Positions 1-64,000 of a stretch of DNA of 64,000 bases are shown here, piece by piece. The stretch's first letter is position 1, and every line of letters starts with the position of its first letter. A program made the translations under genes and the position numbers. Below the pieces are notes generated by a model. It made no database searches, was not told where the DNA came from, and saw only the letters and a program-made list of their open reading frames with translations. Source of the DNA: Phycisphaerales bacterium. Its GTDB lineage: Bacteria; Planctomycetota; Phycisphaerae; Phycisphaerales; SM1A02. The DNA is taken from the NCBI GenBank assembly GCA_029268515.1, contig JAQWNP010000016.1, forward strand, positions 62,001 to 126,000, given 5' to 3'.

Positions 1-1
1 A

Positions 2-961
2 ATGATTGCTTATCTAAACAATAACCAGAACAGACGGCAGGCTCCCAACGAAAACCTTGCCCGCGAACTGATGGAACTCTTCACCTTAGGTGAAGGGAAT
101 GCTTACTCTGAAAAAGATATAAAAGAAGGCGCTCGATGCCTGACCGGCTATACCTTTGATGATGACGAATTTGTCTTCAAAGATCGAAATCATGACGATG
201 AATTTAAAACAGTTTTAGGTTCGCGGGGCCGATTTGATGGACATGACTTCATCGAGCTGATTTTCCGTCGACCAGAAGTTTCTCAATACATCTGCTTCAA
301 ACTCTATAAATTCTTTGTTCAAGATGTGCCACAGGTCCCTACTCGGGATATCCAAACGCTTATCCAGCGAATGGCAAAAGAACTGCGTAGTAATAATTAT
401 GAAATTAAGCCGGTCTTAAGAACACTCTTCCGATCACAACACTTCTACGACCAATCCAACCTCGCTGCTCAGATCAAGTCTCCAATACAGCTGACAGTCC
501 AAGCGGTTCGATCACTCTTAAGAACTGTTCCAGCAGGTGTTCTTCCAGATCTCGCCACGGCCTGCGAAATGATGGGCCAAGGATTGTTCTATCCACCCAC
601 CGTGCAAGGATGGACCGGGGGACGCAACTGGATTAACACCTCCACGATGTTTGTTCGCCAGAACACATTGATCTATATGCTGACTGGAAGACGTCCTGAC
701 ATGTACTCATGGGAAACCAGTGGACTTGGAAAATACGATGCCACTCATCTCATTGATCATCTTCGAAAATCAAATGGAACACTTGAACCCAGAGAAGCCA
801 TTCGCTACCTCCTACGCTTTACGCTTGGTAGTGAGCCTCAAACGGAACGCATAGAAACACTACAGAAGTTCGTTGCTTCACGTGGCAACCGACTTAGCAA
901 CGATATGATCATTGGCCTTCTTGCGCTTATTGCTGCCATGCCGGAGTACCAACTCTGCTAG
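2..961 (+). CDS. DUF1800 family protein, C-terminal part (cut by window edge)
   Basis: This is the 3' part of a DUF1800 gene. The reading frame is open at the left edge, and the ATG at base 2 is probably internal, because family members are usually well over 400 residues. The visible part has the family signature NENLARELMELFTLGEG followed by KDIKEGARCLTGY, and later a PPTVQGWTGGRNWIN segment. The family is exported and common in planctomycetes; its biochemical role is not established. A DUF1501 gene follows 58 bases downstream on the same strand, which is the usual pairing and suggests that the two products work together. Confidence 0.9.
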   Translation: MIAYLNNNQNRRQAPNENLARELMELFTLGEGNAYSEKDIKEGARCLTGYTFDDDEFVFKDRNHDDEFKTVLGSRGRFDGHDFIELIFRRPEVSQYICFKLYKFFVQDVPQVPTRDIQTLIQRMAKELRSNNYEIKPVLRTLFRSQHFYDQSNLAAQIKSPIQLTVQAVRSLLRTVPAGVLPDLATACEMMGQGLFYPPTVQGWTGGRNWINTSTMFVRQNTLIYMLTGRRPDMYSWETSGLGKYDATHLIDHLRKSNGTLEPREAIRYLLRFTLGSEPQTERIETLQKFVASRGNRLSNDMIIGLLALIAAMPEYQLC

Positions 962-1019
962 GCACCTTTTACTACTGAAACGAAGCGCGGACTCTGCGTG
1001 ACGCTCAGGAGCTCAGAAC

Positions 1020-2309
1020 ATGAACGAAATCCCACAAGACGCATACAGTCGCCGACTCTTTCTCCAGCAAGGTGTCACGCTGGCCTCGATGATGGCCACG
1101 GTGCCCTTCTTTGTTGAGAGATCAGCCCATGCAATGATGCGACCAATTGGCTCCATGACGAGTAGCCAAGCAGGCGTCCCTGAAGATCGGGTACTTGTTG
1201 TTGTACAACTCGGCGGTGGGAACGATGGGCTCAATACCGTTGTTCCCTATGGCAACGATGAGTATTACCGCCGTCGCCCCTCATTAGGCATAAAAGCACC
1301 TGGCCAAGAAGGTGGCGCCCTGCGTATTGATGGCGCGGATGGAATTGGTCTCCACCCAAATATGACTGGGCTCAAAGAGCTGATGGATGACGGCGTCGCC
1401 TCCATCGTCCAGGGAGTTGGCTATCCAAATCCCAATCGCTCCCACTTCGCGTCGATGGATATCTGGCATACCGCTGATACATCGGGCAAAGGGTTTGGCT
1501 GGATCGGCAAGTACTTCGACAACACATGCAAAGGAACACCTGAACCTCAAGCCGGCGTCGCCATAGGCAATCAAGTCCCTCTTGCAATGAACGGATCTGT
1601 CCAGTCACCAATCAGTTTTGAGTCAGCCGATGCCTTCCGGTGGGCTGGCCAAGATCTACACAGCTCACTCCGTGAACCTTATGACAATATTACCCGCGAG
1701 GGCAGCACACCTGGTGCAACGGGTGGCAGCCAAATGGACTTCCTGATGCGAACGAGCCTCGATGCCCAGTTAGCGTCAGATCGAATTCGAGCAGCAGTTG
1801 CAAAACAAACGCTTGTGCAATACCCAGGCAATCGCCTCGCTCAGCAACTGAAGATTGTTTCAGCAATGATCCGCGATGAAATGCCCACCCGCGTCTATTA
1901 TGTATCACTTGGCGGGTTTGACACACATGCCAACCAGAGTTTCCAGCATGCCAACCTGATGAGTCAATTGAGTCAGTCGTTGAATGCCTTCTACAAGGAC
2001 ATGAAAGCACAAGGCAACTCCAAGCGGGTTCTCACTATGGTATTTAGTGAATTTGGACGGCGCGTTTCGCAGAATGCCTCTGGTGGCACTGACCATGGCA
2101 CTGCCGCGCCCATGTATTTTGTTGGCGATATGCTACGCCCTGGCCTTCTTGGTCAGCATCCTTCACTGCGTGATCTTGATAATGGCGACCTTAAATTCCA
2201 AGTCGACTTCCGCTCCGTCTATACTTCTGTATTACAGGATTGGATGAAATCTCCAGCCAATTCAATTTTAGGACAGCAGTACCAGAAGGCGAATCTGATT
2301 CAGATCTAA
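1020..2309 (+). CDS. DUF1501 family secreted protein
   Basis: A 429-residue protein with an N-terminal twin-arginine-like signal (SRRLFLQQGVTLASMMATV), so it is probably exported folded through the Tat system. The body carries DUF1501 hallmarks: VVVQLGGGNDGLNTVVPY near residue 60, NRSHFASMDIWHTAD, GGFDTHANQ, and SEFGRRVSQNASGGTDHG towards the C-terminus. The fold resembles the alkaline phosphatase/sulfatase superfamily, but the function is unknown. An AGGAG ribosome site lies about nine bases before the ATG. It follows the DUF1800 gene and precedes an HMA lipoprotein by six bases, so the three are probably co-transcribed. Confidence 0.93.
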   Translation: MNEIPQDAYSRRLFLQQGVTLASMMATVPFFVERSAHAMMRPIGSMTSSQAGVPEDRVLVVVQLGGGNDGLNTVVPYGNDEYYRRRPSLGIKAPGQEGGALRIDGADGIGLHPNMTGLKELMDDGVASIVQGVGYPNPNRSHFASMDIWHTADTSGKGFGWIGKYFDNTCKGTPEPQAGVAIGNQVPLAMNGSVQSPISFESADAFRWAGQDLHSSLREPYDNITREGSTPGATGGSQMDFLMRTSLDAQLASDRIRAAVAKQTLVQYPGNRLAQQLKIVSAMIRDEMPTRVYYVSLGGFDTHANQSFQHANLMSQLSQSLNAFYKDMKAQGNSKRVLTMVFSEFGRRVSQNASGGTDHGTAAPMYFVGDMLRPGLLGQHPSLRDLDNGDLKFQVDFRSVYTSVLQDWMKSPANSILGQQYQKANLIQI

Positions 2310-2315
2310 GGAACC

Positions 2316-2642
2316 ATGCGAAGCAGACATTTTTATTTCATAACGCTCCTGCTCATCACCGCTCTCACTGCCGGCAGCTGTACAGATGATGCTGAAACGA
2401 CCCGCTCAAAGTCGACCCCTACACCAGTCAACTACACGATCGATGTCACCGGCATGCACTGCGATGCTTGTGCACAAGCGATTGACGCCTATCTCAGGGA
2501 GATGCCCGGCGTGATTGAATGCCAGGTCTCCTACGAGGAAGGCGTTGCGAAGATTGAGGCTGATGACCAAGCCTCCGCCGAGTCTCTCACCCAAGCAATC
2601 GAAATGCTCGGTTTTCAGGCAGAAGTTGAAGATGAGAGCTAA
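2316..2642 (+). CDS. HMA-domain (heavy-metal-associated) lipoprotein
   Basis: A 108-residue protein with a hydrophobic N-terminus ending in a lipobox-like LTAGSC, so it is probably a lipoprotein. A heavy-metal-associated fold follows, with the metal-binding motif GMHCDACAQAI (CxxC). The segment up to EMLGFQAEVE matches the beta-alpha-beta-beta-alpha-beta domain of copper chaperones and the N-termini of metal-transporting ATPases. It starts six bases after the DUF1501 stop, with AAGGA just before its ATG, which indicates a shared transcript. A role in binding or delivering copper or another soft metal outside the cytoplasm is inferred. No metal-transport ATPase is next to it. Confidence 0.85.
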   Translation: MRSRHFYFITLLLITALTAGSCTDDAETTRSKSTPTPVNYTIDVTGMHCDACAQAIDAYLREMPGVIECQVSYEEGVAKIEADDQASAESLTQAIEMLGFQAEVEDES

Positions 2643-2846
2643 TCCAGCCAGCTGCTGTAGCGATGCTTGAAGTATTAAAAATTGGCGATTTGAGTTCTAT
2701 GAATCGGCCTTCACGTATTCACATCAATACAAAGGCGACTTTTGGCTCCAGGGTGGTAGACTTCAAGAGTAAAAAGGCAATTGCAAACGAACCAGAATTC
2801 TGGGTGCTGAGCACCGAGAATCCCTGTTGGAGATGACTGAGGCAAG

Positions 2847-5800
2847 TTGAGAACGACGAACCAACAAAAGACCCGCGATCAGGCGAGTGCCCTCCCCTAT
2901 AGCGCAGCTGGCCTCCGCTGGCTGGCGGCATCAGCACTCTGTACCACCTTACTCATGACCGCCAGCTCATCGGGTCAGATTCGAACCAGTGGAGATCCAG
3001 GCAGAGTACCCAGCCGCCCCGTCGCCGCATCGCTCCAACCGAAGAAACCAATCACACCAGCTGAGGGCGCTGGCTGCGGCACCGAAGCGCTCAGAGAACA
3101 CCTGGAACGAATGGGGATCGAGCAACCCCGTGGTATTTCAGGAAACGGCAATAGCTGCGTCGTATACCCCTGTGATAATCCAGCAAAACGTGATCGCTAT
3201 ATTCCGACGGGCAACCTCGCTGATTGGAAGACATTTCGCCTTAAGATCAACATTTTTCGTGAAGACGACGGCAGTAACCCTGCTGAATCTTTGACGGCCG
3301 TTGACCAGCAAATGAGCGCTCTGAATCTTTCTTTTGCGCCGCATCAAATCAGATTTGTTTCCGAAGTTGAGTTCATTGATGACTCAACCTATCGCGTGCT
3401 GAACTCTTTTTCAGAGAGCAGAGCGATGAAGCAGGCCTACGCTGATAATCCCGCAAGCCAGCTCAATGTCTATGTCACTAGTTTTTCAGGGCAACTCAAC
3501 GGACTCTGTGGATACGCACTCTTCCCAACTTCTGGACAAGCACTCAGTGCCGGTGGCGGATCCGTTCTAAGAGACTCCTGTTTCGGAGCAAACAACACCA
3601 CGTTGATGCATGAAATTGGTCATAACCTGGGTTTGTATCACACCTTTCACGGTGTCAGCGAAGTGAGCCAGTGCTCCGCTTGCTGGGAGCGAGCAGATGG
3701 CGTCAACAGCGATACGACTGGTGACTTCTGTAGTGATACATCAGCGACCCCTAAGAACTATGCATGTGCTGATCCCGGTGGCACAGATCCTTGTAGTGGC
3801 GTTCCATGGGGCACCACAGAGCCCGAAAACTTCATGAGCTATGCCAATTGCGACAGCGAATTTTCGGACCAGCAGGCTGGGCGCATGCACTGCTTCTCGG
3901 AAGGATATTTATCAGGCTGGTATGACGTGACCTATGGATGCGAGACAACACTTCGTGGAAGCATTACCGGAGAGTTACCACAGTCCAATCCACAAACAAG
4001 TAATGAGTTTGGCTCTTCCGTAGCAGTGAGTAGCGATGTCATGGTGGTTGGCATTCGTAACTATGCCGGACTCGATACCGCTGGCAGTTACAACGGCACA
4101 GGCGCCGTCCAGTTCTACCGCTTCAACGGCAGTAGCTGGGTTGCGGAAGGCGGCCCTGTCCCCCATCCAGATCATCCAGAAGTTGCTGACCCAGACAACC
4201 CCAGTACATTCGAACCAAATGGGGCTCGTTTTGGGGAGGCCGTCGCCATTCAATCTGATCCAATCAATGGCGACTACGCCGTGATCGGAGCCCGCCTCCA
4301 AGATGTTGGCTCCAAAAACGATGCTGCCGGCCTGGCATTTGTTTATCGGTATGACAGCCTTGAGGGTGACTGGAAACTTGAACAAAGGCTGCAGCTCAAT
4401 ACCAACGCAAGCAACCCATCTCATTTTCAACAGTACTTTGGCGACAGCGTTGCCATTGATCCGTTTGGTGGAGCTATCCTAATCGGAGCACCTGGCGACT
4501 ACGGAGACTTAATAAGTGCAGGCGAGTTGGTACCCAATAGTGGATCTGTTTATCTCTTCGAATACGATTCTGACTTCGATCCCGACTCTGAAGAATGCAA
4601 CACACCTTGGTGCCAGCGGAGTTGGTTACGAACCGCGACCGTCGGAGGTGACGACGGTGGCAGCACTCAACAGGTTCTCACCTCAGCACTGCGCGTGCCA
4701 CAGGCAACAGAACTGCCACCTGGTCCAATGCCTGGAGCAGCATTTGGGTACACCATTGCAGTAAACAGCGAATACCTGGTCATTGGCGCTTATCAAGATG
4801 ATGTACTCTTGCGGAGCCGCTTCCCTGCCAACCAAGGCAGTGTCTATGTCTTCAAGCGTGCCCTTGATCCACTGGATACCGAGTCCCCATGGGAATTTGA
4901 AGCCCTTCTTGAAGCTGATGACGCTTCTGAAGACGATGAATTTGGTCATGATGTTGATATTGATGGTGGGCTGATTGTGGTAGGTGCCCATCGCCGAGAA
5001 GCAAAGGTTGGTGGCCTTCGTGGCGGCGTCTACACATTCCTGACCGATGACTTAAGCGGTGGCCATACAACGCCACTTGAGCCAGATATTCCAGATGTTC
5101 CAGGGGTTGTCGACCAAGCCTTCTTTGGCCATGCGGTGGCCCTGGCGAACAATCGACTGATTGTGGGCGCGCCACTTGAGGCATCGACGACCGACACCGA
5201 CGGTGATGGCATCCCAGAGAGCACCATCCAGGGGGCTGGCGCAATCTACTTGTATACGAGCGATGGCGATGGCGGATGGACTCTTGATGAGAAACAAATC
5301 ATGGGACCGCCTGAAGCACTTGCTTGGTTCGGTTTTGATGTGGCCGCTGATGAAGGCACCCTTGCCAGCGGCGCACTCCGCGGGGACTACCAAGGAACAA
5401 CAAGTGATTCTGGCTCAGTCTTCGCCGCTGGCGGCACGGGCGGGCAGGACTGTAACTGCAATGGCATCTGGGACTGCGAAGACATCTTGAGCGGCCTCAG
5501 CACCGACTGCAACCTCAACGGCGTACCTGATGAGTGTGAGTGGGACCCAACAATAAAAGGTTGCCCCGCATTACTCCCCGCAGACTGCACTGTTGAACTA
5601 ACTCGCTTTACACGCACCTCTCCCGCGCTTGGGCCAATTGGCTGCACCATCAATTCCAGTGGGCAGCAAGAACTCTACGAAACGCCGTGGTCACTCGAGT
5701 ATCCGCCGCCTGCTGCAGATGACTTAGCCGGCCTACTCACCGTAGATATCAACATTTCTGCATCGGCTGATCTTGACACAAGTGGACGCGTACTTCATGT

Positions 5801-6674
5801 CTTTCTCAATCAGACATGCCTGACTGATGGCACGTACACCGATCCAACAACACTGCAACCAATTGGACCACTGTTTAGTGATGTCACGGTCGCATGTGCC
5901 AGTTCAGATTTACCGACTGAGACGATCAACCTATCGGCTGCTGACTTCAATTCAATCTTGCTGAGTGCCAATGGGCCGATCAGCCTTCTTGTCGGTGCTC
6001 GAAATCCAGTCAACCCATCGCTGGGCAACCCCGCTGTTGACCCCTTTGCATGCGATCCTGAACAAAGCTACGTACAAGCCAGCATCTCCTATGTCCCTGA
6101 CTTAGATTGTGACGGCGACTGTCAATTCGATCCTTGCCAGATTGCGGATTCGACCGTCGACGGCGTGCCGCAAATTGATTTGAATCTCAACAATATTCTG
6201 GACACATGCGAAGCCGTCGATCCCGGCGATCTTGAGCGTGCTTGTTGTCTTGGGGATTCATGTCGTGTCATCTCAATACCAGAATGCACCGCACAGGGGG
6301 GCACACCCTTCCCTGGCCTTGCGGATTGCAGCATTTCCATATGTGATGACGGCCCGGCCAATGTTGCCTGCTGCGTGGATGGCATTTGCGAAGTCATTGA
6401 TGTCAACGAGTGCCTCAGTAGATGTGGCACCCCCCAACCCAAAGGAACAACTTGTAATGATGTTGTTGCCTGCGCTCCAGCTTGCCCCGCTGATTTTGAC
6501 TGTGACGGCATAGTCGGACTCAGTGACTTATCAGTTTTCTTTGTGGAGTATGGCCAGTGCGCACCACCCACCATCTGCATTTCTGATATTAGTGGGCCTT
6601 TTGATACACCAGACGGGATCGTTGATAACTTTGACTTCACTGCAATCCTGATCGCATTCGGCGACTGTCCTTAA
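2847..6674 (+). CDS. Secreted metzincin-like metalloprotease with FG-GAP repeats and dockerin-like C-terminus
   Basis: A 1275-residue secreted protein starting at TTG, with a signal peptide over about residues 20-45. The catalytic domain shows the zinc-binding motif HEIGHNLGLYH (His255, Glu256, His259, His265) and a Met-turn-like NFMSYAN near residue 330, typical of metzincins. From about residue 370 to 870 there are FG-GAP-type repeats (FGSSVAVSSD, FGEAVAIQSD, FGDSVAIDPFGG, FGYTIAVNSE, FGHDVDIDGG, FGHAVALANN). Asp-Asn-rich calcium-type motifs (DCNLNGVPDECE), two Cys-rich CC repeats and a pair of dockerin-like EF-hand segments end the protein. It is probably an extracellular protease. The substrate is unknown. 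Confidence 0.88.
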   Translation: MRTTNQQKTRDQASALPYSAAGLRWLAASALCTTLLMTASSSGQIRTSGDPGRVPSRPVAASLQPKKPITPAEGAGCGTEALREHLERMGIEQPRGISGNGNSCVVYPCDNPAKRDRYIPTGNLADWKTFRLKINIFREDDGSNPAESLTAVDQQMSALNLSFAPHQIRFVSEVEFIDDSTYRVLNSFSESRAMKQAYADNPASQLNVYVTSFSGQLNGLCGYALFPTSGQALSAGGGSVLRDSCFGANNTTLMHEIGHNLGLYHTFHGVSEVSQCSACWERADGVNSDTTGDFCSDTSATPKNYACADPGGTDPCSGVPWGTTEPENFMSYANCDSEFSDQQAGRMHCFSEGYLSGWYDVTYGCETTLRGSITGELPQSNPQTSNEFGSSVAVSSDVMVVGIRNYAGLDTAGSYNGTGAVQFYRFNGSSWVAEGGPVPHPDHPEVADPDNPSTFEPNGARFGEAVAIQSDPINGDYAVIGARLQDVGSKNDAAGLAFVYRYDSLEGDWKLEQRLQLNTNASNPSHFQQYFGDSVAIDPFGGAILIGAPGDYGDLISAGELVPNSGSVYLFEYDSDFDPDSEECNTPWCQRSWLRTATVGGDDGGSTQQVLTSALRVPQATELPPGPMPGAAFGYTIAVNSEYLVIGAYQDDVLLRSRFPANQGSVYVFKRALDPLDTESPWEFEALLEADDASEDDEFGHDVDIDGGLIVVGAHRREAKVGGLRGGVYTFLTDDLSGGHTTPLEPDIPDVPGVVDQAFFGHAVALANNRLIVGAPLEASTTDTDGDGIPESTIQGAGAIYLYTSDGDGGWTLDEKQIMGPPEALAWFGFDVAADEGTLASGALRGDYQGTTSDSGSVFAAGGTGGQDCNCNGIWDCEDILSGLSTDCNLNGVPDECEWDPTIKGCPALLPADCTVELTRFTRTSPALGPIGCTINSSGQQELYETPWSLEYPPPAADDLAGLLTVDINISASADLDTSGRVLHVFLNQTCLTDGTYTDPTTLQPIGPLFSDVTVACASSDLPTETINLSAADFNSILLSANGPISLLVGARNPVNPSLGNPAVDPFACDPEQSYVQASISYVPDLDCDGDCQFDPCQIADSTVDGVPQIDLNLNNILDTCEAVDPGDLERACCLGDSCRVISIPECTAQGGTPFPGLADCSISICDDGPANVACCVDGICEVIDVNECLSRCGTPQPKGTTCNDVVACAPACPADFDCDGIVGLSDLSVFFVEYGQCAPPTICISDISGPFDTPDGIVDNFDFTAILIAFGDCP

Positions 6675-6690
6675 GAACAAATCACGACAC

Positions 6691-8439
6691 TCAATCGCTT
6701 GTTATCGATTCTGAAACGTGATTGATGACAAGATGCTGGTTATGATCTGTGACAAGCTCATGCTGCACAAATCCATCAGGCCAGACCACCGTCAATTCAA
6801 TGCTTTGCACCTCTCCAGGAAATGCAAAGTAACCCTCAGCAGGAAGTGCACTTTGAAAGCTACCGCCACTGGCCAGCCAACGTTGTTGCACTTTTTCATT
6901 TGCCTTTGCTGATACCAGTGCCCCGACACCAGTTGAATTACCAATGCCAGATCGCCGATCGCGCAGTGACACCGTGAGCCAGTGCACATCTTGGCCTAAC
7001 GTATTGTTCTCATACACGCGTACCGGCCCACTCCGATCAGCAGTAATGAGATCAACATCACCATCACGATCAAGATCACCCCATGCAGCTGCTCGTCCAT
7101 GGCGTGGTTCTGCAAGCCAATCGCCCCATCGATTGACCGCTTCACCCTGGACCAACTCAAAACGAGCACCATTTCTGACATACAGTTCCGGAAGCTGCGC
7201 GTAGGTTGAATCCATTTGCTCAAGCGAGGCCTGAGGATAGACATGGCCATTGAGAATGAAGAGCTCCTCCACACCATTTTGGTCAAAATCGACGAAGCCT
7301 GCGGCCCACCCCAGCGAACGCCGGCTCACCAAGCCGAGGCCAGAGGGGCCACTACGATCGTCATAAAAACCAGAGCCGGCACTCATATGCAGGGTATTGG
7401 TATCGCTTGAAAAGTTTGTTGTTACAAAATCTGCAAGACCATCATCATTTAGATCTGCGACTGCCATACCCATTGTTGCTTGGGCCCCACCATCCATGTT
7501 TGCAGCTAAACCTGTTTGAGATCCCATATCAATGAAGGCACCTGTGCCATCATTCTCGAGATAGAAGTTTGGCATGGAGTCATTGCCAACCAAGATGTCT
7601 TGATCGCCATCAGCATCAACATCTAACATCATGACATTGAGTCCAAAGGAAGCGTCTACCGCGTTGACGCCAGCTGAATCTTTAGCAGGCTGAAAAACAC
7701 CATTGCCATCATTCAGATAGAGCACGTCATGCTGTGGCTTCAAACCGTGTGGTCCAGCCATGACCTCAATGTCTTTGTAAGTCGCCTTGCCTGGCGGATT
7801 ATCAACATCAAACTCAAGGTAGTTCACTACGTAGAGATCAAGATCACCATCGGAATCGACATCACCCATTGCTGCTGATGTACCCCATCGCTCATCACCA
7901 ACACCAGCAACTGCTGTTACATCTTCAAAGTATCCTTCCCCGTTACCTGTATTGCGCATGAGAACATTTGGACCATAACGTGTGATGTAAAGATCCTGAA
8001 ATCCATCACCATCAATATCACCAACTGCCACACCCATACTCCAACCATTTATTCCCAGGCCCGACTGCTCAGTTGCGTCGATGAATTCAATTGGCTGGCC
8101 AGGCCGAGTGATATTCTCGAAATAGCGACTCCCGAGACCACCGGCTGGATCAAGTAAAGAAGCACCATTGGCAATAAAAACATCAAGATCACCATCTGCA
8201 TCGCCATCAAAGAGTGCCAAGCCGCTTCCGTTGACCTCCAAAATATGCGATGGATCCTTTGCACCACTGGTTGTCACAAAATCAATCCCACTTTGGGCAG
8301 TGATGTCTCTTAAGAGTGGCACGCCACCATCAACTGTGTCAGTTTCATCTTTCGTTGCTTGAGAATGATCGCAACTCCCATTCACAACAATGAAAACCAT
8401 CAACAAAACCAACTGAACTAGGCGTCGCATCGAAGTCAT
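6691..8439 (-). CDS. CRTAC1-like FG-GAP/ASPIC-UnbV lipoprotein
   Basis: A 582-residue protein. The chosen start (base 8439) makes an ATGA overlap with the stop of the upstream TPR gene and gives a lipoprotein signal ending VNGSC. Many FG-GAP/VCBS repeats follow (VAVGDIDGDGFQDLYI, AAMGDVDSDGDLDLYVVNY, AWGDLDRDGDVDLITAD), expected to form a calcium-binding beta-propeller. The last 100 residues form an ASPIC/UnbV domain (GIGNSTGVGALV, LTVVWPDGF). An upstream in-frame ATG at 8475 would add 12 residues. The gene is coupled to the TPR gene and converges on the protease gene with 16 bases between them. The cellular role is not established. Confidence 0.9.
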   Translation of the reverse strand: MTSMRRLVQLVLLMVFIVVNGSCDHSQATKDETDTVDGGVPLLRDITAQSGIDFVTTSGAKDPSHILEVNGSGLALFDGDADGDLDVFIANGASLLDPAGGLGSRYFENITRPGQPIEFIDATEQSGLGINGWSMGVAVGDIDGDGFQDLYITRYGPNVLMRNTGNGEGYFEDVTAVAGVGDERWGTSAAMGDVDSDGDLDLYVVNYLEFDVDNPPGKATYKDIEVMAGPHGLKPQHDVLYLNDGNGVFQPAKDSAGVNAVDASFGLNVMMLDVDADGDQDILVGNDSMPNFYLENDGTGAFIDMGSQTGLAANMDGGAQATMGMAVADLNDDGLADFVTTNFSSDTNTLHMSAGSGFYDDRSGPSGLGLVSRRSLGWAAGFVDFDQNGVEELFILNGHVYPQASLEQMDSTYAQLPELYVRNGARFELVQGEAVNRWGDWLAEPRHGRAAAWGDLDRDGDVDLITADRSGPVRVYENNTLGQDVHWLTVSLRDRRSGIGNSTGVGALVSAKANEKVQQRWLASGGSFQSALPAEGYFAFPGEVQSIELTVVWPDGFVQHELVTDHNQHLVINHVSESITSD

Positions 8440-9305
8440 TCTGGAAAACTCGTTGTAGGGTGCTCTTTTTTCCATAATGCCTCATAGATCTTCTGTGACT
8501 GAGCTGCTTGATCAGCAAGACCCTGGCGCCTTAACACCTGTGCGAGTTTGTAATGCACCTCCGGTGACTCAGGAATAAGAATGACTGCTTTTGCCAGAGA
8601 GTCATAAGCGCGTTCTATATTGCCCTGCTGCACTTGTACATCGGCAAGCCGAACCAGTGCCTTGCCAAGATCTTTGCCTTGTGGTTTTATTGAGTTCTCA
8701 AACAACGAAACACTACGATTCAATCGATTATTCGCCTCTTCAAGATCTCCTTGCTCATATGCAAGAAGTCCAAGAAGAAAATGTGCATCTGCATTTTCAG
8801 GAGATCCCTGCAAATACCAAAGTACCGCCTCTTGAGCCTCAACCGGCTGCCCCATGTAGTAAAGCGCCCAACCCTGAAAATATGCAGTCTGTCCATAGGT
8901 AGGCGCAAACTCACGGGCCCTGGAAAAAGATTCCAAAGCCAATCCATATCGTTTCTCAGTGTGATACGTCAGACCGAAAAGAAAGTGCGCCAATCCCTCT
9001 TGTGGCTGTGCATCAAGATATCGACGCAATCTGACACGAGCTGCGTCTGGCTGGCCTTTCTGTATCAATGCAAAGTGGCGAGCAAGTTCCCCCGTCAGTT
9101 TTACTGATGTGTCCGGCGCAGGGAGTCTTTCTTCTGGGTCGACAACAAAGACCGGAGGTTCTACCTCTTGTTGCGCGGAGGTATCTGGAGTAGATCCCCG
9201 TTCACAACCTCCCGAAAAAGAGATCAACAAGAGGCTCACCACCAACCTGGTGATGAGACTGCGATCAATCGTGATTGGATGATATTTTCTGAAAAATGGT
9301 GCCAT
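8436..9305 (-). CDS. TPR-repeat lipoprotein
   Basis: About 289 residues if translation starts at the ATG at 9305; an in-frame start at 9365 is possible. The N-terminus is hydrophobic and ends in a lipobox-like SFSGGC. At least four to five tetratricopeptide repeats follow (AHFLFGLTYHTEKRYGLALE, AYFQGWALYYMGQPVEAQEA, AHFLLGLLAYEQGDLEEA, VHYKLAQVLRRQGLADQA), so it is probably a protein-interaction scaffold on the membrane. Its stop overlaps the start of the ASPIC/UnbV gene by four bases. TPR and CRTAC1-like proteins are often encoded together, which suggests that they act together. Confidence 0.88.
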   Translation of the reverse strand: MAPFFRKYHPITIDRSLITRLVVSLLLISFSGGCERGSTPDTSAQQEVEPPVFVVDPEERLPAPDTSVKLTGELARHFALIQKGQPDAARVRLRRYLDAQPQEGLAHFLFGLTYHTEKRYGLALESFSRAREFAPTYGQTAYFQGWALYYMGQPVEAQEAVLWYLQGSPENADAHFLLGLLAYEQGDLEEANNRLNRSVSLFENSIKPQGKDLGKALVRLADVQVQQGNIERAYDSLAKAVILIPESPEVHYKLAQVLRRQGLADQAAQSQKIYEALWKKEHPTTSFPE

Positions 9306-9551
9306 CTTGGAGGCATCATAGGCCGCCTTGAGGCTCACTACGGCGGCCACCCTCAGGGGCCCCAAAGACCCTCAAAACGTCCGATTCCGACAAAAAACAC
9401 TGCCAAAATCCGCACAACCTTTCGATTTGCTCATTTTTCACGCAACGGATGTGGACAGATGCTCGAATCTTCTTCATGGTGGGGTAGTAAGAGAAGGTAC
9501 GCTGAGTCAGAGAACACTGTTTTCGATACGTCCAGACAAGGATCGGCGCAA

Positions 9552-11258
9552 GTGAATATTAAGCACTATTGGACGCTCCACAGAGCCGTCTTGCCCACTG
9601 TTTTGTCCGTGGCTATCGGTGCACCCTGCCTTGCTCAATACCAGGCCCAAGAGGCCTCCGGAGCACCCCTCAGCGACCTCACCCGGACCCAACTCAATCG
9701 ATTCGAGCTCGGCCGGGCTGCCTACCTCCATGTTTTTACAGCGCCTGAGGGGCTTGGGCCTATCATGAACCAACAGGCCTGCGGCAATTGTCATAACAAT
9801 CCAATCGGTGGCCCAGGCAATATCAGCGTGACTCGCTTTGGCATGATTGATAAGAAGGGTGGGTTTGATCCACTCGATTCAATCGGTGGCTCACTCTTGC
9901 AAAACGACGCAATCTCTCCGACTTGCGCCGAGGTCATTCCGCCTATGGCCAACATCACAACTGAACGCGTCACAAACGGCGCGCTTGGCTATGGTCTCAT
10001 TGAAGCAATTGAAGAAACTCAGTTTACCGCACTACAGGCTGCGCAGCCGGTTGCCCAACGAGGTGTTATTCAATTCGTTTCTGCACTCGAAGATCCACCC
10101 ATGAGTCCACTACGAGTTGGTCGTTTTGGATGGAAGGCACAAGTTGCAACAATACTCACTTTCTCTGGTGATGCCGCACTCAATGAAATGGGCCTTACCA
10201 ATAGGTTAATGCCTACAGAAAATGCACCGAATGGCGATGCATTACTATTGGCTGCTTGTGACAATATCGCGGACCCAGAAGATCAACCTGATGCACTTGG
10301 TGTCGAGTTTATTGATCGCATTACAGACTTCCAACGCTTCCTAGCCATGCCACCGCAAACACCTCGATCTGGACTATCTGGCGAGACAACTTTCAACAAC
10401 ATTGGATGCAACGTTTGTCACACGACTTCATACACCACACCAAATGACATGTCGCTGGAAGCTGCACTACGCAATAAACCAATAAAGTCATACAGTGATT
10501 TCATGCTGCACGACATGGGCATCGCAGGCGATGGCATTACCGATGGTGTTGCAAGTGGACGCATGCTACGCACACCACCACTTTGGGGCATGAAAAACCG
10601 TGATCCGATGTGGCATGATGGCCGAGTTGGAGCAGGCACTTTTTCAAGCCGTATCAAAGGAACCAGCCCTGGCAATGAAGGCGTCATCTACTGGCACAAT
10701 CAGTTTGGTAGCCAGGCACAGACCTCTGCTCAGGCGTTCTTTGCATTATCAACAGCAGAGCAAGATAGTGTCGTTACATTTCTTGCTTCACTAGGACGCT
10801 TGGAGTTCGATGTAGATAGCAACTCCATTATTGATGTCGATGACTTCAATGATCTCGCACTTTGCTCTGGCTCTGGAATCAAACCGAACGACCCCTGCGC
10901 CATCCATGATGTCGATCAAGATGGTGACGTTGATCTCAATGACTTTGATGTCTTTATGACTGTCTTTGACGGAACCATAAATGACTGCAACAATAATGGA
11001 TCCAGTGACCTTCAAGATATTTTTGAGGGCGTGAGCGTCGATACAAATGGCAATGGAATTCCGGATGAATGCGACACTTGCCTGGGAGATGCAAATGCGG
11101 ACTTAGTAGTAGACATCAATGACTTTTCACTACTACTAATCAACTGGGGACCTTGTGCCGCCCCATGCATGACCGATTTTGATAATAGCGGCACTGTTGG
11201 GCTTGGCGATTTTACAATTCTACTAACTCAATTTGGTCAAATCTGTGACACTCCATAG
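9552..11258 (+). CDS. Secreted di-heme cytochrome (DUF1111-like) with dockerin-like C-terminus
   Basis: A 568-residue protein. The GTG start at 9552 is chosen because AAGGA lies nine bases upstream and a clean signal peptide (ending near GAPCLAQ) follows; the frame extends further upstream without a signal. Two c-type heme sites are visible, CGNCH (Cys77, Cys80, His81) and CNVCH (Cys286, Cys289, His290). With AYLHVFTAPEGLGPIMNQQ and PLWGMKNRDPMWHDGR they match the di-heme oxidoreductase-like DUF1111 family. After about residue 415 come Asp-rich calcium motifs and two dockerin-like segments (DINDFSLLLINWGPC, GLGDFTILLTQFGQ). Electron-transfer activity is inferred. It is divergent from the TPR gene. 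Confidence 0.87.
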   Translation: MNIKHYWTLHRAVLPTVLSVAIGAPCLAQYQAQEASGAPLSDLTRTQLNRFELGRAAYLHVFTAPEGLGPIMNQQACGNCHNNPIGGPGNISVTRFGMIDKKGGFDPLDSIGGSLLQNDAISPTCAEVIPPMANITTERVTNGALGYGLIEAIEETQFTALQAAQPVAQRGVIQFVSALEDPPMSPLRVGRFGWKAQVATILTFSGDAALNEMGLTNRLMPTENAPNGDALLLAACDNIADPEDQPDALGVEFIDRITDFQRFLAMPPQTPRSGLSGETTFNNIGCNVCHTTSYTTPNDMSLEAALRNKPIKSYSDFMLHDMGIAGDGITDGVASGRMLRTPPLWGMKNRDPMWHDGRVGAGTFSSRIKGTSPGNEGVIYWHNQFGSQAQTSAQAFFALSTAEQDSVVTFLASLGRLEFDVDSNSIIDVDDFNDLALCSGSGIKPNDPCAIHDVDQDGDVDLNDFDVFMTVFDGTINDCNNNGSSDLQDIFEGVSVDTNGNGIPDECDTCLGDANADLVVDINDFSLLLINWGPCAAPCMTDFDNSGTVGLGDFTILLTQFGQICDTP

Positions 11259-11326
11259 TTGAGCATTTGACAAAGAGATGAACATTAGGCCGACACTTCT
11301 ATGTCAGGCCACGAGGAGAGACAAAA

Positions 11327-13768
11327 ATGCTAAAGAGATTGGTAGTCAGTTTGGGGATTGCTTCTTTCGTGCTTTCTTATCCAGCAGTCGCCCAAGAATG
11401 GGTCGTATTGAATGACCAGACGGCTAGCCACATCTCAGCAAGTGATACACTTTTTGAAACTGATCAAGAAGAGAAGGATTATGCCTGGGAAGATCTTGAT
11501 CGTGATGGCTGGACTGATCTTGTCATTGTGCGGAAGAGTCCATTTACCTCCAGTGGAAAATTCGCAAATGTTCTCCTCATGAATGAGTCTGGTGTATTGA
11601 CTGACCGCACTTCCGAGTACGCCAGCCTCTCTGATGTACCCGGCGATAATGGATTCAATACACCAACCAATGATCGCGATGTGATCATCGTTGATATCGA
11701 TGGTGACCAATGGTTGGATATCGTCACCGCAACAACGCTCAGCGATAGTGATTCAAAGGCGATAGGCCATCCCAGAATCTACATGAACCTTGGTGAGATC
11801 AACGGCGTCTGGCAAGGCTTCCGCCATGAAGATGGGCGCATCCCTCAGATTATGACCTTGACGGGAGATCCCGTGAACCCCCGCTTCTGCTCAGTGACAG
11901 CAGCAGATGTCACTGGTGATGACCGTGTGGAACTTTACTTTGGCGACTATGACAGTAGTGGCGCTGGCGGCGAACCACAGGACTCGAGCCTTGACGTTAA
12001 CAACCGCTTGTTTGTCAATGATGGCAACGGCTTCTTCACCGACTCCATGCAAACCCGCATGGACGCAAACATGCTTCTATCAGCCTTCGGCGCTGCCGCC
12101 CAATTCGCGGACATCAATAACGACGGCGCAATAGATCTCGTCAAGCAAACCTCATTGAATGCCCCGCAGCATGTGGCAATTGTCTATAACAATCCACTTA
12201 ATATTGGTTTCTTTAATATCTATGATGAAGTGTATTCCCTCGCCCCATATCACATTAGCGTTGGCGAGCTCAACAACGACGGATTACTTGACATCGTTGT
12301 TACTGATGACAGTACCGATCGATATATGCTTCAGCTTCCAGGTACCGGATCTGAGCCAGACTTCCTGCAACAGGAATTCCAGCTAGAAGGTGGCGGCAGT
12401 GAACTTGCATTCGGAAGCAATAGTGTCATTGCCGATCTTGATGCAGATGGCTGGAACGATGTCATCATTGCCGATGTTGATGTGGACATTGACACCTGCA
12501 ACTCTGATCGCACACATATCTACCGTAACTTTGGCTTCCAAGGCGCCCCAGGCGACGCCGTCGTACTTCGTGAAGACGGCAATATCATTCCAAATTCAAT
12601 GCTTGTTGGCGTCCATGACGTTGCGGTCTTCGATATCAATAATGATGGCAGCCTGGATATGGTGATTGGCCGTTGCACAGGCAGCGAAATTTGGATTCAT
12701 GAGTCCTCAATCTCATTCACCTTTCCCGACGGCGTACCCACCACGCTTGATTCTGGGGTAGCGACCACATTCCAAGTCGATCTCGCCATTGGCTCAGGAA
12801 CGCTTGATCCTGCGACACCCAAAATGCACTATTCGGTTAATGATGGCCCATACACCGAAGTCAGCTTAGCTGAGACCCGCGGCTCTCTTTCACTCTTTGC
12901 AACATTGCCTGGCTTCGTCTGTGACGACAACGTTAAGTTCTACTTCTCTGCCTCGCTACAAGGTGGCATAAGTAGCACGAGCCCAGTCAACGCCCCAGCA
13001 TCCACATATACCGCACGCGCATCGGATGGCGATATTGTTCTTATTGACGAAGACTTTGAAGGGTCTGTCGACGAGTGGACCATATCCGACGACGGATCGC
13101 TCACAACTGGTGCATGGGAAAATGTAGATCCCAATGGAACCATTTGGAGTTCTTCAGCATCCGCACCTGAGGATGATGCAAGCGATGATGGCACCCATTG
13201 CTTCGTGACTGGAAACGGAGCACCCGGCGGCAGTGCTGGCAGCGATGACATTGACGGCGGAACCGCTTATCTCGTCTCGCCTCAATTAGACCTTGCAGGT
13301 GGTGATGCAGTCATTAGTTGGTCACAGTGGTTTTTCAATAGCTCTGGCACTGGAGAAGATTCTCTTGCCGTGAGTCTGTCGAACGATGATGGTGCCACTT
13401 GGGTAGCCGCAAATTCTACACTTGGGACAGGCGGCGCATGGGAGCAGGTAAATCTCACTGTCAGTGATTATGTCGTTCCATCAGACCAAGTCCGTGTTCG
13501 ATTCGCTGCAGGCGATGCTGCCCCAGCTTCAGTTGTGGAGGCTGGCATGGATGAGTTCTTAGTAACCAAGGCCGGCTGCGATGATCCGACCAGCTGCCCC
13601 GGTGACTTCGATGGCGATGGGTCAGTCGGACTCAGTGACTTCTCATCTTTCCTTGTCTTGTTTGGCAGCACTTGCTCAGGATGTCCAGAAGATATGGATG
13701 AAGATGGCAGCGTGGCACTTGGGGACTTCTCTGCGTTTCTTGTTGTGTTTGGCACAAGTTGCCCATAA
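11327..13768 (+). CDS. Secreted FG-GAP/VCBS-repeat protein with dockerin-like C-terminus
   Basis: An 813-residue protein with a signal peptide ending near SYPAVAQ and a good ribosome site (GAGGAGAG) before the ATG. Residues 40-460 hold FG-GAP/VCBS repeats (AWEDLDRDGWTDLVIVR, IIVDIDGDQWLDIVTA, VGELNNDGLLDIVVTDD, VFDINNDGSLDMVIGR), expected to form a propeller. A region near 570-740 (DEDFEGSVDEWTISDDGS onward) looks like a jelly-roll or MAM-like beta-sandwich. The protein ends with two dockerin-like segments (GDFDGDGSVGLSDFSSFL, DMDEDGSVALGDFSAFL) and FGTSCP. It has no visible catalytic motif; a surface-binding or structural role is likely. Confidence 0.87.
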   Translation: MLKRLVVSLGIASFVLSYPAVAQEWVVLNDQTASHISASDTLFETDQEEKDYAWEDLDRDGWTDLVIVRKSPFTSSGKFANVLLMNESGVLTDRTSEYASLSDVPGDNGFNTPTNDRDVIIVDIDGDQWLDIVTATTLSDSDSKAIGHPRIYMNLGEINGVWQGFRHEDGRIPQIMTLTGDPVNPRFCSVTAADVTGDDRVELYFGDYDSSGAGGEPQDSSLDVNNRLFVNDGNGFFTDSMQTRMDANMLLSAFGAAAQFADINNDGAIDLVKQTSLNAPQHVAIVYNNPLNIGFFNIYDEVYSLAPYHISVGELNNDGLLDIVVTDDSTDRYMLQLPGTGSEPDFLQQEFQLEGGGSELAFGSNSVIADLDADGWNDVIIADVDVDIDTCNSDRTHIYRNFGFQGAPGDAVVLREDGNIIPNSMLVGVHDVAVFDINNDGSLDMVIGRCTGSEIWIHESSISFTFPDGVPTTLDSGVATTFQVDLAIGSGTLDPATPKMHYSVNDGPYTEVSLAETRGSLSLFATLPGFVCDDNVKFYFSASLQGGISSTSPVNAPASTYTARASDGDIVLIDEDFEGSVDEWTISDDGSLTTGAWENVDPNGTIWSSSASAPEDDASDDGTHCFVTGNGAPGGSAGSDDIDGGTAYLVSPQLDLAGGDAVISWSQWFFNSSGTGEDSLAVSLSNDDGATWVAANSTLGTGGAWEQVNLTVSDYVVPSDQVRVRFAAGDAAPASVVEAGMDEFLVTKAGCDDPTSCPGDFDGDGSVGLSDFSSFLVLFGSTCSGCPEDMDEDGSVALGDFSAFLVVFGTSCP

Positions 13769-13834
13769 TCCTGGCCGTTGGCAATGGCGGGCATGAACCT
13801 GCTGGCAGCATGCCTCAGATCGTTCTTATTGGGC

Positions 13835-13870
13835 GATGAGAGGTAGATTGCCACCTCATGGAGTTTTTTC
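13835..13870 (+). terminator. Rho-independent terminator after the FG-GAP gene
   Basis: An imperfect stem (ATGAGAGGT with ACCTCAT, one bulged base) is followed a few bases later by a run of six T. It lies about 70 bases after the FG-GAP gene stop and before the next gene's ribosome site, which suggests separate transcripts. Confidence 0.65.
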
Positions 13871-13955
13871 TTGCCCCCATGGGAAATGCGACTGATACTT
13901 AGGAGCCCTGGCGAGGGATGGTCTGTTTAATGCGCACATCAGGAGACTCCGTGAG

Positions 13956-15539
13956 ATGAAAGATCGTCCACAGGCATGCCTAGCATCATCTTGTATTTAT
14001 TTGCCATCACAAATGATCCACTTTGCAATCATTTGCTTGCTTCTACTCACAGGGGGCATGGCTGCGCCAGCACTCGCACAACGTGAGCCAAGCTCTAACT
14101 CTAAAACAGTCGAAGAGACACCAAAGCGTGAAGAGATAAACGCAACTCTAAAGCGACCACAATCACTTTCCGCGACTATCAAACGCGTCAAAATACCGAA
14201 TGGACCGTATCGCAACTTGGGTGGCTCGCTGTGTGAAACACAGAGTGTCTCTCATACAGAAAGTGATTTCGGACCTGGCACTTATACATTGCAAGCTGGA
14301 TTTGTTGAAGGTGAGTACGCCGCCGCAAGCTATACGCTGGATGCGAGTGACTTCCCTTTGAAAATCGAAACAGTAGAAATGTTGTTTTCGACAAATCAGG
14401 CCATCGTACAAACCACCACAGAATGGTCATTCATGGTCTGGGATGGAACGCCTACCAATGGGCAGCTCATCGCTTTATTTTCATCAGACGATGCAATACT
14501 GCCGCACATGGTTCTCGGCCCTGGTACTGAAGGCGGTGTCCTTACGGTGAGCGTTGATCCTACTGATCCAGACCAGATTATCATTTCAAACGCTTCTCAA
14601 ACCAACACCTTTACGATCGGTTTTCGAATTGATTCCCACAATGCACCTGGCTCCCCCTGCCTTGTGGCACCCAATCCAAACCAAAATGCATTCCCAACAA
14701 CCGACCTAGACGGGGTTGCTTCGCCCACCGGAAATTGGATCAATGCTGTGGAAGGCTTGTTTTGTTGTAGTCCAGGTTGGTTTAACTTCCAATCTTTTCC
14801 TGCAATTTGCACGCCCAGTGGTGATTGGGTGATGCGAGCCAGCTATACACCATTCTCTTGCGAAGAAGAAGCTGGCGCTTGCTGCCAGCCCTCTGGAACA
14901 TGTATTGAAACCACTGAGTCAGGCTGTTTGGCGATAGGCGGCAGCTTCCAGGGAGTCCTCACCTCATGTCTCAGTGCGAACTGCCCTTTGCCAGCCGGCG
15001 CCTGCTGCGTTGAAAGCACTGGTGGTTGTGCCGTCGTGACAGAGCAAAGCTGCAACACATTTCAGGGGCTATACCAGGGCGATGGCACCACTTGCGGCGA
15101 GTTGATTTGTTTTCCGGAGGGTGCATGCTGCCTGCCCACAGGTGAGTGCACCGACAATACGACTCCCGAGAGCTGCGCCGCTTTAGGTGGCACTTTCCAA
15201 GGCGATGGCACGAGCTGCACGAGTACGACATGCCCTAATCCAACCGGAACCTGCTGCAGTGAATCCGCCAGTTGCTTTGAGCTCGATGAAGACACATGCC
15301 TCGTATTGGGAGGTACCTGGGGCGGCCCCGGCACCAACTGCCTAGCCAATGATCCTTGCGCCTCTAATGACTGCCCCACCGACTTTAATGATGACGACGT
15401 CACCGATCTCGGTGATTTCTCTCTACTACTTGTTCATTACGGAACAGTTAATAGTATTGCAGATGCAAACGGCGACGATGAGACTACGCTCGAAGACTTC
15501 TCATTACTACTGATTAGTTATGGCCAAGCCTGCCCATAG
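13956..15539 (+). CDS. Secreted Cys-rich CC-repeat protein with dockerin-like C-terminus
   Basis: A 527-residue protein with a signal peptide ending near PALAQ (a later Met at residue 20 is also possible). Residues 70-300 form a beta-rich domain without a recognised family. Then come four tandem modules of about 37 residues, each opening GACC or GTCC with regularly spaced Cys (for example GACCLPTGECTDNTTPESC) and a GGTFQGDGTSC-like centre. Two dockerin-like segments (DLGDFSLLLVHYG, TLEDFSLLLISYGQACP) close it. The same Cys module occurs twice in the metalloprotease upstream. Disulfide-stabilised repeats for extracellular binding are likely, but the function is unknown. Confidence 0.82.
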   Translation: MKDRPQACLASSCIYLPSQMIHFAIICLLLLTGGMAAPALAQREPSSNSKTVEETPKREEINATLKRPQSLSATIKRVKIPNGPYRNLGGSLCETQSVSHTESDFGPGTYTLQAGFVEGEYAAASYTLDASDFPLKIETVEMLFSTNQAIVQTTTEWSFMVWDGTPTNGQLIALFSSDDAILPHMVLGPGTEGGVLTVSVDPTDPDQIIISNASQTNTFTIGFRIDSHNAPGSPCLVAPNPNQNAFPTTDLDGVASPTGNWINAVEGLFCCSPGWFNFQSFPAICTPSGDWVMRASYTPFSCEEEAGACCQPSGTCIETTESGCLAIGGSFQGVLTSCLSANCPLPAGACCVESTGGCAVVTEQSCNTFQGLYQGDGTTCGELICFPEGACCLPTGECTDNTTPESCAALGGTFQGDGTSCTSTTCPNPTGTCCSESASCFELDEDTCLVLGGTWGGPGTNCLANDPCASNDCPTDFNDDDVTDLGDFSLLLVHYGTVNSIADANGDDETTLEDFSLLLISYGQACP

Positions 15540-15571
15540 ATAAGAATGTAAAAGTACAACAAACGAAACAG

Positions 15572-15600
15572 AACGCGCGGATAGTGCGCGTGTTGTTTTC
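15572..15600 (+). terminator. Terminator after the CC-repeat gene
   Basis: A short GC-rich hairpin, ACGCGC paired with GCGCGT over a seven-base loop, is followed by GTTGTTTTC. It lies 33 bases past the CC-repeat gene stop. Confidence 0.65.
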
Positions 15601-16054
15601 AATTTAAGAAAAGTCAATTTGTCTTTTTAGTGATTCCTTCGAACCTCTTCCGAGAGTGCTGCGGATGTGTTCATGGAATGTGACTGAAGAGGAGAACTTC
15701 ACGACCCACATCCAAAACGGACATGACTCAGTCCTGCGTAAAAGGCATCCGTTGCCTCCCTCCCCTGCTGCGCAGAAATGCTCTGAAAGAGTCGTGATAA
15801 GTTAACTGGCCGTCAGCTACTTCTTGCTGTTTTGGACACTGAGTCATGATCATAGAGATGCTGATAAAAACAGTTTTGTGGCGATCAGCCGTCTCTTGAA
15901 GTTTGGTCACTCAGTGGGTTCCTTATAAGTCATAAGCATCCAGCTGGCGAACCTCTCATTTGCCAGCCCAAAGCACCCGGCGGGACCAACCGCCGGGTGC
16001 TTTCTTCATAAGGCGGCTCGTCAGCCTCTGCCGAATTGGCCATAATAGAAGCCC
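15601..16054. other. Gene-less stretch with inverted repeat and its own terminator
   Basis: No convincing protein-coding frame is seen in these 454 bases. An 11-base inverted repeat, CATGACTCAGT at 15722-15732 and ACTGAGTCATG at 15838-15848, encloses about 105 bases. A further weak pairing (CCAAAAC at 15711 with GTTTTG near 15872) could extend the fold. A second hairpin, GCTGAT with ATCAGC, lies near 15860-15890. The strong terminator at 15970 closes the stretch. The arrangement fits an untranslated RNA gene, but no known RNA family was recognised. Confidence 0.4.
15970..16010 (+). terminator. Strong hairpin terminator
   Basis: A perfect 14-base stem, AAAGCACCCGGCGG with CCGCCGGGTGCTTT, has a six-base loop (GACCAA) and is followed by CTTC. 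Its A-rich left arm would also allow termination from the other strand. It lies 370 bases after the previous gene's own terminator and 45 bases before the next ATG, so its transcript is not obvious. Confidence 0.85.
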
Positions 16055-17977
16055 ATGACCGAGACCGGATGCAAAGATTGCGGCAAAGACGTTCCTCTAG
16101 AGCCAGGACCACTAGAGCGGCCCACTGATCGACCTGTTGCTCTCTATGACGGCAACTGTGGCTTCTGTCGTGACAGCCGAGACCGATTGCGTGCATTATC
16201 TGGAGATAGGATTGCCTGGATACCGCTTCAGTATGCGGATCGCTATGGAATAGAGATTCCACAACAGGAACTTCAACAATCAGTTCATCTCCTCGAACCA
16301 AATGGAGATCTTACGCGCGGCGCAGAGGCCATTTTCAGAATGATGGACCTCGGCCAAATAAGACGTTGGCCCAGATTTTTTTACGAGTTCATTCCACTTG
16401 CCCCAAACATTAGTGAAATTGGATATCGCACCGTCGCGAGGAATCGCCCCCTGACAACATTGGTGGCACGCTTTTTATGTGGCCGCCCTGCTGTACCAGA
16501 GACATATCAGTACGCTCGTCGTATTTTTCTCTTCTCTCTCGCCGTGGTTTATTTGATTGCCTTCTTGTCTTTTTTTATGCAAGCCCCGGGGCTCATCGGC
16601 TCTGATGGAATACTCCCTGCAGCAGACTTTTTACAACAAGTTGACGCTGCTTATGCAACATCCAGCAGCCCCTTCTTTATTTTGCCCACATTGGCTTGGT
16701 TTAACAGCTCAGATGGTTTTATAAACATCATGTGTATCGCTGGAATAGCCCTTGGGATTATGGCGATGATTGGTTTCTTGCCAGTTTTTTGCTTCGCTGC
16801 AATGTGGATCCTCTATCTTTCCTTAGTAAACATTGGCCAAGAATTTTTTAGTTTTCAATGGGACATCTTGTTACTTGAAGCAGGTTTTTTAGCGATCTTT
16901 TTTGCTCCATCGAGTTGGTCGCTTTACTCAAAACGTGCCTCGCGCCCCTCCACACTCATACGATGGCTCCTGTGGTGGCTACTCTTTCGACTTTTGTTTC
17001 TCTCGGGACTTGTGAAGCTACTTAGTGGTGATCCCACTTGGCTTGAGTTCACTGCCTTGGAGTACCACTACTTCACACAACCACTTCCAACATGGACAAG
17101 CTGGTATGCCACGCATTGGCCACATTGGTTTCAGATCACATCAACAGTGATCATGTTCATTATCGAATTGGGAATACCCTTCCTCATTTTTCTACCTCGA
17201 GTACCGCGACTCATCGCCGCATCCGCCATCACGCTATTAATGCTACTGATTGCTGGCACCGGCAATTATGGTTTCTTTAATCTACTCGCCATCGTTCTTT
17301 GCCTTCTTCTCATCGATGACGGCAGTTGGCGCTTTTTTACTCCCAAACGACTCGCAACAAAGATGTCATTCATTTTGCCACAACGCGAGCATCTCATTAA
17401 GCGGAGTGTCAACTTTCTTGTATTGCTCTTTGTACTTCCATTGACAATCGTGATTGGAATCAATGATGCCGCAAGGACTGCTGGCTCGGCTTATCAGATT
17501 TCAATTCCAGAAGCAGCAAGCCCTCTCATTCGTAGCCATGTCGCCAACTCCTATGGACTCTTTCGCGTTATGACTGTGCGACGACCAGAGCTTGTCATTG
17601 AAGGCAGCCAGGATGGACTGACTTGGAAGGCCTACTCATTTAAGTGGAAGCCTGGAGCCTTGAATCGAGCCCCAGCCTTCGTAGAACCATATATGCCAAG
17701 ACTTGATTGGCAAATGTGGTTTGCAGCCCTGAATGTGGAGCAACATCGCATCCCTGGTTGGCTTCAAGCATTCGGAAAGAAACTCAGTCAAGGCAGTCCA
17801 GCGGTTCTTAATCTTCTTGATTCCAATCCATTTCCTGAGTTTCCGCCAGAACGAGTACGCTTTACCCTATACCAATACACTTTCACCGATCGACAGACTC
17901 GTGCTACAACAGGCGAATGGTGGACTCGGTACAGAGTATTTAGTTATCCACTATTTGGATATCAAGAAAAGAGATAA
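16055..17977 (+). CDS. DCC (DUF393) domain fused to lipase maturation factor family membrane protein
   Basis: A 640-residue fusion. Residues 28-140 form a DCC thiol-disulfide oxidoreductase-like domain with the motif YDGNCGFCRDSRDRL (Cys35, Cys38). From about residue 160 the protein is a polytopic membrane protein with many hydrophobic segments, resembling the lipase maturation factor (LMF1) family. The conserved stretch PRLDWQMWFAALN lies near residue 550 and QYTFTDRQTR near the end. LMF proteins help extracellular lipases fold in animals; bacterial members are uncharacterised. An assisted-folding or disulfide-related role is inferred. The HAD gene starts four bases after its stop. Confidence 0.87.
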   Translation: MTETGCKDCGKDVPLEPGPLERPTDRPVALYDGNCGFCRDSRDRLRALSGDRIAWIPLQYADRYGIEIPQQELQQSVHLLEPNGDLTRGAEAIFRMMDLGQIRRWPRFFYEFIPLAPNISEIGYRTVARNRPLTTLVARFLCGRPAVPETYQYARRIFLFSLAVVYLIAFLSFFMQAPGLIGSDGILPAADFLQQVDAAYATSSSPFFILPTLAWFNSSDGFINIMCIAGIALGIMAMIGFLPVFCFAAMWILYLSLVNIGQEFFSFQWDILLLEAGFLAIFFAPSSWSLYSKRASRPSTLIRWLLWWLLFRLLFLSGLVKLLSGDPTWLEFTALEYHYFTQPLPTWTSWYATHWPHWFQITSTVIMFIIELGIPFLIFLPRVPRLIAASAITLLMLLIAGTGNYGFFNLLAIVLCLLLIDDGSWRFFTPKRLATKMSFILPQREHLIKRSVNFLVLLFVLPLTIVIGINDAARTAGSAYQISIPEAASPLIRSHVANSYGLFRVMTVRRPELVIEGSQDGLTWKAYSFKWKPGALNRAPAFVEPYMPRLDWQMWFAALNVEQHRIPGWLQAFGKKLSQGSPAVLNLLDSNPFPEFPPERVRFTLYQYTFTDRQTRATTGEWWTRYRVFSYPLFGYQEKR

Positions 17978-17981
17978 CACT

Positions 17982-18689
17982 ATGAATAGTACTTCTCCCT
18001 ATGCCGTTATCTTTGATGTCGATGGTGTACTCGTAGACTCATATGAGGCCCATCGTGCTGCATTTATGCAACTTGCTGACAAACTCAATACGAAATTCAC
18101 TGACGAAGATTTTACAGAGAGCTTCGGACGTACCAGTCGTGATATTTTAAGGACCTGGTTTGACCCAGAGATGAGTGATGAGGATGTGGCGTTACATGAC
18201 GGGGAAAAAGAGGCGAACTATCGGGCCTTGGTGACCCATGAGTTTCCCGCGATGGCCGGCGCTACCGAACTTATTGATCAGTTACACGCTGCAGGCTTTA
18301 AGCAAGCGATGGGATCTTCGGGCCCACCAGAAAATGTAAAACTAGCAAACACCAAGCTTGGAAGTGCCCATGCATTTGGAGCTCTGGTAACTGGCATGGA
18401 TGTGACACATGGAAAACCTGACCCAGAGGTTTTTTTGGTCGCCGCCGACCGCCTGGGCATAAGACCTCGAGATTGTTGTGTCATAGAAGATGCCCCTGCT
18501 GGCATACAAGCAGCACGAGCTGCCGGCATGACTGCGATCGGGTTCGCTAGTCGTGGAAGAACACGAGCGGAGCTGCTCGCCGCTCAGGCTGACTTAGTGG
18601 TCAGTGACCTGAAAGCACTATCACCCCACTCAATAACTGCACTCATTGCCAAAGTACAAGCAAAACAGTCCATTAATGAAGAGCGTTAA
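17982..18689 (+). CDS. HAD superfamily phosphatase (beta-phosphoglucomutase-like)
   Basis: A 235-residue HAD hydrolase. The start at 17982 is chosen because the motif I sequence VIFDVDGVLVDSYEAH follows at once; the longer open frame upstream lies inside the LMF gene. Motif I (DVDGVLVDS) carries the nucleophile Asp, MGSSGPPENV is motif II, and GKPDPEVFLVAADRLGI plus CVIEDAPAGIQAARAAGM are motifs III and IV. The cap region fits the phosphoglucomutase/phosphatase subfamily. The substrate, a small phosphorylated sugar or metabolite, cannot be told from sequence. The stop overlaps the convergent DUF697 gene stop by three or four bases. Confidence 0.92.
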   Translation: MNSTSPYAVIFDVDGVLVDSYEAHRAAFMQLADKLNTKFTDEDFTESFGRTSRDILRTWFDPEMSDEDVALHDGEKEANYRALVTHEFPAMAGATELIDQLHAAGFKQAMGSSGPPENVKLANTKLGSAHAFGALVTGMDVTHGKPDPEVFLVAADRLGIRPRDCCVIEDAPAGIQAARAAGMTAIGFASRGRTRAELLAAQADLVVSDLKALSPHSITALIAKVQAKQSINEER

Positions 18690-19627
18690 ATTGCCGTCTT
18701 GACAGTATCCACCGAACGAGATCCTTTTCTCTTGAGCAAGGAAGCCAAAGGCCTACTGACTCGTTCAAAGAAGAAGTTCTTTGCATTGGTGGCGAAGAAG
18801 CTCGAGATTGCGCGGCGTCCATTGGGTGCCACTGGTCGACACATTGCTTGGGTCCACAAACCTAATCGAATAGTCAACATCGCACTAGTCATTCCCTGAG
18901 CAGCCGCTGGCGCAACGACACCTAATGCCGGGACTTTACTGGTCACAAGATCCGATGCGTGCTGCGATAGATCTGCAACTGCTACATTAATGAGTGCTTT
19001 TCGAACAAGCCTGCTCGTTCCTGCTATCCCGGGCCGAGCACCATAGACCGTAGCAATGCTCCGCATCATGCGGACATTACGCCAGAGCACTAAGGCCGCA
19101 TCAATGAGCGGCCAAGGCGCCAATCCAGTAATCAATCCAACACTTACGCTTTCACGTTGAATAATACGATCCACTCGACGGTCGAGTGGAAGCAAGAGCG
19201 TCTGCTCTACTCGAGTGCGCAGGGAAGCAGCAGATCCATTAGCTGACTTTATCTCTTGCTCACTTTGGTGAAACCGATCGATAGCTATATTAATTTCAGC
19301 GTCATTGCGATGCTGAAGTCGACGGCAATAGTTCGCCAGAAGATGTTGTGCCAGCTGAGGATCCAATTGACCTTGGATACCTCTTTGCAGACGCTCAACA
19401 CCTCTAAGCTTGGCATAGGCAAACGCTTCAGAGGTGACAATCCAGGCCAACGCGCCCAGAATACTCAGGACAACAACAAGAGATGTCCAACCATAGAACG
19501 CACTGGTGTCAAAACTCCGCTGAATAAAAAGGTGAATCTCCAGTGCCATCCAGAGCGACACGAGACATCCCACTCCTACGAGAAGTAAACGAAATGCGAG
19601 TTGGCGCCCAGATTTTGGCATCACCAT
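18686..19627 (-). CDS. DUF697 (YcjF-like) membrane protein
   Basis: About 313 residues from the ATG at 19627; a longer form from a TTG at 19765 is possible but would add an N-terminus without a clear ribosome site. Two hydrophobic segments lie near the N-terminus (LAFRLLLVGVGCLVSLWMAL, WTSLVVVLSILGALAWIVTS). A soluble region follows with the DUF697 pattern around SVSVGLITGLAPWPLIDAAL and RNVRMMRSIATVYG, and then a C-terminal amphipathic part. The family is often next to GTPases; none is found here. The function is unknown. Its 3' end overlaps the HAD gene tail to tail. Confidence 0.8.
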   Translation of the reverse strand: MVMPKSGRQLAFRLLLVGVGCLVSLWMALEIHLFIQRSFDTSAFYGWTSLVVVLSILGALAWIVTSEAFAYAKLRGVERLQRGIQGQLDPQLAQHLLANYCRRLQHRNDAEINIAIDRFHQSEQEIKSANGSAASLRTRVEQTLLLPLDRRVDRIIQRESVSVGLITGLAPWPLIDAALVLWRNVRMMRSIATVYGARPGIAGTSRLVRKALINVAVADLSQHASDLVTSKVPALGVVAPAAAQGMTSAMLTIRLGLWTQAMCRPVAPNGRRAISSFFATNAKNFFFERVSRPLASLLKRKGSRSVDTVKTAI

Positions 19628-19795
19628 TGATACGTGTTCTAGATGCTGTTGTTTGAACCCTATCTTGCCTAGTTTCACACTTTCCAGCGATTTTCTGGCC
19701 CAATCATGCCTCAGACCCTCCAGATGCGCCAATATTCCAAAAAGCGGGCAGAAAATGAAAGACAAACGGATCCACCTAGCAATCTGTCCGTAACG

Positions 19796-20242
19796 ATGGC
19801 TATTGGAGATTTTTGTTTGAAATTACCCCAGTCATTTTGCTGGCGGGTCAACTGGTTTGGTAGTGGAGTCGCCGAATGGAGACTTTTCCAAACATCAGAA
19901 GCCCGTCGTCGAGCTGCTCAGCGTGTCATTCAAGAACGTGGATGGCTTGGCTTATTAGCTGCGCTGCTCATCGCCAGCGTGTTGCCAGTAGTCATCACCC
20001 TCATTGGCTTTGGCATGCTGCAGAATATGAACATCGTGGTATCTCTAATAATCGGCTACGGGCTGACGGTGCCGCTGTCCTTCATTCTGATGCGACAACG
20101 TATGCGAAGTTCATTGCTGCGGGAGTATGGACAAACACGGCTTAATCCATGCTGGCAATGTGGTCAGATCCTGACGCGCGAAGAGCTCAAGGGCCACAAG
20201 TGTGATGTTCCACTCCTGCAACCTCTCAAACGCTCAGCCTGA
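19796..20242 (+). CDS. Small membrane protein with Cys motif, unknown function
   Basis: About 148 residues if it starts at the ATG at 19796; an upstream start at 19706 would add 30 residues. Two hydrophobic segments are clear (GLLAALLIASVLPVVITLIG, MNIVVSLIIGYGLTVPLSFI), followed by a basic stretch. The tail has a partial zinc-ribbon pattern, CWQCGQILTREELKGHKC. It resembles other small planctomycete membrane proteins with a Cys-rich tail, including the protein at 44181-44759, but no family name can be given. It is divergent from the DUF697 gene and 63 bases before the hydrolase. Confidence 0.7.
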   Translation: MAIGDFCLKLPQSFCWRVNWFGSGVAEWRLFQTSEARRRAAQRVIQERGWLGLLAALLIASVLPVVITLIGFGMLQNMNIVVSLIIGYGLTVPLSFILMRQRMRSSLLREYGQTRLNPCWQCGQILTREELKGHKCDVPLLQPLKRSA

Positions 20243-20305
20243 CTTGACAATTGATCAGAATAAAGCCATCTTCATATTCAGGAAAACGAACACCCCTTAC
20301 ACAGG

Positions 20306-21229
20306 ATGGTGCGGCGTATGCATCTCTCTCTGAATCCATCCGATACGCCCAGCGCCGCCCAAGTGCCTGTAGATCTTGAAGTACACGTACCAGAAGGTGA
20401 TGCACCATCGAGTGGTTTTCCAGCCATTTTATATTGCCCAGGTTTACGTGGAAATCCTCAGAATTTGAATAGATGTATCACCGAGTACTTTACGAATCAA
20501 GGCTTCGTGACTGGCGCTATCAGATACAAAGAAATTCAGCCTAACACACCAGAACACGCTTGGGTACGCCCACTTGATCGTGTTCACGAAGCGGTTCAAT
20601 CGGTTGACATTATGTCTGCTCGTGATGATGTGGATGCAAATAGAGTCGGTATTTATGGCCTTAGCTATGGTGGCCCTATCGCAATCTGCGCTGCTTCGCT
20701 GGCCACCAATGTTCGTGCGGTGGTAAGCGCTGCCGGACCAGGCAACGGCTGGAGAATGATGCGTAGCATGCGAACGCGTGCTGAATGGAGCATCTTTATC
20801 GCACGACTTGAAGAAGACCGAAGGCGGCAAGAAGAGGGTGAGCCACCCACTAAAGTTTCTTTGTTAGAGCTTCTTCCATTCAGTGATAGTTATCAAAAAA
20901 AGTTGTTGAAATTCCAAGACGAACTTGGACTATCACCAGACGATGATGTTGATCCAAAGTACTTTCTTGAAACAGCTTTTTATATGTTGAATTTTCATCC
21001 CGAACAGGCCGCTGCCTTACTTCACAATATTCCACTACTTCAAATTTGTGGTGATCAAGATGAATGCGCAACGCACGCCCAGATTGAAGAAATCAGCAAG
21101 TTTGCTTCCTGTGAAAACAAGATTCACTGGATGCCTGGTGGCACCGATCATCTGGATTTGCATGTGAACCCTGGCCGAAATAAACAACTCGCCCTTGCCA
21201 GCGACTGGTTTGCAACACACCTACATTAA
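20306..21229 (+). CDS. Alpha/beta hydrolase (dienelactone hydrolase-like)
   Basis: A 307-residue alpha/beta hydrolase. The fold signs are a PAILYCPGLRGNPQNLNRC oxyanion-type segment, the nucleophile elbow GLSYGG (Ser within GxSxG near residue 120) and the C-terminal GGTDHLDLHVNPG, whose His is the likely catalytic base. A helical cap lies between. Starts at 20306 and 20318 are both possible. The substrate is unknown; ester or carbon-carbon hydrolysis is inferred. The last 28 codons recur in decayed form at 22205-22288, beyond the sulfotransferase, so a second copy once stood there. Confidence 0.88.
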   Translation: MVRRMHLSLNPSDTPSAAQVPVDLEVHVPEGDAPSSGFPAILYCPGLRGNPQNLNRCITEYFTNQGFVTGAIRYKEIQPNTPEHAWVRPLDRVHEAVQSVDIMSARDDVDANRVGIYGLSYGGPIAICAASLATNVRAVVSAAGPGNGWRMMRSMRTRAEWSIFIARLEEDRRRQEEGEPPTKVSLLELLPFSDSYQKKLLKFQDELGLSPDDDVDPKYFLETAFYMLNFHPEQAAALLHNIPLLQICGDQDECATHAQIEEISKFASCENKIHWMPGGTDHLDLHVNPGRNKQLALASDWFATHLH

Positions 21230-21293
21230 ACCTGCCCCAAAGAGAATACCCACCAAAAGATTTCAGCAGTGCCTTTAGCTGTGGCCATAATTG

Positions 21294-22139
21294 TTATTGG
21301 TTAAGGTCCCAATACCCAACTGGTTTACCTTGTGTGTGTAAAAAGGATTCGATATCAGATTGAATTTGAGAAATGACCCACTCGCGTGTTTCGCGATCCC
21401 AATTTGGCTTGGCTTTAATTTCTCTTTTCAGTGCTTTCTGGACAATAGTTCGCGTCCAATTTGGCATCACATTTCGAATAGTCAAAAACCCAGGCATTTT
21501 TCTTCGAATCAGATTCGTGATCGGTAAATCGCGGCGCTTACCTTTAGATTGGTAGATTTTTTCACTTGGATTATCAACGACAAATGTTGGATCTACATCG
21601 AGGAACTCAAAGCATTCTTGTAAGACCTTTTCTGGATTCTTTTTGTAGTCTCGATAAAAAATAACGTTTATTCGTTCTTTAGGATAATGCTTACGATAGG
21701 CCTCGAGCTGCCTGTGATAACAACTCGCATCAATAAAATGAGGAATCTCGTGGACCGCTTCTTTGAAGTTAAGTTGAGTGAGACCTTGGCTGAGAAACTC
21801 AACATAATTTGATTGAATCCGTTGCATAGGATGCCGGACCATGTAAATTATTTTGGCATCTGGTAAATGTTTGACAATTCGAGGCAGGGCCTGAGGAAAT
21901 GCTCTTATTGATGAATAAAGTGTTGTTGCTTCTCCAATAGCACGCTCGCTGTCTACATCTTTGAAGAGCGATAGATACCAATCCCAACCTTTTGAATACA
22001 CCTCGTCATAGCAAAAGAAAAAAGTTTCTTTTGGATGAGAAACAAAGATCTCAGGATGCCTGCGCAGATGCATACTTAATGCAGTGGTGGCACATTTTGG
22101 TGCACCAATGACGAGAAAATTAGGCTTAAGATTACTCAT
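21294..22139 (-). CDS. Sulfotransferase family protein
   Basis: A 281-residue sulfotransferase. The PAPS-binding 5'-phosphosulfate loop is IGAPKCATTALSMHLRRHP near residue 12, and the 3'-phosphate motif is MVRHPMQRIQSNYVEF near residue 100. The family moves sulfate from PAPS to carbohydrate or other hydroxyl groups. The acceptor cannot be predicted. The gene sits between an intact hydrolase and a decayed copy of the same hydrolase. By eye it is richer in A+T than its neighbours, which could mean it was acquired. Confidence 0.93.
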   Translation of the reverse strand: MSNLKPNFLVIGAPKCATTALSMHLRRHPEIFVSHPKETFFFCYDEVYSKGWDWYLSLFKDVDSERAIGEATTLYSSIRAFPQALPRIVKHLPDAKIIYMVRHPMQRIQSNYVEFLSQGLTQLNFKEAVHEIPHFIDASCYHRQLEAYRKHYPKERINVIFYRDYKKNPEKVLQECFEFLDVDPTFVVDNPSEKIYQSKGKRRDLPITNLIRRKMPGFLTIRNVMPNWTRTIVQKALKREIKAKPNWDRETREWVISQIQSDIESFLHTQGKPVGYWDLNQ

Positions 22140-22506
22140 CTATATAGAAAGTCCACCGTTCATAGAATGAAAATATAAAGGCCTTGCAAGCATGTCATCA
22201 TCGTACCGATCAACTGGTTTTTTATGTCAACCCTGGCCAAGATGACCAACTCGCACTTACCAGCAACTAGTTTATGACACACCTACGCGAAGCACTCATA
22301 CGATCAAAGTACTGTAGATTGACGTAAACCCTTTATCACTAGCCACTCACGCAGTTAACACTAAATCTTTACGATCCTTGCTGATGCCCTTTTTAATGGC
22401 CTTTTTCCAAAATATTGTGAGCCATGGCACGCCTCCTGCCGTTAACAGTAAGGACCAGTGGCGAACCGAACCCCTCTTCGCAACGTAGAGAGTGGGGAAG
22501 GAGTAA
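22140..22506. other. Intergenic stretch with hydrolase remnant and small-gene leader
   Basis: These 367 bases hold the hydrolase remnant at 22205-22288. The remaining part, up to the strong ribosome site GGGGAAGGAG before 22507, holds two similar GTTAAC-containing segments (near 22336 and 22441), but no gene was recognised. Confidence 0.5.
22205..22288 (+). pseudogene. Remnant of a second alpha/beta hydrolase gene (3' end)
   Basis: These 84 bases align without gaps to the last 28 codons of the hydrolase at 21143-21226, with 66 of 84 bases identical by my count. The remnant reads T-D-Q-L-V-F-Y-V-N-P-G and then D-Q-L-A-L-T-S-N, then has a TAG stop where the intact gene has Trp, and continues F-M-T-H-L-R. 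Nothing of the rest of the gene was seen upstream, where the sulfotransferase now stands. It is a decayed duplicate, not an active gene. Confidence 0.8.
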
Positions 22507-22710
22507 ATGATGGCTCATCTTATCTTTAACGTCTGGCGAGAACGCCTTATCGAATACCTTAGTGCCGTTGAGCTCGAGCGCGACCTTGGTCAAGGTCAGA
22601 TTCTCCTAATTACCAATACCACTGAAGAGGATCTTCGCGAACTCCACATGTATGGCTGGAAAGTCAGTGAAACAGCTTACGCGATGATCGAAAAGGTCAA
22701 CCTTCGTTAG
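22507..22710 (+). CDS. Small paralogous protein A, unknown function
   Basis: A 67-residue protein with a strong ribosome site (AAGGAG) just upstream; the second ATG at 22510 has better spacing and may be the real start. It is paralogous to the small protein at 25927: a gapless alignment over 61 residues has 27 identities by my count. The C-terminal half is the most conserved part, D-L-R-E-L-x-x-Y-G-W-x-x-x-E-T-A. No Cys, signal peptide or membrane segment is seen, so it is probably cytoplasmic and helical. No known family was recognised. Its last 14 bases overlap the convergent methyltransferase gene. Confidence 0.75.
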   Translation: MMAHLIFNVWRERLIEYLSAVELERDLGQGQILLITNTTEEDLRELHMYGWKVSETAYAMIEKVNLR

Positions 22711-23455
22711 CCGCGTCTACCCTCTTCACGCATTCCATAACAACCTCATCAACCTGAGGGTCTTGGATGATCCCGGGTTGAAATATCAGTGGCTGTTGTT
22801 TTTTCAACTGTCTCGGAAACACAAACTTGTTGTACCAGCTCAGGGCCATGCGCGAGAAGTACTTCAAGAACCAGAGTCCTACTCTCGTGATCATGCGAGA
22901 TTCAAGCTGCATTCCATAAGCCGCACTACGGCGGACCGTGATACCGTGAGCATGAAGAAGCGCTTCAAGTGCATCTGGCTCATACCGTCGCGCATGTCCG
23001 ACCAATCGATCAAAGCCAGTCCAGGCAGATTGATAGAGGGGCACGGAAAGAAACAAAACCCCACCCTTTCGTAAGACACGAGTGATCTCACCTAACGCCA
23101 TTCGATCATCTTCAATATGTTCGAGTACGTCGAAGGCGCAAACGAGATCCATCGACTCATCCTCAGCTGACAGTGATTCAATCGAACCCACAACTGCTTG
23201 CCCACCAGCATCGTTGAGGCGGCTCACCGCAACTGGGCTCAGATCAACGAACTGGGTACCCTCAACTGGAAGCCGCGGTCGCAATCCAGGTCCAATCTCA
23301 AGTCGATCTTTGCACTGCTCAAAATATGGAGAGATAGCTGGCCATGTATTGAATGCCTCGGCCTGATGGAGCTCAACACCCTGCCACAGGTGATTATAAA
23401 AATCGCGATTGACCTGCGTTAAGGAGCAATGGTTTTTTCCCATTTGAGTATTCAT
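22697..23455 (-). CDS. Class I SAM-dependent methyltransferase
   Basis: A 252-residue methyltransferase of the Methyltransf_11 type. The SAM-binding motif I is RLEIGPGLRPRLP near residue 52, followed by FVDLSPVAVSRL, VVGSIESLSAEDESMDLVCA and DVLEHIEDDRMALGEITRVL, where the acidic and post-motifs lie. LRKGGVLFLSVPLY is a typical strand-turn after it. The C-terminal 60 residues are basic and hydrophobic (RMALSWYNKFVFPRQLKK), which may hold a membrane-facing helix. The substrate is unknown. It converges on small protein A, overlapping it by 14 bases. Confidence 0.9.
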   Translation of the reverse strand: MNTQMGKNHCSLTQVNRDFYNHLWQGVELHQAEAFNTWPAISPYFEQCKDRLEIGPGLRPRLPVEGTQFVDLSPVAVSRLNDAGGQAVVGSIESLSAEDESMDLVCAFDVLEHIEDDRMALGEITRVLRKGGVLFLSVPLYQSAWTGFDRLVGHARRYEPDALEALLHAHGITVRRSAAYGMQLESRMITRVGLWFLKYFSRMALSWYNKFVFPRQLKKQQPLIFQPGIIQDPQVDEVVMECVKRVDAANEG

Positions 23456-23521
23456 AAAATGATCGTCTCAAAAACCATTTTCGACAAAGAGACCCAACAC
23501 CTCTTTCAATCAGACTGAGTT

Positions 23522-24856
23522 TCAATCACCGAAAGTTGTCTCGAATGCATCTTCATTGAATTTGGCACCAAGCTGTTCAACGATGCTATGCATATCAGCC
23601 TTACTATTTGAAAGTGCGCTGGTAGCACCAGGCGATGGCGTCATATTAAAAATAATGCCATCAGATTCATCGATTTTCGACTCACCCATAAGCATTTTTC
23701 GCGCATTCTTGTCGATGATTTGTGGCCGGATACCTGTATAACCATGCGCAAACTCAAGATCATCCACCTCAAGCGCTGGCACGATTTTTTGAGCTGCTTC
23801 TAGAAAACTCCGCTTTCCATAGACCGGTATCTCATAACCAATATTCTTATAGACAAAGTCGTGAATGTCTTTGTCCTTCATCAGATGATACAGAACCGAT
23901 GCAACATCCCGATCGAAACGCACAGACTCTAGGAATCCCCAAGCTGTCTTTGCATTATGACGCTCTAGCACTGGCATCATCAATGCAGTGGGTCCGAATC
24001 GCGTCTTATCGGGCTGGGTTAGATCTGGATCACCATGAATGGCGGCAAAGGGAAGCTTATCATTTTGCACAGTGTAAACCTTGCCATTAAGAACATTAGG
24101 GGCAAAGAAGAAGTTTCCAGTAATAGGCATCACTGAAAGATGGTGTGCATACCCCATCTTCTGAGCAATGAGCAAACTATGTGCGCCTGCAGATACAACA
24201 ACCATTTTGGCATGAAACCTTCGCCCTCGGGTGGCGCGTATTTCAAAACCATCATCAGTCCGCTTTATTTTTTTGGATCGACACTTTAGATGTACGTTGA
24301 CATTCTTGCCATCAACATGCTGCGCTTCTTCAGCAAATGATTCAGTCAAAAGACCATAGTCAACGGCATAACCTTCTGGATTATGCAATGCCGCAATTTG
24401 TTCAGGCCTCGCACCACCACCCTGCCCCTTGACAACGTTTGGTTCAATCTTATTGATTCCATCTCTATCGAGAAACTCAATTGTCGGGAACAGATGCTTA
24501 AAGTCCTCGACGCGTTTTTTTACAACCGCGCACTCTTCTTCTCCGACACCAAGCAACATCTTTCCATAGCAACGTGACATCTTCTCGTCTTCAGCAATAC
24601 GTTGAATATACCGCAGTGTCAGATCTGAAGCAGTTTTAACCTTCGCCGCCTTCTCAAGGCTGTAGTTGGTCTCAATGTCACCGCAGTGCAACGTTTGACT
24701 ATTGTTATGAGCGTTCGAATTAAGTGGGTCCAGATGATCGTACTTCTCTAACAATCCAATACTGTGAATATCGGTAAACGCTGATAGCAGATACATAAGT
24801 GAGCAGCCACTAATTCCTCCGCCAATAATTACAACATCATATTCATATCGACTCAT
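23522..24856 (-). CDS. Malate:quinone oxidoreductase-like FAD enzyme
   Basis: A 444-residue flavoprotein. The N-terminal dinucleotide-binding motif is DVVIIGGGISGCSLMYLLSA. The sequence NAHNNSQTLHCGDIETNYS and the later VMPITGNFFFAPNVLNGKVY place it in the family of membrane-associated malate:quinone oxidoreductases, which oxidise malate to oxaloacetate and reduce quinone. It is about 50-100 residues shorter than typical Mqo proteins. The substrate could therefore be another 2-hydroxyacid. It stands 66 bases upstream of the methyltransferase on the same strand and could be co-transcribed. Confidence 0.82.
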   Translation of the reverse strand: MSRYEYDVVIIGGGISGCSLMYLLSAFTDIHSIGLLEKYDHLDPLNSNAHNNSQTLHCGDIETNYSLEKAAKVKTASDLTLRYIQRIAEDEKMSRCYGKMLLGVGEEECAVVKKRVEDFKHLFPTIEFLDRDGINKIEPNVVKGQGGGARPEQIAALHNPEGYAVDYGLLTESFAEEAQHVDGKNVNVHLKCRSKKIKRTDDGFEIRATRGRRFHAKMVVVSAGAHSLLIAQKMGYAHHLSVMPITGNFFFAPNVLNGKVYTVQNDKLPFAAIHGDPDLTQPDKTRFGPTALMMPVLERHNAKTAWGFLESVRFDRDVASVLYHLMKDKDIHDFVYKNIGYEIPVYGKRSFLEAAQKIVPALEVDDLEFAHGYTGIRPQIIDKNARKMLMGESKIDESDGIIFNMTPSPGATSALSNSKADMHSIVEQLGAKFNEDAFETTFGD

Positions 24857-25013
24857 TTTTTAATTCGCTTCTAAAGAGGGTCTCTCGGGATATTCCACGC
24901 CGCGCACTGTAGCATATCTTGAGTACCATTCGGTACTCCGCATTGGGCTGCAATGACGATGCCTATCGCACGCCAGGACTGATAGAATTGTATTACTCTG
25001 AAGGACATGATTC

Positions 25014-25379
25014 ATGCGTATAAAGTACACACGGCTATTTACCGGGGATGATGGCCAATCTCACTTTGAAGATGGTTTCATTGATCTCAATGAAGTCATG
25101 CCCGGTGTTGGCCTCTCCGCCTTGATGGAGCACCATAGCGTACAATTTGCTGAAACCGCTGCAGGTGGAACCTACGACTGGCATTGTGCACCGCGCCGCC
25201 AACTACTCGCCATTCTTGCTGGAACCGTTGAGTTTGAAACACGCCAGGGTGAGACTCAAAGTTTTACAACCGGCGACCTACTGATTGCCGAGGATCTCAC
25301 AGGAGGTGGGCATCGCTGGAAGCTCATTGGCGAAGAACCGTGGCGACGGCTTTACGTCCATCTTGAATCGGATGAGTAA
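25014..25379 (+). CDS. Cupin-domain protein
   Basis: A 121-residue single-domain cupin. GGTYDWHCAPRRQLLAILAGTVEFET forms cupin motif 1 in two parts, and FTTGDLLIAEDLTGGGHRW forms motif 2, with its metal-ligand His near residue 102. The metal centre has one or two fewer His than a full set, so metal binding is uncertain. Cupins of this size bind small molecules or act as isomerases or sensors. It is divergent from the Mqo-like gene and separated from the next gene by 547 bases. Confidence 0.82.
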   Translation: MRIKYTRLFTGDDGQSHFEDGFIDLNEVMPGVGLSALMEHHSVQFAETAAGGTYDWHCAPRRQLLAILAGTVEFETRQGETQSFTTGDLLIAEDLTGGGHRWKLIGEEPWRRLYVHLESDE

Positions 25380-25926
25380 ACAGAACAGTAACGAAGCCAC
25401 ACAGTCATTCGATTAATCGATCACACATTAATGATGCTGATTGCGTAAGAAATCCGTGGGTCTCTTACATATCGCATTAAGTTATTCAATATTCGTGCAC
25501 TAAATACCAATAGAATTGAGTTTGTTTTTTAGCCCAGAAAGAGTGGCTGTCAGACCAAGAAATTTCTTCCGCTCACCACACAGAAACTTCATGCTGAACG
25601 CTCGCCAAAGAAAATTGATTGGGTATTTGCCTCAAGAATGAACACTGCTTCTTTGATCAAGTCCAAGGCTTGTAGGGGCTCCATTCAGAAGGCCTCCAGA
25701 GCCGCTCTGAGGCTCGCTGGAGCGCCCTGCCATTGATATGGGCACCAAATCAGAGGCAAGGCTGCTGGCGAGCATATACCCCATCAGCCGCTGGAGCGAC
25801 TCCGACGAAGGATCTCAAAAAAGATTTCATCGTTTTTGCCCCCGCAAGTTCGGAACTCCGCAATGTCTTCTAGACAGCGATCACGTTCAAGATGCTGAGA
25901 TCTAAGAAGTAAATCGGAGCACTGCC
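25380..25926. other. Gene-less stretch upstream of small protein B
   Basis: No convincing coding frame is seen in these 547 bases. The one recognisable structure is a stem-loop at 25674-25728. The left half has A+T-rich sequence without repeats. The ribosome site (GGAG) for the next gene is at 25916. Confidence 0.5.
25674..25728 (+). promoter_or_regulatory. Long stem-loop upstream of small protein B
   Basis: AGGGGCTCCA at 25674-25683 pairs with TGGAGCGCCCT at 25718-25728 except for one extra base. Inside, CCTCCAGAG (25693-25701) pairs with CTCTGAGG (25705-25712) with one bulge. No T-run follows, so it is not an ordinary terminator. A structured leader or small RNA is possible. Confidence 0.45.
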
Positions 25927-26127
25927 ATGACAAATCAAGGGTTCAACCAATGGAAGATGAGTGTTACAAAGGCCATCAATGAGGTTGAAGTACAATACGA
26001 CCTTTTCTCCGGCGAGATTTTCCAGGCGTCCAATACCAGGGACAGCGACCTCCGAGAACTTTATGGTTATGGCTGGTCTCCACAGGAAACCGCAATGGCT
26101 GTTACTGAAGCCGTTGGATTGCGATAA
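25927..26127 (+). CDS. Small paralogous protein B, unknown function
   Basis: A 66-residue protein, paralogue of the small protein at 22507, with GGAG seven bases before the ATG. Shared residues include FN-x-W near the start, N-T in the middle, DLREL followed two residues later by YGW, then E-T-A, and a final L-R. It has no Cys, signal peptide or membrane helix. A strong terminator follows at 26193, so it is probably a single-gene transcript. The two copies lie 3.4 kb apart, each preceded by a long leader region. The function is unknown. Confidence 0.75.
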   Translation: MTNQGFNQWKMSVTKAINEVEVQYDLFSGEIFQASNTRDSDLRELYGYGWSPQETAMAVTEAVGLR

Positions 26128-26192
26128 ATATTGATACGTTTCATTTGATTAAACACGCCTCGAGGCGTTCATTTCAAATAAACGATGCACGA

Positions 26193-26228
26193 AAGCGGGC
26201 TCGTCCAGTCGGACAAGCCCGCTTTTTT
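26193..26228 (+). terminator. Rho-independent terminator after small protein B
   Basis: AAGCGGGCT-C-GTCC pairs with GGAC-A-AGCCCGCTT (one mismatch, loop AGTC) and runs into seven T. It ends the transcript of the small protein. Confidence 0.88.
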
Positions 26229-26364
26229 TGCTTGCCTGGGCGAGTCCAGCTCTATTTCCAACGTAACAAGTTCCGCTACACTGCCGTGGTTCAAGAAACT
26301 CAGAGCTAAGCCGTCAGGCAACTGCTTTTTTGCTGCTCACGCACACGCTAGAGGACTTTGCCCA

Positions 26365-28431
26365 ATGTATCGAATACAGAACCAGTCACTGTTGATCCTT
26401 GTGATCATCACCTCAAATCTTCTTTTTGCAATAGTTCCACAAGCGTATGGCCAAGAGAACACCCTTGAATCTGCACTCGATACTGCAAGGAATGATGTCT
26501 ATCCTGCCTTGGTTAACATCGCGGTGGTTGGCCAGAACTATCAAGGTGGTCGTGAACAGAAGTTTCCTGCAGCTGGCAGTGGCGTCATTGTGACTCCGGA
26601 TGGCTATGTGCTCACGAACTACCATGTGGCCGGCGAAACAACCCGTATCACCTGCACACTACCATCAGGTCGAGAGTTTGATGCGAGCGTGATCGTGCAT
26701 GACCCATTGACTGACTTGTCTGTCTTAAAAATTGAGGACCAAGAGAATGATCTCCCGTGCGCGCCCCTGGGAGACTCTGATGCACTCCAGGTTGGCGACT
26801 ATGTGCTGGCCATGGGTAATCCCAATACCAATTCAAACTCAATGACCCTTGGTATTGTCTCCCACCCCAAACGAGTCTTCACAAGCTTCACTGGGAACGC
26901 TATTGATGAACAGGATCTAGGCGGCGGACAGACAACGGGTCTCTTTACACGCTGGATTCAACACGATGCACTTATTCTTCCAGGCAATAGCGGAGGCCCC
27001 CTTGTTAATCTGAAGGGTGAGATCATCGGTATCAATGAACTTGGGGGGCAAGGCGTTGGATTCGCGATCCCATCCAATCTGGCGGGACACGTTCTCAAAC
27101 AGGCTATTGAGCATGGCGAGGTACGGCGTGGCTGGATTGGCGCATCAATTAGACCTGTTGATGAGCTCGGACGGGAGGATGGCGCCTTAGTGACTTGGGT
27201 TGTACCAGCTGGACCAGCTGATGTTTCCGGCATCAAGGCAGGCGACGTGCTTCTCGAGGTCGATGGCGAAGCGATTGCTGCAAAGAACTTTGAGGCGATT
27301 CCACCTATTCTGAAAAGGCTTGCTGATCTTCCTGCCGGAAAAGATGCCACCTTGGTGATCATGCGCGGCGGCGAACGTCGAACCTGTTCTGTGCCCGTTG
27401 CTCCAATGGAGGCTTACCTCGGTGATCAAGCTGAGATCAAACCACTTGGTATCACCGTACGCGATATTACTCGTCAGATGTCGCTTGCACGTCGTTGGCC
27501 AAATCGTGATGGCGTACTCATCACTGGAGCACGCGCCGGCAAACCTGCTGATAAAGCACGCCCAGCTATCAAGTCCGGTGATGTCATCTTGAGCATCAAC
27601 GGTGTGCCAGTCAATAATCACCAAGATCTTCAAACACAAGCAGGCATGATTGAGCCAGAAACTCCAACGATTGTGGAACTTCGTCGTGGACAAGAACATG
27701 TCATTACGGTCGTTGAAATCAATCGTGAACGTGAGTCTCAATCTGGTGGCGCCTTACCTGTTGCTTGGTTGGGCGTTAAGACCCAAGTCATGACCTCACC
27801 TGTCGCTGAAGCATTAGGCATGGAAGGACAGACTGGCTTTCGCATCACTCGTGTTTTGCCAAATACAGAGGCTGCTGATGCTGGACTACAAACCGGCGAT
27901 GTCATTACCCATATGAATGACCGCATCATCAAAGCCCGTCGCATACAAGATGCGCCGTTATTGGAACGGATGATCGAGAATCAGACGATTGGTGATACGG
28001 TGAGCCTTACATTGAACCGCAACTCTGAGACCATACAAATTCCCGTTGTGATGGAGCAGATTCCCAGCGGTTCCAGGGACGCCGCAAAGAGTGGTGACGG
28101 CATTCTCGAATTCGATGTGCGTGACCTAACTCCGATGGATCTGATTGAAAAACGCTGGCCTTCAGACCTCGAGGGTGTCCTCATTACCGATGTTGAAAAC
28201 GGTGGCTGGGGTAGCCTTGCTGGACTCAGTGGCCAGGATGTTGTCATCAGCATCCAAGGCAATAAGACACCAGATGTGAATGCTTTCGATAAGGCCATGA
28301 AAGACGTCCACACCAACCAACCAGAGGTAATTGAAGTCTTCATACAGCGCGGGCATCGCACAACGTTTCTGTTTATTGAACCAGTCTGGATGCCAGATAA
28401 CAAAGTCAAGCCAGCAACATCAAATACTTAA
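26365..28431 (+). CDS. HtrA/Deg-like trypsin-type protease with several PDZ domains
   Basis: About 688 residues from the ATG at 26365; an earlier in-frame ATG lies inside the terminator and is rejected. After a signal peptide (ending near PQAYGQ) comes a trypsin-type domain with catalytic His87 (TNYHVAGE), Asp117 (PLTDLSVLKI) and Ser209 (PGNSGGPLV). Up to four PDZ-like segments follow, near residues 250-340 (PADVSGIKAGDVLLEVDGEA), 360-440, 460-550 and 570-670. HtrA proteins cut misfolded envelope proteins, and PDZ domains select substrates. Four PDZ domains is more than the usual one or two. An apparently inactive relative follows directly. Confidence 0.9.
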   Translation: MYRIQNQSLLILVIITSNLLFAIVPQAYGQENTLESALDTARNDVYPALVNIAVVGQNYQGGREQKFPAAGSGVIVTPDGYVLTNYHVAGETTRITCTLPSGREFDASVIVHDPLTDLSVLKIEDQENDLPCAPLGDSDALQVGDYVLAMGNPNTNSNSMTLGIVSHPKRVFTSFTGNAIDEQDLGGGQTTGLFTRWIQHDALILPGNSGGPLVNLKGEIIGINELGGQGVGFAIPSNLAGHVLKQAIEHGEVRRGWIGASIRPVDELGREDGALVTWVVPAGPADVSGIKAGDVLLEVDGEAIAAKNFEAIPPILKRLADLPAGKDATLVIMRGGERRTCSVPVAPMEAYLGDQAEIKPLGITVRDITRQMSLARRWPNRDGVLITGARAGKPADKARPAIKSGDVILSINGVPVNNHQDLQTQAGMIEPETPTIVELRRGQEHVITVVEINRERESQSGGALPVAWLGVKTQVMTSPVAEALGMEGQTGFRITRVLPNTEAADAGLQTGDVITHMNDRIIKARRIQDAPLLERMIENQTIGDTVSLTLNRNSETIQIPVVMEQIPSGSRDAAKSGDGILEFDVRDLTPMDLIEKRWPSDLEGVLITDVENGGWGSLAGLSGQDVVISIQGNKTPDVNAFDKAMKDVHTNQPEVIEVFIQRGHRTTFLFIEPVWMPDNKVKPATSNT

Positions 28432-28516
28432 GCGATCCAAACAGAGCAAGCACAAGAAATTATTCGGTGCCCAGTACAGCCGAAACATAAGCAAGCACAA
28501 CAAAAGGAAAAATACG

Positions 28517-29407
28517 ATGAAAACACTTCTTTGCATAAGGGCATCACTTGTATTTGTAGTTGTCGGTTTATTTGCTACGAACACTTATGCTGATCCAGCT
28601 CCCTCTGCAATGCCTGCCGACGCCGACCAGGCTTACTTCCAAGGCCTGCTTGAAAAACAAACACCCAGCATCATGAGTATGAAAATACTTCTTCAAGTTC
28701 AAATTACTGCCATGGGCAATACTGATGAACGAGAGGTCAATATTGACAGCAATGCCGTTGTCATTACGAAAGACGGATTACTGATGATGTCCAGCGACGC
28801 TTTTAATGGACCACAACGAATGTCACAACGCATGCGGCGAGGTGGTCGTGGTGGCGGCCGTGGTGGTGGTGGTGGTGGTGGCGGTGATTTTGATGTCGTT
28901 GCCGAACCGCTTGAAATCAGTGTTTTGATTCCCGGAACTGAAGAAGAAAGAGAAGCGACGCTGCTTGCAACCGATTCCAAACTCAATATTGCATTCGTCA
29001 AGCTTGATGATGTGGCGGGGCTCGACCTACACCCAGTTACTTTTTCTGGTGATACAAAAATTGCACTTGGAGAAGAGCTCACTGGCATCAATCTTGAGCC
29101 CGCAGCATTAGACTATGCCCCTTACTTTGAAACCGTACGTGTTACTGGACAAATTCACCAGCCACGCAGCATGTGGCGTGTTTCAGGTGGCTTTGGAGAG
29201 CGTGGCCTTCCACTCTTTAATAAAGACGGAAAAGCAGTTGGAATTCTTAGCCCACAAGAAATGCCTGACGATGGAACTGGCCAAGCAGGATTCGGTGGTG
29301 GCCAGGAGAGAACTTTCTTGATCCCGAGCAATGCAGTTGAAGGCGCCATTAAACAAGCAATCAAGAAGGCGACTGATGAAAAAAACAAGGCTGCTGCAAC
29401 GGGCTAA
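28517..29407 (+). CDS. Trypsin-fold protein without catalytic residues (pseudoprotease)
   Basis: About 296 residues from the ATG at 28517 (AAGGA eight bases upstream), with a signal peptide ending near TNTYA. Its order of segments follows the protease domain of the gene before it: NAVVITKDGLLMMSSDAFN in place of the His segment, DSKLNIAFVKLDD in place of the Asp segment, and GERGLPLFNKDGKAVGIL in place of the GNSGGPL segment. None of the three catalytic residues is kept. A Gly-rich linker (GGRGGGRGGGGGGGG) interrupts the first barrel. Binding or regulation of the neighbouring protease is a possible role. Confidence 0.75.
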   Translation: MKTLLCIRASLVFVVVGLFATNTYADPAPSAMPADADQAYFQGLLEKQTPSIMSMKILLQVQITAMGNTDEREVNIDSNAVVITKDGLLMMSSDAFNGPQRMSQRMRRGGRGGGRGGGGGGGGDFDVVAEPLEISVLIPGTEEEREATLLATDSKLNIAFVKLDDVAGLDLHPVTFSGDTKIALGEELTGINLEPAALDYAPYFETVRVTGQIHQPRSMWRVSGGFGERGLPLFNKDGKAVGILSPQEMPDDGTGQAGFGGGQERTFLIPSNAVEGAIKQAIKKATDEKNKAAATG

Positions 29408-29464
29408 TGATCGCTCGCTTACCATCATTCGAACTCGATGTGCCACAGAGTCGTAGGATCAACT

Positions 29465-31876
29465 ATGTATAGAAATTACCCGCTTTGGTGCCGCGTATGG
29501 CGGGCTATCTTATTTGTGTTCCTACTGGCTACGACAGCTTCTATAACCAGTGCCAAGCAAGATCCCCAAGCATTTCCTCTGGAATACCAACCTCGTTTGG
29601 TTGAAGCTGGCGGCGATGGCCATGCGCACACAAACCGCCTGATTACAGAGACCAGTCCCTACCTTCTACAACACGCCCACAACCCGGTGGACTGGTATCC
29701 ATGGGGCCAAGAAGCATTTGATGCCGCTCTTGAGCAAGACAAACCAATTCTCCTGAGTATTGGTTATGCCACCTGCTATTGGTGTCACGTGATGGAACGT
29801 GAGAGCTTTGAAGATGAAGAAGTTGCAGCCTATATCAACGATCATTTTATTCCCATCAAGGTTGATCGGGAGCAACGTCCGGATGTTGATCGACTCTACA
29901 TGACCGCAACCAATGTGATGTCTAAAAGAGGCGGCTGGCCATTGAATATGTTTCTTGAACCCGTGGAAAGGAAACCATTTTTTGGTGGCACTTATTTTCC
30001 AAAGAACACTACCCGGCAACGTGAGGGTTTTCTTTCAGTTCTAGCGAAGCGAAGCAGTGAATGGAAAGATCAAAGAGAATCTGTCACTGCACGGGCGAAC
30101 AATATTGCTCAGTTAGTCGCTCAGCAATTTGAAAGCTCAAGCGACAATGTTCGTCTGAACCAAGGGCGTATCGATGAGACCATTAATAGTCTTATCGCTA
30201 CACATGATGACAAGTTTGGAGGCTTCACAAAGCGTTCACCAAAGTTCCCACTACCGTCAAATTTGCTACTTTTGATGGAAGCGGGATGGGATCGACCTGA
30301 TGTCCGATCAGCCGTTGAATTCACACTTGACCGCATGGCGATGGGTGGAATGTATGACCAAGTCGCCGGGGGCTTCCACCGCTATAGCACAGATCGTCAA
30401 TGGCGCGTCCCCCACTTCGAGAAGATGCTGTATGACAATGCTCAGCTCGCTGTGATCTACGCCAGGGCCTACGAACTTACTGATAAGGAGTTCTACGCTG
30501 AGATGACACGTGAGATCCTGGATTATGTCCTGCGAGAAATGACTGACTCAGATGGCAGGTTTTTCAGCGCCCAGGATGCTGAAGCTGCACATCGTGAAGG
30601 CAGCACGCATGTTTGGACTCGTCAACAAATAAAAGACACACTGACCAGCGCCGGACTGAACGAAGATTTCGATCTTGCGGTAGCTGCCTATGGACTTGAT
30701 CAGCCCGCATTCTTTGTAGATCCACACCACCCAAACGATGAACCAACCTATGTGCTCAATCTCACCGCAACACCCTCTGCATTAGCCACGTCACTGAATA
30801 TCTCGCCCAATGAGTTCAATCAGCGACTTGCCCGCCTGAATAACGCGCTTCTCAGTGCTCGTTATCAACGTGTGCAACCAATCACTGATGACAAAACATT
30901 AACCGCTTGGAATGGACTCATGATTGAGGCCTTTGCGAACGGTGCCAGAGCATTGCGCAGCAAGAAATATTTAGATGCTGCTGAAGCCAATCTTGATTTT
31001 CTAACTAAGAACATGCGCAAAGAAGATGGTGGACTCTGGCGAACCTACCACAATGGGTCAATTCAGATTGATGGTTTTTTGGAGGACTACGCCTATCTCA
31101 TCCAAGGATTATTAGCACTATGGGAGGTCAAGAAAGAAAGTAAATATCTCAGCATGGCGAAAGAGCTCGCTGATTCGGCAAAACAACGTTTCTGGGACGA
31201 AGCAAACGGCGGCTACTACGACACGCTTCCCGATCAAGCAGATCTGTTTGTGCGAAGCCGCGTATTTAGAGATGGCGCGGTACCAAGCCCCAATGCTGTC
31301 ATGGCAAATAATCTCACAACACTTGCTGACATCACAAGTGAGGCTGCCTATTTAGAAGATGCACTGGCGACCATCGACATGCTCTCTGCGCCAGCCATGC
31401 GACAATTGCGTAGTCATCCCCTTACAAGCTTAGCGCTCTATGAAATTCACCAAGCCCAGGGTGCAGGATTGGCCCCCAATGCTGTTGCACGAGTCCGTCA
31501 AGAACTTCCAGTGACTGTCACCGTTAGCGAGAAATCCGTGTCGCTTTCTAAAAGCAAACCTGTAACGTTAGACATTGCCATAAAAATCAGTGCAGACATA
31601 CACCTCAATTCAAATGAACCGGGTGACCCATCACTTGTACCCACTTCAATACGTGTCGTTGGAAGCAAGGGTGTGGAAATAAGTGTTGAGTATCCGCAGG
31701 GTGATCTTTATCGAGGCGAGGTGAGAATATACAAAGGGACGATCACATTACCCGTCACAATCCGACAGACTGGGCCTATCACTGGAACACCCAAGTTAAT
31801 GTTGATGTACCAACCTTGCACCGATCAACTCTGCCTGCCTTCAGTTGGATTAATGTTGCCTTTACTCATTCGCTGA
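29465..31876 (+). CDS. DUF255 (YyaL-like) thioredoxin-domain protein with DsbD-like C-terminal domain
   Basis: About 803 residues from the ATG at 29465 (AGGA six bases upstream), with a signal peptide. The N-terminal domain is the DUF255 thioredoxin-like fold: [20 protein letters not shown] and [20 protein letters not shown], with CxxC at the active site, and [11 protein letters not shown]. The middle part is an alpha/alpha six-barrel with [17 protein letters not shown]. The last 120 residues resemble the DsbD N-terminal domain and end in [12 protein letters not shown]. This C-terminal addition is not usual for the family. A periplasmic redox role is inferred. Confidence 0.88.
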
Positions 31877-32038
31877 CCAGCTGATCGCTTTATTTCTCAC
31901 AATCATTTCGCAATAACACCGGCAGAATGGCTGCCGTGGCATCGAGACATGCATCTGCATACATCATGCACCACATGCATATCCGTGAACGAGAAATTAT
32001 CTTTTATAAAGGCTTCACAAACTGCCGATAAGCTAGCG

Positions 32039-32776
32039 ATGAGTGAACCATTAACACACAGTCATCGCTTTTGGAAACACATCCCAGCTATCCATATTGG
32101 CGGGTATATGTGGTTACTATCAGCGCTCTTCGTCCTACTCATCATCGCCCCATCACTTTCAAGCTTCACGATATTCACGCTTCGGCTCAGCGCGCTGCTC
32201 AGCTTGCTCGTACTACTGGCTGGAATCTTTGCCGTCAGCCGAAGTCGAATAGCTGTCTGGACCCTCAGCATCTTAGCGCTGTGCGCCGTTGCATTTCAAC
32301 TGCTGCATCACTTCGGAATGGGTGAATGGCTGGCAGTTACTGCTAATTTATTTGCTCTATTTTTTCTTGTTGGACTCTTTCTGATCGTGGAGTACGGTGT
32401 CTTCTCGGACCGTCAAGTCACCGTAGAAACGCTCGCTGGTGCATGCTGCGGCTATGTGCTTATGGCCGCCATTTTTGCGTCCATCTATTCGATTATCCTG
32501 CAATTCAATCCAGATGGTTTGTCACTATGGGAAGGGGCGACCATAACCAGCAGTGATATTGTCTTCCAAGGCGAAGAGTACGGTGTCCTTGGATATTTCA
32601 GTATCGCAACGCTCACAACCCTTGGCTATGGTGATATCGTTCCCAATTCACAAGGCACACGCAGCACGGCTTCGATCGAGGCAATTCTGGGACAGTTATA
32701 TCTCGCGGTGATTGTGGCACGGCTGGTCGGCATGTACATCACCAGCCGATCGATGGTGTCACCAGATACCCAGTAA
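32039..32776 (+). CDS. Potassium channel family protein
   Basis: About 245 residues from the ATG at 32039; an earlier in-frame ATG at 31949 would add 30 residues. Five or six hydrophobic segments precede a pore loop with the K+ selectivity filter TLTTLGYGDIVP, and a last helix (LYLAVIVARLVGMYI) follows. It matches the two-helix pore family (Ion_trans_2) with extra N-terminal helices. No RCK/TrkA-N regulatory domain is seen. The ligand and gating are unknown. It lies between the DUF255 gene and the ClpP-fold gene on the same strand. Confidence 0.87.
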   Translation: MSEPLTHSHRFWKHIPAIHIGGYMWLLSALFVLLIIAPSLSSFTIFTLRLSALLSLLVLLAGIFAVSRSRIAVWTLSILALCAVAFQLLHHFGMGEWLAVTANLFALFFLVGLFLIVEYGVFSDRQVTVETLAGACCGYVLMAAIFASIYSIILQFNPDGLSLWEGATITSSDIVFQGEEYGVLGYFSIATLTTLGYGDIVPNSQGTRSTASIEAILGQLYLAVIVARLVGMYITSRSMVSPDTQ

Positions 32777-32851
32777 GTGGGATCGGGTCGCCTCTTCAGG
32801 CAACCACTGATGTTGGCACATATTTACAGCAGAAACGTGTATTCTGTGTGC

Positions 32852-34123
32852 ATGAAAAAAATCAACAAATGTCATTTTACGTTTCTGCCTGCTCTGCTTT
32901 TGGTGGTCCTGATTGCACTGGCAACCAAGGCTCAGGCGCAAGGAACCGCCGGCCGATATATCACCATTCCCGTTGATGGACAGATCGGAATCGATACCCT
33001 CGCCGAGGGTTTTTCTGAAACGCTTAGAATCGCTCGTGCGAACCGCAGCAATACCACGCTTGTACTGACCTTCGACAGTGATGGTGGCAGCGAGATAGAG
33101 GCAAAGCGCATCATCGATATTCTCGAGCAAACCGGCGATCGCTACCAGCGAATAGGCATCGTCAAGAAATGCATTGGACCCGCCCTAGGCATCCTTCTCA
33201 CCTGTGACAAAATCTTCATTGCTGACCCGCGTCCAGAGGGAACCATCCTTGAGTTTCATGCAGCATGGACTCATGGTTCCGGCACAAACGAACAAGCAAT
33301 CACACGCCAACAGAACCTGTACCGGACGCTTGTTGCAGACATGCCTAGTTGGAAGCCAGTGATTGACGCCATGATCGATCCAAACGTTGATTTGTATGCA
33401 TGGAAAACTGAATCTGGACAGGTACGAGCTTCCAATACGCGTCCTGACGTTCCAGAAGAGGTCAAACACATTGACTTAACCGAAGCACTTGGAATTACCG
33501 CTTCAACAGCCATTGCCGCCGGTCTTGCAAAGCAGCTTGAAGGTGGCATGGATGGACTTGGGCACGCACTGGGCTTTGAAACCTTTAGGCCATCCCAGAC
33601 ATCCGGCGCTATCCTGATGCAGGCAGCAGTCAAAACACAACTCCAACATGAAGGCAGAGTCGAGACAACTTTCGCAAAAGCTTTCAACCTCATTTCTTCG
33701 GCTCAGGATCTCATCAACGATCTCCCTCGGCAAGAGTATTTTGCACAACAGGCAGATCCCCGAAATATACGTTATCGATCGCGTTACGTGAGAACTTGGG
33801 CTGGATCACGATGGCGTTTTACCGGCCCATCAGTAAGAATTTGGCGTACCAATTCTGACAATGCAATTCAACAGTGGCAGACCCTTGTCAACTCGCTAGA
33901 TCGGATCGGTCAGTTGGGCACTCAAGCTCGCGTTGAAGTGAACTGGCTCAAAGAGCAAGCCGCCAACTGGAACACCAATGATCCACGCCTTGATGGCCTT
34001 GCACTTCTTGAAAAAGATCTTGATGAACTCGTCTCTACTGGAAAGTCATTACAGGTCATGCGTGATCAAGCGGCCTCGCAGATCGACTTCTTCCAAAGAA
34101 ATCGCAATACACCCGCCGTCTAA
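32852..34123 (+). CDS. Secreted ClpP/crotonase-fold protein, probably without catalytic Ser
   Basis: About 423 residues from the ATG at 32852 (longer frame upstream not needed), with a signal peptide ending near TKAQAQ. Residues 30-200 resemble the ClpP-like domain of NfeD/SppA proteases: TLVLTFDSDGGSEIEAKRI, then IGPALGILLTCDKIFIADPR. In the alignment I make, the nucleophile Ser of the family is replaced by Pro (CIGPALG). The C-terminal part has coil-forming sequence (WQTLVNSLDRIGQLGTQARV). It could be a binding protein or a non-hydrolysing relative. Confidence 0.7.
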   Translation: MKKINKCHFTFLPALLLVVLIALATKAQAQGTAGRYITIPVDGQIGIDTLAEGFSETLRIARANRSNTTLVLTFDSDGGSEIEAKRIIDILEQTGDRYQRIGIVKKCIGPALGILLTCDKIFIADPRPEGTILEFHAAWTHGSGTNEQAITRQQNLYRTLVADMPSWKPVIDAMIDPNVDLYAWKTESGQVRASNTRPDVPEEVKHIDLTEALGITASTAIAAGLAKQLEGGMDGLGHALGFETFRPSQTSGAILMQAAVKTQLQHEGRVETTFAKAFNLISSAQDLINDLPRQEYFAQQADPRNIRYRSRYVRTWAGSRWRFTGPSVRIWRTNSDNAIQQWQTLVNSLDRIGQLGTQARVEVNWLKEQAANWNTNDPRLDGLALLEKDLDELVSTGKSLQVMRDQAASQIDFFQRNRNTPAV

Positions 34124-34218
34124 GACGATTACTTTTGTCGATCAAATCTAATCATGTATCGACGACACCGTCAATCAATCGCAGCTCAGTCCATCTCATC
34201 TCATTAAGAAATGGTACT

Positions 34219-35730
34219 TTAGGATTCCGGCGGTAACTTCGGATCAACCCCTTCCATCGGGAAGATCGCAGAGGGCGTACGTTCTTGATTCATAATCTGC
34301 TTGATCTTTTCAGTCACTTCAGGGTGTTGGTTTGAAATGTCAGTGGTCTCAGCTGGATCAACCGAGAGATCAAACAACTGAAGCCTCGTCTTCCCCTTGG
34401 CCATTCCAGTCCGAACAGCTTTATACCGCCCCATTCTCACTGCTTGGCGACCATTTCGCTCCCAGTAGAGAAAGGGACTGTCGACCTGCTCCTGCCCCTT
34501 CAAGGCCGCAGCGAAGCTCACGCCATCAATATTGTCTGCTGGCGGAGCGTCCACCATGTCGAGCACTGTTGGCATGACATCTTGAAAACCACTGATGTGA
34601 TCACTGACTGTGTTAGCAGGAATATGCCCCGGCCACCGAGCGATCATTGGCACGCGAATGCCACCTTCCCAGAACGATCCCTTTAACCCACGCAGGCCAC
34701 CCGAACTTTCAAAGAAGTCGTAGTCAACACCCCCTGCATAGGTTGCTCCATTGTCACTTGAGAAAATGACGATTGTGTTCTCTGTTAAACCTTGCGCATC
34801 AAGTTGATCAAGGATCTTGCCAACTTCTGTATCAAGACGGGTAATCATCGCCGCATAAGCTGCTCTTGGACGATCGTGTGGCAAATATCCTTTGTCACCA
34901 AGATAAGCATTTTCATCCCATGCTTCTGGATAACGGCCAAGATCATCCTCAGGTATTTGTAGAGCAAGGTGAGGAATCGGGCTTGGATAGTACAGAAAGA
35001 AAGGCTCATCACCACTGGACTTAATGAACTGCACAGCTTCATCAATCATCAGGTCGGGCGCATATTCTGCACCCCCGTACTGCTGCTGATACATGCTTTT
35101 ATCTGCGAGTGGTTCACTAATTTTCTGATGTGCTTTGAAGTACGCATTGTTCTCAAGCATGACTTTGTCTGAATTGCGCCACAAATGCGTCGGATAGTAG
35201 TTGTGCGCTTTTCTTTGGCAAAGGTATCCAAAGAAATGATCAAAACCTTGCAGATTAGGATGCCCAGATGTGCCCGGTCCACCGAGCCCCCATTTGCCAA
35301 TGGCTGATGTTCGGTAGCCCTGGTCTTGCAAACGCCTTGCGAGCGTGTCTGTTCCTGGAGGAAGCGGATATTGCCCCTCTGGCTGATCTGGCCCCCAACC
35401 GCCATTTTCCCAGTTATTGCGTACGACCGAGTGTCCTGTATGCAAACCTGTAAGGAGCACGCAACGTGATGGCGCGCACACCGTGCTGCCAGAGTAATGT
35501 TGCGTCATGCGCACACCTTGGCTCGCCAAACGATCTAAATGAGGAGTTTCAATCAACTCCTGGCCGTATGAACCCAATTCCCCATAGCCAAGGTCATCTG
35601 CCAGGATGTAAACGATGTTCGGTTGTCTTTTGCTCGACTCATTCAGACCAACATCGCCCACTTGCAAGTCGTCTAAGCCAAAAAGCGACATGCCCAGAAT
35701 AGGAAGTAATACAAGGAGCATGGTTCGCAT
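34219..35730 (-). CDS. Sulfatase (arylsulfatase-like)
   Basis: A 503-residue secreted sulfatase with a signal peptide at the N-terminus. The formylglycine site is CAPSR (Cys85 in STVCAPSRCVLLTG), needing a formylglycine-generating enzyme or equivalent for activation. The metal-binding start is VYILADDLGYGELGSYGQ, and the second part of the active site is IVIFSSDNGATYAGG. It hydrolyses sulfate esters, probably on marine polysaccharides, though the substrate cannot be told. Sulfatases are many in planctomycetes. It is next to a small lipoprotein gene on the same strand. Confidence 0.93.
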   Translation of the reverse strand: MRTMLLVLLPILGMSLFGLDDLQVGDVGLNESSKRQPNIVYILADDLGYGELGSYGQELIETPHLDRLASQGVRMTQHYSGSTVCAPSRCVLLTGLHTGHSVVRNNWENGGWGPDQPEGQYPLPPGTDTLARRLQDQGYRTSAIGKWGLGGPGTSGHPNLQGFDHFFGYLCQRKAHNYYPTHLWRNSDKVMLENNAYFKAHQKISEPLADKSMYQQQYGGAEYAPDLMIDEAVQFIKSSGDEPFFLYYPSPIPHLALQIPEDDLGRYPEAWDENAYLGDKGYLPHDRPRAAYAAMITRLDTEVGKILDQLDAQGLTENTIVIFSSDNGATYAGGVDYDFFESSGGLRGLKGSFWEGGIRVPMIARWPGHIPANTVSDHISGFQDVMPTVLDMVDAPPADNIDGVSFAAALKGQEQVDSPFLYWERNGRQAVRMGRYKAVRTGMAKGKTRLQLFDLSVDPAETTDISNQHPEVTEKIKQIMNQERTPSAIFPMEGVDPKLPPES

Positions 35731-35777
35731 TGCAGCTCAACCTCTTTCTAAATGTGGTGCTCAGTGAGCGTCGTCGC

Positions 35778-36410
35778 CTAGGGTTCTTGACCGAGATCAA
35801 AATGACCTGGATCTTCCCGGAAACCGTCGCTCTCTGACAGATTTGCCAAACCACCTTCTAATTGCAACGCAGCCGTATCCATTGCTGACGCAAAAGCCAT
35901 TTCTTTCTGACTCAATGAACGCCCCACAACCTGGATGGACGAAGCACTCTGTTGAAGCTCATCGATGGCCTTCCGTACTTGTTCCTTCGCATTTTCCAAA
36001 CCACCTGAAACCCGATGGTCTGGCGGTGGCGAGGAGGCAATAGATACAGTGGCCATACCCATCGTGGCCGCGGCACTTTCTAGATTAACGGTCACCCGTT
36101 CAACCAAATCCTGAAAGCGCAAGATCGAAGCAATCATTTTTTCTTCGCTTGTAGAAAGTTGGCGGCCCATAATCTGAAGTTGCGTTGCTTCGTCTCGCAT
36201 GCTAATCAGTGAACCTTGCAAAAACATGACTGCTTTCGACACCGGCTCAACACTGAATTTTTCTTCTGATACCGGCGGCAGATTAATCTGATCTGTCGTT
36301 TTTGACTGCTGACTATGACATCCATTGATGGCCAAAATACCTATCCCAACGGCCGCAGCATAAAAACAACGGGATCGAAAAGAAGAATCGCTCTTAACCT
36401 GAATTCGCAT
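35778..36410 (-). CDS. Putative lipoprotein with helical coiled body, unknown function
   Basis: About 210 residues from the ATG at 36410, which has an AGGAG ribosome site seven bases upstream; a longer frame to 36473 lacks this. The N-terminus is hydrophobic and ends in AINGCHSQ, a lipobox. The rest is mainly helical with repeated Q, S and A (ISMRDEATQLQIMGRQLSTS, ASSIQVVGRSLSQKEMAFAS), resembling a methyl-accepting-like or coiled-coil body. The two related segments suggest an internal repeat. No family was recognised. It is upstream of the sulfatase on the same strand. Confidence 0.65.
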   Translation of the reverse strand: MRIQVKSDSSFRSRCFYAAAVGIGILAINGCHSQQSKTTDQINLPPVSEEKFSVEPVSKAVMFLQGSLISMRDEATQLQIMGRQLSTSEEKMIASILRFQDLVERVTVNLESAAATMGMATVSIASSPPPDHRVSGGLENAKEQVRKAIDELQQSASSIQVVGRSLSQKEMAFASAMDTAALQLEGGLANLSESDGFREDPGHFDLGQEP

Positions 36411-36775
36411 TCGCACGCTCCTGTGAGTAACAGTGGTTCTTGTACCGAATGGCATTGTGCCATAGGTCATCAATCAGAGCGAGTACCCTCTCTCCAAAGA
36501 CCACAATCATCTGCTCGGACGTAATATATTGTGTACAAATCGGCGATAGAAGAGATGACCGGTCTCTCGGCAGTGAATTCTGCCCGCCAGGTGCCTCCAA
36601 CATAGACGGCCTCAGTATGGACAGCATGCGAAAGGATCAGTCCGGGGCCTACCAAGGCAACGTTCGCTCAGGGGGCGCAGGTGGCTGGAGAGCGACTTAG
36701 AGCACTAAGCAGAGTGATCGCTTCGATAAGCTCTAGTTTAGATATTGTTTGCAAAGGGGTTTGAGTAAGTATTCA
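36411..36775. other. Gene-less stretch between lipoprotein and histidine kinase genes
   Basis: These 365 bases show no coding frame with a plausible start and ribosome site, no clear terminator and no repeat. They presumably hold the promoter of the lipoprotein gene on the minus strand. Confidence 0.4.
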
Positions 36776-38587
36776 TTACTCGCCGACGACCTCTGGTAGC
36801 TCTTGAGAAACCGATTGAGCAGGTAAGTAGATACTAAATCGACTACCCACACCCACATCACTAATCACATCAGTGATCCCACCATGCACCCGAGCAATAT
36901 GCTTGACGATCGCAAGGCCCAAACCTGTGCCACCGATCTGGCGACTCCGCCCCTTGTCCACCCGATAGAACCGCTCAAAGAGCCTGGGCAAATGCTCCGC
37001 CGCAATACCCGGACCAGTATCACTGACAGCAATGATGACTTGCTCGTTTGGTGAAGCACGCCCAATAAGAACCACTTCATCACCGGGCTCGCTATAGCGA
37101 ATTGCATTCACGAGAAGGTTCGCCACAGCCTGGTGGAGTAGCTCCCTATTACCCTCTACTCGAAGATCCGAAACAACTTCAACTGAGATATCGATCGAAC
37201 AAATTTCTGCCTGTTCACTGCAGTCTCTGCGAACGCCCTGTAACAGATCACTTACCAACAAGGACTCTCTTTCCAACCCTCGCCCACCTCCAGGTTCCTC
37301 GAGGCGAGCCAGAGAAAGCAAGTCCTCAATAATAGCTGAGAGGCGACGTATGTTGCGTAAGACAATGTCCAGATACCTTTGACGCTGCTCTGGATCATTT
37401 TCTTCGCGAACGAGCTCGGCATATCCCTGTATTGACATGATTGGCGTACGCAGCTCATGTGAAACATTGGCTGCAAAATCAGTACGAATACGTTCAAGCT
37501 GTCGAACATGAGTAATTTCATCAAGCAAAATCAGCGCGCCAGATACTTTTTCATCTGAATCAAATAGCGGCTCACCTGTCGCCTCCATCACTCGCCCACC
37601 AAGAGATCTAAGCTTAAGTTCAGCATACTGGTGCTCAGCTTGTGCTAAGGAAGAACGAACAAATTGATCAAGGGCGGGGTCTCTCACAAATTCTTGTAAA
37701 ACATGCCCTCGTACCTCACGTCCCATCAAGTCCAACATGGTCAGTGCCGCACGGTTCATACTTAGAACATGCCCATCAAGGTCAAGAGCAATGACACCAT
37801 TACTCATTGATTGCAAGATCGCCTGCACCTCCCCTTGTTGAACCTGCAGCATCTCCATCCGTGTTTCAAGCTCGGAAGCCATATGATTCAGGGCACCTGC
37901 CAGCAAATCCAGTTCTCGCGTACCTGGCCGCTCAATGCGATGATCAAGCGCACCAGAAGCAAATCTTTGACCTCCACGAACCAAGACGCTAACTCGATTA
38001 CTCAGCCAAGTTGAGAAGATATAGACACCGATGAGTGTCATGAGCAACGAAACAATGAGCACACCAGATATAAAAGTAGTGAGCCCCGTAATTCGCGTAT
38101 TAATGGACTGCATAGAGACGGCGGTACGCACCACAAAGAGTGGCTCTTTATTTTCATCAGTAACAGCAGCTGCGTAGTACAGCATGTCTTGTTTGAGCGT
38201 AGAGCTATGGCGCCTGATATGACCATGCCCTTCTTTGATTGCCGCGATTATTTCAGGACGAAACTGGTGATTGTCCATGCCACCCGCGTCCTCAAGACTA
38301 TCCACGACAACGGTTCCATCATTCTTAATGACGGTGATCCGAAGTCCAGGTGTCTTTGCACAAAGGCTATCTACGAAGGACTGCAGTGTCGGCGAGTCAA
38401 CGCCTGTACCCTCAATGACTGCAGCAGCCCAAGGCGTCAATTGCCTGAGCTCTTCCAAGCGTTCTTCTTCGTAAAAATTACGAGCTTCCTTAACAAGCAC
38501 CACACCAATAAGAATGGCGATAAGTACTTGAATAATCATCAGCACGAGGCCCATCTGCCTGAGCAGTGTCCTCGAACGACGCTCCAT
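36776..38587 (-). CDS. PhoR-type sensor histidine kinase
   Basis: A 603-residue membrane kinase. Two transmembrane helices (about residues 12-33 and 172-192) bracket a periplasmic sensor region. A HAMP region (residues 192-245) and a PAS domain (about 250-360, VIALDLDGHVLSMNRAALTM) follow. The HisKA domain has NVSHELRTPIMSIQGY with phosphorylated His377, and the HATPase domain has NLLVNAIRYSE, DTGPGIAAEHLP and GGTGLGLAIVKHI. The architecture is that of PhoR, but what it senses is not shown. It starts five bases after the stop of its response regulator, so they form one operon. Confidence 0.93.
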   Translation of the reverse strand: MERRSRTLLRQMGLVLMIIQVLIAILIGVVLVKEARNFYEEERLEELRQLTPWAAAVIEGTGVDSPTLQSFVDSLCAKTPGLRITVIKNDGTVVVDSLEDAGGMDNHQFRPEIIAAIKEGHGHIRRHSSTLKQDMLYYAAAVTDENKEPLFVVRTAVSMQSINTRITGLTTFISGVLIVSLLMTLIGVYIFSTWLSNRVSVLVRGGQRFASGALDHRIERPGTRELDLLAGALNHMASELETRMEMLQVQQGEVQAILQSMSNGVIALDLDGHVLSMNRAALTMLDLMGREVRGHVLQEFVRDPALDQFVRSSLAQAEHQYAELKLRSLGGRVMEATGEPLFDSDEKVSGALILLDEITHVRQLERIRTDFAANVSHELRTPIMSIQGYAELVREENDPEQRQRYLDIVLRNIRRLSAIIEDLLSLARLEEPGGGRGLERESLLVSDLLQGVRRDCSEQAEICSIDISVEVVSDLRVEGNRELLHQAVANLLVNAIRYSEPGDEVVLIGRASPNEQVIIAVSDTGPGIAAEHLPRLFERFYRVDKGRSRQIGGTGLGLAIVKHIARVHGGITDVISDVGVGSRFSIYLPAQSVSQELPEVVGE

Positions 38588-38592
38588 TTCAA

Positions 38593-39312
38593 CTACTCCT
38601 CTTGTGACGAACGCAACTCTTCTAGACGGTACCCAACGCCACGAATGGTATCAATACAGCTACCCAATTCGCCTAACTTACGACGCAGTGAGGTGATGTG
38701 AACGTCTATGGTACGCGGAGATAAAACGGCCGTCACACCATGAACAGCCTGGATAATCTGATGTCGCGTCCGCACAAACCCCGGCCGTTCACAAAGATAC
38801 TGGAGAATCCTGAATTCCGTCACTGTCAAGTCACAGGGCTGGTCACCAATAAGAACTTCGTGCCGATCCGTATCAATTGATAAACGACCACCAAAAAGCG
38901 AGCGAGTGTCTACTTCTTCAAGGCTAGATACAGGCCGATTTCGCCGGCGCAGGATATTACGAATGCGCGCAATAAGCACACGCGGACTAAAAGGCTTGGT
39001 GACATAATCGTCTGCTCCAACCTCCAAGCCAGCGACAACATCGGCTTCTTCACCACGAGCAGTCACCATGATGACGGGGAGTTCTCTTGTCGCCTCTTCC
39101 CAACGTAATGCACGGCATATCTCCAAACCACTCATACCAGGCAGCATGAGATCAAGCAGTATGAGATCCGGAGGCGACTTCTTAATAATTTCAAGTGCCT
39201 CACCGCCATCATCGATGATCTGGGTAGAGAAGCCTTCCCGTTTCACATGCAGCTCGATTAGCTCTGCAATTTCTGGCTCGTCTTCCACAATGATAATTTG
39301 TTGATTTGTCAT
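38593..39312 (-). CDS. PhoB-type OmpR-family response regulator
   Basis: A 239-residue regulator; the start at 39312 gives the usual short N-terminus MTNQQIIIVEDEP. The receiver domain has the acidic pair ED at residues 10-11, the phosphorylated Asp54 (LILLDLMLPGMSGLE) and the Lys in DDYVTKPFSPRVL. The winged-helix DNA-binding domain ends with TRHQIIQAVHGVT, SPRTIDVHITSLRRKLG and IRGVGYRLEE. It is transcribed before the histidine kinase with five bases between. Its DNA target is unknown; a phosphate-starvation role is only a possibility by type. Confidence 0.93.
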   Translation of the reverse strand: MTNQQIIIVEDEPEIAELIELHVKREGFSTQIIDDGGEALEIIKKSPPDLILLDLMLPGMSGLEICRALRWEEATRELPVIMVTARGEEADVVAGLEVGADDYVTKPFSPRVLIARIRNILRRRNRPVSSLEEVDTRSLFGGRLSIDTDRHEVLIGDQPCDLTVTEFRILQYLCERPGFVRTRHQIIQAVHGVTAVLSPRTIDVHITSLRRKLGELGSCIDTIRGVGYRLEELRSSQEE

Positions 39313-39513
39313 TAACTCTCTCGTCTTATATGTTGCGCGAAGTATACGGCTAGATTGTTTGCGTTGTGTTACCAATCAACCGCATTTTCGACGCCTTGGC
39401 ACTGCCTAATCCATCCTTTGATCTCATAATCACGATTCAAACCTTGATCAAATATGTTCTTAACCTGAACTTCACCAACTACTAGCAAAACACTCATCTT
39501 TGAAACGACGACC

Positions 39514-40230
39514 GTGCCCCAACTCTCCATCATTATTCCCACCTACCAAGAGGCACTCAATGCCCCAGTTCTTTTACAGAGAATTAACCTGGCCCGGGAA
39601 TCCGGCAATCTGGATTGTGAGGTCTTGTTCATGGATGATGATAGCCAGGATGGCATCCTTGAAGCGGTAAAGAAGTCCGAATTTCCGTGGGCGAGGGTGA
39701 TTGTCCGAAAGTCCAATCGGGGGCTTGCACCAGCGGTTATTGATGGCTTTAGTCATGCCTCTGGGGCCATTCTGGTGGTTATGGATGCAGATCTGAGCCA
39801 TCCGCCAGAGAAGATCCACGCCTTAGTCAAGGCGATAGAAAATGGCGCAGAGATGGCAATTGGATCTCGTTATGCATCCGGCGGCAGCACTGACAAGCAA
39901 TGGGGTTGGCTGCGACAACTCAATAGTAGAGCCGCAACCTGGATGGCTCGCCCACTGACCAATGCAAAAGACCCGATGTCAGGCTTTTTCTCACTCCGAA
40001 AACAGTTGATCACCCAAGCAAATGACCTCAGTCCACTGGGGTATAAAATTGGTCTCGAGCTCATTGTAAAATGCTCTATTACAAAAATTACTGAGGTCCC
40101 AATTGTCTTTGTCGATCGCACCGCTGGGGAGAGTAAACTCACACTCCGGCAACAGTGGCTATATCTGAGACACCTGGTACGACTCTACAAATACCGCTTG
40201 TTCAATCGCCGTAAGAAGGCTCACTCTTAG
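39514..40230 (+). CDS. Family 2 glycosyltransferase (DPM1-type)
   Basis: A 238-residue GT2 enzyme with GTG start at 39514. The fold signs are LSIIIPTYQEALNAPVLLQR at the N-terminus, FMDDDSQDG, the catalytic VMDADLSHPPEKI, and the acceptor-side GYKIGLELIVK. This pattern is that of polyprenol-phosphate mannosyl or glucosyl transferases. No C-terminal membrane helices are present, so it acts at the inner face of the membrane. The sugar and lipid acceptor are not shown. The last 29 bases overlap the convergent asparagine synthetase gene. Confidence 0.88.
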   Translation: MPQLSIIIPTYQEALNAPVLLQRINLARESGNLDCEVLFMDDDSQDGILEAVKKSEFPWARVIVRKSNRGLAPAVIDGFSHASGAILVVMDADLSHPPEKIHALVKAIENGAEMAIGSRYASGGSTDKQWGWLRQLNSRAATWMARPLTNAKDPMSGFFSLRKQLITQANDLSPLGYKIGLELIVKCSITKITEVPIVFVDRTAGESKLTLRQQWLYLRHLVRLYKYRLFNRRKKAHS

Positions 40231-42187
40231 CCGAGGGTGATGAGAAACTGACATCGAAGATTTCTGCCCACTCAATCAGATTCACAACCCGCCAAAACCG
40301 CCAAGAGTAATTTGCACGACCTTCGCGAACTCTATCAAAGTCGGCGCGAATCGCAGCAAGATCAATCGGTAAGCCGTCCCGTGCGAAGGCCGAATCAAGT
40401 TTCTCAGCAACCCAGTCAGAAAGTGTTTCCATCCACTGAGATTCGGGTGTCGGGAAACCAAGTTTATCACTTCGATCAACGATCGCATCCGGAACAAATG
40501 GGCGAATCGCTTCACGAAATACGTGCTTAGTTGTTCCATCTGACGCAATCAAAGCATCATCTGGCAACGAAAGTGCAAGGTTCGCCAAGTCGGTGGTCAA
40601 GAATGGAACACGGCACTCAATTGAATGTCGCATCGAGCAACGATCTGCATAGCGAAGCAGATCAGGAACACTGGATCGCAGTAGCGTATCAATCAGTCGA
40701 TGATTGAGCCGCGTACCTGACATCCACGCTGCTGTGTCCATGTCATCCGTTGCGTCTGTTTTTAATCGCCAGCTTGGATCAAGGTAGGGATAAAGTTCAG
40801 CCCCCTTGGCCTTGAGGCTGCGCAGTCGGCGTCTGACCACTCGAGGAAGGCTTAGGCCAATACTCCTGGCACGGAGCTGAAGCGATGAACCATCATCGGA
40901 TGCACAGTGCCCTGATAATTGCCACCACGCGCCCAAGCGACCTTGTCTCAGTGCCCCGGCCATTCGATAAGCAGCATATCCATGGTATCCCGCGAAAAGT
41001 TCGTCAGCACCTTGCCCGCTAAGCAACACCGTCAGACCTGCTTCTTGAGCGCCGCGAAAGACACAATCACTGGCAAAGATGCTGGTCGAACCTACAGGCT
41101 CACCTTGACTTCGAATGAACTCAGGGAGATCGTTGACCAAATCCTCCGGCTGCACCAAGACATCATGCCGAATGGCGCCTGCTTCTTTTGTGATCAGATC
41201 GATCCACGGTTCTTCATTCACGGAACTGCCACGCGCCAAATAGCTCACTGCATGTAAGTCTGCGTGAGGGCCCGCAATTTGCCGCATTGCCATCAAAATA
41301 GCGCTGGAGTCAATGCCTCCTGAAAGCGCAATGCCAAGTGGCACATCACTCCGTAAATGTTTTTCAACAGCATCTAAAAAACACGATCGAACTTCTTTGA
41401 CAGCTTGATCGAAGGTCAATGCTGCTGGAGCCGTCTGCAACTTCCAAAAACGATGCGCACGAGGCAATCCGGAATCACCCACTCTGATGCGTATGAGATG
41501 ACCGGGCGGCAATGCCCGGATATCCGCAAAAAACGATGACGACAAATCGCCACCATCAATGCCAAGCAAGTACTCAGCAACACGGCGCCGATCAGCCTGC
41601 CGCGATACGCCTGGCACTTTTAATAGCGGGCTTGGCTCTGAAGCGAAAACGAAAATTGGCTCATCACCAACACGCCCGCATGTCCAATACAGTGGCTTTA
41701 TCCCAAACGGATCTCGGGCCAACAAGACCTGCTGCCGTTGAACGTCAAGCAATGCAAGTGAGTACATCCCAACCAGACGATTCAATACAGATTCACCCCA
41801 AGTCTGTAAGGCGGCAAGTAAAACCTCAGTGTCTGAAGTTCCTCGGAATTCAATCCCTTGCTCTTGCAATTCCATCCGCAACGCATCAGCGTTGTAGATT
41901 TCACCGTTATAGACAAGATGAAAACGCCCATCAGCACTCGACATTGGCTGATGGCCGGCATCGCTTGTATCAAGCACAGACAGCCGTCGCTGGGCGAGAA
42001 GTACTTCACATGTTTCTTCGGCAAGCTCCGGACCACCTTGTTGAACCTGCTTGTCACCATGGCGCAGCACAAGTACACCCTGATCATCTGGACCTCGATG
42101 TGCAAGATCTGCCAGCATCCCCGCTACTTGAGACGGATCAATCTGGAAGGGTCGACCTCGAGATATATATCCAGCGATACCGCACAT
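40202..42187 (-). CDS. asnB: Asparagine synthetase (glutamine-hydrolysing)
   Basis: A 661-residue enzyme. The start at 42187 gives MCGIAGYISRG, so Cys2 is the N-terminal nucleophile of the glutaminase domain after removal of Met. That domain ends near residue 220. The synthetase domain has the PP-loop motif LGIALSGGIDSSAILMAM, and ECRVPFLTTDLANLALSLP follows it. The protein makes asparagine from aspartate, glutamine and ATP, or an amide on a sugar or peptide if it is an AsnB-like enzyme of other pathways. It overlaps the convergent glycosyltransferase by 29 bases. Confidence 0.9.
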   Translation of the reverse strand: MCGIAGYISRGRPFQIDPSQVAGMLADLAHRGPDDQGVLVLRHGDKQVQQGGPELAEETCEVLLAQRRLSVLDTSDAGHQPMSSADGRFHLVYNGEIYNADALRMELQEQGIEFRGTSDTEVLLAALQTWGESVLNRLVGMYSLALLDVQRQQVLLARDPFGIKPLYWTCGRVGDEPIFVFASEPSPLLKVPGVSRQADRRRVAEYLLGIDGGDLSSSFFADIRALPPGHLIRIRVGDSGLPRAHRFWKLQTAPAALTFDQAVKEVRSCFLDAVEKHLRSDVPLGIALSGGIDSSAILMAMRQIAGPHADLHAVSYLARGSSVNEEPWIDLITKEAGAIRHDVLVQPEDLVNDLPEFIRSQGEPVGSTSIFASDCVFRGAQEAGLTVLLSGQGADELFAGYHGYAAYRMAGALRQGRLGAWWQLSGHCASDDGSSLQLRARSIGLSLPRVVRRRLRSLKAKGAELYPYLDPSWRLKTDATDDMDTAAWMSGTRLNHRLIDTLLRSSVPDLLRYADRCSMRHSIECRVPFLTTDLANLALSLPDDALIASDGTTKHVFREAIRPFVPDAIVDRSDKLGFPTPESQWMETLSDWVAEKLDSAFARDGLPIDLAAIRADFDRVREGRANYSWRFWRVVNLIEWAEIFDVSFSSPSAKSEPSYGD

Positions 42188-42378
42188 ATTGGGTTGCCAT
42201 ACCAATGGCTCGCCCACTGGCCAGCCTGATCCGTGTGCTCTAGCCAAATGAGCTGATCGCCCTATAGGCAGGACGCTAGGTGAGAAGTTTACTGATTTGA
42301 GTCACAGCTCTCGAACATTTCAGGCAGGTTCAACTGACAAACACTGCCTCCAACAAGATTATCTGAAATACAGCGCGG

Positions 42379-42702
42379 CTAGAAGGGGGACTTTCCACCC
42401 GTTGGTGAGGATCCTGCCTTTACTTGTCCTGGTGGGGCATCAGACACCGCTTGGCCTGGGTCATCGGGTAATTGCCCCGCCCCACCACCATGTTTTGATT
42501 CTGACTCAATCTCATCCTGGAACCCACGAACACCACGCTTGAATTCGACGATACTTCGGCCCAAGCTGCGACCAACGTCGGGAAGGCGTCGACCGAAAAT
42601 GAGAAGGCCAATGACGACAATAATGACCGCTTCAGTCCAGCCAGGCATTCCAAAAGGCAGGAGTGCCAGCAAAGATTCATTGGATCCGTCAAGGAGAAGC
42701 AT
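42379..42702 (-). CDS. Sec-independent translocase TatA/TatB-type protein
   Basis: A 107-residue protein. ATG at 42702 (GAAAGG six bases upstream) is the best start; a TTG six bases earlier is also in frame. One membrane helix (AVIIVVIGLLIFG) follows GMPGWTEA, with the typical FGRRLPDVGRSLGRSI hinge and amphipathic helix. A long acidic and Pro-rich tail (ESESKHGGG) ends it. TatA-type proteins form the pore for folded exported proteins. A DUF1501 protein with a Tat-like signal is in this window, which fits. No tatC is next to it. Confidence 0.88.
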   Translation of the reverse strand: MLLLDGSNESLLALLPFGMPGWTEAVIIVVIGLLIFGRRLPDVGRSLGRSIVEFKRGVRGFQDEIESESKHGGGAGQLPDDPGQAVSDAPPGQVKAGSSPTGGKSPF

Positions 42703-42893
42703 GATCAACCTTTCAACTAACTTGGGTATCGGCTAAACGTATTCTAGCTACTGAAAGAGCCCAAGGGTGGCGTAGTTCTATCAGAGAAGCCGATATCCCT
42801 TCTGGGCAGCTCTACTGCGGTAGTCTAGCCCAAGAACGTGCCCATGCGATGCAGTACAGGCCCTTTTTCTCAGACCTAGAAAAGGCGATTTCT

Positions 42894-44150
42894 ATGCAGC
42901 CGGTAAGACCAGCTCTGCTCCTCACGACGTCCCTCCTACTCCTCAATGTTGCTTGTTCTCAGCAGAAGACAGATCAAGCATCCACCACCTTGCCAGATTA
43001 CTCGCGTCAGCTGCCTCCTGGCGATTCGGCTCTGATTAAGGTGACCGACCCCAACAAGCTGCCATCTCTGAGAGATGCTTGGGCGGCAAAGGACGTCTAT
43101 TTACTTGAGAGCTGTGATGCGAGCCGTCGCTGGTTCGAGGCGCCATCCAGTCGATCGCATTTCCCATATGAAGGCATCACACACGAACAGGCCCAAGCCA
43201 GCGTGATAGCATTTCAGACTATTTTGGAAAACGCCCGCAGTAGCGCTGTTTTTGAAACCGAGATTCTGGACACCTTTGATGTGTATGTGTCCCGAGGCTG
43301 TGATGACGACGGAACGGTCCTGTTCACTGGTTACTTTTCCCCCATTTTCCGAGCCAGTCAGCAACCGAGTTCTGAATACCCCTACCCCCTCTATACAAGA
43401 CCAGCAGATTTGGTCACCGATCCAACAACTGGCCAACCAAAGGGGCAGCAACAAAGCAACGGCAGCGTGACACCGTATCCAACGCGAGAGGAAATCGAGT
43501 CATCAGGAATGCTCAAGGGAACGGAATTGGTCTGGCTGCAAGATCCACTGAGCACCTATCTCGTTCATGTTAATGGATCAGCAAAACTGCTGATGCCCGA
43601 CAATACAACAATGTATGTCGGCTATGCCGGCAAGACTGATCGCCCCTATAAAGGACTGGGCCGCAGTGTGCTCGACGCTGGACTCGTCGGACGCAACCAA
43701 CTAAGTCTTGCAACCATACGCCGACTGTACCGCCAAGATCCAGAAACCATCTCTAAGCTCATCAACAAGAATGAGTGCTATGTCTTCTTTACTGAATACG
43801 CGGGCGGTAACTGGCCGGCTGGTTCCCTGGGCGTACCTGTCAACCAACGTGCCTCAATCGCGACAGATAAGACGGTTTATCCGCGTGGTGGCGTGGTCAT
43901 GGTTGATACACAAGCCGTCACCATCGATCGACAACGCGAACCTCTGGTTCGTTTCATGCTTGATCAAGATACGGGTGGCGCTATCAAGGCTCCAGGACGA
44001 GCAGATATTTTTATGGGTATTGGACCAAGCGCCGAAGTACTCGCTGGTGGTCAATTTGCAGAGGGCAAGCTCTATTACTTCTTCCTGAAACCGGATCATA
44101 TTGCTCAGTACGCTCCAGCCAACAAGACCCGCACCACCGCCGTGCAGTAA
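42894..44150 (+). CDS. mltA: Membrane-bound lytic murein transglycosylase A (MltA-like)
   Basis: About 418 residues from the ATG at 42894, with a lipoprotein signal ending in LNVACSQQ. The MltA domain covers residues 90-310 (VLFTGYFSPIFRASQQPSSE, GTELVWLQDPLSTYLVHVNG, GYAGKTDRPYKGLGRSVLD), and the 3D domain lies in MLDQDTGGAIKAPGRADIF near residue 375. The enzyme cuts peptidoglycan glycan strands between MurNAc and GlcNAc with a 1,6-anhydro product. Its presence implies that the organism has peptidoglycan. It converges on the zinc-ribbon gene with a 30-base gap. Confidence 0.92.
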   Translation: MQPVRPALLLTTSLLLLNVACSQQKTDQASTTLPDYSRQLPPGDSALIKVTDPNKLPSLRDAWAAKDVYLLESCDASRRWFEAPSSRSHFPYEGITHEQAQASVIAFQTILENARSSAVFETEILDTFDVYVSRGCDDDGTVLFTGYFSPIFRASQQPSSEYPYPLYTRPADLVTDPTTGQPKGQQQSNGSVTPYPTREEIESSGMLKGTELVWLQDPLSTYLVHVNGSAKLLMPDNTTMYVGYAGKTDRPYKGLGRSVLDAGLVGRNQLSLATIRRLYRQDPETISKLINKNECYVFFTEYAGGNWPAGSLGVPVNQRASIATDKTVYPRGGVVMVDTQAVTIDRQREPLVRFMLDQDTGGAIKAPGRADIFMGIGPSAEVLAGGQFAEGKLYYFFLKPDHIAQYAPANKTRTTAVQ

Positions 44151-44180
44151 AGTGCTGGTAGAGAGCGATACCAGCGATAT

Positions 44181-44759
44181 TCAGTGCCCGGTAAATTCGC
44201 CTTGAACATAAGTCAACTTTCCCCAACCCGGCCAGGCTCGCTGGCGGGTCTGCTTGCGCTGAGCATCCATGATTACTTGACGCCGAATCTCATCCTGAAA
44301 GGCGATCTCATCAGTTCTTAACCAGGTCTCTCCACTCATCACACCCAGTATCAAACCGATCACCAAGATTACAAAAAAACGTTTCACAGCCTTAAGACCA
44401 ATCTGATAGTGAGATGGCTTCACCAGCAACGCGCCACACTCCTGGCACCTTCCTTGATGCTGGAGTGAATCACAATTTCTCGGATAACTGCACAATGGGC
44501 AAGAACCTTGTCTCCATCGACGTTGACGGCGCACGTTCATCTCCCACATCTCTGGCAGCTCCACAAAAGAAACTACCCAGAGCAATGGGATGAGCATGGC
44601 AAAAGCGAAGAGGCTTCCCCACAACACCCACCATAGATTAAAGCCAAACCCACCAATGTAGACTCTCGCGAGGAGGTACATCAAAAACACATGAACAGCA
44701 ATCAACAGCGCCAGTAACAATCGGTAAAACGTCGCAGCATTAGGGGCCGCTACTTGCAT
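44181..44759 (-). CDS. Membrane protein with zinc-ribbon motif, unknown function
   Basis: A 192-residue protein with two N-terminal helices (FYRLLLALLIAVHVFLMYLL, LWGSLFAFAMLIPLLWVVSF), then a cytoplasmic basic stretch (VRRQRRWRQG) and a zinc ribbon, CPLC with CQEC 18 residues later, and another hydrophobic segment (FFVILVIGLILGVMSG). The ribbon-in-membrane arrangement is seen in many planctomycete proteins of unknown function. Its first 10 bases overlap the UbiD gene 3' end, suggesting translational coupling. Confidence 0.72.
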   Translation of the reverse strand: MQVAAPNAATFYRLLLALLIAVHVFLMYLLARVYIGGFGFNLWWVLWGSLFAFAMLIPLLWVVSFVELPEMWEMNVRRQRRWRQGSCPLCSYPRNCDSLQHQGRCQECGALLVKPSHYQIGLKAVKRFFVILVIGLILGVMSGETWLRTDEIAFQDEIRRQVIMDAQRKQTRQRAWPGWGKLTYVQGEFTGH

Positions 44760-46810
44760 GAGGTATCAGACAAGCCACATGCAGACCACTGACGATCAAC
44801 ACGTGCAACAACTTCCTCGTCCATTTCAATCAGTGGTGGCCAAGGTCGCACTGGCTGACCAGCTCGGGCATCGTCGGGCAACTTGCATGTCGCGTCGATG
44901 CCGCATCGCCTCGCTCTATGGATAAAGTCCCGCTGAGGATCAATATTGGCCGCCATATGAAAGAGCGCTTCATCCATATTCGTAAGATCAACTCGCTTAT
45001 CGAGCACGATCAGCAAATCACAACCTGGCGCATCGCCCATTGCAGAAAATGCCTGCTCAATTGCCTCAATTCCCTGCCCTGCGCCGGTTTTCTCGATGCT
45101 TGCGAAAACAATACGACCCGTTCCGGTTGCGAAATGTTCCGCACTATCTGCCCATTGCAACACTTGAACATCAACCCAATCGACATTGGAACTCTTCAAT
45201 AGCTGAGTCACGTCTGAGGGGTTGCCTGTTTGGAGCTTCGGTCGACTGCCTTTTACTTCTTCGCCTGGCCATTTTTCAGTAGCGTCAATGCCTACTTTGC
45301 CTCCGGCCGCCAAACGCGCTGCTGCATGATCAAGGATGTCGAGTGGACCAAGTACCTTTTCAAGATCACGATCCATATCAGCATGTTCTGCAATTGCTTG
45401 CAACACCGCATCGAGGCTATGCACGTCGACACAATCATCAACCACAATGATCATTTTGGTCCATGCCATCTGACCAGCACCCCAGATCGATTGCATCAGT
45501 CGCCTCGCTTGAAGCGGATACGCTTTCTTCATGCCAATCACAGCGCAGTTATGGAAGCATCCAAAAAGTGGCAAATGGTAATCGGTGATATCAGGCACCA
45601 GCACTTGCAGTAATGGTAAAAAGACGCGTTCAGTCGCTTTACCGATGTAGTAATCTTCTTGTGGTGGCGGCCCAACAACCGTTGCAGAAAATACGGCATT
45701 CTTTCGATGTGTGATGGCTGTCACATCAACGATCGGATAGCGATCTGGCATCGAGTAATACCCCGTATGATCACCAAAAGGCCCCTCAAAAACAGCACCA
45801 GGACCAAGCGGCTCACCACTCGATGGATCCCAGTCAATCTCACCACACGCTGTACTGACGTAGCCCTCAATCACAATCTCACTATTGGCTGGCACCCTCA
45901 GCGGAACGGTCTTTGCCGGCACCATGGGAATACCGCGGCCATTGAGATAACCGGCCATCAGCAGTTCACTGATTCCTGGTGGCAATGGCGCTGTTGCTGC
46001 GTATGGCATCACTGACTCACCACCAAAGCACAGCGCGATCGGCATTGGCTGCCCGAGTCGTTTCCAGCTGCGCCAATGCGATGCTCCATCATGGTGCATA
46101 TGCCAGTGCATGGCCAAATGTGTTTCATCTAATAACTGCGATCGGTACATTCCAACGTTATGACTTGATGGCCGCTTGGCATTTCGGTCATCCGCATGAA
46201 TCGTATGTATGCCCGCAAACGTAATGAAACGACCTTCACCTTGAGCCGTACCTGCAGCATCAGGCGTCATATCAATACCAACGCCCTGTGGATCACCGTC
46301 GAGCGGCCAGCATTTTAAGATTGGCAATCTGGTGAGATCCACTTCACCATTTGAAGTCAGACGGACACACTCCTGACAAATACCGTGGCGCACACGCTTC
46401 GGTCCCAATCGAAGAAGCGACAAGAACTGGCGAGCCTTCTCAAATAGATCGCGAACACTGGTTGGCCTTTCAGGGCGAGTCAATGCTGCGATCTTGTCCG
46501 CGATCGCTGCCAAACCACCATTCGCATGGCAACCAAGTGCTCGTTCCATTCGTGAATAAGAACCAAAGACGTTGATGGCCAGAGGAAAATCTGATCCAGT
46601 CACGTTATCGAATAAAAGTGCATGCCCGCCCAAATCAGCATGATCTGGATCAAATGCCGCTGCATATTGACTTGGCTGGGCGGCTTTATTGAGTGCCATA
46701 CGTTGCGAAAACTCGGTGATCTCGAGCAATGGCGAGACAGGAGCAGAGATACGAGCGAGCTCTCCTGCTGCATCAAGATCATCTAGAAATTGCCCGAGGT
46801 GCTTTGACAT
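44750..46810 (-). CDS. UbiD family decarboxylase (menaquinone/ubiquinone-type)
   Basis: About 686 residues from the ATG at 46810, giving MSKHLGQFLDDLDAAGELAR, the usual UbiD start. Family signs are INVFGSYSRMERALGC, PVDVT-like KNAVFSATVVGPPPQEDYYI, and the region EGPFGDHTGYYSMPDRYPIV. UbiD enzymes use a prenylated flavin made by UbiX and remove carboxyl groups from aromatic substrates in ubiquinone or menaquinone synthesis. It is longer than the typical 480-610 residues. It overlaps the zinc-ribbon gene by 10 bases and is divergent from the ABC genes. Confidence 0.88.
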   Translation of the reverse strand: MSKHLGQFLDDLDAAGELARISAPVSPLLEITEFSQRMALNKAAQPSQYAAAFDPDHADLGGHALLFDNVTGSDFPLAINVFGSYSRMERALGCHANGGLAAIADKIAALTRPERPTSVRDLFEKARQFLSLLRLGPKRVRHGICQECVRLTSNGEVDLTRLPILKCWPLDGDPQGVGIDMTPDAAGTAQGEGRFITFAGIHTIHADDRNAKRPSSHNVGMYRSQLLDETHLAMHWHMHHDGASHWRSWKRLGQPMPIALCFGGESVMPYAATAPLPPGISELLMAGYLNGRGIPMVPAKTVPLRVPANSEIVIEGYVSTACGEIDWDPSSGEPLGPGAVFEGPFGDHTGYYSMPDRYPIVDVTAITHRKNAVFSATVVGPPPQEDYYIGKATERVFLPLLQVLVPDITDYHLPLFGCFHNCAVIGMKKAYPLQARRLMQSIWGAGQMAWTKMIIVVDDCVDVHSLDAVLQAIAEHADMDRDLEKVLGPLDILDHAAARLAAGGKVGIDATEKWPGEEVKGSRPKLQTGNPSDVTQLLKSSNVDWVDVQVLQWADSAEHFATGTGRIVFASIEKTGAGQGIEAIEQAFSAMGDAPGCDLLIVLDKRVDLTNMDEALFHMAANIDPQRDFIHRARRCGIDATCKLPDDARAGQPVRPWPPLIEMDEEVVARVDRQWSACGLSDTSCK

Positions 46811-46899
46811 ACCTTGAGCATAGACGCCCTCAGCAATGGTGGCGAGCCTTGGGTACACTGGGGACGAAGACTTAGCACTTAAGAACTGGAAAAATAGCT

Positions 46900-47883
46900 T
46901 TGCCAAATGAACCAGCTATTGATGTCCGGGGGACGGCGAAAACCTACCGTGGAGGTATTCAAGCGCTGCGCGGCGTCAACCTTCGCGTTGAGCGAGGTGA
47001 GATCTTCGGTCTTTTGGGTCCAAATGGCGCCGGCAAGTCCACACTCGTCAAGATCTTTATGACGGTGATCAAGCCCAGCCTTTCAGAGGGCATGCTGCTG
47101 GGCAAACCAATTGGACACAAACCAACTTTGCGCCGCGTCGGCTACCTACCAGAACACGCTCGTCTGCCACATTATCTTACTGGCTACCAAGCACTGCTTT
47201 ACTATGGTGGGCTGACTGGCCAATCACGTCGGTCTTGTCGCCGGACTGCGGAGCATCTCTTAAAAACTGTGGGCATGTCTTCTTGGGCAAAGAAGCGTGT
47301 ATCAACATACTCCAAGGGCATGCTACAGCGCATCGGCCTTGCTCAAGCCATGATGAACAAACCTGATCTCATCATGCTCGACGAACCTACTGATGGTGTT
47401 GATCCAGTGGGACGCCGCGAAATTCGCGATCTCATCTTATCTCTAAGAGAACAAGGCACCACCATCTTTATCAATAGTCACTTACTCAGTGAACTTGAGA
47501 TGATCTGTGATCGAGTGGCCATCCTTGTACAAGGCCAAGTAAATATGCAAGGGACCATCGACGATCTGACCGCGGCAAGCCAACGGATCGACATTTCATT
47601 CCAAGGCCCTTCACCTCAATGGCTACGAGAACACCCAGAACTCAACGTTAATACTAAAAACAATACAACAACAATTCATGCAAAGAACCAAGTAGCTGTT
47701 GATGTGCAATGGATTTTAGATCGGCTCCGTAGCGAACAGCGTGTCATTGAGTCATTTGCAACACGCAGAGAGACACTTGAAGATCTCTTTATGCGAGCTG
47801 TGACAGATGAAGATACAGGGCAAGTCGCTGACATTGGAGCAGCAAAAAAGAAGTCACAAATAAATACTGGTGGTGCCAAATGA
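46900..47883 (+). CDS. ABC transporter ATP-binding protein
   Basis: A 327-residue ABC ATPase with TTG start at 46900 (no ATG fits). The Walker A motif is GLLGPNGAGKSTLVKIF near residue 45, the signature region is STYSKGMLQRIGLAQAM, the Walker B is LIMLDEPTDGVDP and the switch His is in TIFINSHLLSE. It belongs to the class of exporters and drug or lipid transporters of the ABC-2 type. Its stop overlaps the permease start by four bases (ATGA). The substrate is unknown. Confidence 0.93.
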   Translation: MPNEPAIDVRGTAKTYRGGIQALRGVNLRVERGEIFGLLGPNGAGKSTLVKIFMTVIKPSLSEGMLLGKPIGHKPTLRRVGYLPEHARLPHYLTGYQALLYYGGLTGQSRRSCRRTAEHLLKTVGMSSWAKKRVSTYSKGMLQRIGLAQAMMNKPDLIMLDEPTDGVDPVGRREIRDLILSLREQGTTIFINSHLLSELEMICDRVAILVQGQVNMQGTIDDLTAASQRIDISFQGPSPQWLREHPELNVNTKNNTTTIHAKNQVAVDVQWILDRLRSEQRVIESFATRRETLEDLFMRAVTDEDTGQVADIGAAKKKSQINTGGAK

Positions 47884-49028
47884 ATGGCATTATTGCCCTG
47901 TTTATCGATGCTTATCGTGAGCTCAACGCACGCAAGTTGTTTTGGCTGACGCTCGCACTTTCACTCTTACTGGTACTGGCGTTTGGATCTATTGGCTTTA
48001 ATGAGCGTGGCCTGTCCCTGCTGTATGGCCTCTATGAGGTCGAGTCACCTTACTTTGTAGAAGGCAACCCTCTTACTCGCATTTTCTATCAGGGCATTTT
48101 CTCTTACTTTATGGTGACTATTTGGCTGGCGTGGGGCGCCACCATATTGGCGTTAATCTCAACGACATCGATCTTCCCAGACTTTCTCGCCAGTGGTTCG
48201 GTTGAACTTGTACTGTCAAAGCCAATTCGTCGCATCACACTCTTTATCGTCAAATATATTGGCGCCCTGCTCTTTGTCATCTTTCAAGTCACTGTCTTTT
48301 GCGTTGGCGCATTTATCTGCATTGGCCTGCGGATCGGCACATGGGATCCGACAGTGTTGCTGGGCATCCCTCTGATCACACTGTTCTTCTCATACATCTA
48401 CTGTATCAACGTGCTTGTTGGCATTATCTCCCGATCTGCCTTGGCAGCACTTTTGATTTGCCTACTCTTTTGGTTTTTAGTCTTCAGTATCCAGCAAGCT
48501 TCCGAATTGGTGACATGGGCGCATACAGACATGGCGTTGGGAACTGAGAGCCAACAGCGAGCCATTGACAACAAAGGCAAAGAGCTCGAGGCAACAGAAC
48601 AGCGATTAGCAGCAGCTGATAACAGCGATCGTCAAACATTAAAAAACCAACGCGACTCGCTTGATGATCAGATTTCACGTTATAAAACCGAGATGGAAGA
48701 TCAACAGAAAACGCTTGGAACGCTGGGAGCCTGGAAAAACGGAATTGATACTGCCCTTTGGTTCCTACCAAAAACAGGTGCTACCAAGAGACTCCTAACC
48801 AGGGCCTTAGAAGGTGACGCGCCCGTCACCTTTACCGATCTTATGACCGGTAATTTTGATTCGTCTAGTCGACGCAATTCAACGTCTGACACTGAGAGGG
48901 AAGCAAAACTACGCATTGAAGCAGAAGAGCGCAGCGTGCCGGCGTGGTGGATCTTGGGCACCTCTGTTGTGTTCGAATTGGTGATCCTGACTTTTGCCGC
49001 ATTCGTTTTTATTCGTCGCGACTACTGA
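47880..49028 (+). CDS. ABC-2 type transporter permease with coiled-coil loop
   Basis: A 382-residue permease with about six membrane helices (KLFWLTLALSLLLVLAFGSI, WLAWGATILALISTTSIF, LFVIFQVTVFCVGAFICIGL, GIPLITLFFSYIYCINVLVG, ALLICLLFWFLVFS, WWILGTSVVFELVILTFAAF). Between the last two lies a soluble loop of about 140 residues with a coiled-coil (RAIDNKGKELEATEQRLAAA, RDSLDDQISRYKTEMEDQQK). It overlaps the ATPase gene by four bases and ends one base before the convergent proC gene. The loop could bind an envelope partner. Confidence 0.87.
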   Translation: MNGIIALFIDAYRELNARKLFWLTLALSLLLVLAFGSIGFNERGLSLLYGLYEVESPYFVEGNPLTRIFYQGIFSYFMVTIWLAWGATILALISTTSIFPDFLASGSVELVLSKPIRRITLFIVKYIGALLFVIFQVTVFCVGAFICIGLRIGTWDPTVLLGIPLITLFFSYIYCINVLVGIISRSALAALLICLLFWFLVFSIQQASELVTWAHTDMALGTESQQRAIDNKGKELEATEQRLAAADNSDRQTLKNQRDSLDDQISRYKTEMEDQQKTLGTLGAWKNGIDTALWFLPKTGATKRLLTRALEGDAPVTFTDLMTGNFDSSSRRNSTSDTEREAKLRIEAEERSVPAWWILGTSVVFELVILTFAAFVFIRRDY

Positions 49029-49029
49029 C

Positions 49030-49833
49030 CTATTGGTTACCCAAATCCTGACCTCGCTTTTGAGCTGCCTTGACTGCCTTGAGAACAATCTCATCAAACT
49101 TGTGTTCCAACATAAGATCAATCGCAGCGGCGGTCGTCCCACCCTTACTGGTAACCATGGCACGGAGCGCCGCGGCATCAGGTTCACTCTCAAGTAGAAG
49201 TTGCCCCGCACCAGCAATCGTATGATCTGTAATCTGTAAAGCGATGTGCTCCTCAAGGCCCATTTCAATACCACCGCGCACCATCGCCTCCGCTAATAAG
49301 AACACATAAGCTGGACCAGACCCTCCGAGCGCCGTGGCTGCATCAATGTGTGCTTCATCAACCTGAACACTATGTCCCAAGGCATCGAATATTTCGGTTG
49401 CGAGTGCGGCATCCTCTTGTGCTGCTCCATGCCCTAGTGCAATGGCTGTCATACCGCGACCGATTCGACAAGGCGTATTGGGCATGACGCGCACGACCTT
49501 CGCCAATGGACCCAGCATGTCGGAAATCTTCTTACTCGGCACACCAGCCATGACTGAAATGACCACTGTTGGCTCTAAAAGCTTGCCGATCCAAGCACCA
49601 ACCTCTGAGAAGCCTTGTGGCTTGACCGCCAACATGATCTGATCGGCACTGGCAATCTGAGCTGCATCTTGTGAGGTGGCACACCCAAGATCAGCCGCAC
49701 GTTGGCGTCGCTCTTCATCATGCTCTGCCACCACAATCTGCTGAGGCTTGAGAATGTTCGCCTCAAGTAGACCATGAAGGGCTGCACCGCCCATATTTCC
49801 AAGCCCAATAATGCTAAGTCGGAAAGTTGCCAT
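49030..49833 (-). CDS. proC: Pyrroline-5-carboxylate reductase
   Basis: A 267-residue enzyme; the ATG at 49833 is chosen because GAGGTGA lies just upstream, and a GTG nine bases earlier is less likely. The NAD(P)-binding motif is LSIIGLGNMGGAALHGLLE, the middle has VRVMPNTPCRIGRGM, and the dimer domain has ATALGGSGPAYVFLLAEAM. It reduces pyrroline-5-carboxylate to proline with NADPH. It converges on the ABC permease with one base between the stops. Confidence 0.95.
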   Translation of the reverse strand: MATFRLSIIGLGNMGGAALHGLLEANILKPQQIVVAEHDEERRQRAADLGCATSQDAAQIASADQIMLAVKPQGFSEVGAWIGKLLEPTVVISVMAGVPSKKISDMLGPLAKVVRVMPNTPCRIGRGMTAIALGHGAAQEDAALATEIFDALGHSVQVDEAHIDAATALGGSGPAYVFLLAEAMVRGGIEMGLEEHIALQITDHTIAGAGQLLLESEPDAAALRAMVTSKGGTTAAAIDLMLEHKFDEIVLKAVKAAQKRGQDLGNQ

Positions 49834-49966
49834 TGAATTCACCTCATGGGGCGTGAGCCTAACAGCGGAAAACCACTGGTCAAGCGCTCTTCAAGGCGCC
49901 GCAAGCGATGCTGCGATAGAATGCTGGAAGATATGCGAGCAACCGTCTGGAAAAAGGCATTTTTAA

Positions 49967-50956
49967 ATGGCAGCAACTGAGACATATACCGGTACCTATG
50001 TCCTTCCTTTTGAGAAGCCAGCGATCGAACTTGAGAAACAGATCGAGGCGCTCGAATCTTCTGAGCAGGCTTCCAACTATGAACAAGAGCGTGCTAGTCT
50101 GCAACGAAACCGGGACAGCCTGCTGGAAAAACTCTATCAACAGATGACACCTTGGGACACCGTCCGGGTAGCTCGCCACCCTGCACGCCCTCAAACTTCT
50201 GACTACATCCGCATGCTCTTTCGAGACTTTAGAGAACTGCATGGTGATCGACACTTTGGTGATGATCCCAGCATTGTGACCGGACTGGGTCGAATCGGCT
50301 CCCATAAGGTCATGGTTGTTGGACATCAAAAAGGAAAGTCGACGCAAGAGAAAGTAGCCTGCCACTTTGGCTGCGCCCATCCAGAGGGCTACCGAAAGGC
50401 GCTGTTAAAAATGCAGTTGGCAGAGAAGTACAACCTTCCAATTGTGACATTCATCGATACGCCTGGCGCTTATCCAGGTGTCAAAGCTGAGGAACGTGGG
50501 CAAGCTCAGGCAATCGCTCTGAATCTTCGAGAGATGAGTCGCCTCAAGACACCAATTATCTCATGTGTGATTGGCGAAGGTGGTTCAGGCGGCGCCTTGG
50601 GTATTGGTGTTGGTGATCGCACTGCAATGCTGGAGTATGCCTGGTACTCAGTTATTTCTCCCGAAGGCTGCGCGGCCATTCTGTGGAAACAGAGCAATGA
50701 AGAGACCAATCAGCTTGCAGCCTCAGCCCTATCTCTCACCGCCAAAGAGAACCTGGCCAATGGCTTGGTTGATCATGTCATTCCAGAGCCTCTTGGTGCT
50801 GCCCACCGCAACCCCACCGAAGTCGCCGCCACGCTTGAGCGATGGATTACTGACCAACTCTCAGATCTACTCAGATTTCAACCTCAATCACTGGTTCAAA
50901 GACGCTATGAGAAATTGAGAAGAATTGGCCGTCTTCAGGAATACGGCCCCGTCTAA
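49967..50956 (+). CDS. accA: Acetyl-CoA carboxylase carboxyltransferase subunit alpha
   Basis: A 329-residue AccA. N-terminal region LPFEKPAIELEKQIEALESS is the family's coiled-coil start; the body has FRDFRELHGDRHFGDDPSIV, IVTFIDTPGAYPGVKAEERG, and CVIGEGGSGGALGIGVGDR with EYAWYSVISPEGCAAILWK. It moves carboxyl from biotin carboxyl carrier protein to acetyl-CoA, making malonyl-CoA for fatty acid synthesis, with the AccD subunit (not in this window). It is divergent from proC. Confidence 0.97.
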   Translation: MAATETYTGTYVLPFEKPAIELEKQIEALESSEQASNYEQERASLQRNRDSLLEKLYQQMTPWDTVRVARHPARPQTSDYIRMLFRDFRELHGDRHFGDDPSIVTGLGRIGSHKVMVVGHQKGKSTQEKVACHFGCAHPEGYRKALLKMQLAEKYNLPIVTFIDTPGAYPGVKAEERGQAQAIALNLREMSRLKTPIISCVIGEGGSGGALGIGVGDRTAMLEYAWYSVISPEGCAAILWKQSNEETNQLAASALSLTAKENLANGLVDHVIPEPLGAAHRNPTEVAATLERWITDQLSDLLRFQPQSLVQRRYEKLRRIGRLQEYGPV

Positions 50957-51279
50957 GCCCCGGAGAGGTAATCAGAGCCACTCGTTGACCACCTCAGGCG
51001 GCATCCCTATCATGGCCCCGCAATGGGGACCTTTCTGAGGCAGTTGCCCCCACTGAGAGGTCTAGAAGCAGGTTTCGAGGGCCGCAGAGGTTAGTCAGGG
51101 CTTTTGATCTCATGAAGCTGTCGCCGCTGCTCTATTATTCGCTCGTTTTTGGCTGATTTCAGAGCTCGTATGACCGTGTGTTGGTGGCTCAGACATATAG
51201 ATGGGCAGGATTCGCTCCTCAGACTGGCACAATCGCTGGCAGAGCAATCAAAACGTATCTCCCCAAAGGGAATCTGATC
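50957..51279. other. Intergenic stretch between accA and the DksA-like gene
   Basis: Most of these 323 bases show no gene. A short hairpin, GGCCCC with GGGGACC at 51014-51031, followed by TTTCTG, may end the accA transcript. AAAGGGAA near 51265 is the likely ribosome site for the next gene. Confidence 0.45.
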
Positions 51280-52200
51280 GTGGCAAAGAAGAAGATCACC
51301 AAGAAGACCACTAAGAAAAGTTCTAAGAAGGCTCCAGCCAAGAAGAAGGCTCCAGCCAAGAAGAAGGCTCCAGCCAAGAAGAAAGCTCCAGCCAAGAAGA
51401 AGGCGCCAGCCAAGAAGAAGGCGCCAGCTAAGAAGAAGGCGCCAGCTAAGAAGAAGGCGCCAGCTAAGAAGAAGGCGCCAGCTAAGAAGAAGGCGCCAGC
51501 TAAGAAGAAGGCTCCAGCTAAGAAGAAGGCGCCAGCTAAGAAGAAGGCTCCAGCTAAGAAGAAAGCTCCAGCCAAGAAGAAAACAGCCAAGAAGACCGCC
51601 TCCGCTGGCGGCACGACCGCGAGCAATCGCCGCCGCGGTCGCACCGTGGCTGAAGTCGCTGCTGCTTCTACTGCCGATGGCGACGGCTATGTCATCGTTG
51701 CTGGCCGCCGAGTACGCATGATGGCAGGACTCATCGCGAAGAAGACCCGACGTACCAAGGCTGCATTGACCGCTGCTGCATTGAGCGCCGAAGAACAGGT
51801 TTCACAGTCCCTAAAGGCAATCAAGACAAGTTTGACTGCCAAAGAGCTCAAAGCGTTCATGTCGATGCTGTATGAACGTCGGAAGTCACTGATGCATGAT
51901 CTGGGAGCAATGGAAAATCATGCACTTCGCGCCAACAAAGACGGCTCATCACAAATGCCAATCCACCCCGCTGATCTCGGTTCAGATACCTATGACCAGG
52001 ATCTTAATCTTGGCCTGGCTGCCAAGGAACGGCAACTCATTCGGGAAATTGATGAAGCAATACAACGTATCAAGAAAAAGACATATGGCATTTGCCAAGC
52101 ATCTGGCAAGGTGATTCCACTGGCCAGACTCAATGCGAAACCGTGGGCAAAATATACTGTTGAAGCCGCTCGGGAACGCGAACGTCACATGAATTCATGA
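51280..52200 (+). CDS. DksA/TraR-like protein with Ala-Pro-Lys repeat N-terminus
   Basis: About 306 residues from a GTG at 51280, with a ribosome site AAAGGGAA about nine bases upstream. Residues 2-100 are almost only Lys, Ala, Pro and Thr, with 14 copies of APAKKK, a histone H1-like DNA- or RNA-binding tail. The C-terminal 120 residues match the DksA/TraR family coil (FMSMLYERRKSLMHDLGAME, KERQLIREIDEAIQRIKKK, YGICQASGKVIPLARL, NAKPWAKYTVEAARERE). The usual four-Cys zinc finger is reduced to one Cys (YGICQAS). DksA-type proteins bind RNA polymerase; here the tail may also compact nucleic acid. lspA follows by 21 bases. Confidence 0.88.
   Translation: MAKKKITKKTTKKSSKKAPAKKKAPAKKKAPAKKKAPAKKKAPAKKKAPAKKKAPAKKKAPAKKKAPAKKKAPAKKKAPAKKKAPAKKKAPAKKKAPAKKKTAKKTASAGGTTASNRRRGRTVAEVAAASTADGDGYVIVAGRRVRMMAGLIAKKTRRTKAALTAAALSAEEQVSQSLKAIKTSLTAKELKAFMSMLYERRKSLMHDLGAMENHALRANKDGSSQMPIHPADLGSDTYDQDLNLGLAAKERQLIREIDEAIQRIKKKTYGICQASGKVIPLARLNAKPWAKYTVEAARERERHMNS
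51331..51582 (+). repeat. 14-fold 18-base tandem repeat encoding APAKKK
   Basis: Fourteen tandem 18-base units (first at 51331, last at 51565) encode Ala-Pro-Ala-Lys-Lys-Lys. Unit copies differ only at third positions (GCT/GCG, GCC/GCT, AAG/AAA). The number of units is likely to vary between strains by slippage. Confidence 0.95.
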
Positions 52201-52221
52201 TCACGTAGATGCCTCTAAGCA

Positions 52222-52893
52222 ATGTCGCAGAGCACAAACGACAAAACATTTGTTAGAGCTTACCAGTCTCCAATGGCGTGGCTGGTTTTAGTCTGCGTTG
52301 TTCTGGCTGGCCTCAGCATTGACCTTGTGACGAAACGCCTCGCTTTTGAATATGTGACTTCTTCGCCAGTAGAGCTAGACCGAGATACGCTCATCAATAA
52401 ACCTTGGTTTGATCCAATAGAAAGCCATGACGGTACTGAAGCCCTGCCTTGGAACCTTTTGGATTTTCATCTGGTCCTAAACCAAGGCGCCGTTTTTGGC
52501 ATTGGACCAAACCAACGCGCGTTCTTCATTATCTTCACAGTCATTGCACTTGTGATTGGTTTATTTGTCTTCGGTTGGCTCACATCAGCGCGTAGCACCA
52601 TTGCGCATTTTGCCATCGGACTTATTCTGGCTGGTGGGCTTGGAAACTTATACGACCGACTGCTGATTGGACGGGTCCGTGACTTCTTGCACATGCTTCC
52701 AGATGTTGAGCTGCCCTTCGGCTGGAGCTGGCCGGGCAATCAAACCGGCGAAGTTTTTCCTTGGATCTTCAATGTGGCTGACGTCCTCTTGCTCACAGGT
52801 ATGGGACTACTACTCATTCATGCCATGATCGATGATCGAGCTGAAAATCGAAAGGCCCAAGCAAGCAAAACCGATTCACCCGGCCAAGAATGA
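52222..52893 (+). CDS. lspA: Lipoprotein signal peptidase (signal peptidase II)
   Basis: A 223-residue membrane protease. Four helices hold the catalytic Asp pair: GNLYDRLLIGRVRDFLHM (first Asp set) and FNVADVLLLTGMGLL (second). LVLNQGAVFGIGPNQRA is the conserved second-helix start. It removes signal peptides from prolipoproteins after lipid addition. About 40 residues (residues 46-85, rich in Asp and Pro) are inserted between helix 1 and helix 2 relative to typical 160-170-residue enzymes. The last 18 bases overlap the convergent truB gene. Confidence 0.93.
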   Translation: MSQSTNDKTFVRAYQSPMAWLVLVCVVLAGLSIDLVTKRLAFEYVTSSPVELDRDTLINKPWFDPIESHDGTEALPWNLLDFHLVLNQGAVFGIGPNQRAFFIIFTVIALVIGLFVFGWLTSARSTIAHFAIGLILAGGLGNLYDRLLIGRVRDFLHMLPDVELPFGWSWPGNQTGEVFPWIFNVADVLLLTGMGLLLIHAMIDDRAENRKAQASKTDSPGQE

Positions 52894-53625
52894 CTCCCAC
52901 TGCTTTACAGAGACCAGATCTTCACTCGTCACAGGATCTGGCACTGCTTCCAATGGCACAGAAAGTGCCTCGGTAAAGGGGCCAACGGCAGTACGAACGA
53001 TTGCTGCGCAATGCCCGCCAGTACCAAGTGCCACGCCAAGATCGCGAGCAAGACTTCGGACATAAAAGCCGGTTCGACAACGTACCTCTAGTTCGACCTC
53101 AGGCCAAGCATAGCTTAAGAGCCTCAGCTCATGAACAAAGACACGACGAGGTTCAATCTTAACAACCTGGTTCTTACGAGCTTTCTTGTAAGCTCGCACA
53201 CCGTCAATCTTGACCGCGCTAAACTGCGGTGGCCGTTGCATCACTTCGCCTTCAAAAGACTTCAATGCCGCTGCAACAGTCTCTTGAGTTGGCGGCTTAG
53301 AGATTGACACAGGCTGCATCTCACCTTCTCGATCATCAGTATTCGTAAATGCACTAAGATCAATTGTTGTTCGATAAGTTTTATCTGTCGCCATGACTTC
53401 TTGCAGCAATCGTGTTGCTTTACCCAGTCCCATCACTAAGACACCACTTGCAAGCGGATCAAGAGTGCCAGCATGTCCTGTGCGCACAGATCCAGCTCTT
53501 CGCCGAACAACTGAAACAGCTTGCATTGAAGATGGACCAATAGGCTTGATCACCGATAAAAAACCAATGAGGCCTGAATGCCCAGTTGATTTTTCGGATG
53601 TTGGTTTCGGATCACTCAAAGCCAT
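52876..53625 (-). CDS. truB: tRNA pseudouridine-55 synthase
   Basis: About 249 residues from the ATG at 53625; a longer form from 53676 is possible. The catalytic Asp56 is in GHAGTLDPLASGVLVMGLGK. The N-terminal GFLSVIKPIGPSSMQAV is the family start, and YKKARKNQVVKIEPRRV and EVRCRTGFYVRSLARDLG are typical of the RNA-binding body. It makes pseudouridine at position 55 in the T-loop of tRNAs. Two tRNA genes lie just upstream on the same strand. It overlaps lspA by 18 bases tail to tail. Confidence 0.95.
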   Translation of the reverse strand: MALSDPKPTSEKSTGHSGLIGFLSVIKPIGPSSMQAVSVVRRRAGSVRTGHAGTLDPLASGVLVMGLGKATRLLQEVMATDKTYRTTIDLSAFTNTDDREGEMQPVSISKPPTQETVAAALKSFEGEVMQRPPQFSAVKIDGVRAYKKARKNQVVKIEPRRVFVHELRLLSYAWPEVELEVRCRTGFYVRSLARDLGVALGTGGHCAAIVRTAVGPFTEALSVPLEAVPDPVTSEDLVSVKQWESFLAG

Positions 53626-53700
53626 TTTCCTCACATAGGGAACCAATTTTGCCCCAGAAAGCGGTGATGAACCCATGAGATCAGGTATACACCCCGATTA

Positions 53701-53728
53701 CAAAAGGCCCGCGTATGCGAGCCTTTTG
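53701..53728 (-). terminator. Terminator of the tRNA transcript
   Basis: CAAAAGGC-C-CGC pairs with GCG-A-GCCTTTTG over a four-base loop just after the tRNA-Pro 3' end on the minus strand. The T-run on that strand is short, so part of transcription may continue into truB. Confidence 0.7.
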
Positions 53729-53730
53729 TA

Positions 53731-53805
<75 letters not shown>

Positions 53806-53813
53806 CAATGAAG

Positions 53814-53901
53814 CGGACAGGGTGGGATTCGAACCCACGGTACGGACAAGCCGTACACGGCATTTCCAGTGCCGCTCCTTAAGCCGCTCGGACACCTGTC
53901 C
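53814..53901 (-). tRNA. tRNA-Ser (anticodon GGA)
   Basis: An 88-base tRNA on the minus strand with acceptor stem GGACAGG/CCTGTCC and discriminator G. The anticodon stem CGGCA/TGCCG carries loop CTGGAAA, giving anticodon GGA for Ser. The long variable arm (TACGG with CCGTA) and T-loop GTTCGAATC fit a Ser type. The 3' CCA is not encoded. Confidence 0.93.
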
Positions 53902-54278
53902 CGTCAGAATACGACTGAGCAGTCTATCAGGTTGCTCCGCCTGGGAAGGCCTCACAAGGATCACCGCCACCCCAAAACGCACACCACCGCGCCATAGCGC
54001 GGTAGCTCGCCCCTTTGCTGGACCCGCCACTGACCCCGAAGGCTTTAGGCAGACGATCGATCCTCAATATGGAGCACGTGCTCTCTTTCCCAATCCCCGG
54101 TCTATCTCCCCACCATTCAATCCCTCGCCCGCAATCAAAAAGATCGAGTCCGTGACAAGTCGCACTCGGTTCGCCCCAACATAGAGCCAATTCAGGCTTC
54201 AAAAATAAAAAGCGCAAAAACCCTAACAAGTGCGCTTTTAAGCTGAAGTGATATGGAACGGATTCTGCTCGAAATGCC
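53902..54278. other. Intergenic stretch between tRNA-Ser and the YkgJ gene
   Basis: The 377 bases hold the YkgJ terminator at 54203-54240 and, closer to the tRNA, the presumed promoter of the tRNA pair on the minus strand. A frame open on the plus strand here runs through the tRNAs and is not coding. Confidence 0.5.
54203..54240 (-). terminator. Terminator of the YkgJ gene
   Basis: On the minus strand AAAAGCGCA pairs with TGCGCTTTT over a 14-base loop and continues into TATTTTT. It lies about 40 bases after the YkgJ stop. Confidence 0.8.
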
Positions 54279-54749
54279 TTAGGGCGTCTTGTCGCGTTGG
54301 ATTCGGATCTGCTCAATCGGCACGACCTTTCCCTGATCCATGCCTGGACAGGGAGTCGATCTACGGGCCCTTGCCCAATCCTCTGGGCTGCGAAGATTCT
54401 CTGTCCAAAATGGCCAAGTACGGCACTGCCGGGGTCGAGCCCCATAGATGCCACACAACGCTTTGCCCGGCTCCGTTTTTCGGTCAAGGAAAATGCAATC
54501 GTAACCGGACTCTGTCAGGTGCTCATTGAGCGACCATCCATCATTGAGCTTCCGAGCATATTGGTCCCGGAACGCGCGTGGCTTGAGCCCCATCGCTTTT
54601 GCCATCTCCAGGCCCTCTTGCTCAGTAAACCAAACGGCACCCGGAGGGCCTGTGCAACAATTACCGCACTGCGTACAAGCGAAGCGCAGTCCATCACGAT
54701 ACCACTCGCGCTCGACGGAGTCCTCAGATGACTTGCTCTCTTTTGTCAC
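54279..54749 (-). CDS. YkgJ family Cys-cluster protein
   Basis: About 156 residues from a GTG at 54749 that makes a GTGA overlap with the stop of the upstream gene; a longer start at 54815 would lie in that gene. The cluster CTQCGNCCTGPPGAVWF near residue 30 and later Cys (YDCIFLD, ALCGIYGARPRQCRTWPF) match the YkgJ/UPF0153 family. The family's Cys are thought to bind zinc or an iron-sulfur cluster. The function is not known. It ends at a clear terminator. Confidence 0.85.
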   Translation of the reverse strand: MTKESKSSEDSVEREWYRDGLRFACTQCGNCCTGPPGAVWFTEQEGLEMAKAMGLKPRAFRDQYARKLNDGWSLNEHLTESGYDCIFLDRKTEPGKALCGIYGARPRQCRTWPFWTENLRSPEDWARARRSTPCPGMDQGKVVPIEQIRIQRDKTP

Positions 54750-55921
54750 GATGCGTTCTGGTGTCCACGACACTCGTTCGCGCGTTGATGTGGATGTTGA
54801 TCGATGCGAATACAATGAACTTCTGCCTGCTGATTGCCAAGGCGTAGATCAACGAGCTGCGCCGGTCGCTCATCAAATGCCATACGATCCGCTGACTGAA
54901 TCTGAATAAGAGCATTGGTCTGATCCGTCTCAAAAAACGTCTCTGTTAGCTCATACGCATTGTCCAGACAGTCTGCTGTCATCCATATAGCAGCTTCGCC
55001 AAGCCGGCCGCTATGCCTGTGACGCACTTTGGCTAAAACAAACCAGAGCGTCGGCCCAAGAATACGACCACGTTCATCCTGACTGGCCGCTGGGTCAATT
55101 TGGAGATCGAGATGCCACTTATTTTCTAATGAAAGAAGCACCTCATCAAGACCACCGCCCATTGGATGGTTCGACTCCAAAATGCTGCGGAATGTCGCTC
55201 CGCCATCAATTTCATCAGAAGGCGGTTCAGGCCAGGTCTCTTCAACCTCTACCACATCGTGACGATCAAGCACTTGACGTACAGCGGGCAACATCTGCGG
55301 TTCAACATAAACCAGAACTGTTTTCATCTGGGTGATGAAGATCTCAAAGAGCGTCTCTTCACTACAAACTCCAGCCCCCACCATGCCATCTTCAAGAATC
55401 AGTGCTGACCACTTATGCCAACCAGCAAGAAACTGACTCAGGGCAATAGGCTGCGTCCCTAGAAAAACATCTAAAGCGCGGTAGGCATCGCGAGAAGCAA
55501 TCTCGAACATGGCCGTCACCTCATGGCTGAGCAATGCCATCAAATCGCTGATCAGACCTTCCAGACGCTCATGAGAGACTGTGAGGTCCAGAATATAGAC
55601 ATCCTGGCCATCAGAATCACCTGGCTGATAGGTCACCGTGTACCCCTGAATCGGACACCAACCGGGTTGGGGCAGCACACCTAATGCATAGCGGAAGCCA
55701 TCACAGGTCGGTCGGGTCAGCCCAGGTTGCATACGGGGGTTCGGCATCGAATGGATATGGTAGCAAGGAAGAATGAGGCCTAGGCAACCTGAACCGACTC
55801 GCTCCGGTATCATCCACATCGTATCCAGGGGAAGATCATAAGCGTTGCGGCCGCCAGCGAGTTCAAGGCACGGTCGCCCCACCTCACGAGGGTAGGTGGA
55901 CATTCTGTACCAGGGATCCAT
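54746..55921 (-). CDS. Protein of unknown function coupled to YkgJ
   Basis: A 391-residue protein from the ATG at 55921 (ATG at 55903 possible). No signal peptide, membrane helix or known motif was recognised. The middle and C-terminal parts look like an alpha/beta soluble protein (YILDLTVSHERLEGLISDLM, WFVLAKVRHRHSGRLGEAAI). The end is polar and His-rich (RIDQHPHQRANECRGHQ). Its stop overlaps the YkgJ start by four bases, so the two are made together. It is divergent from the NSS transporter gene with 35 bases between. Confidence 0.7.
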   Translation of the reverse strand: MDPWYRMSTYPREVGRPCLELAGGRNAYDLPLDTMWMIPERVGSGCLGLILPCYHIHSMPNPRMQPGLTRPTCDGFRYALGVLPQPGWCPIQGYTVTYQPGDSDGQDVYILDLTVSHERLEGLISDLMALLSHEVTAMFEIASRDAYRALDVFLGTQPIALSQFLAGWHKWSALILEDGMVGAGVCSEETLFEIFITQMKTVLVYVEPQMLPAVRQVLDRHDVVEVEETWPEPPSDEIDGGATFRSILESNHPMGGGLDEVLLSLENKWHLDLQIDPAASQDERGRILGPTLWFVLAKVRHRHSGRLGEAAIWMTADCLDNAYELTETFFETDQTNALIQIQSADRMAFDERPAQLVDLRLGNQQAEVHCIRIDQHPHQRANECRGHQNAS

Positions 55922-55956
55922 GGCAAGGCCATAGATCCGCAGTCCTGGAGATGCTG

Positions 55957-57777
55957 ATGGCCAAAGAGCGAGCCCAATGGGGCAGCAGACTAGGATTCAT
56001 TCTTGCAGCAGCAGGCTCCGCTGTGGGCCTTGGCAATATCTGGAAGTTTCCTTATATCACCGGCCAGAATGGCGGCGGACTGTTCGTACTGATTTATCTT
56101 GGCTGCATCTTATTGGTGGGATTACCCATCATGATGGCCGAAATAATGATCGGCCGATCATCTCAACGGCAACCAGTTGGCGCCTTTAAGAAACTTGAGA
56201 GCAGCTCTTCCGGTTGGACTATTGTGGGCTGGTTCGGTGTGATTGCTGGCTTTCTGATTCTCTCCTTCTACATTGTTGTTGCAGGGTGGGCGATGGACTA
56301 CACGCTGAAGAGCGTGGTCAATTTTACCCAACCTATTTATGAAAAAGCAGAAGCTGACTCCCTCGACTATCGGGCACACGTGAGCGCTGATGAAATGCGA
56401 TCTCACCTGATCGATCAACGTGCAAATGAGTCCATTGCTGAGCATGAAGAAAACTTACAAGTCACCATGAGCCCACGGACATGGCAGGCATATCAGTCAA
56501 TCGAGCAAGCACTCGCGAACGGTGCTTTTGGGACAAGACCTCTTGATTCAAACGACCTCGCCAGCTGGAAACAATCACGCCAAGGCGCTTTAGACGCAGT
56601 TTTATCTGATGAGACACTAGGACAGCTGTGGTCAACTGAAACGTTCAATGAATTTGGTGATGACCTTGAGTATCGCAACGAAGCCAATACTGAGGCAACG
56701 CAATTTTATGCGCCGATGAGTGATGAAGAAGTCAAGACTCTGGCCACCGAACAACATCGACGGGATGCTATTTCAACCAGTGTCACAACAGTTTTTCTAG
56801 AACTACTCAAAGATGGTTGGACTGCTAGCTTTTGGGCGGCCATCTTCATGCTGCTCACCATACTCATCGTGTCGAATGGTGTTTCTGCTGGCATTGAACG
56901 GGCCTGCAAGGTCCTGATGCCACTGCTTGTCTTCTTGATCTGTGTCATGGTTGTCTATGGCTTCTTTCAAAGGGGATTTGAAGAAGCCGTTTCGTTTGTC
57001 TTTAAACCTGATGCTTCGAGACTGAAACCCAGCGGTGTCCTTGAGGCACTTGGACATGCCTTCTTTACCTTGTCGCTGGGTATGGGTGCCATGATTACCT
57101 ACGGCTCCTACCAAAAAAGCAAAAAGTCACTTCTGGGGCAGAGTTTTGCGATCGCCGGCATTGACACGCTGATCGCACTACTCGCTTGCATGATGATGTT
57201 TCCCATCATCTTTTCCTACGACCAAGAACCTGGAGCCGGTCCGGGACTCGTCTTTATGAGCATGCCACTTGCATTTGCGGAGATGGGTCAAGGCGGCTTG
57301 ATACTGGGCATCATTTTCTTTGCACTCCTGGTCTTCGCGGCGTTAACGTCGGCCATTAGTTTGCTCGAAGTCGTTTCTTCTTACTTCATCGACGAACGAA
57401 ATTGGTCACGTCGCAAGGCCGCGTGGCTTCTGGGCGGTATTATCTTTGCTTTCGGGGTCATAGCCGCTTTTGCGAACTCACCAGGCTTCAAGTTAGCCTC
57501 ATGGGAACCAGGCTATGGCCAGAACTTCTTTGATACGCTTGACTATCTAACTTCGAACTGGATGCTTCCACTTGGTGGACTCTTCATCGCCATCTATGCT
57601 GGCTGGTTCATGCCACGCAAACTCCGTATGGCAGAGATGGAAGATATGGCTGGAGGCTTGGTCATGCTGTGGTTCTTGCTTATTCGTTTTGTTGCGCCCG
57701 CTTTGGTCATCGTTGTTCTGCTTCAAAAAATCGGTTTTATTGATGCAGATGAGTTCTTCTACGCGATTGGCTTTTAA
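55957..57777 (+). CDS. Sodium-dependent neurotransmitter-type symporter (NSS family)
   Basis: About 606 residues from the ATG at 55957 (GGAG six bases upstream; ATG at 55951 too close). Helix 1 has the sodium site AAAGSAVGLGNIWKFPYITG. The usual helices follow, with LGMGAMITYGSYQKSK in helix 6-7. About 165 residues of mostly acidic helical sequence (near residues 120-285) are inserted between helix 3 and helix 4 and should lie outside the membrane. Substrate: amino acid or similar small molecule with Na+. An AGCS symporter follows by 50 bases. Confidence 0.9.
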   Translation: MAKERAQWGSRLGFILAAAGSAVGLGNIWKFPYITGQNGGGLFVLIYLGCILLVGLPIMMAEIMIGRSSQRQPVGAFKKLESSSSGWTIVGWFGVIAGFLILSFYIVVAGWAMDYTLKSVVNFTQPIYEKAEADSLDYRAHVSADEMRSHLIDQRANESIAEHEENLQVTMSPRTWQAYQSIEQALANGAFGTRPLDSNDLASWKQSRQGALDAVLSDETLGQLWSTETFNEFGDDLEYRNEANTEATQFYAPMSDEEVKTLATEQHRRDAISTSVTTVFLELLKDGWTASFWAAIFMLLTILIVSNGVSAGIERACKVLMPLLVFLICVMVVYGFFQRGFEEAVSFVFKPDASRLKPSGVLEALGHAFFTLSLGMGAMITYGSYQKSKKSLLGQSFAIAGIDTLIALLACMMMFPIIFSYDQEPGAGPGLVFMSMPLAFAEMGQGGLILGIIFFALLVFAALTSAISLLEVVSSYFIDERNWSRRKAAWLLGGIIFAFGVIAAFANSPGFKLASWEPGYGQNFFDTLDYLTSNWMLPLGGLFIAIYAGWFMPRKLRMAEMEDMAGGLVMLWFLLIRFVAPALVIVVLLQKIGFIDADEFFYAIGF

Positions 57778-57827
57778 CTCAGACCTTTATCGAATCATTC
57801 CTTTGGTGTCTAAGAGAAAGAAAACTC

Positions 57828-59678
57828 ATGGAAGCCTTTAATCAATTTCTTGATGCAGTAAACAGTGTTATCTGGGCCGACTGGGTGCTCTATGCCGTGC
57901 TTGCGGTTGGAGTGCTTTTCACCTTGTTTAGTGGCTTCTGCCAGTATCGAGCTTTAGTGCACGGCACCGCTGTCGTCACTGGCCGCTATGACAACAAAGA
58001 CGATCCAGGTGCTATCAATCACTTTCAAGCACTTTCTGCTGCTCTCTCGGCAACAGTCGGTTTGGGCAATATCGCCGGCGTTGCATTAGCCATTGCGCTT
58101 GGTGGGCCTGGTGCCGTTTTCTGGATGTGGATTGTTGGACTTGCCGGCATGGCACTGAAAACAACATCTGTCACACTTTCCATGCTCTACCGAAACGTTG
58201 ATGATCCCGAAAACCCACACGGTGGTCCAATGTGGGTTGCTGAAAAAGGTCTTTCTCAGTGGAACTTCCACCGACTTGGTGTGTTTGTCGGTTTTATTTT
58301 CTGCATCACGTTGCTCATTTCAGCCATTACTGGTGGCAACATGTTCCAAGCGTGGAACGTGGCGGAAATGACACAAGAGGTCGCCCCTGAAATTCCCAAA
58401 CTCGGAGTGGGAATTGTGCTGGCAATCCTTGTTGGTCTCGTCATTATTGGCGGCATCAAACGAATTGGTCATGTCGCAGGTTTTCTAGTGCCATTTATGT
58501 GTGTTGCATACATTGCTGCTGGCCTTGTTGTGCTCGCAATGAACATCTCTGTGATACCTGAGATGATTTCGCTTATTTTCAAGAGCGCCTTTTCACCGCA
58601 AGAAGCTGGTAATGCCTTCCTTGGCGGATCAGCAGGGTATGCATTCTTATGGGGCATGAAACGCGCACTGTTTTCAAGTGAAGCTGGACAAGGGTCCTCG
58701 CCCATTGCCCATAGTGCTGCAAAGACAAATGAACCGGTTCGTGAAGCGTTGGTCGCTGGTATTGAGCCTTTTATCGACACGCTGGTTGTCTGCACAATTA
58801 CAGCATTGGTCATCCTCTCAACTGGCGCCTGGGATCGTGACCATGAGTCAACTTTGGCCAACGAGCCACAATTGATTATGGTTGAACTTGATGCCGAGGC
58901 CGCAACCAGTACTTGGAATGTCGGGCAAAAGGGTGAATTCCCATTAAGCAGCCTTAAGAACTCGGAGATTGCCAATCCAGAATCCATCGAAGATGATTCC
59001 ATCCCCTCGATTGCATGGTTTGTTCCATTGCCTGATAAATCCGAAGAAGCTCAATCACTGACAGGTAAGAATTGGCAGCAAGAAGATCGCGCCTTCGTGG
59101 TGGCTCAAACAGGCAACAAAAGCAAAGACACCAACTCCGACCTTGTTCGGGTTGGAGGTCGTGTGGTCAAGAAGGACGATGGCACACATGCCATGGTTTT
59201 TGAACCAAATGCACTCGAGTCAAACGGTGCAGAGAAACCAACTTTTAGATCACTTGCTGTCTACAAAGAGTATCCCGGCGCCACACTCACAGCACATGCA
59301 TTTGACCGGTCAATTCCTGGCCTCGGTACATGGCTGGTCCTGGTTGCTGCTTGGCTCTTTGCCATATCAACCATGATCTCATGGTCTTATTACGGCGAGC
59401 AGGGCATGGTCTATATGCTCGGCGAATGGTCTGCCGTCCCCTATAAAGTGGTCTATTGTGCGATGATCATCGTGGCAACGCTAGGCTTCATGGAATCTGA
59501 CAAGGACTTAGACAACCTCACCGCCTTGGGAACTGGGGTGATGCTTTGGGCCAATATCCCAATCATGTTGATATTTGGGTTTATTGCGATGAAGACCTAT
59601 CGGTCGTACATAGATCGCCTTCGATCGGGCGAGTTTAAGTCCACAAAGCACAGGAACAAGGATGTCAACGCAGACTGA
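57828..59678 (+). CDS. Alanine/glycine:cation symporter (AGCS family)
   Basis: A 616-residue symporter. The AGCS signature is ALSATVGLGNIAGVALAIAL near residue 70, with MALKTTSVTLSMLYRNVDD, WGMKRALFSSEAGQGSSPIA and a late TMISWSYYGEQGMVYMLG. An acidic soluble segment of about 150 residues (near 345-490) is inserted between two helices. It moves alanine or glycine with Na+. It follows the NSS gene closely and its last 17 bases overlap the next gene, so the three form one operon. Confidence 0.92.
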   Translation: MEAFNQFLDAVNSVIWADWVLYAVLAVGVLFTLFSGFCQYRALVHGTAVVTGRYDNKDDPGAINHFQALSAALSATVGLGNIAGVALAIALGGPGAVFWMWIVGLAGMALKTTSVTLSMLYRNVDDPENPHGGPMWVAEKGLSQWNFHRLGVFVGFIFCITLLISAITGGNMFQAWNVAEMTQEVAPEIPKLGVGIVLAILVGLVIIGGIKRIGHVAGFLVPFMCVAYIAAGLVVLAMNISVIPEMISLIFKSAFSPQEAGNAFLGGSAGYAFLWGMKRALFSSEAGQGSSPIAHSAAKTNEPVREALVAGIEPFIDTLVVCTITALVILSTGAWDRDHESTLANEPQLIMVELDAEAATSTWNVGQKGEFPLSSLKNSEIANPESIEDDSIPSIAWFVPLPDKSEEAQSLTGKNWQQEDRAFVVAQTGNKSKDTNSDLVRVGGRVVKKDDGTHAMVFEPNALESNGAEKPTFRSLAVYKEYPGATLTAHAFDRSIPGLGTWLVLVAAWLFAISTMISWSYYGEQGMVYMLGEWSAVPYKVVYCAMIIVATLGFMESDKDLDNLTALGTGVMLWANIPIMLIFGFIAMKTYRSYIDRLRSGEFKSTKHRNKDVNAD

Positions 59679-60339
59679 TAGGAATCTGGCTCGTCATCAC
59701 CAATGGTCTGTGGCAGATATTGCAGATGTATTGGAAGCAGGCTTCTTATCTGCTGAAGCTGGACTACGCCGTGAACAAGCTGTTCGAGGTCTTGATGCAC
59801 GGTCTGAGGTCGAACTGCATCCGCTTTTGCAAGAGATTTTCGAGGCGGCCTCGATTGGTGCCACCCGTGAAGTGCGCTATCCAGCCGAGAGCCGTCGGCG
59901 ACGTCAAACAGAGGGCCGTCGCTGCGATCTCGTGCTCACACCTGATGGCAAACCATTGGTTGAACCACAACAGAAACAGACACTATTTGCACCGACCAAT
60001 GCGGTGGAATTAGAAGATGCGTTCTGGTTAGAAGTGAAGTGCGTCACACAGTTCACGCCAGAAGGGCCCAATTCAAGCTATACAAGCGAGCTCTTATCAA
60101 CAGTCCAAAAAGATGTATTCAAACTGGCTTCAGATCGGTCCATCTTACATGCTGGCCTACTCATCATGCTCTTCGTTGCAAGCGAAGAGGTTGCAGAACA
60201 TGACCTCCAAATTTGGCAAGATAAGTGCCTTGAACAAAGCCTACCGATTGCTGCACCAGCGCATCGCATCGTTCCGATTACAGATCGACTTGGCAATCAT
60301 GTCTGCTGCATGTCTCTTTTTCCAGTCAGGCATTTGTAG
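59662..60339 (+). CDS. Possible PD-(D/E)XK nuclease-like protein
   Basis: A 225-residue soluble protein. ATG at 59662 overlaps the symporter gene by 17 bases and has AGGA six bases upstream. The pattern RRCDLVLTPDGKP, then EDAFWLEVKCVTQF (Asp, then Glu-x-Lys on the next strand) is that of PD-(D/E)XK nuclease-like folds. An acidic residue earlier (EIFEAASIGATREVRYPAES) fits the first helix. No DNA-binding domain is seen, and no family was recognised, so the activity is a hypothesis. It converges on lpxB with 19 bases between. Confidence 0.65.
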   Translation: MSTQTDRNLARHHQWSVADIADVLEAGFLSAEAGLRREQAVRGLDARSEVELHPLLQEIFEAASIGATREVRYPAESRRRRQTEGRRCDLVLTPDGKPLVEPQQKQTLFAPTNAVELEDAFWLEVKCVTQFTPEGPNSSYTSELLSTVQKDVFKLASDRSILHAGLLIMLFVASEEVAEHDLQIWQDKCLEQSLPIAAPAHRIVPITDRLGNHVCCMSLFPVRHL

Positions 60340-60358
60340 ACAGATCAACCAACGAGTT

Positions 60359-61591
60359 TTATGAGCCATCTGCCCCAGCAGCACCCTTACGAATGACTTC
60401 CAAGATGTGACGAGCCGCTTCTTCAGCAGGCCTCTTATTGGCAAATCGTAGACAGACGCGTTTAAGCTCTTCTGCTTGATTGGCCGCATTCTTAGAATCA
60501 TGAAAAAAGTAACTCGCCGCCTTGACCACAGCGCTACAGCCGCCAATATGGGGAACAAACTCGGGCGCAATCTCCCGTGAGGCAATGATATTGGGCAAAA
60601 GGCGATATGGCGTTCGCAATATGATCTTAGCGCCCAACCAACTCACAAGACCAGTCTTATAGACACCGACCATGGGCCTTCGCTGACGCGTAATGTGAAG
60701 CGTCATTGTGCCTGAAACGACCAAAGCTAAATCACACCAAGCGACAACCTCATCAGCCATCCCTGTCACCATGTGCAGTCCTGTTGGAAAAACCTTTAGG
60801 CGATCACGCACGATCTTCGCTAACGCTGGCGTTGCTGCTGCAATGACACCAGCGGTCCCACTATGCCTACCTTGTAGTTGGTTAAACGTATCAGCCAGAA
60901 GCCTAATATTCGCTTTGACCTCATGCTCTCGTGATCCTGGGAAGAGTGCCACTCGCGGCGCGCCCTGAGGCAAGCCAGGGTTGTTTTCCCGAAGAGCCTT
61001 ACTGTCAATCTCACGATTAATTGCCGGATGCCCTATAAATCTTGCTGGCACATCACGGTCGTTGAAATACTCATCTTCAAAAGGCAAAAGACAAAGCACC
61101 AAATCAGTGAGTCGCCTGAGTTTACGAATACGCCAACCTGCCCATGCCCAAATCTGTGGAGCATTAAGGTGGATAATTCTGGCTCCAGTTTTCCGAACGG
61201 CTTTGCAGATAGGAAAATTCGCGGCAGGTGAATCGACAGGCACATAGGCCACAACCCGGTACTGCCGTATCCACTGCTTGATGCGACTAATTTCTTTGCG
61301 TACTTCGCGAATGCGCTTAAAACCATTGAGCCCCATGGCGCTCGCTTCAGTGGTTTGGCTGATCACTTTCGCTCCAGCCTTTTCCATGAGTGGGCCACCC
61401 CAGGCAAAAATCTGGATGTCAGGGCGAAGCCTCTTTAATTCTGCAATCAGTGGCGCTGCCAACGCATCACCGCTCGGTTCAAATGCCGTAAACAGAATAC
61501 TAGGTGCCCGCTGGTGAACATGGTCACCACTGGCACTCTGCTCCGAGCCTTTACGCTTCTTAGAAATAGCTTTGCTCACGGAGGGCATCAT
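60359..61591 (-). CDS. lpxB: Lipid-A-disaccharide synthase
   Basis: About 410 residues from the ATG at 61591 (a Met pair at 61591 and 61588; an upstream start at 61630 would overlap the divergent gene). Family signs are FTAFEPSGDALAAPLIAEL at the N-terminus, EASAMGLNGFKRIREVRKE, INAPQIWAWAGWRIRKL-like HLNAPQIWAWAGWRIRK, and ALFPGSREHEVKANIRLL. It joins UDP-2,3-diacylglucosamine with lipid X in lipid A synthesis. A Ser- and Lys-rich N-terminal extension of about 30 residues is present. It points to an outer membrane with lipid A or a related glycolipid. Confidence 0.92.
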   Translation of the reverse strand: MMPSVSKAISKKRKGSEQSASGDHVHQRAPSILFTAFEPSGDALAAPLIAELKRLRPDIQIFAWGGPLMEKAGAKVISQTTEASAMGLNGFKRIREVRKEISRIKQWIRQYRVVAYVPVDSPAANFPICKAVRKTGARIIHLNAPQIWAWAGWRIRKLRRLTDLVLCLLPFEDEYFNDRDVPARFIGHPAINREIDSKALRENNPGLPQGAPRVALFPGSREHEVKANIRLLADTFNQLQGRHSGTAGVIAAATPALAKIVRDRLKVFPTGLHMVTGMADEVVAWCDLALVVSGTMTLHITRQRRPMVGVYKTGLVSWLGAKIILRTPYRLLPNIIASREIAPEFVPHIGGCSAVVKAASYFFHDSKNAANQAEELKRVCLRFANKRPAEEAARHILEVIRKGAAGADGS

Positions 61592-61609
61592 ACGGGATAG
61601 GATGGGCCT

Positions 61610-62776
61610 ATGACATTTCTGCAAAAACAACAGATACAGGTGCCGACAAAACGCTATGTGATCGCCATCGCTCTCTCACTATGTTCAATAGCCAGCTTGT
61701 GTGCTCAGGATGCCCAATCGAACCCGCCGGCCCCCACGATCTCCATGGCTTCCGATCAGATCCCGGCAGCTCTTCGTAAGCCAGTGCTCGGCATCGCCCT
61801 CAATATTCACCATATCAGCGACTTAGAACTCTATCTAAGGAGCGTTGATCAGATTGCCGAACTTGGAGCCAACGCACTGGTGGTCGTAACACCATGGTTT
61901 CAGGATACCGGCAGTACCAATACCATTTACCGGATCTCCAGCCGCTGCCCCACCGACGAACAGCTCAAAGCTGTTTTTAAGCGAGCAAAGCAACGGAACC
62001 TTCGTACTGCCATTGTCCCAATCGTGCTTATTAAAAATCCAGTTGGCAAAGAGTGGCGAGGGACTATCGCGCCCACAAATTGGGAACAATGGTGGATGAG
62101 CTACGGTGCATTTATTAACCACTTCGCTGGCATGGCCGCTGAATTGGATATTGACATCCTTTCCATCGGAAGTGAGTTGAACTCAACTGAAGATCAAGAG
62201 CAACATTGGACTCATGTTGCTGCTGCTACACGAAAAATATTCTCCGGCACAATGACCTACACCGCAAATTGGGATCGATATGAGAAAGTAAAATTTTGGA
62301 ATCTTGTCGATGCCATCAGCATTAGTGCCTACTTTGAGTTAGTAGAAAATCCAGAACAACAAAACGTATTAATGATGTCCGAAGCCTGGGGAAAAATTGC
62401 CACTAAAATCGCTGACTTTGCCAAGACACAGGGCCGACCACTTCTGCTCATGGAAGTCGGATATCCATCTGTACCATGGGCAGCCCTTCATCCATGGAAC
62501 TACCAGCCCGGCGATCTCAAAGAATCTGATCCTGAAACCCAAGCTCGAGCCTATGAGGCCTTTCTCACAATTTGGACGGCAAAGCTCACGGCTCAGGCCT
62601 GCCCCGTACAGGGGTTCTTCCTCTACCACTGGGATCCGTACCACAGCGGCGGCTCACGGGATTTTGGCTATGGCATTGACGGAAAGCCTGCCAAAACGCT
62701 CATCCGAGATGCCTTCCAGCAGATCAAATCAGAGATCCGAAAAAACCAAGCAAAGCCTCAATCTCTGGCAGATTGA
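61610..62776 (+). CDS. Secreted glycoside hydrolase-like TIM-barrel protein (GH113-like)
   Basis: A 388-residue protein with a signal peptide ending near SLCAQDAQ. The TIM-barrel pattern resembles GH113 mannanases: LGANALVVVTPWFQDTGSTN near residue 88, DIDILSIGSELNSTEDQ with a Glu that could be the acid/base, and RPLLLMEVGYPSVPWAALHP with a Glu that could be the nucleophile, then FFLYHWDPYHSGGSRDFGYG. It probably cuts a beta-linked polysaccharide, though the substrate is not shown. It is divergent from lpxB, 18 bases apart, and 88 bases before aspS. Confidence 0.82.
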   Translation: MTFLQKQQIQVPTKRYVIAIALSLCSIASLCAQDAQSNPPAPTISMASDQIPAALRKPVLGIALNIHHISDLELYLRSVDQIAELGANALVVVTPWFQDTGSTNTIYRISSRCPTDEQLKAVFKRAKQRNLRTAIVPIVLIKNPVGKEWRGTIAPTNWEQWWMSYGAFINHFAGMAAELDIDILSIGSELNSTEDQEQHWTHVAAATRKIFSGTMTYTANWDRYEKVKFWNLVDAISISAYFELVENPEQQNVLMMSEAWGKIATKIADFAKTQGRPLLLMEVGYPSVPWAALHPWNYQPGDLKESDPETQARAYEAFLTIWTAKLTAQACPVQGFFLYHWDPYHSGGSRDFGYGIDGKPAKTLIRDAFQQIKSEIRKNQAKPQSLAD

Positions 62777-62864
62777 ACGTTCCTCGCTAGGATGTGCCAG
62801 CGTTCTGTCTTCGTCCTGATCCAATCAGCCCCAAGCAGCCCAACTGGGCAACCACCCTATTCCA

Positions 62865-64000
62865 ATGAACAAAAGAACTCATATGTGCGGCGAGCTTCGA
62901 GAAACCGATTCCGGCTCACATGTCACTATCAGCGGCTGGATTGCTACCTATCGAGATCAGGGCAAAGGCCTCATCTTCCTGGACCTTCGAGATCGCACCG
63001 GTATTACCCAGGTTGTCTTTGATCTAGAGGATGTCGATGAAGAGCTGGTTACGACTGCAAAGAGTCTCCGCCGCGAGTTTGTAGTGAGCATCACCGGCAT
63101 GGTGCGGGAACGTGAAGGCAAGGCCAATCAAAAACTTGCAACCGGCGCCATTGAAGTAAGAGCAGACAAGCTTGAAGTCCTCAGTCGCAGTGATAATCCA
63201 CCGATTCTTCCTGACGAACACGAAGCTGAAAAAATCTCTGAAGATATTCGACTCAAGTATCGGTATATCGATCTGCGGCGTAAGCGAATGCAGGATATCC
63301 TCACCACTCGACATCGAATCACACAACTAACAAGATCGTTCTTTGGTGAAAATGGTTTCATTGAAGTTGAAACACCACTTCTGATTAAACCGACACCAGA
63401 AGGAGCGCGTGACTTTATTGTGCCTTCGCGCGTCAAGCCAGGATCGTGGTATGTACTCCCACAAAGTCCACAGATCTTTAAGCAAATTTTGATGATTGGT
63501 GGCCTCGATCGATACATGCAGATTTGCAAGTGCCTTCGAGATGAAGATCCTCGTGCCGATCGTCAGGCAGAGTTCACTCAAATCGATCTCGAAATGAGTT
63601 TTGTGGATCGAGATGATGTAATGGACATGACGTCGAGTTTCGTACGTTTACTATTCAAAGAACTGAAGGGTATAGACGTTGGCCTGATCCCAACAATGAG
63701 CTATGCCGATGCGATGAGCCGCTTTGGTAGTGATCGCCCCGACCTTCGCTTTGACCTTGAGCTTCACGATGCCACTGATCTTGCGAGCAAGACAGAGTTC
63801 CGCGTTTTCACTGAAGCAATTGGATTAGAAAATGGTGTTGTCAAAGCACTGGTTGTACCGAACGGGGTCGACAAACTAACTCGCAAGAATCTTGATGGCT
63901 ATGGAGAGATTGCCAAAACCTATGGTGCAGGTGGATTGCCGACATCAAAGTTCACAGGACAAGGTGAGCACGGCGGTTTCGAAACTGGTATTGCCAAGTT
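62865..64000 (+). CDS. aspS: Aspartyl-tRNA synthetase (cut by right edge)
   Basis: Read from ATG at 62865 and open to the window edge (378 codons). The N-terminal OB-fold domain has HVTISGWIATYRDQGKGLIF and LDLRDRTGITQVVFD. The class II core starts with LKYRYIDLRRKRMQDIL, motif 1 is FIEVETPLLIKPTPEGARDF, then VLPQSPQIFKQILMIGGLDR, and motif 2 is KCLRDEDPRADRQAEFTQID. The bacterial insertion domain starts at LKGIDVGLIPTMSYADAM, ending near HGGFETGIAKF. It charges tRNA-Asp, and possibly tRNA-Asn. No coding problem was seen in the visible part. Confidence 0.96.
   Translation, partial: MNKRTHMCGELRETDSGSHVTISGWIATYRDQGKGLIFLDLRDRTGITQVVFDLEDVDEELVTTAKSLRREFVVSITGMVREREGKANQKLATGAIEVRADKLEVLSRSDNPPILPDEHEAEKISEDIRLKYRYIDLRRKRMQDILTTRHRITQLTRSFFGENGFIEVETPLLIKPTPEGARDFIVPSRVKPGSWYVLPQSPQIFKQILMIGGLDRYMQICKCLRDEDPRADRQAEFTQIDLEMSFVDRDDVMDMTSSFVRLLFKELKGIDVGLIPTMSYADAMSRFGSDRPDLRFDLELHDATDLASKTEFRVFTEAIGLENGVVKALVVPNGVDKLTRKNLDGYGEIAKTYGAGGLPTSKFTGQGEHGGFETGIAK

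Follow-up and report, generated by a model that had tools for sequence, protein, structure and literature searches.

Two short open reading frames in the window (the whole 64,000-nucleotide stretch of DNA analysed) are almost certainly paralogues belonging to a genuine protein family. The family is previously unnamed, lineage-restricted, about 66 residues long and of a common kind. The best explanation found for its function, to which we give a probability of about one in three, is a cytosolic, mostly acidic four-helix protein whose binding target is another protein of the cytosol, not DNA.

Two paralogous genes

The two genes and their ribosome-binding sites were as follows:

22496-22503, + strand: ribosome-binding site of copy 1, GGAAGGAG, seen in the sequence and conserved in genome G001
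22507-22710, + strand: copy 1, small protein, open reading frame; 67 amino acids from the ATG at 22507, 66 from the ATG at 22510
25916-25919, + strand: ribosome-binding site of copy 2, GGAG, seen in the sequence and conserved in G001
25927-26127, + strand: copy 2, small protein, open reading frame of 66 amino acids

The earlier note had aligned the two proteins without gaps over 61 residues, with 27 identities, and had read them as paralogues with a ribosome site each. Both frames were found where it had placed them, each with a ribosome site, and a recount by BLASTP (single comparison) gave 28 identities and 41 positives over 66 residues, zero gaps and an E-value of 3e-19. Shuffling the residues of one copy 20,000 times produced at most 14 identities. 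The DNA identity at the three codon positions was 0.53, 0.64 and 0.35, a pattern pointing to selection at the protein level. For copy 1 the second ATG (22510) is the probable start, because its orthologue in G001 has that ATG only. This orthologue (C488:6631-6828) is 79% identical, and that of copy 2 (C488:3226-3423) 67%.

The window's own genome (G000) has these two copies and no further family member. Both copies are found in G000 and G001, in the same order around a malate:quinone oxidoreductase (Mqo) gene, so the duplication predates the split of the two. In the sequence tree both are on long branches. Judging from gene order, copy 1 is at the ancestral place, the interval between LMF1 and Mqo, and copy 2, which comes behind a cupin-like gene, is the additional one. 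In genus g1 the two copies are diverged and their upstream regions unlike, suggesting that they are regulated separately. The long gene-less leaders described previously are present here, with 367 bp before copy 1 (22140-22506) and 547 bp before copy 2 (25380-25926), but they are particular to the window genome: elsewhere the closest upstream gene is ~180-300 bp away.

Distribution and conservation

The profile search covered the relatives, the order and all 181 genomes of one Phycisphaerales family, with the class and phylum as samples. It found 25 copies, in 22 of the 181 genomes and 6 of the 45 genera; named records among the carriers are Phycisphaerae or Phycisphaerales MAGs. Outside this bacterial family, the class and phylum samples gave weak matches only and no convincing relative. 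As far as searched, the small proteins are confined to a single subgroup within one Phycisphaerales family, in agreement with the planctomycete-only distribution predicted for them. In the RNA polymerase beta tree (28 genomes), the carriers occupy neighbouring positions within a single region of the family. Gene presence on this tree takes two state changes, readable for example as a gain plus a loss in G019, versus about six in shuffles. Together, these tree results favour one gain followed by mainly vertical descent. A 3.5 kb contig binned in a g36 genome (G296:C38, L054) carries a g8-type small gene with g8-type neighbours. This copy is probably a binning contamination, because both its sequence and its neighbours are those of another genus.

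Family members were defined by a length of 65-75 amino acids, a Leu-Arg-stop end, W9, E21, L26, T37, LxEL, G49 and E54, all of which are found in copy 1 and copy 2. Invariant in the 25 copies were W9, E21, L26, T37, L42, E44, L45, G49, E54, L65 and R66, with Leu-Arg standing immediately before the stop in every copy. The C-terminal half had been described as the most conserved part. Conservation extends beyond that half to W9, E21 and L26, and in nearly all copies to G29-E30; the C-terminal Leu-Arg is conserved as well.

Nei-Gojobori dN/dS ranged from 0.05 to 0.32 for the 25 least diverged pairs from related species. Compared with the G001 orthologues, copy 1 had a ratio of 0.06 and copy 2 one of 0.13, with dS close to saturation. 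The genes are therefore translated and, by these ratios, the family is under purifying selection. Neither of the outcomes named beforehand as refuting, absent homologues or a dN/dS near one, was found: homologues exist and the ratios are far lower. The low ratios support the suggestion of real proteins under selection, and the four-helix models described below predict that they fold. Chance open frames would be short, as these are, but the 25 aligned copies with a fixed stop and motif, the dN/dS well below 1 and the shuffles leave this reading a negligible probability.

No known family had been recognized from the sequence, and the databases agree. Pfam-A, NCBIfam and PHROGs gave nothing above chance (best single-member E about 0.007 to 0.3), none of the family members reached their curated cut-offs, and the PDB showed no relative. 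There was no Pfam helix-turn-helix match of note for the family, and the literature search found nothing relevant on it. Rfam recognized only two tRNAs in the window.

Several weak matches were rejected or set aside. Those of the profile in G076, G780, G838 and G029 look like chance, being apparently antisense or within unrelated long proteins, and those in G636 and G748, members of one other small-protein family, were compared by hhalign and kept as a lead. Matches on Rhizobium/Ensifer plasmids had E-values of at least 1, and the Ensifer segment looks like a GntR-type regulator, as one sister record is annotated. A Klebsiella phage match (E 1) lies within an annotated ADP-ribosyltransferase. 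A fold match in a Tenacibaculum phage was weak (E 0.23).

Chromosomal site and neighbouring genes

When contigs were compared across genera, all copies except copy 2 proved to share a single chromosomal site. It lies 3' of the gene for a DCC1/LMF1 membrane protein and before either Mqo and the cupin-like gene or a PEP-CTERM-like gene. The neighbours in the window were:

16055-17977, + strand: membrane protein (DCC1-like + LMF1 + LMF1_C), syntenic neighbour on the upstream side, at a distance of 4.5 kb from copy 1
22697-23455, - strand: SAM methyltransferase, convergent, with a 14 bp overlap with the 3' end of copy 1
23522-24856, - strand: malate:quinone oxidoreductase (Mqo), the downstream syntenic neighbour in g1, g5 and g8
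25014-25379, + strand: cupin-like small protein without a Pfam match, syntenic after Mqo in g1, g5 and g8, just preceding copy 2

Elsewhere the upstream order is NHL, YtkA, di-haem peroxidase (CCP_MauG), LVIVD protein, DCC1/LMF1 and the small gene. Downstream there are Mqo, the cupin-like gene and MltA and UbiD homologues in g5 and g8, and in g35-g37 the PEP-CTERM-like gene, in some genomes then FeoB, and a DUF2520 protein. The PEP-CTERM, cupin, MltA and UbiD assignments are what the sequences look like to us. In the window, a DUF697 gene, a hydrolase and a sulfotransferase lie between LMF1 and copy 1. The LVIVD/LMF1 cluster, compact in related genera, is broken up here (12695-17977): from the series NHL to LMF1, the window has only LMF1 and a sequence that matches the LVIVD protein in part.

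The statement that the genes have no close partner is only half right, because all copies but copy 2 share one site. This site is syntenic across genera and copy 1 overlaps the methyltransferase at its 3' end, but the small gene is probably a transcription unit of its own. The neighbourhood is old, yet the small gene does not look like an operon partner, because a reversed DUF697 gene lies directly 5' of it in g35 and in G037, and because in G279 it is kept while LMF1 is absent from the 330 bp where it was expected. A reversed gene is directly upstream in seven g35/g37 genomes. No small partner reading frame is common to the loci, the neighbours being LMF1, DUF697, Mqo or the PEP-CTERM-like gene.

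As an accessory factor, the small protein might serve the DCC1/LMF1 membrane protein or else the periplasmic cluster that precedes it (NHL, YtkA, di-haem peroxidase, LVIVD). The gene is downstream of LMF1 and co-oriented with it in nearly all long-enough contigs, and in the 61 genomes searched for both, all carriers had an LMF1 homologue and two genomes had LMF1 alone. We consider such a role unlikely, as common-descent synteny accounts for the proximity, G279 retains the gene without LMF1 at the expected place, in g35 the reversed DUF697 gene stands between LMF1 and the small gene, and copy 2 is located elsewhere. Further, the cluster looks extracytoplasmic, whereas the small protein is short and hydrophilic, without signal or membrane segment.

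Being small and acidic, with two copies near each other, the proteins could also recall a toxin-antitoxin system or phage-derived cargo. This is very improbable: no partner frame is kept adjacent, the chromosomal position is fixed, and there was no match in IMG/VR, no PHROG and nothing above chance in phage records or plasmids.

Transcription and upstream elements

The small gene is probably its own transcription unit, because G279 lost LMF1 but kept the gene, and because strong T-tailed hairpins lie 3' of 8 of the 25 copies, versus 2% of shuffled sequences. Such a hairpin follows copy 2 in both G000 and G001. The generic promoter/terminator scan was not above shuffles, and a hairpin at the ribosome site of copy 1 was rejected (z -0.04, folding like shuffles). 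Two elements were annotated in the window:

22463-22487, + strand: putative promoter-like conserved element GAACCGA-N13-ACGTA before copy 1, very close to the ribosome site
26191-26226, + strand: terminator-like hairpin, then a T-run, after copy 2 (26125-26240 folds with z -5.5)

The long open reading frame of an HtrA-like PDZ protease (26185-28431) begins at the terminator-like hairpin. This gene probably starts near 26366, with a signal-peptide-like sequence, rather than at 26185, because the hairpin spans 26191-26226.

Within each genus, upstream blocks (genus-specific, at loci L061-L075, L081 and L082) are conserved far above their surroundings. All six g35 genomes have TTCTCGGACACACC upstream, and in g36 there are conserved non-coding blocks, for example GAAACATGGC and TTGTCCGATC. 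The GAACCGA-N13-ACGTA pattern occurs once in the genome. Upstream of g35, g36, g37 and g1 copy 1, the sequences allow a reading of GAAC/CACACC with CGTA 21-22 nt further along, at 26-64 nt ahead of the start, a pattern picked after looking. It is absent from g5, g8 and copy 2, the latter having another conserved upstream sequence. Our guess is that it may be a promoter of the extracytoplasmic-sigma type.

Predicted structure and function

AlphaFold2, run with 13 homologues, predicted four helices for both copies, with a pLDDT of 90.1 for copy 1 and 87.3 for copy 2. GRAVY was below 0 in all 25 copies, indicating soluble proteins. The pI was 4.3-5.1 in 20 copies and above 6 in five g35 copies, so acidity is not universal. 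Net charge was negative for helix 3 (-1 to -4) and for helix 4, each in 24 of the 25 copies. The sequence had no signal, no membrane segment and no catalytic or cofactor signature.

Foldseek against the PDB and viral models gave no match with E < 0.001, and the weak matches were mostly XRE-like helix-turn-helix proteins. This likeness (best 2o38_B, E 0.58; VIA Z <= 3.4) would suit a minimal helix-turn-helix DNA-binding regulator, for example of the LMF1/cytochrome-peroxidase locus or of its own promoter. So would an hhalign alignment (probability 83%, 30 columns) of residues 36-65 to a different small protein from planctomycetes, at the first of its HTH-like parts. That protein was chosen because of its earlier weak match to the profile. 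We regard a DNA-binding regulator as possible but doubtful, given the lack of a fold match with E < 0.001 and the features of helix 3. This helix, which would be at the expected place of the recognition helix (an assignment itself uncertain), carries the invariant Leu-x-Glu-Leu and, in 24 of 25 copies, a net negative charge.

The missing catalytic or cofactor signature, signal, membrane segment and operon partner, together with the acidic helices and a fixed motif that runs to the free C-terminus, argue for a protein binder. The protein would usually be made from its own short transcription unit and would bind a cytosolic partner, as a small adaptor or inhibitor. Its likely binding face may comprise helices 3 and 4, the YGW turn and the invariant Leu-Arg at the C-terminus, although these last two residues could be conserved for folding only. 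More speculatively, and improbable as a whole, it would be a new small domain with the invariant free C-terminal Leu-Arg in the binding site, serving a single lineage of marine planctomycetes as an adaptor under separate regulation, and g1 would have two specialised copies.

Lineage-restricted small proteins are common and rarely proven real. Here, the case for reality is made by the 25 copies, together with the evidence of selection, the synteny and a fold model that is consistent. The family settles no known open question. The two paralogues, with their orthologues in a second genome, are a clean test set for small-protein function in uncultured marine planctomycetes.

Comparison with known systems

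A sporadic small planctomycete family (L095, L078, L103, L104) has proteins with an HTH-like central part and a KI..C.LG.F ending; it gave no Pfam match and no significant NCBIfam match. In its members from G636, G748, G817 and G846, the segment SDL..IYxGGW..CETARA.A..LGI is like residues 36-65 of the small protein, a match picked after a weak match. Their N-terminal part is different and they have an extra C-terminal region beyond the segment.

XRE/Cro-type helix-turn-helix domains (e.g., 2o38, 3f52, 3b7h) are compact all-helical domains of 60-70 residues, as here. The matches had E 0.6-10, TM ~0.4-0.5 and VIA Z <= 3.3, and helices 3 and 4 of the small protein differ in being negatively charged.

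Among UBA-like three-helix domains, 7tcy superimposed with VIA Z 2.8 and rmsd 2.6 over 45 residues, with no sequence match. Beyond its turn-helix unit, the small protein has nothing that corresponds to the third UBA helix. UBA domains and the small protein both have a helix, an aromatic/Gly turn and a helix, the turn being MGF/Y in UBA domains and YGW in the small protein.
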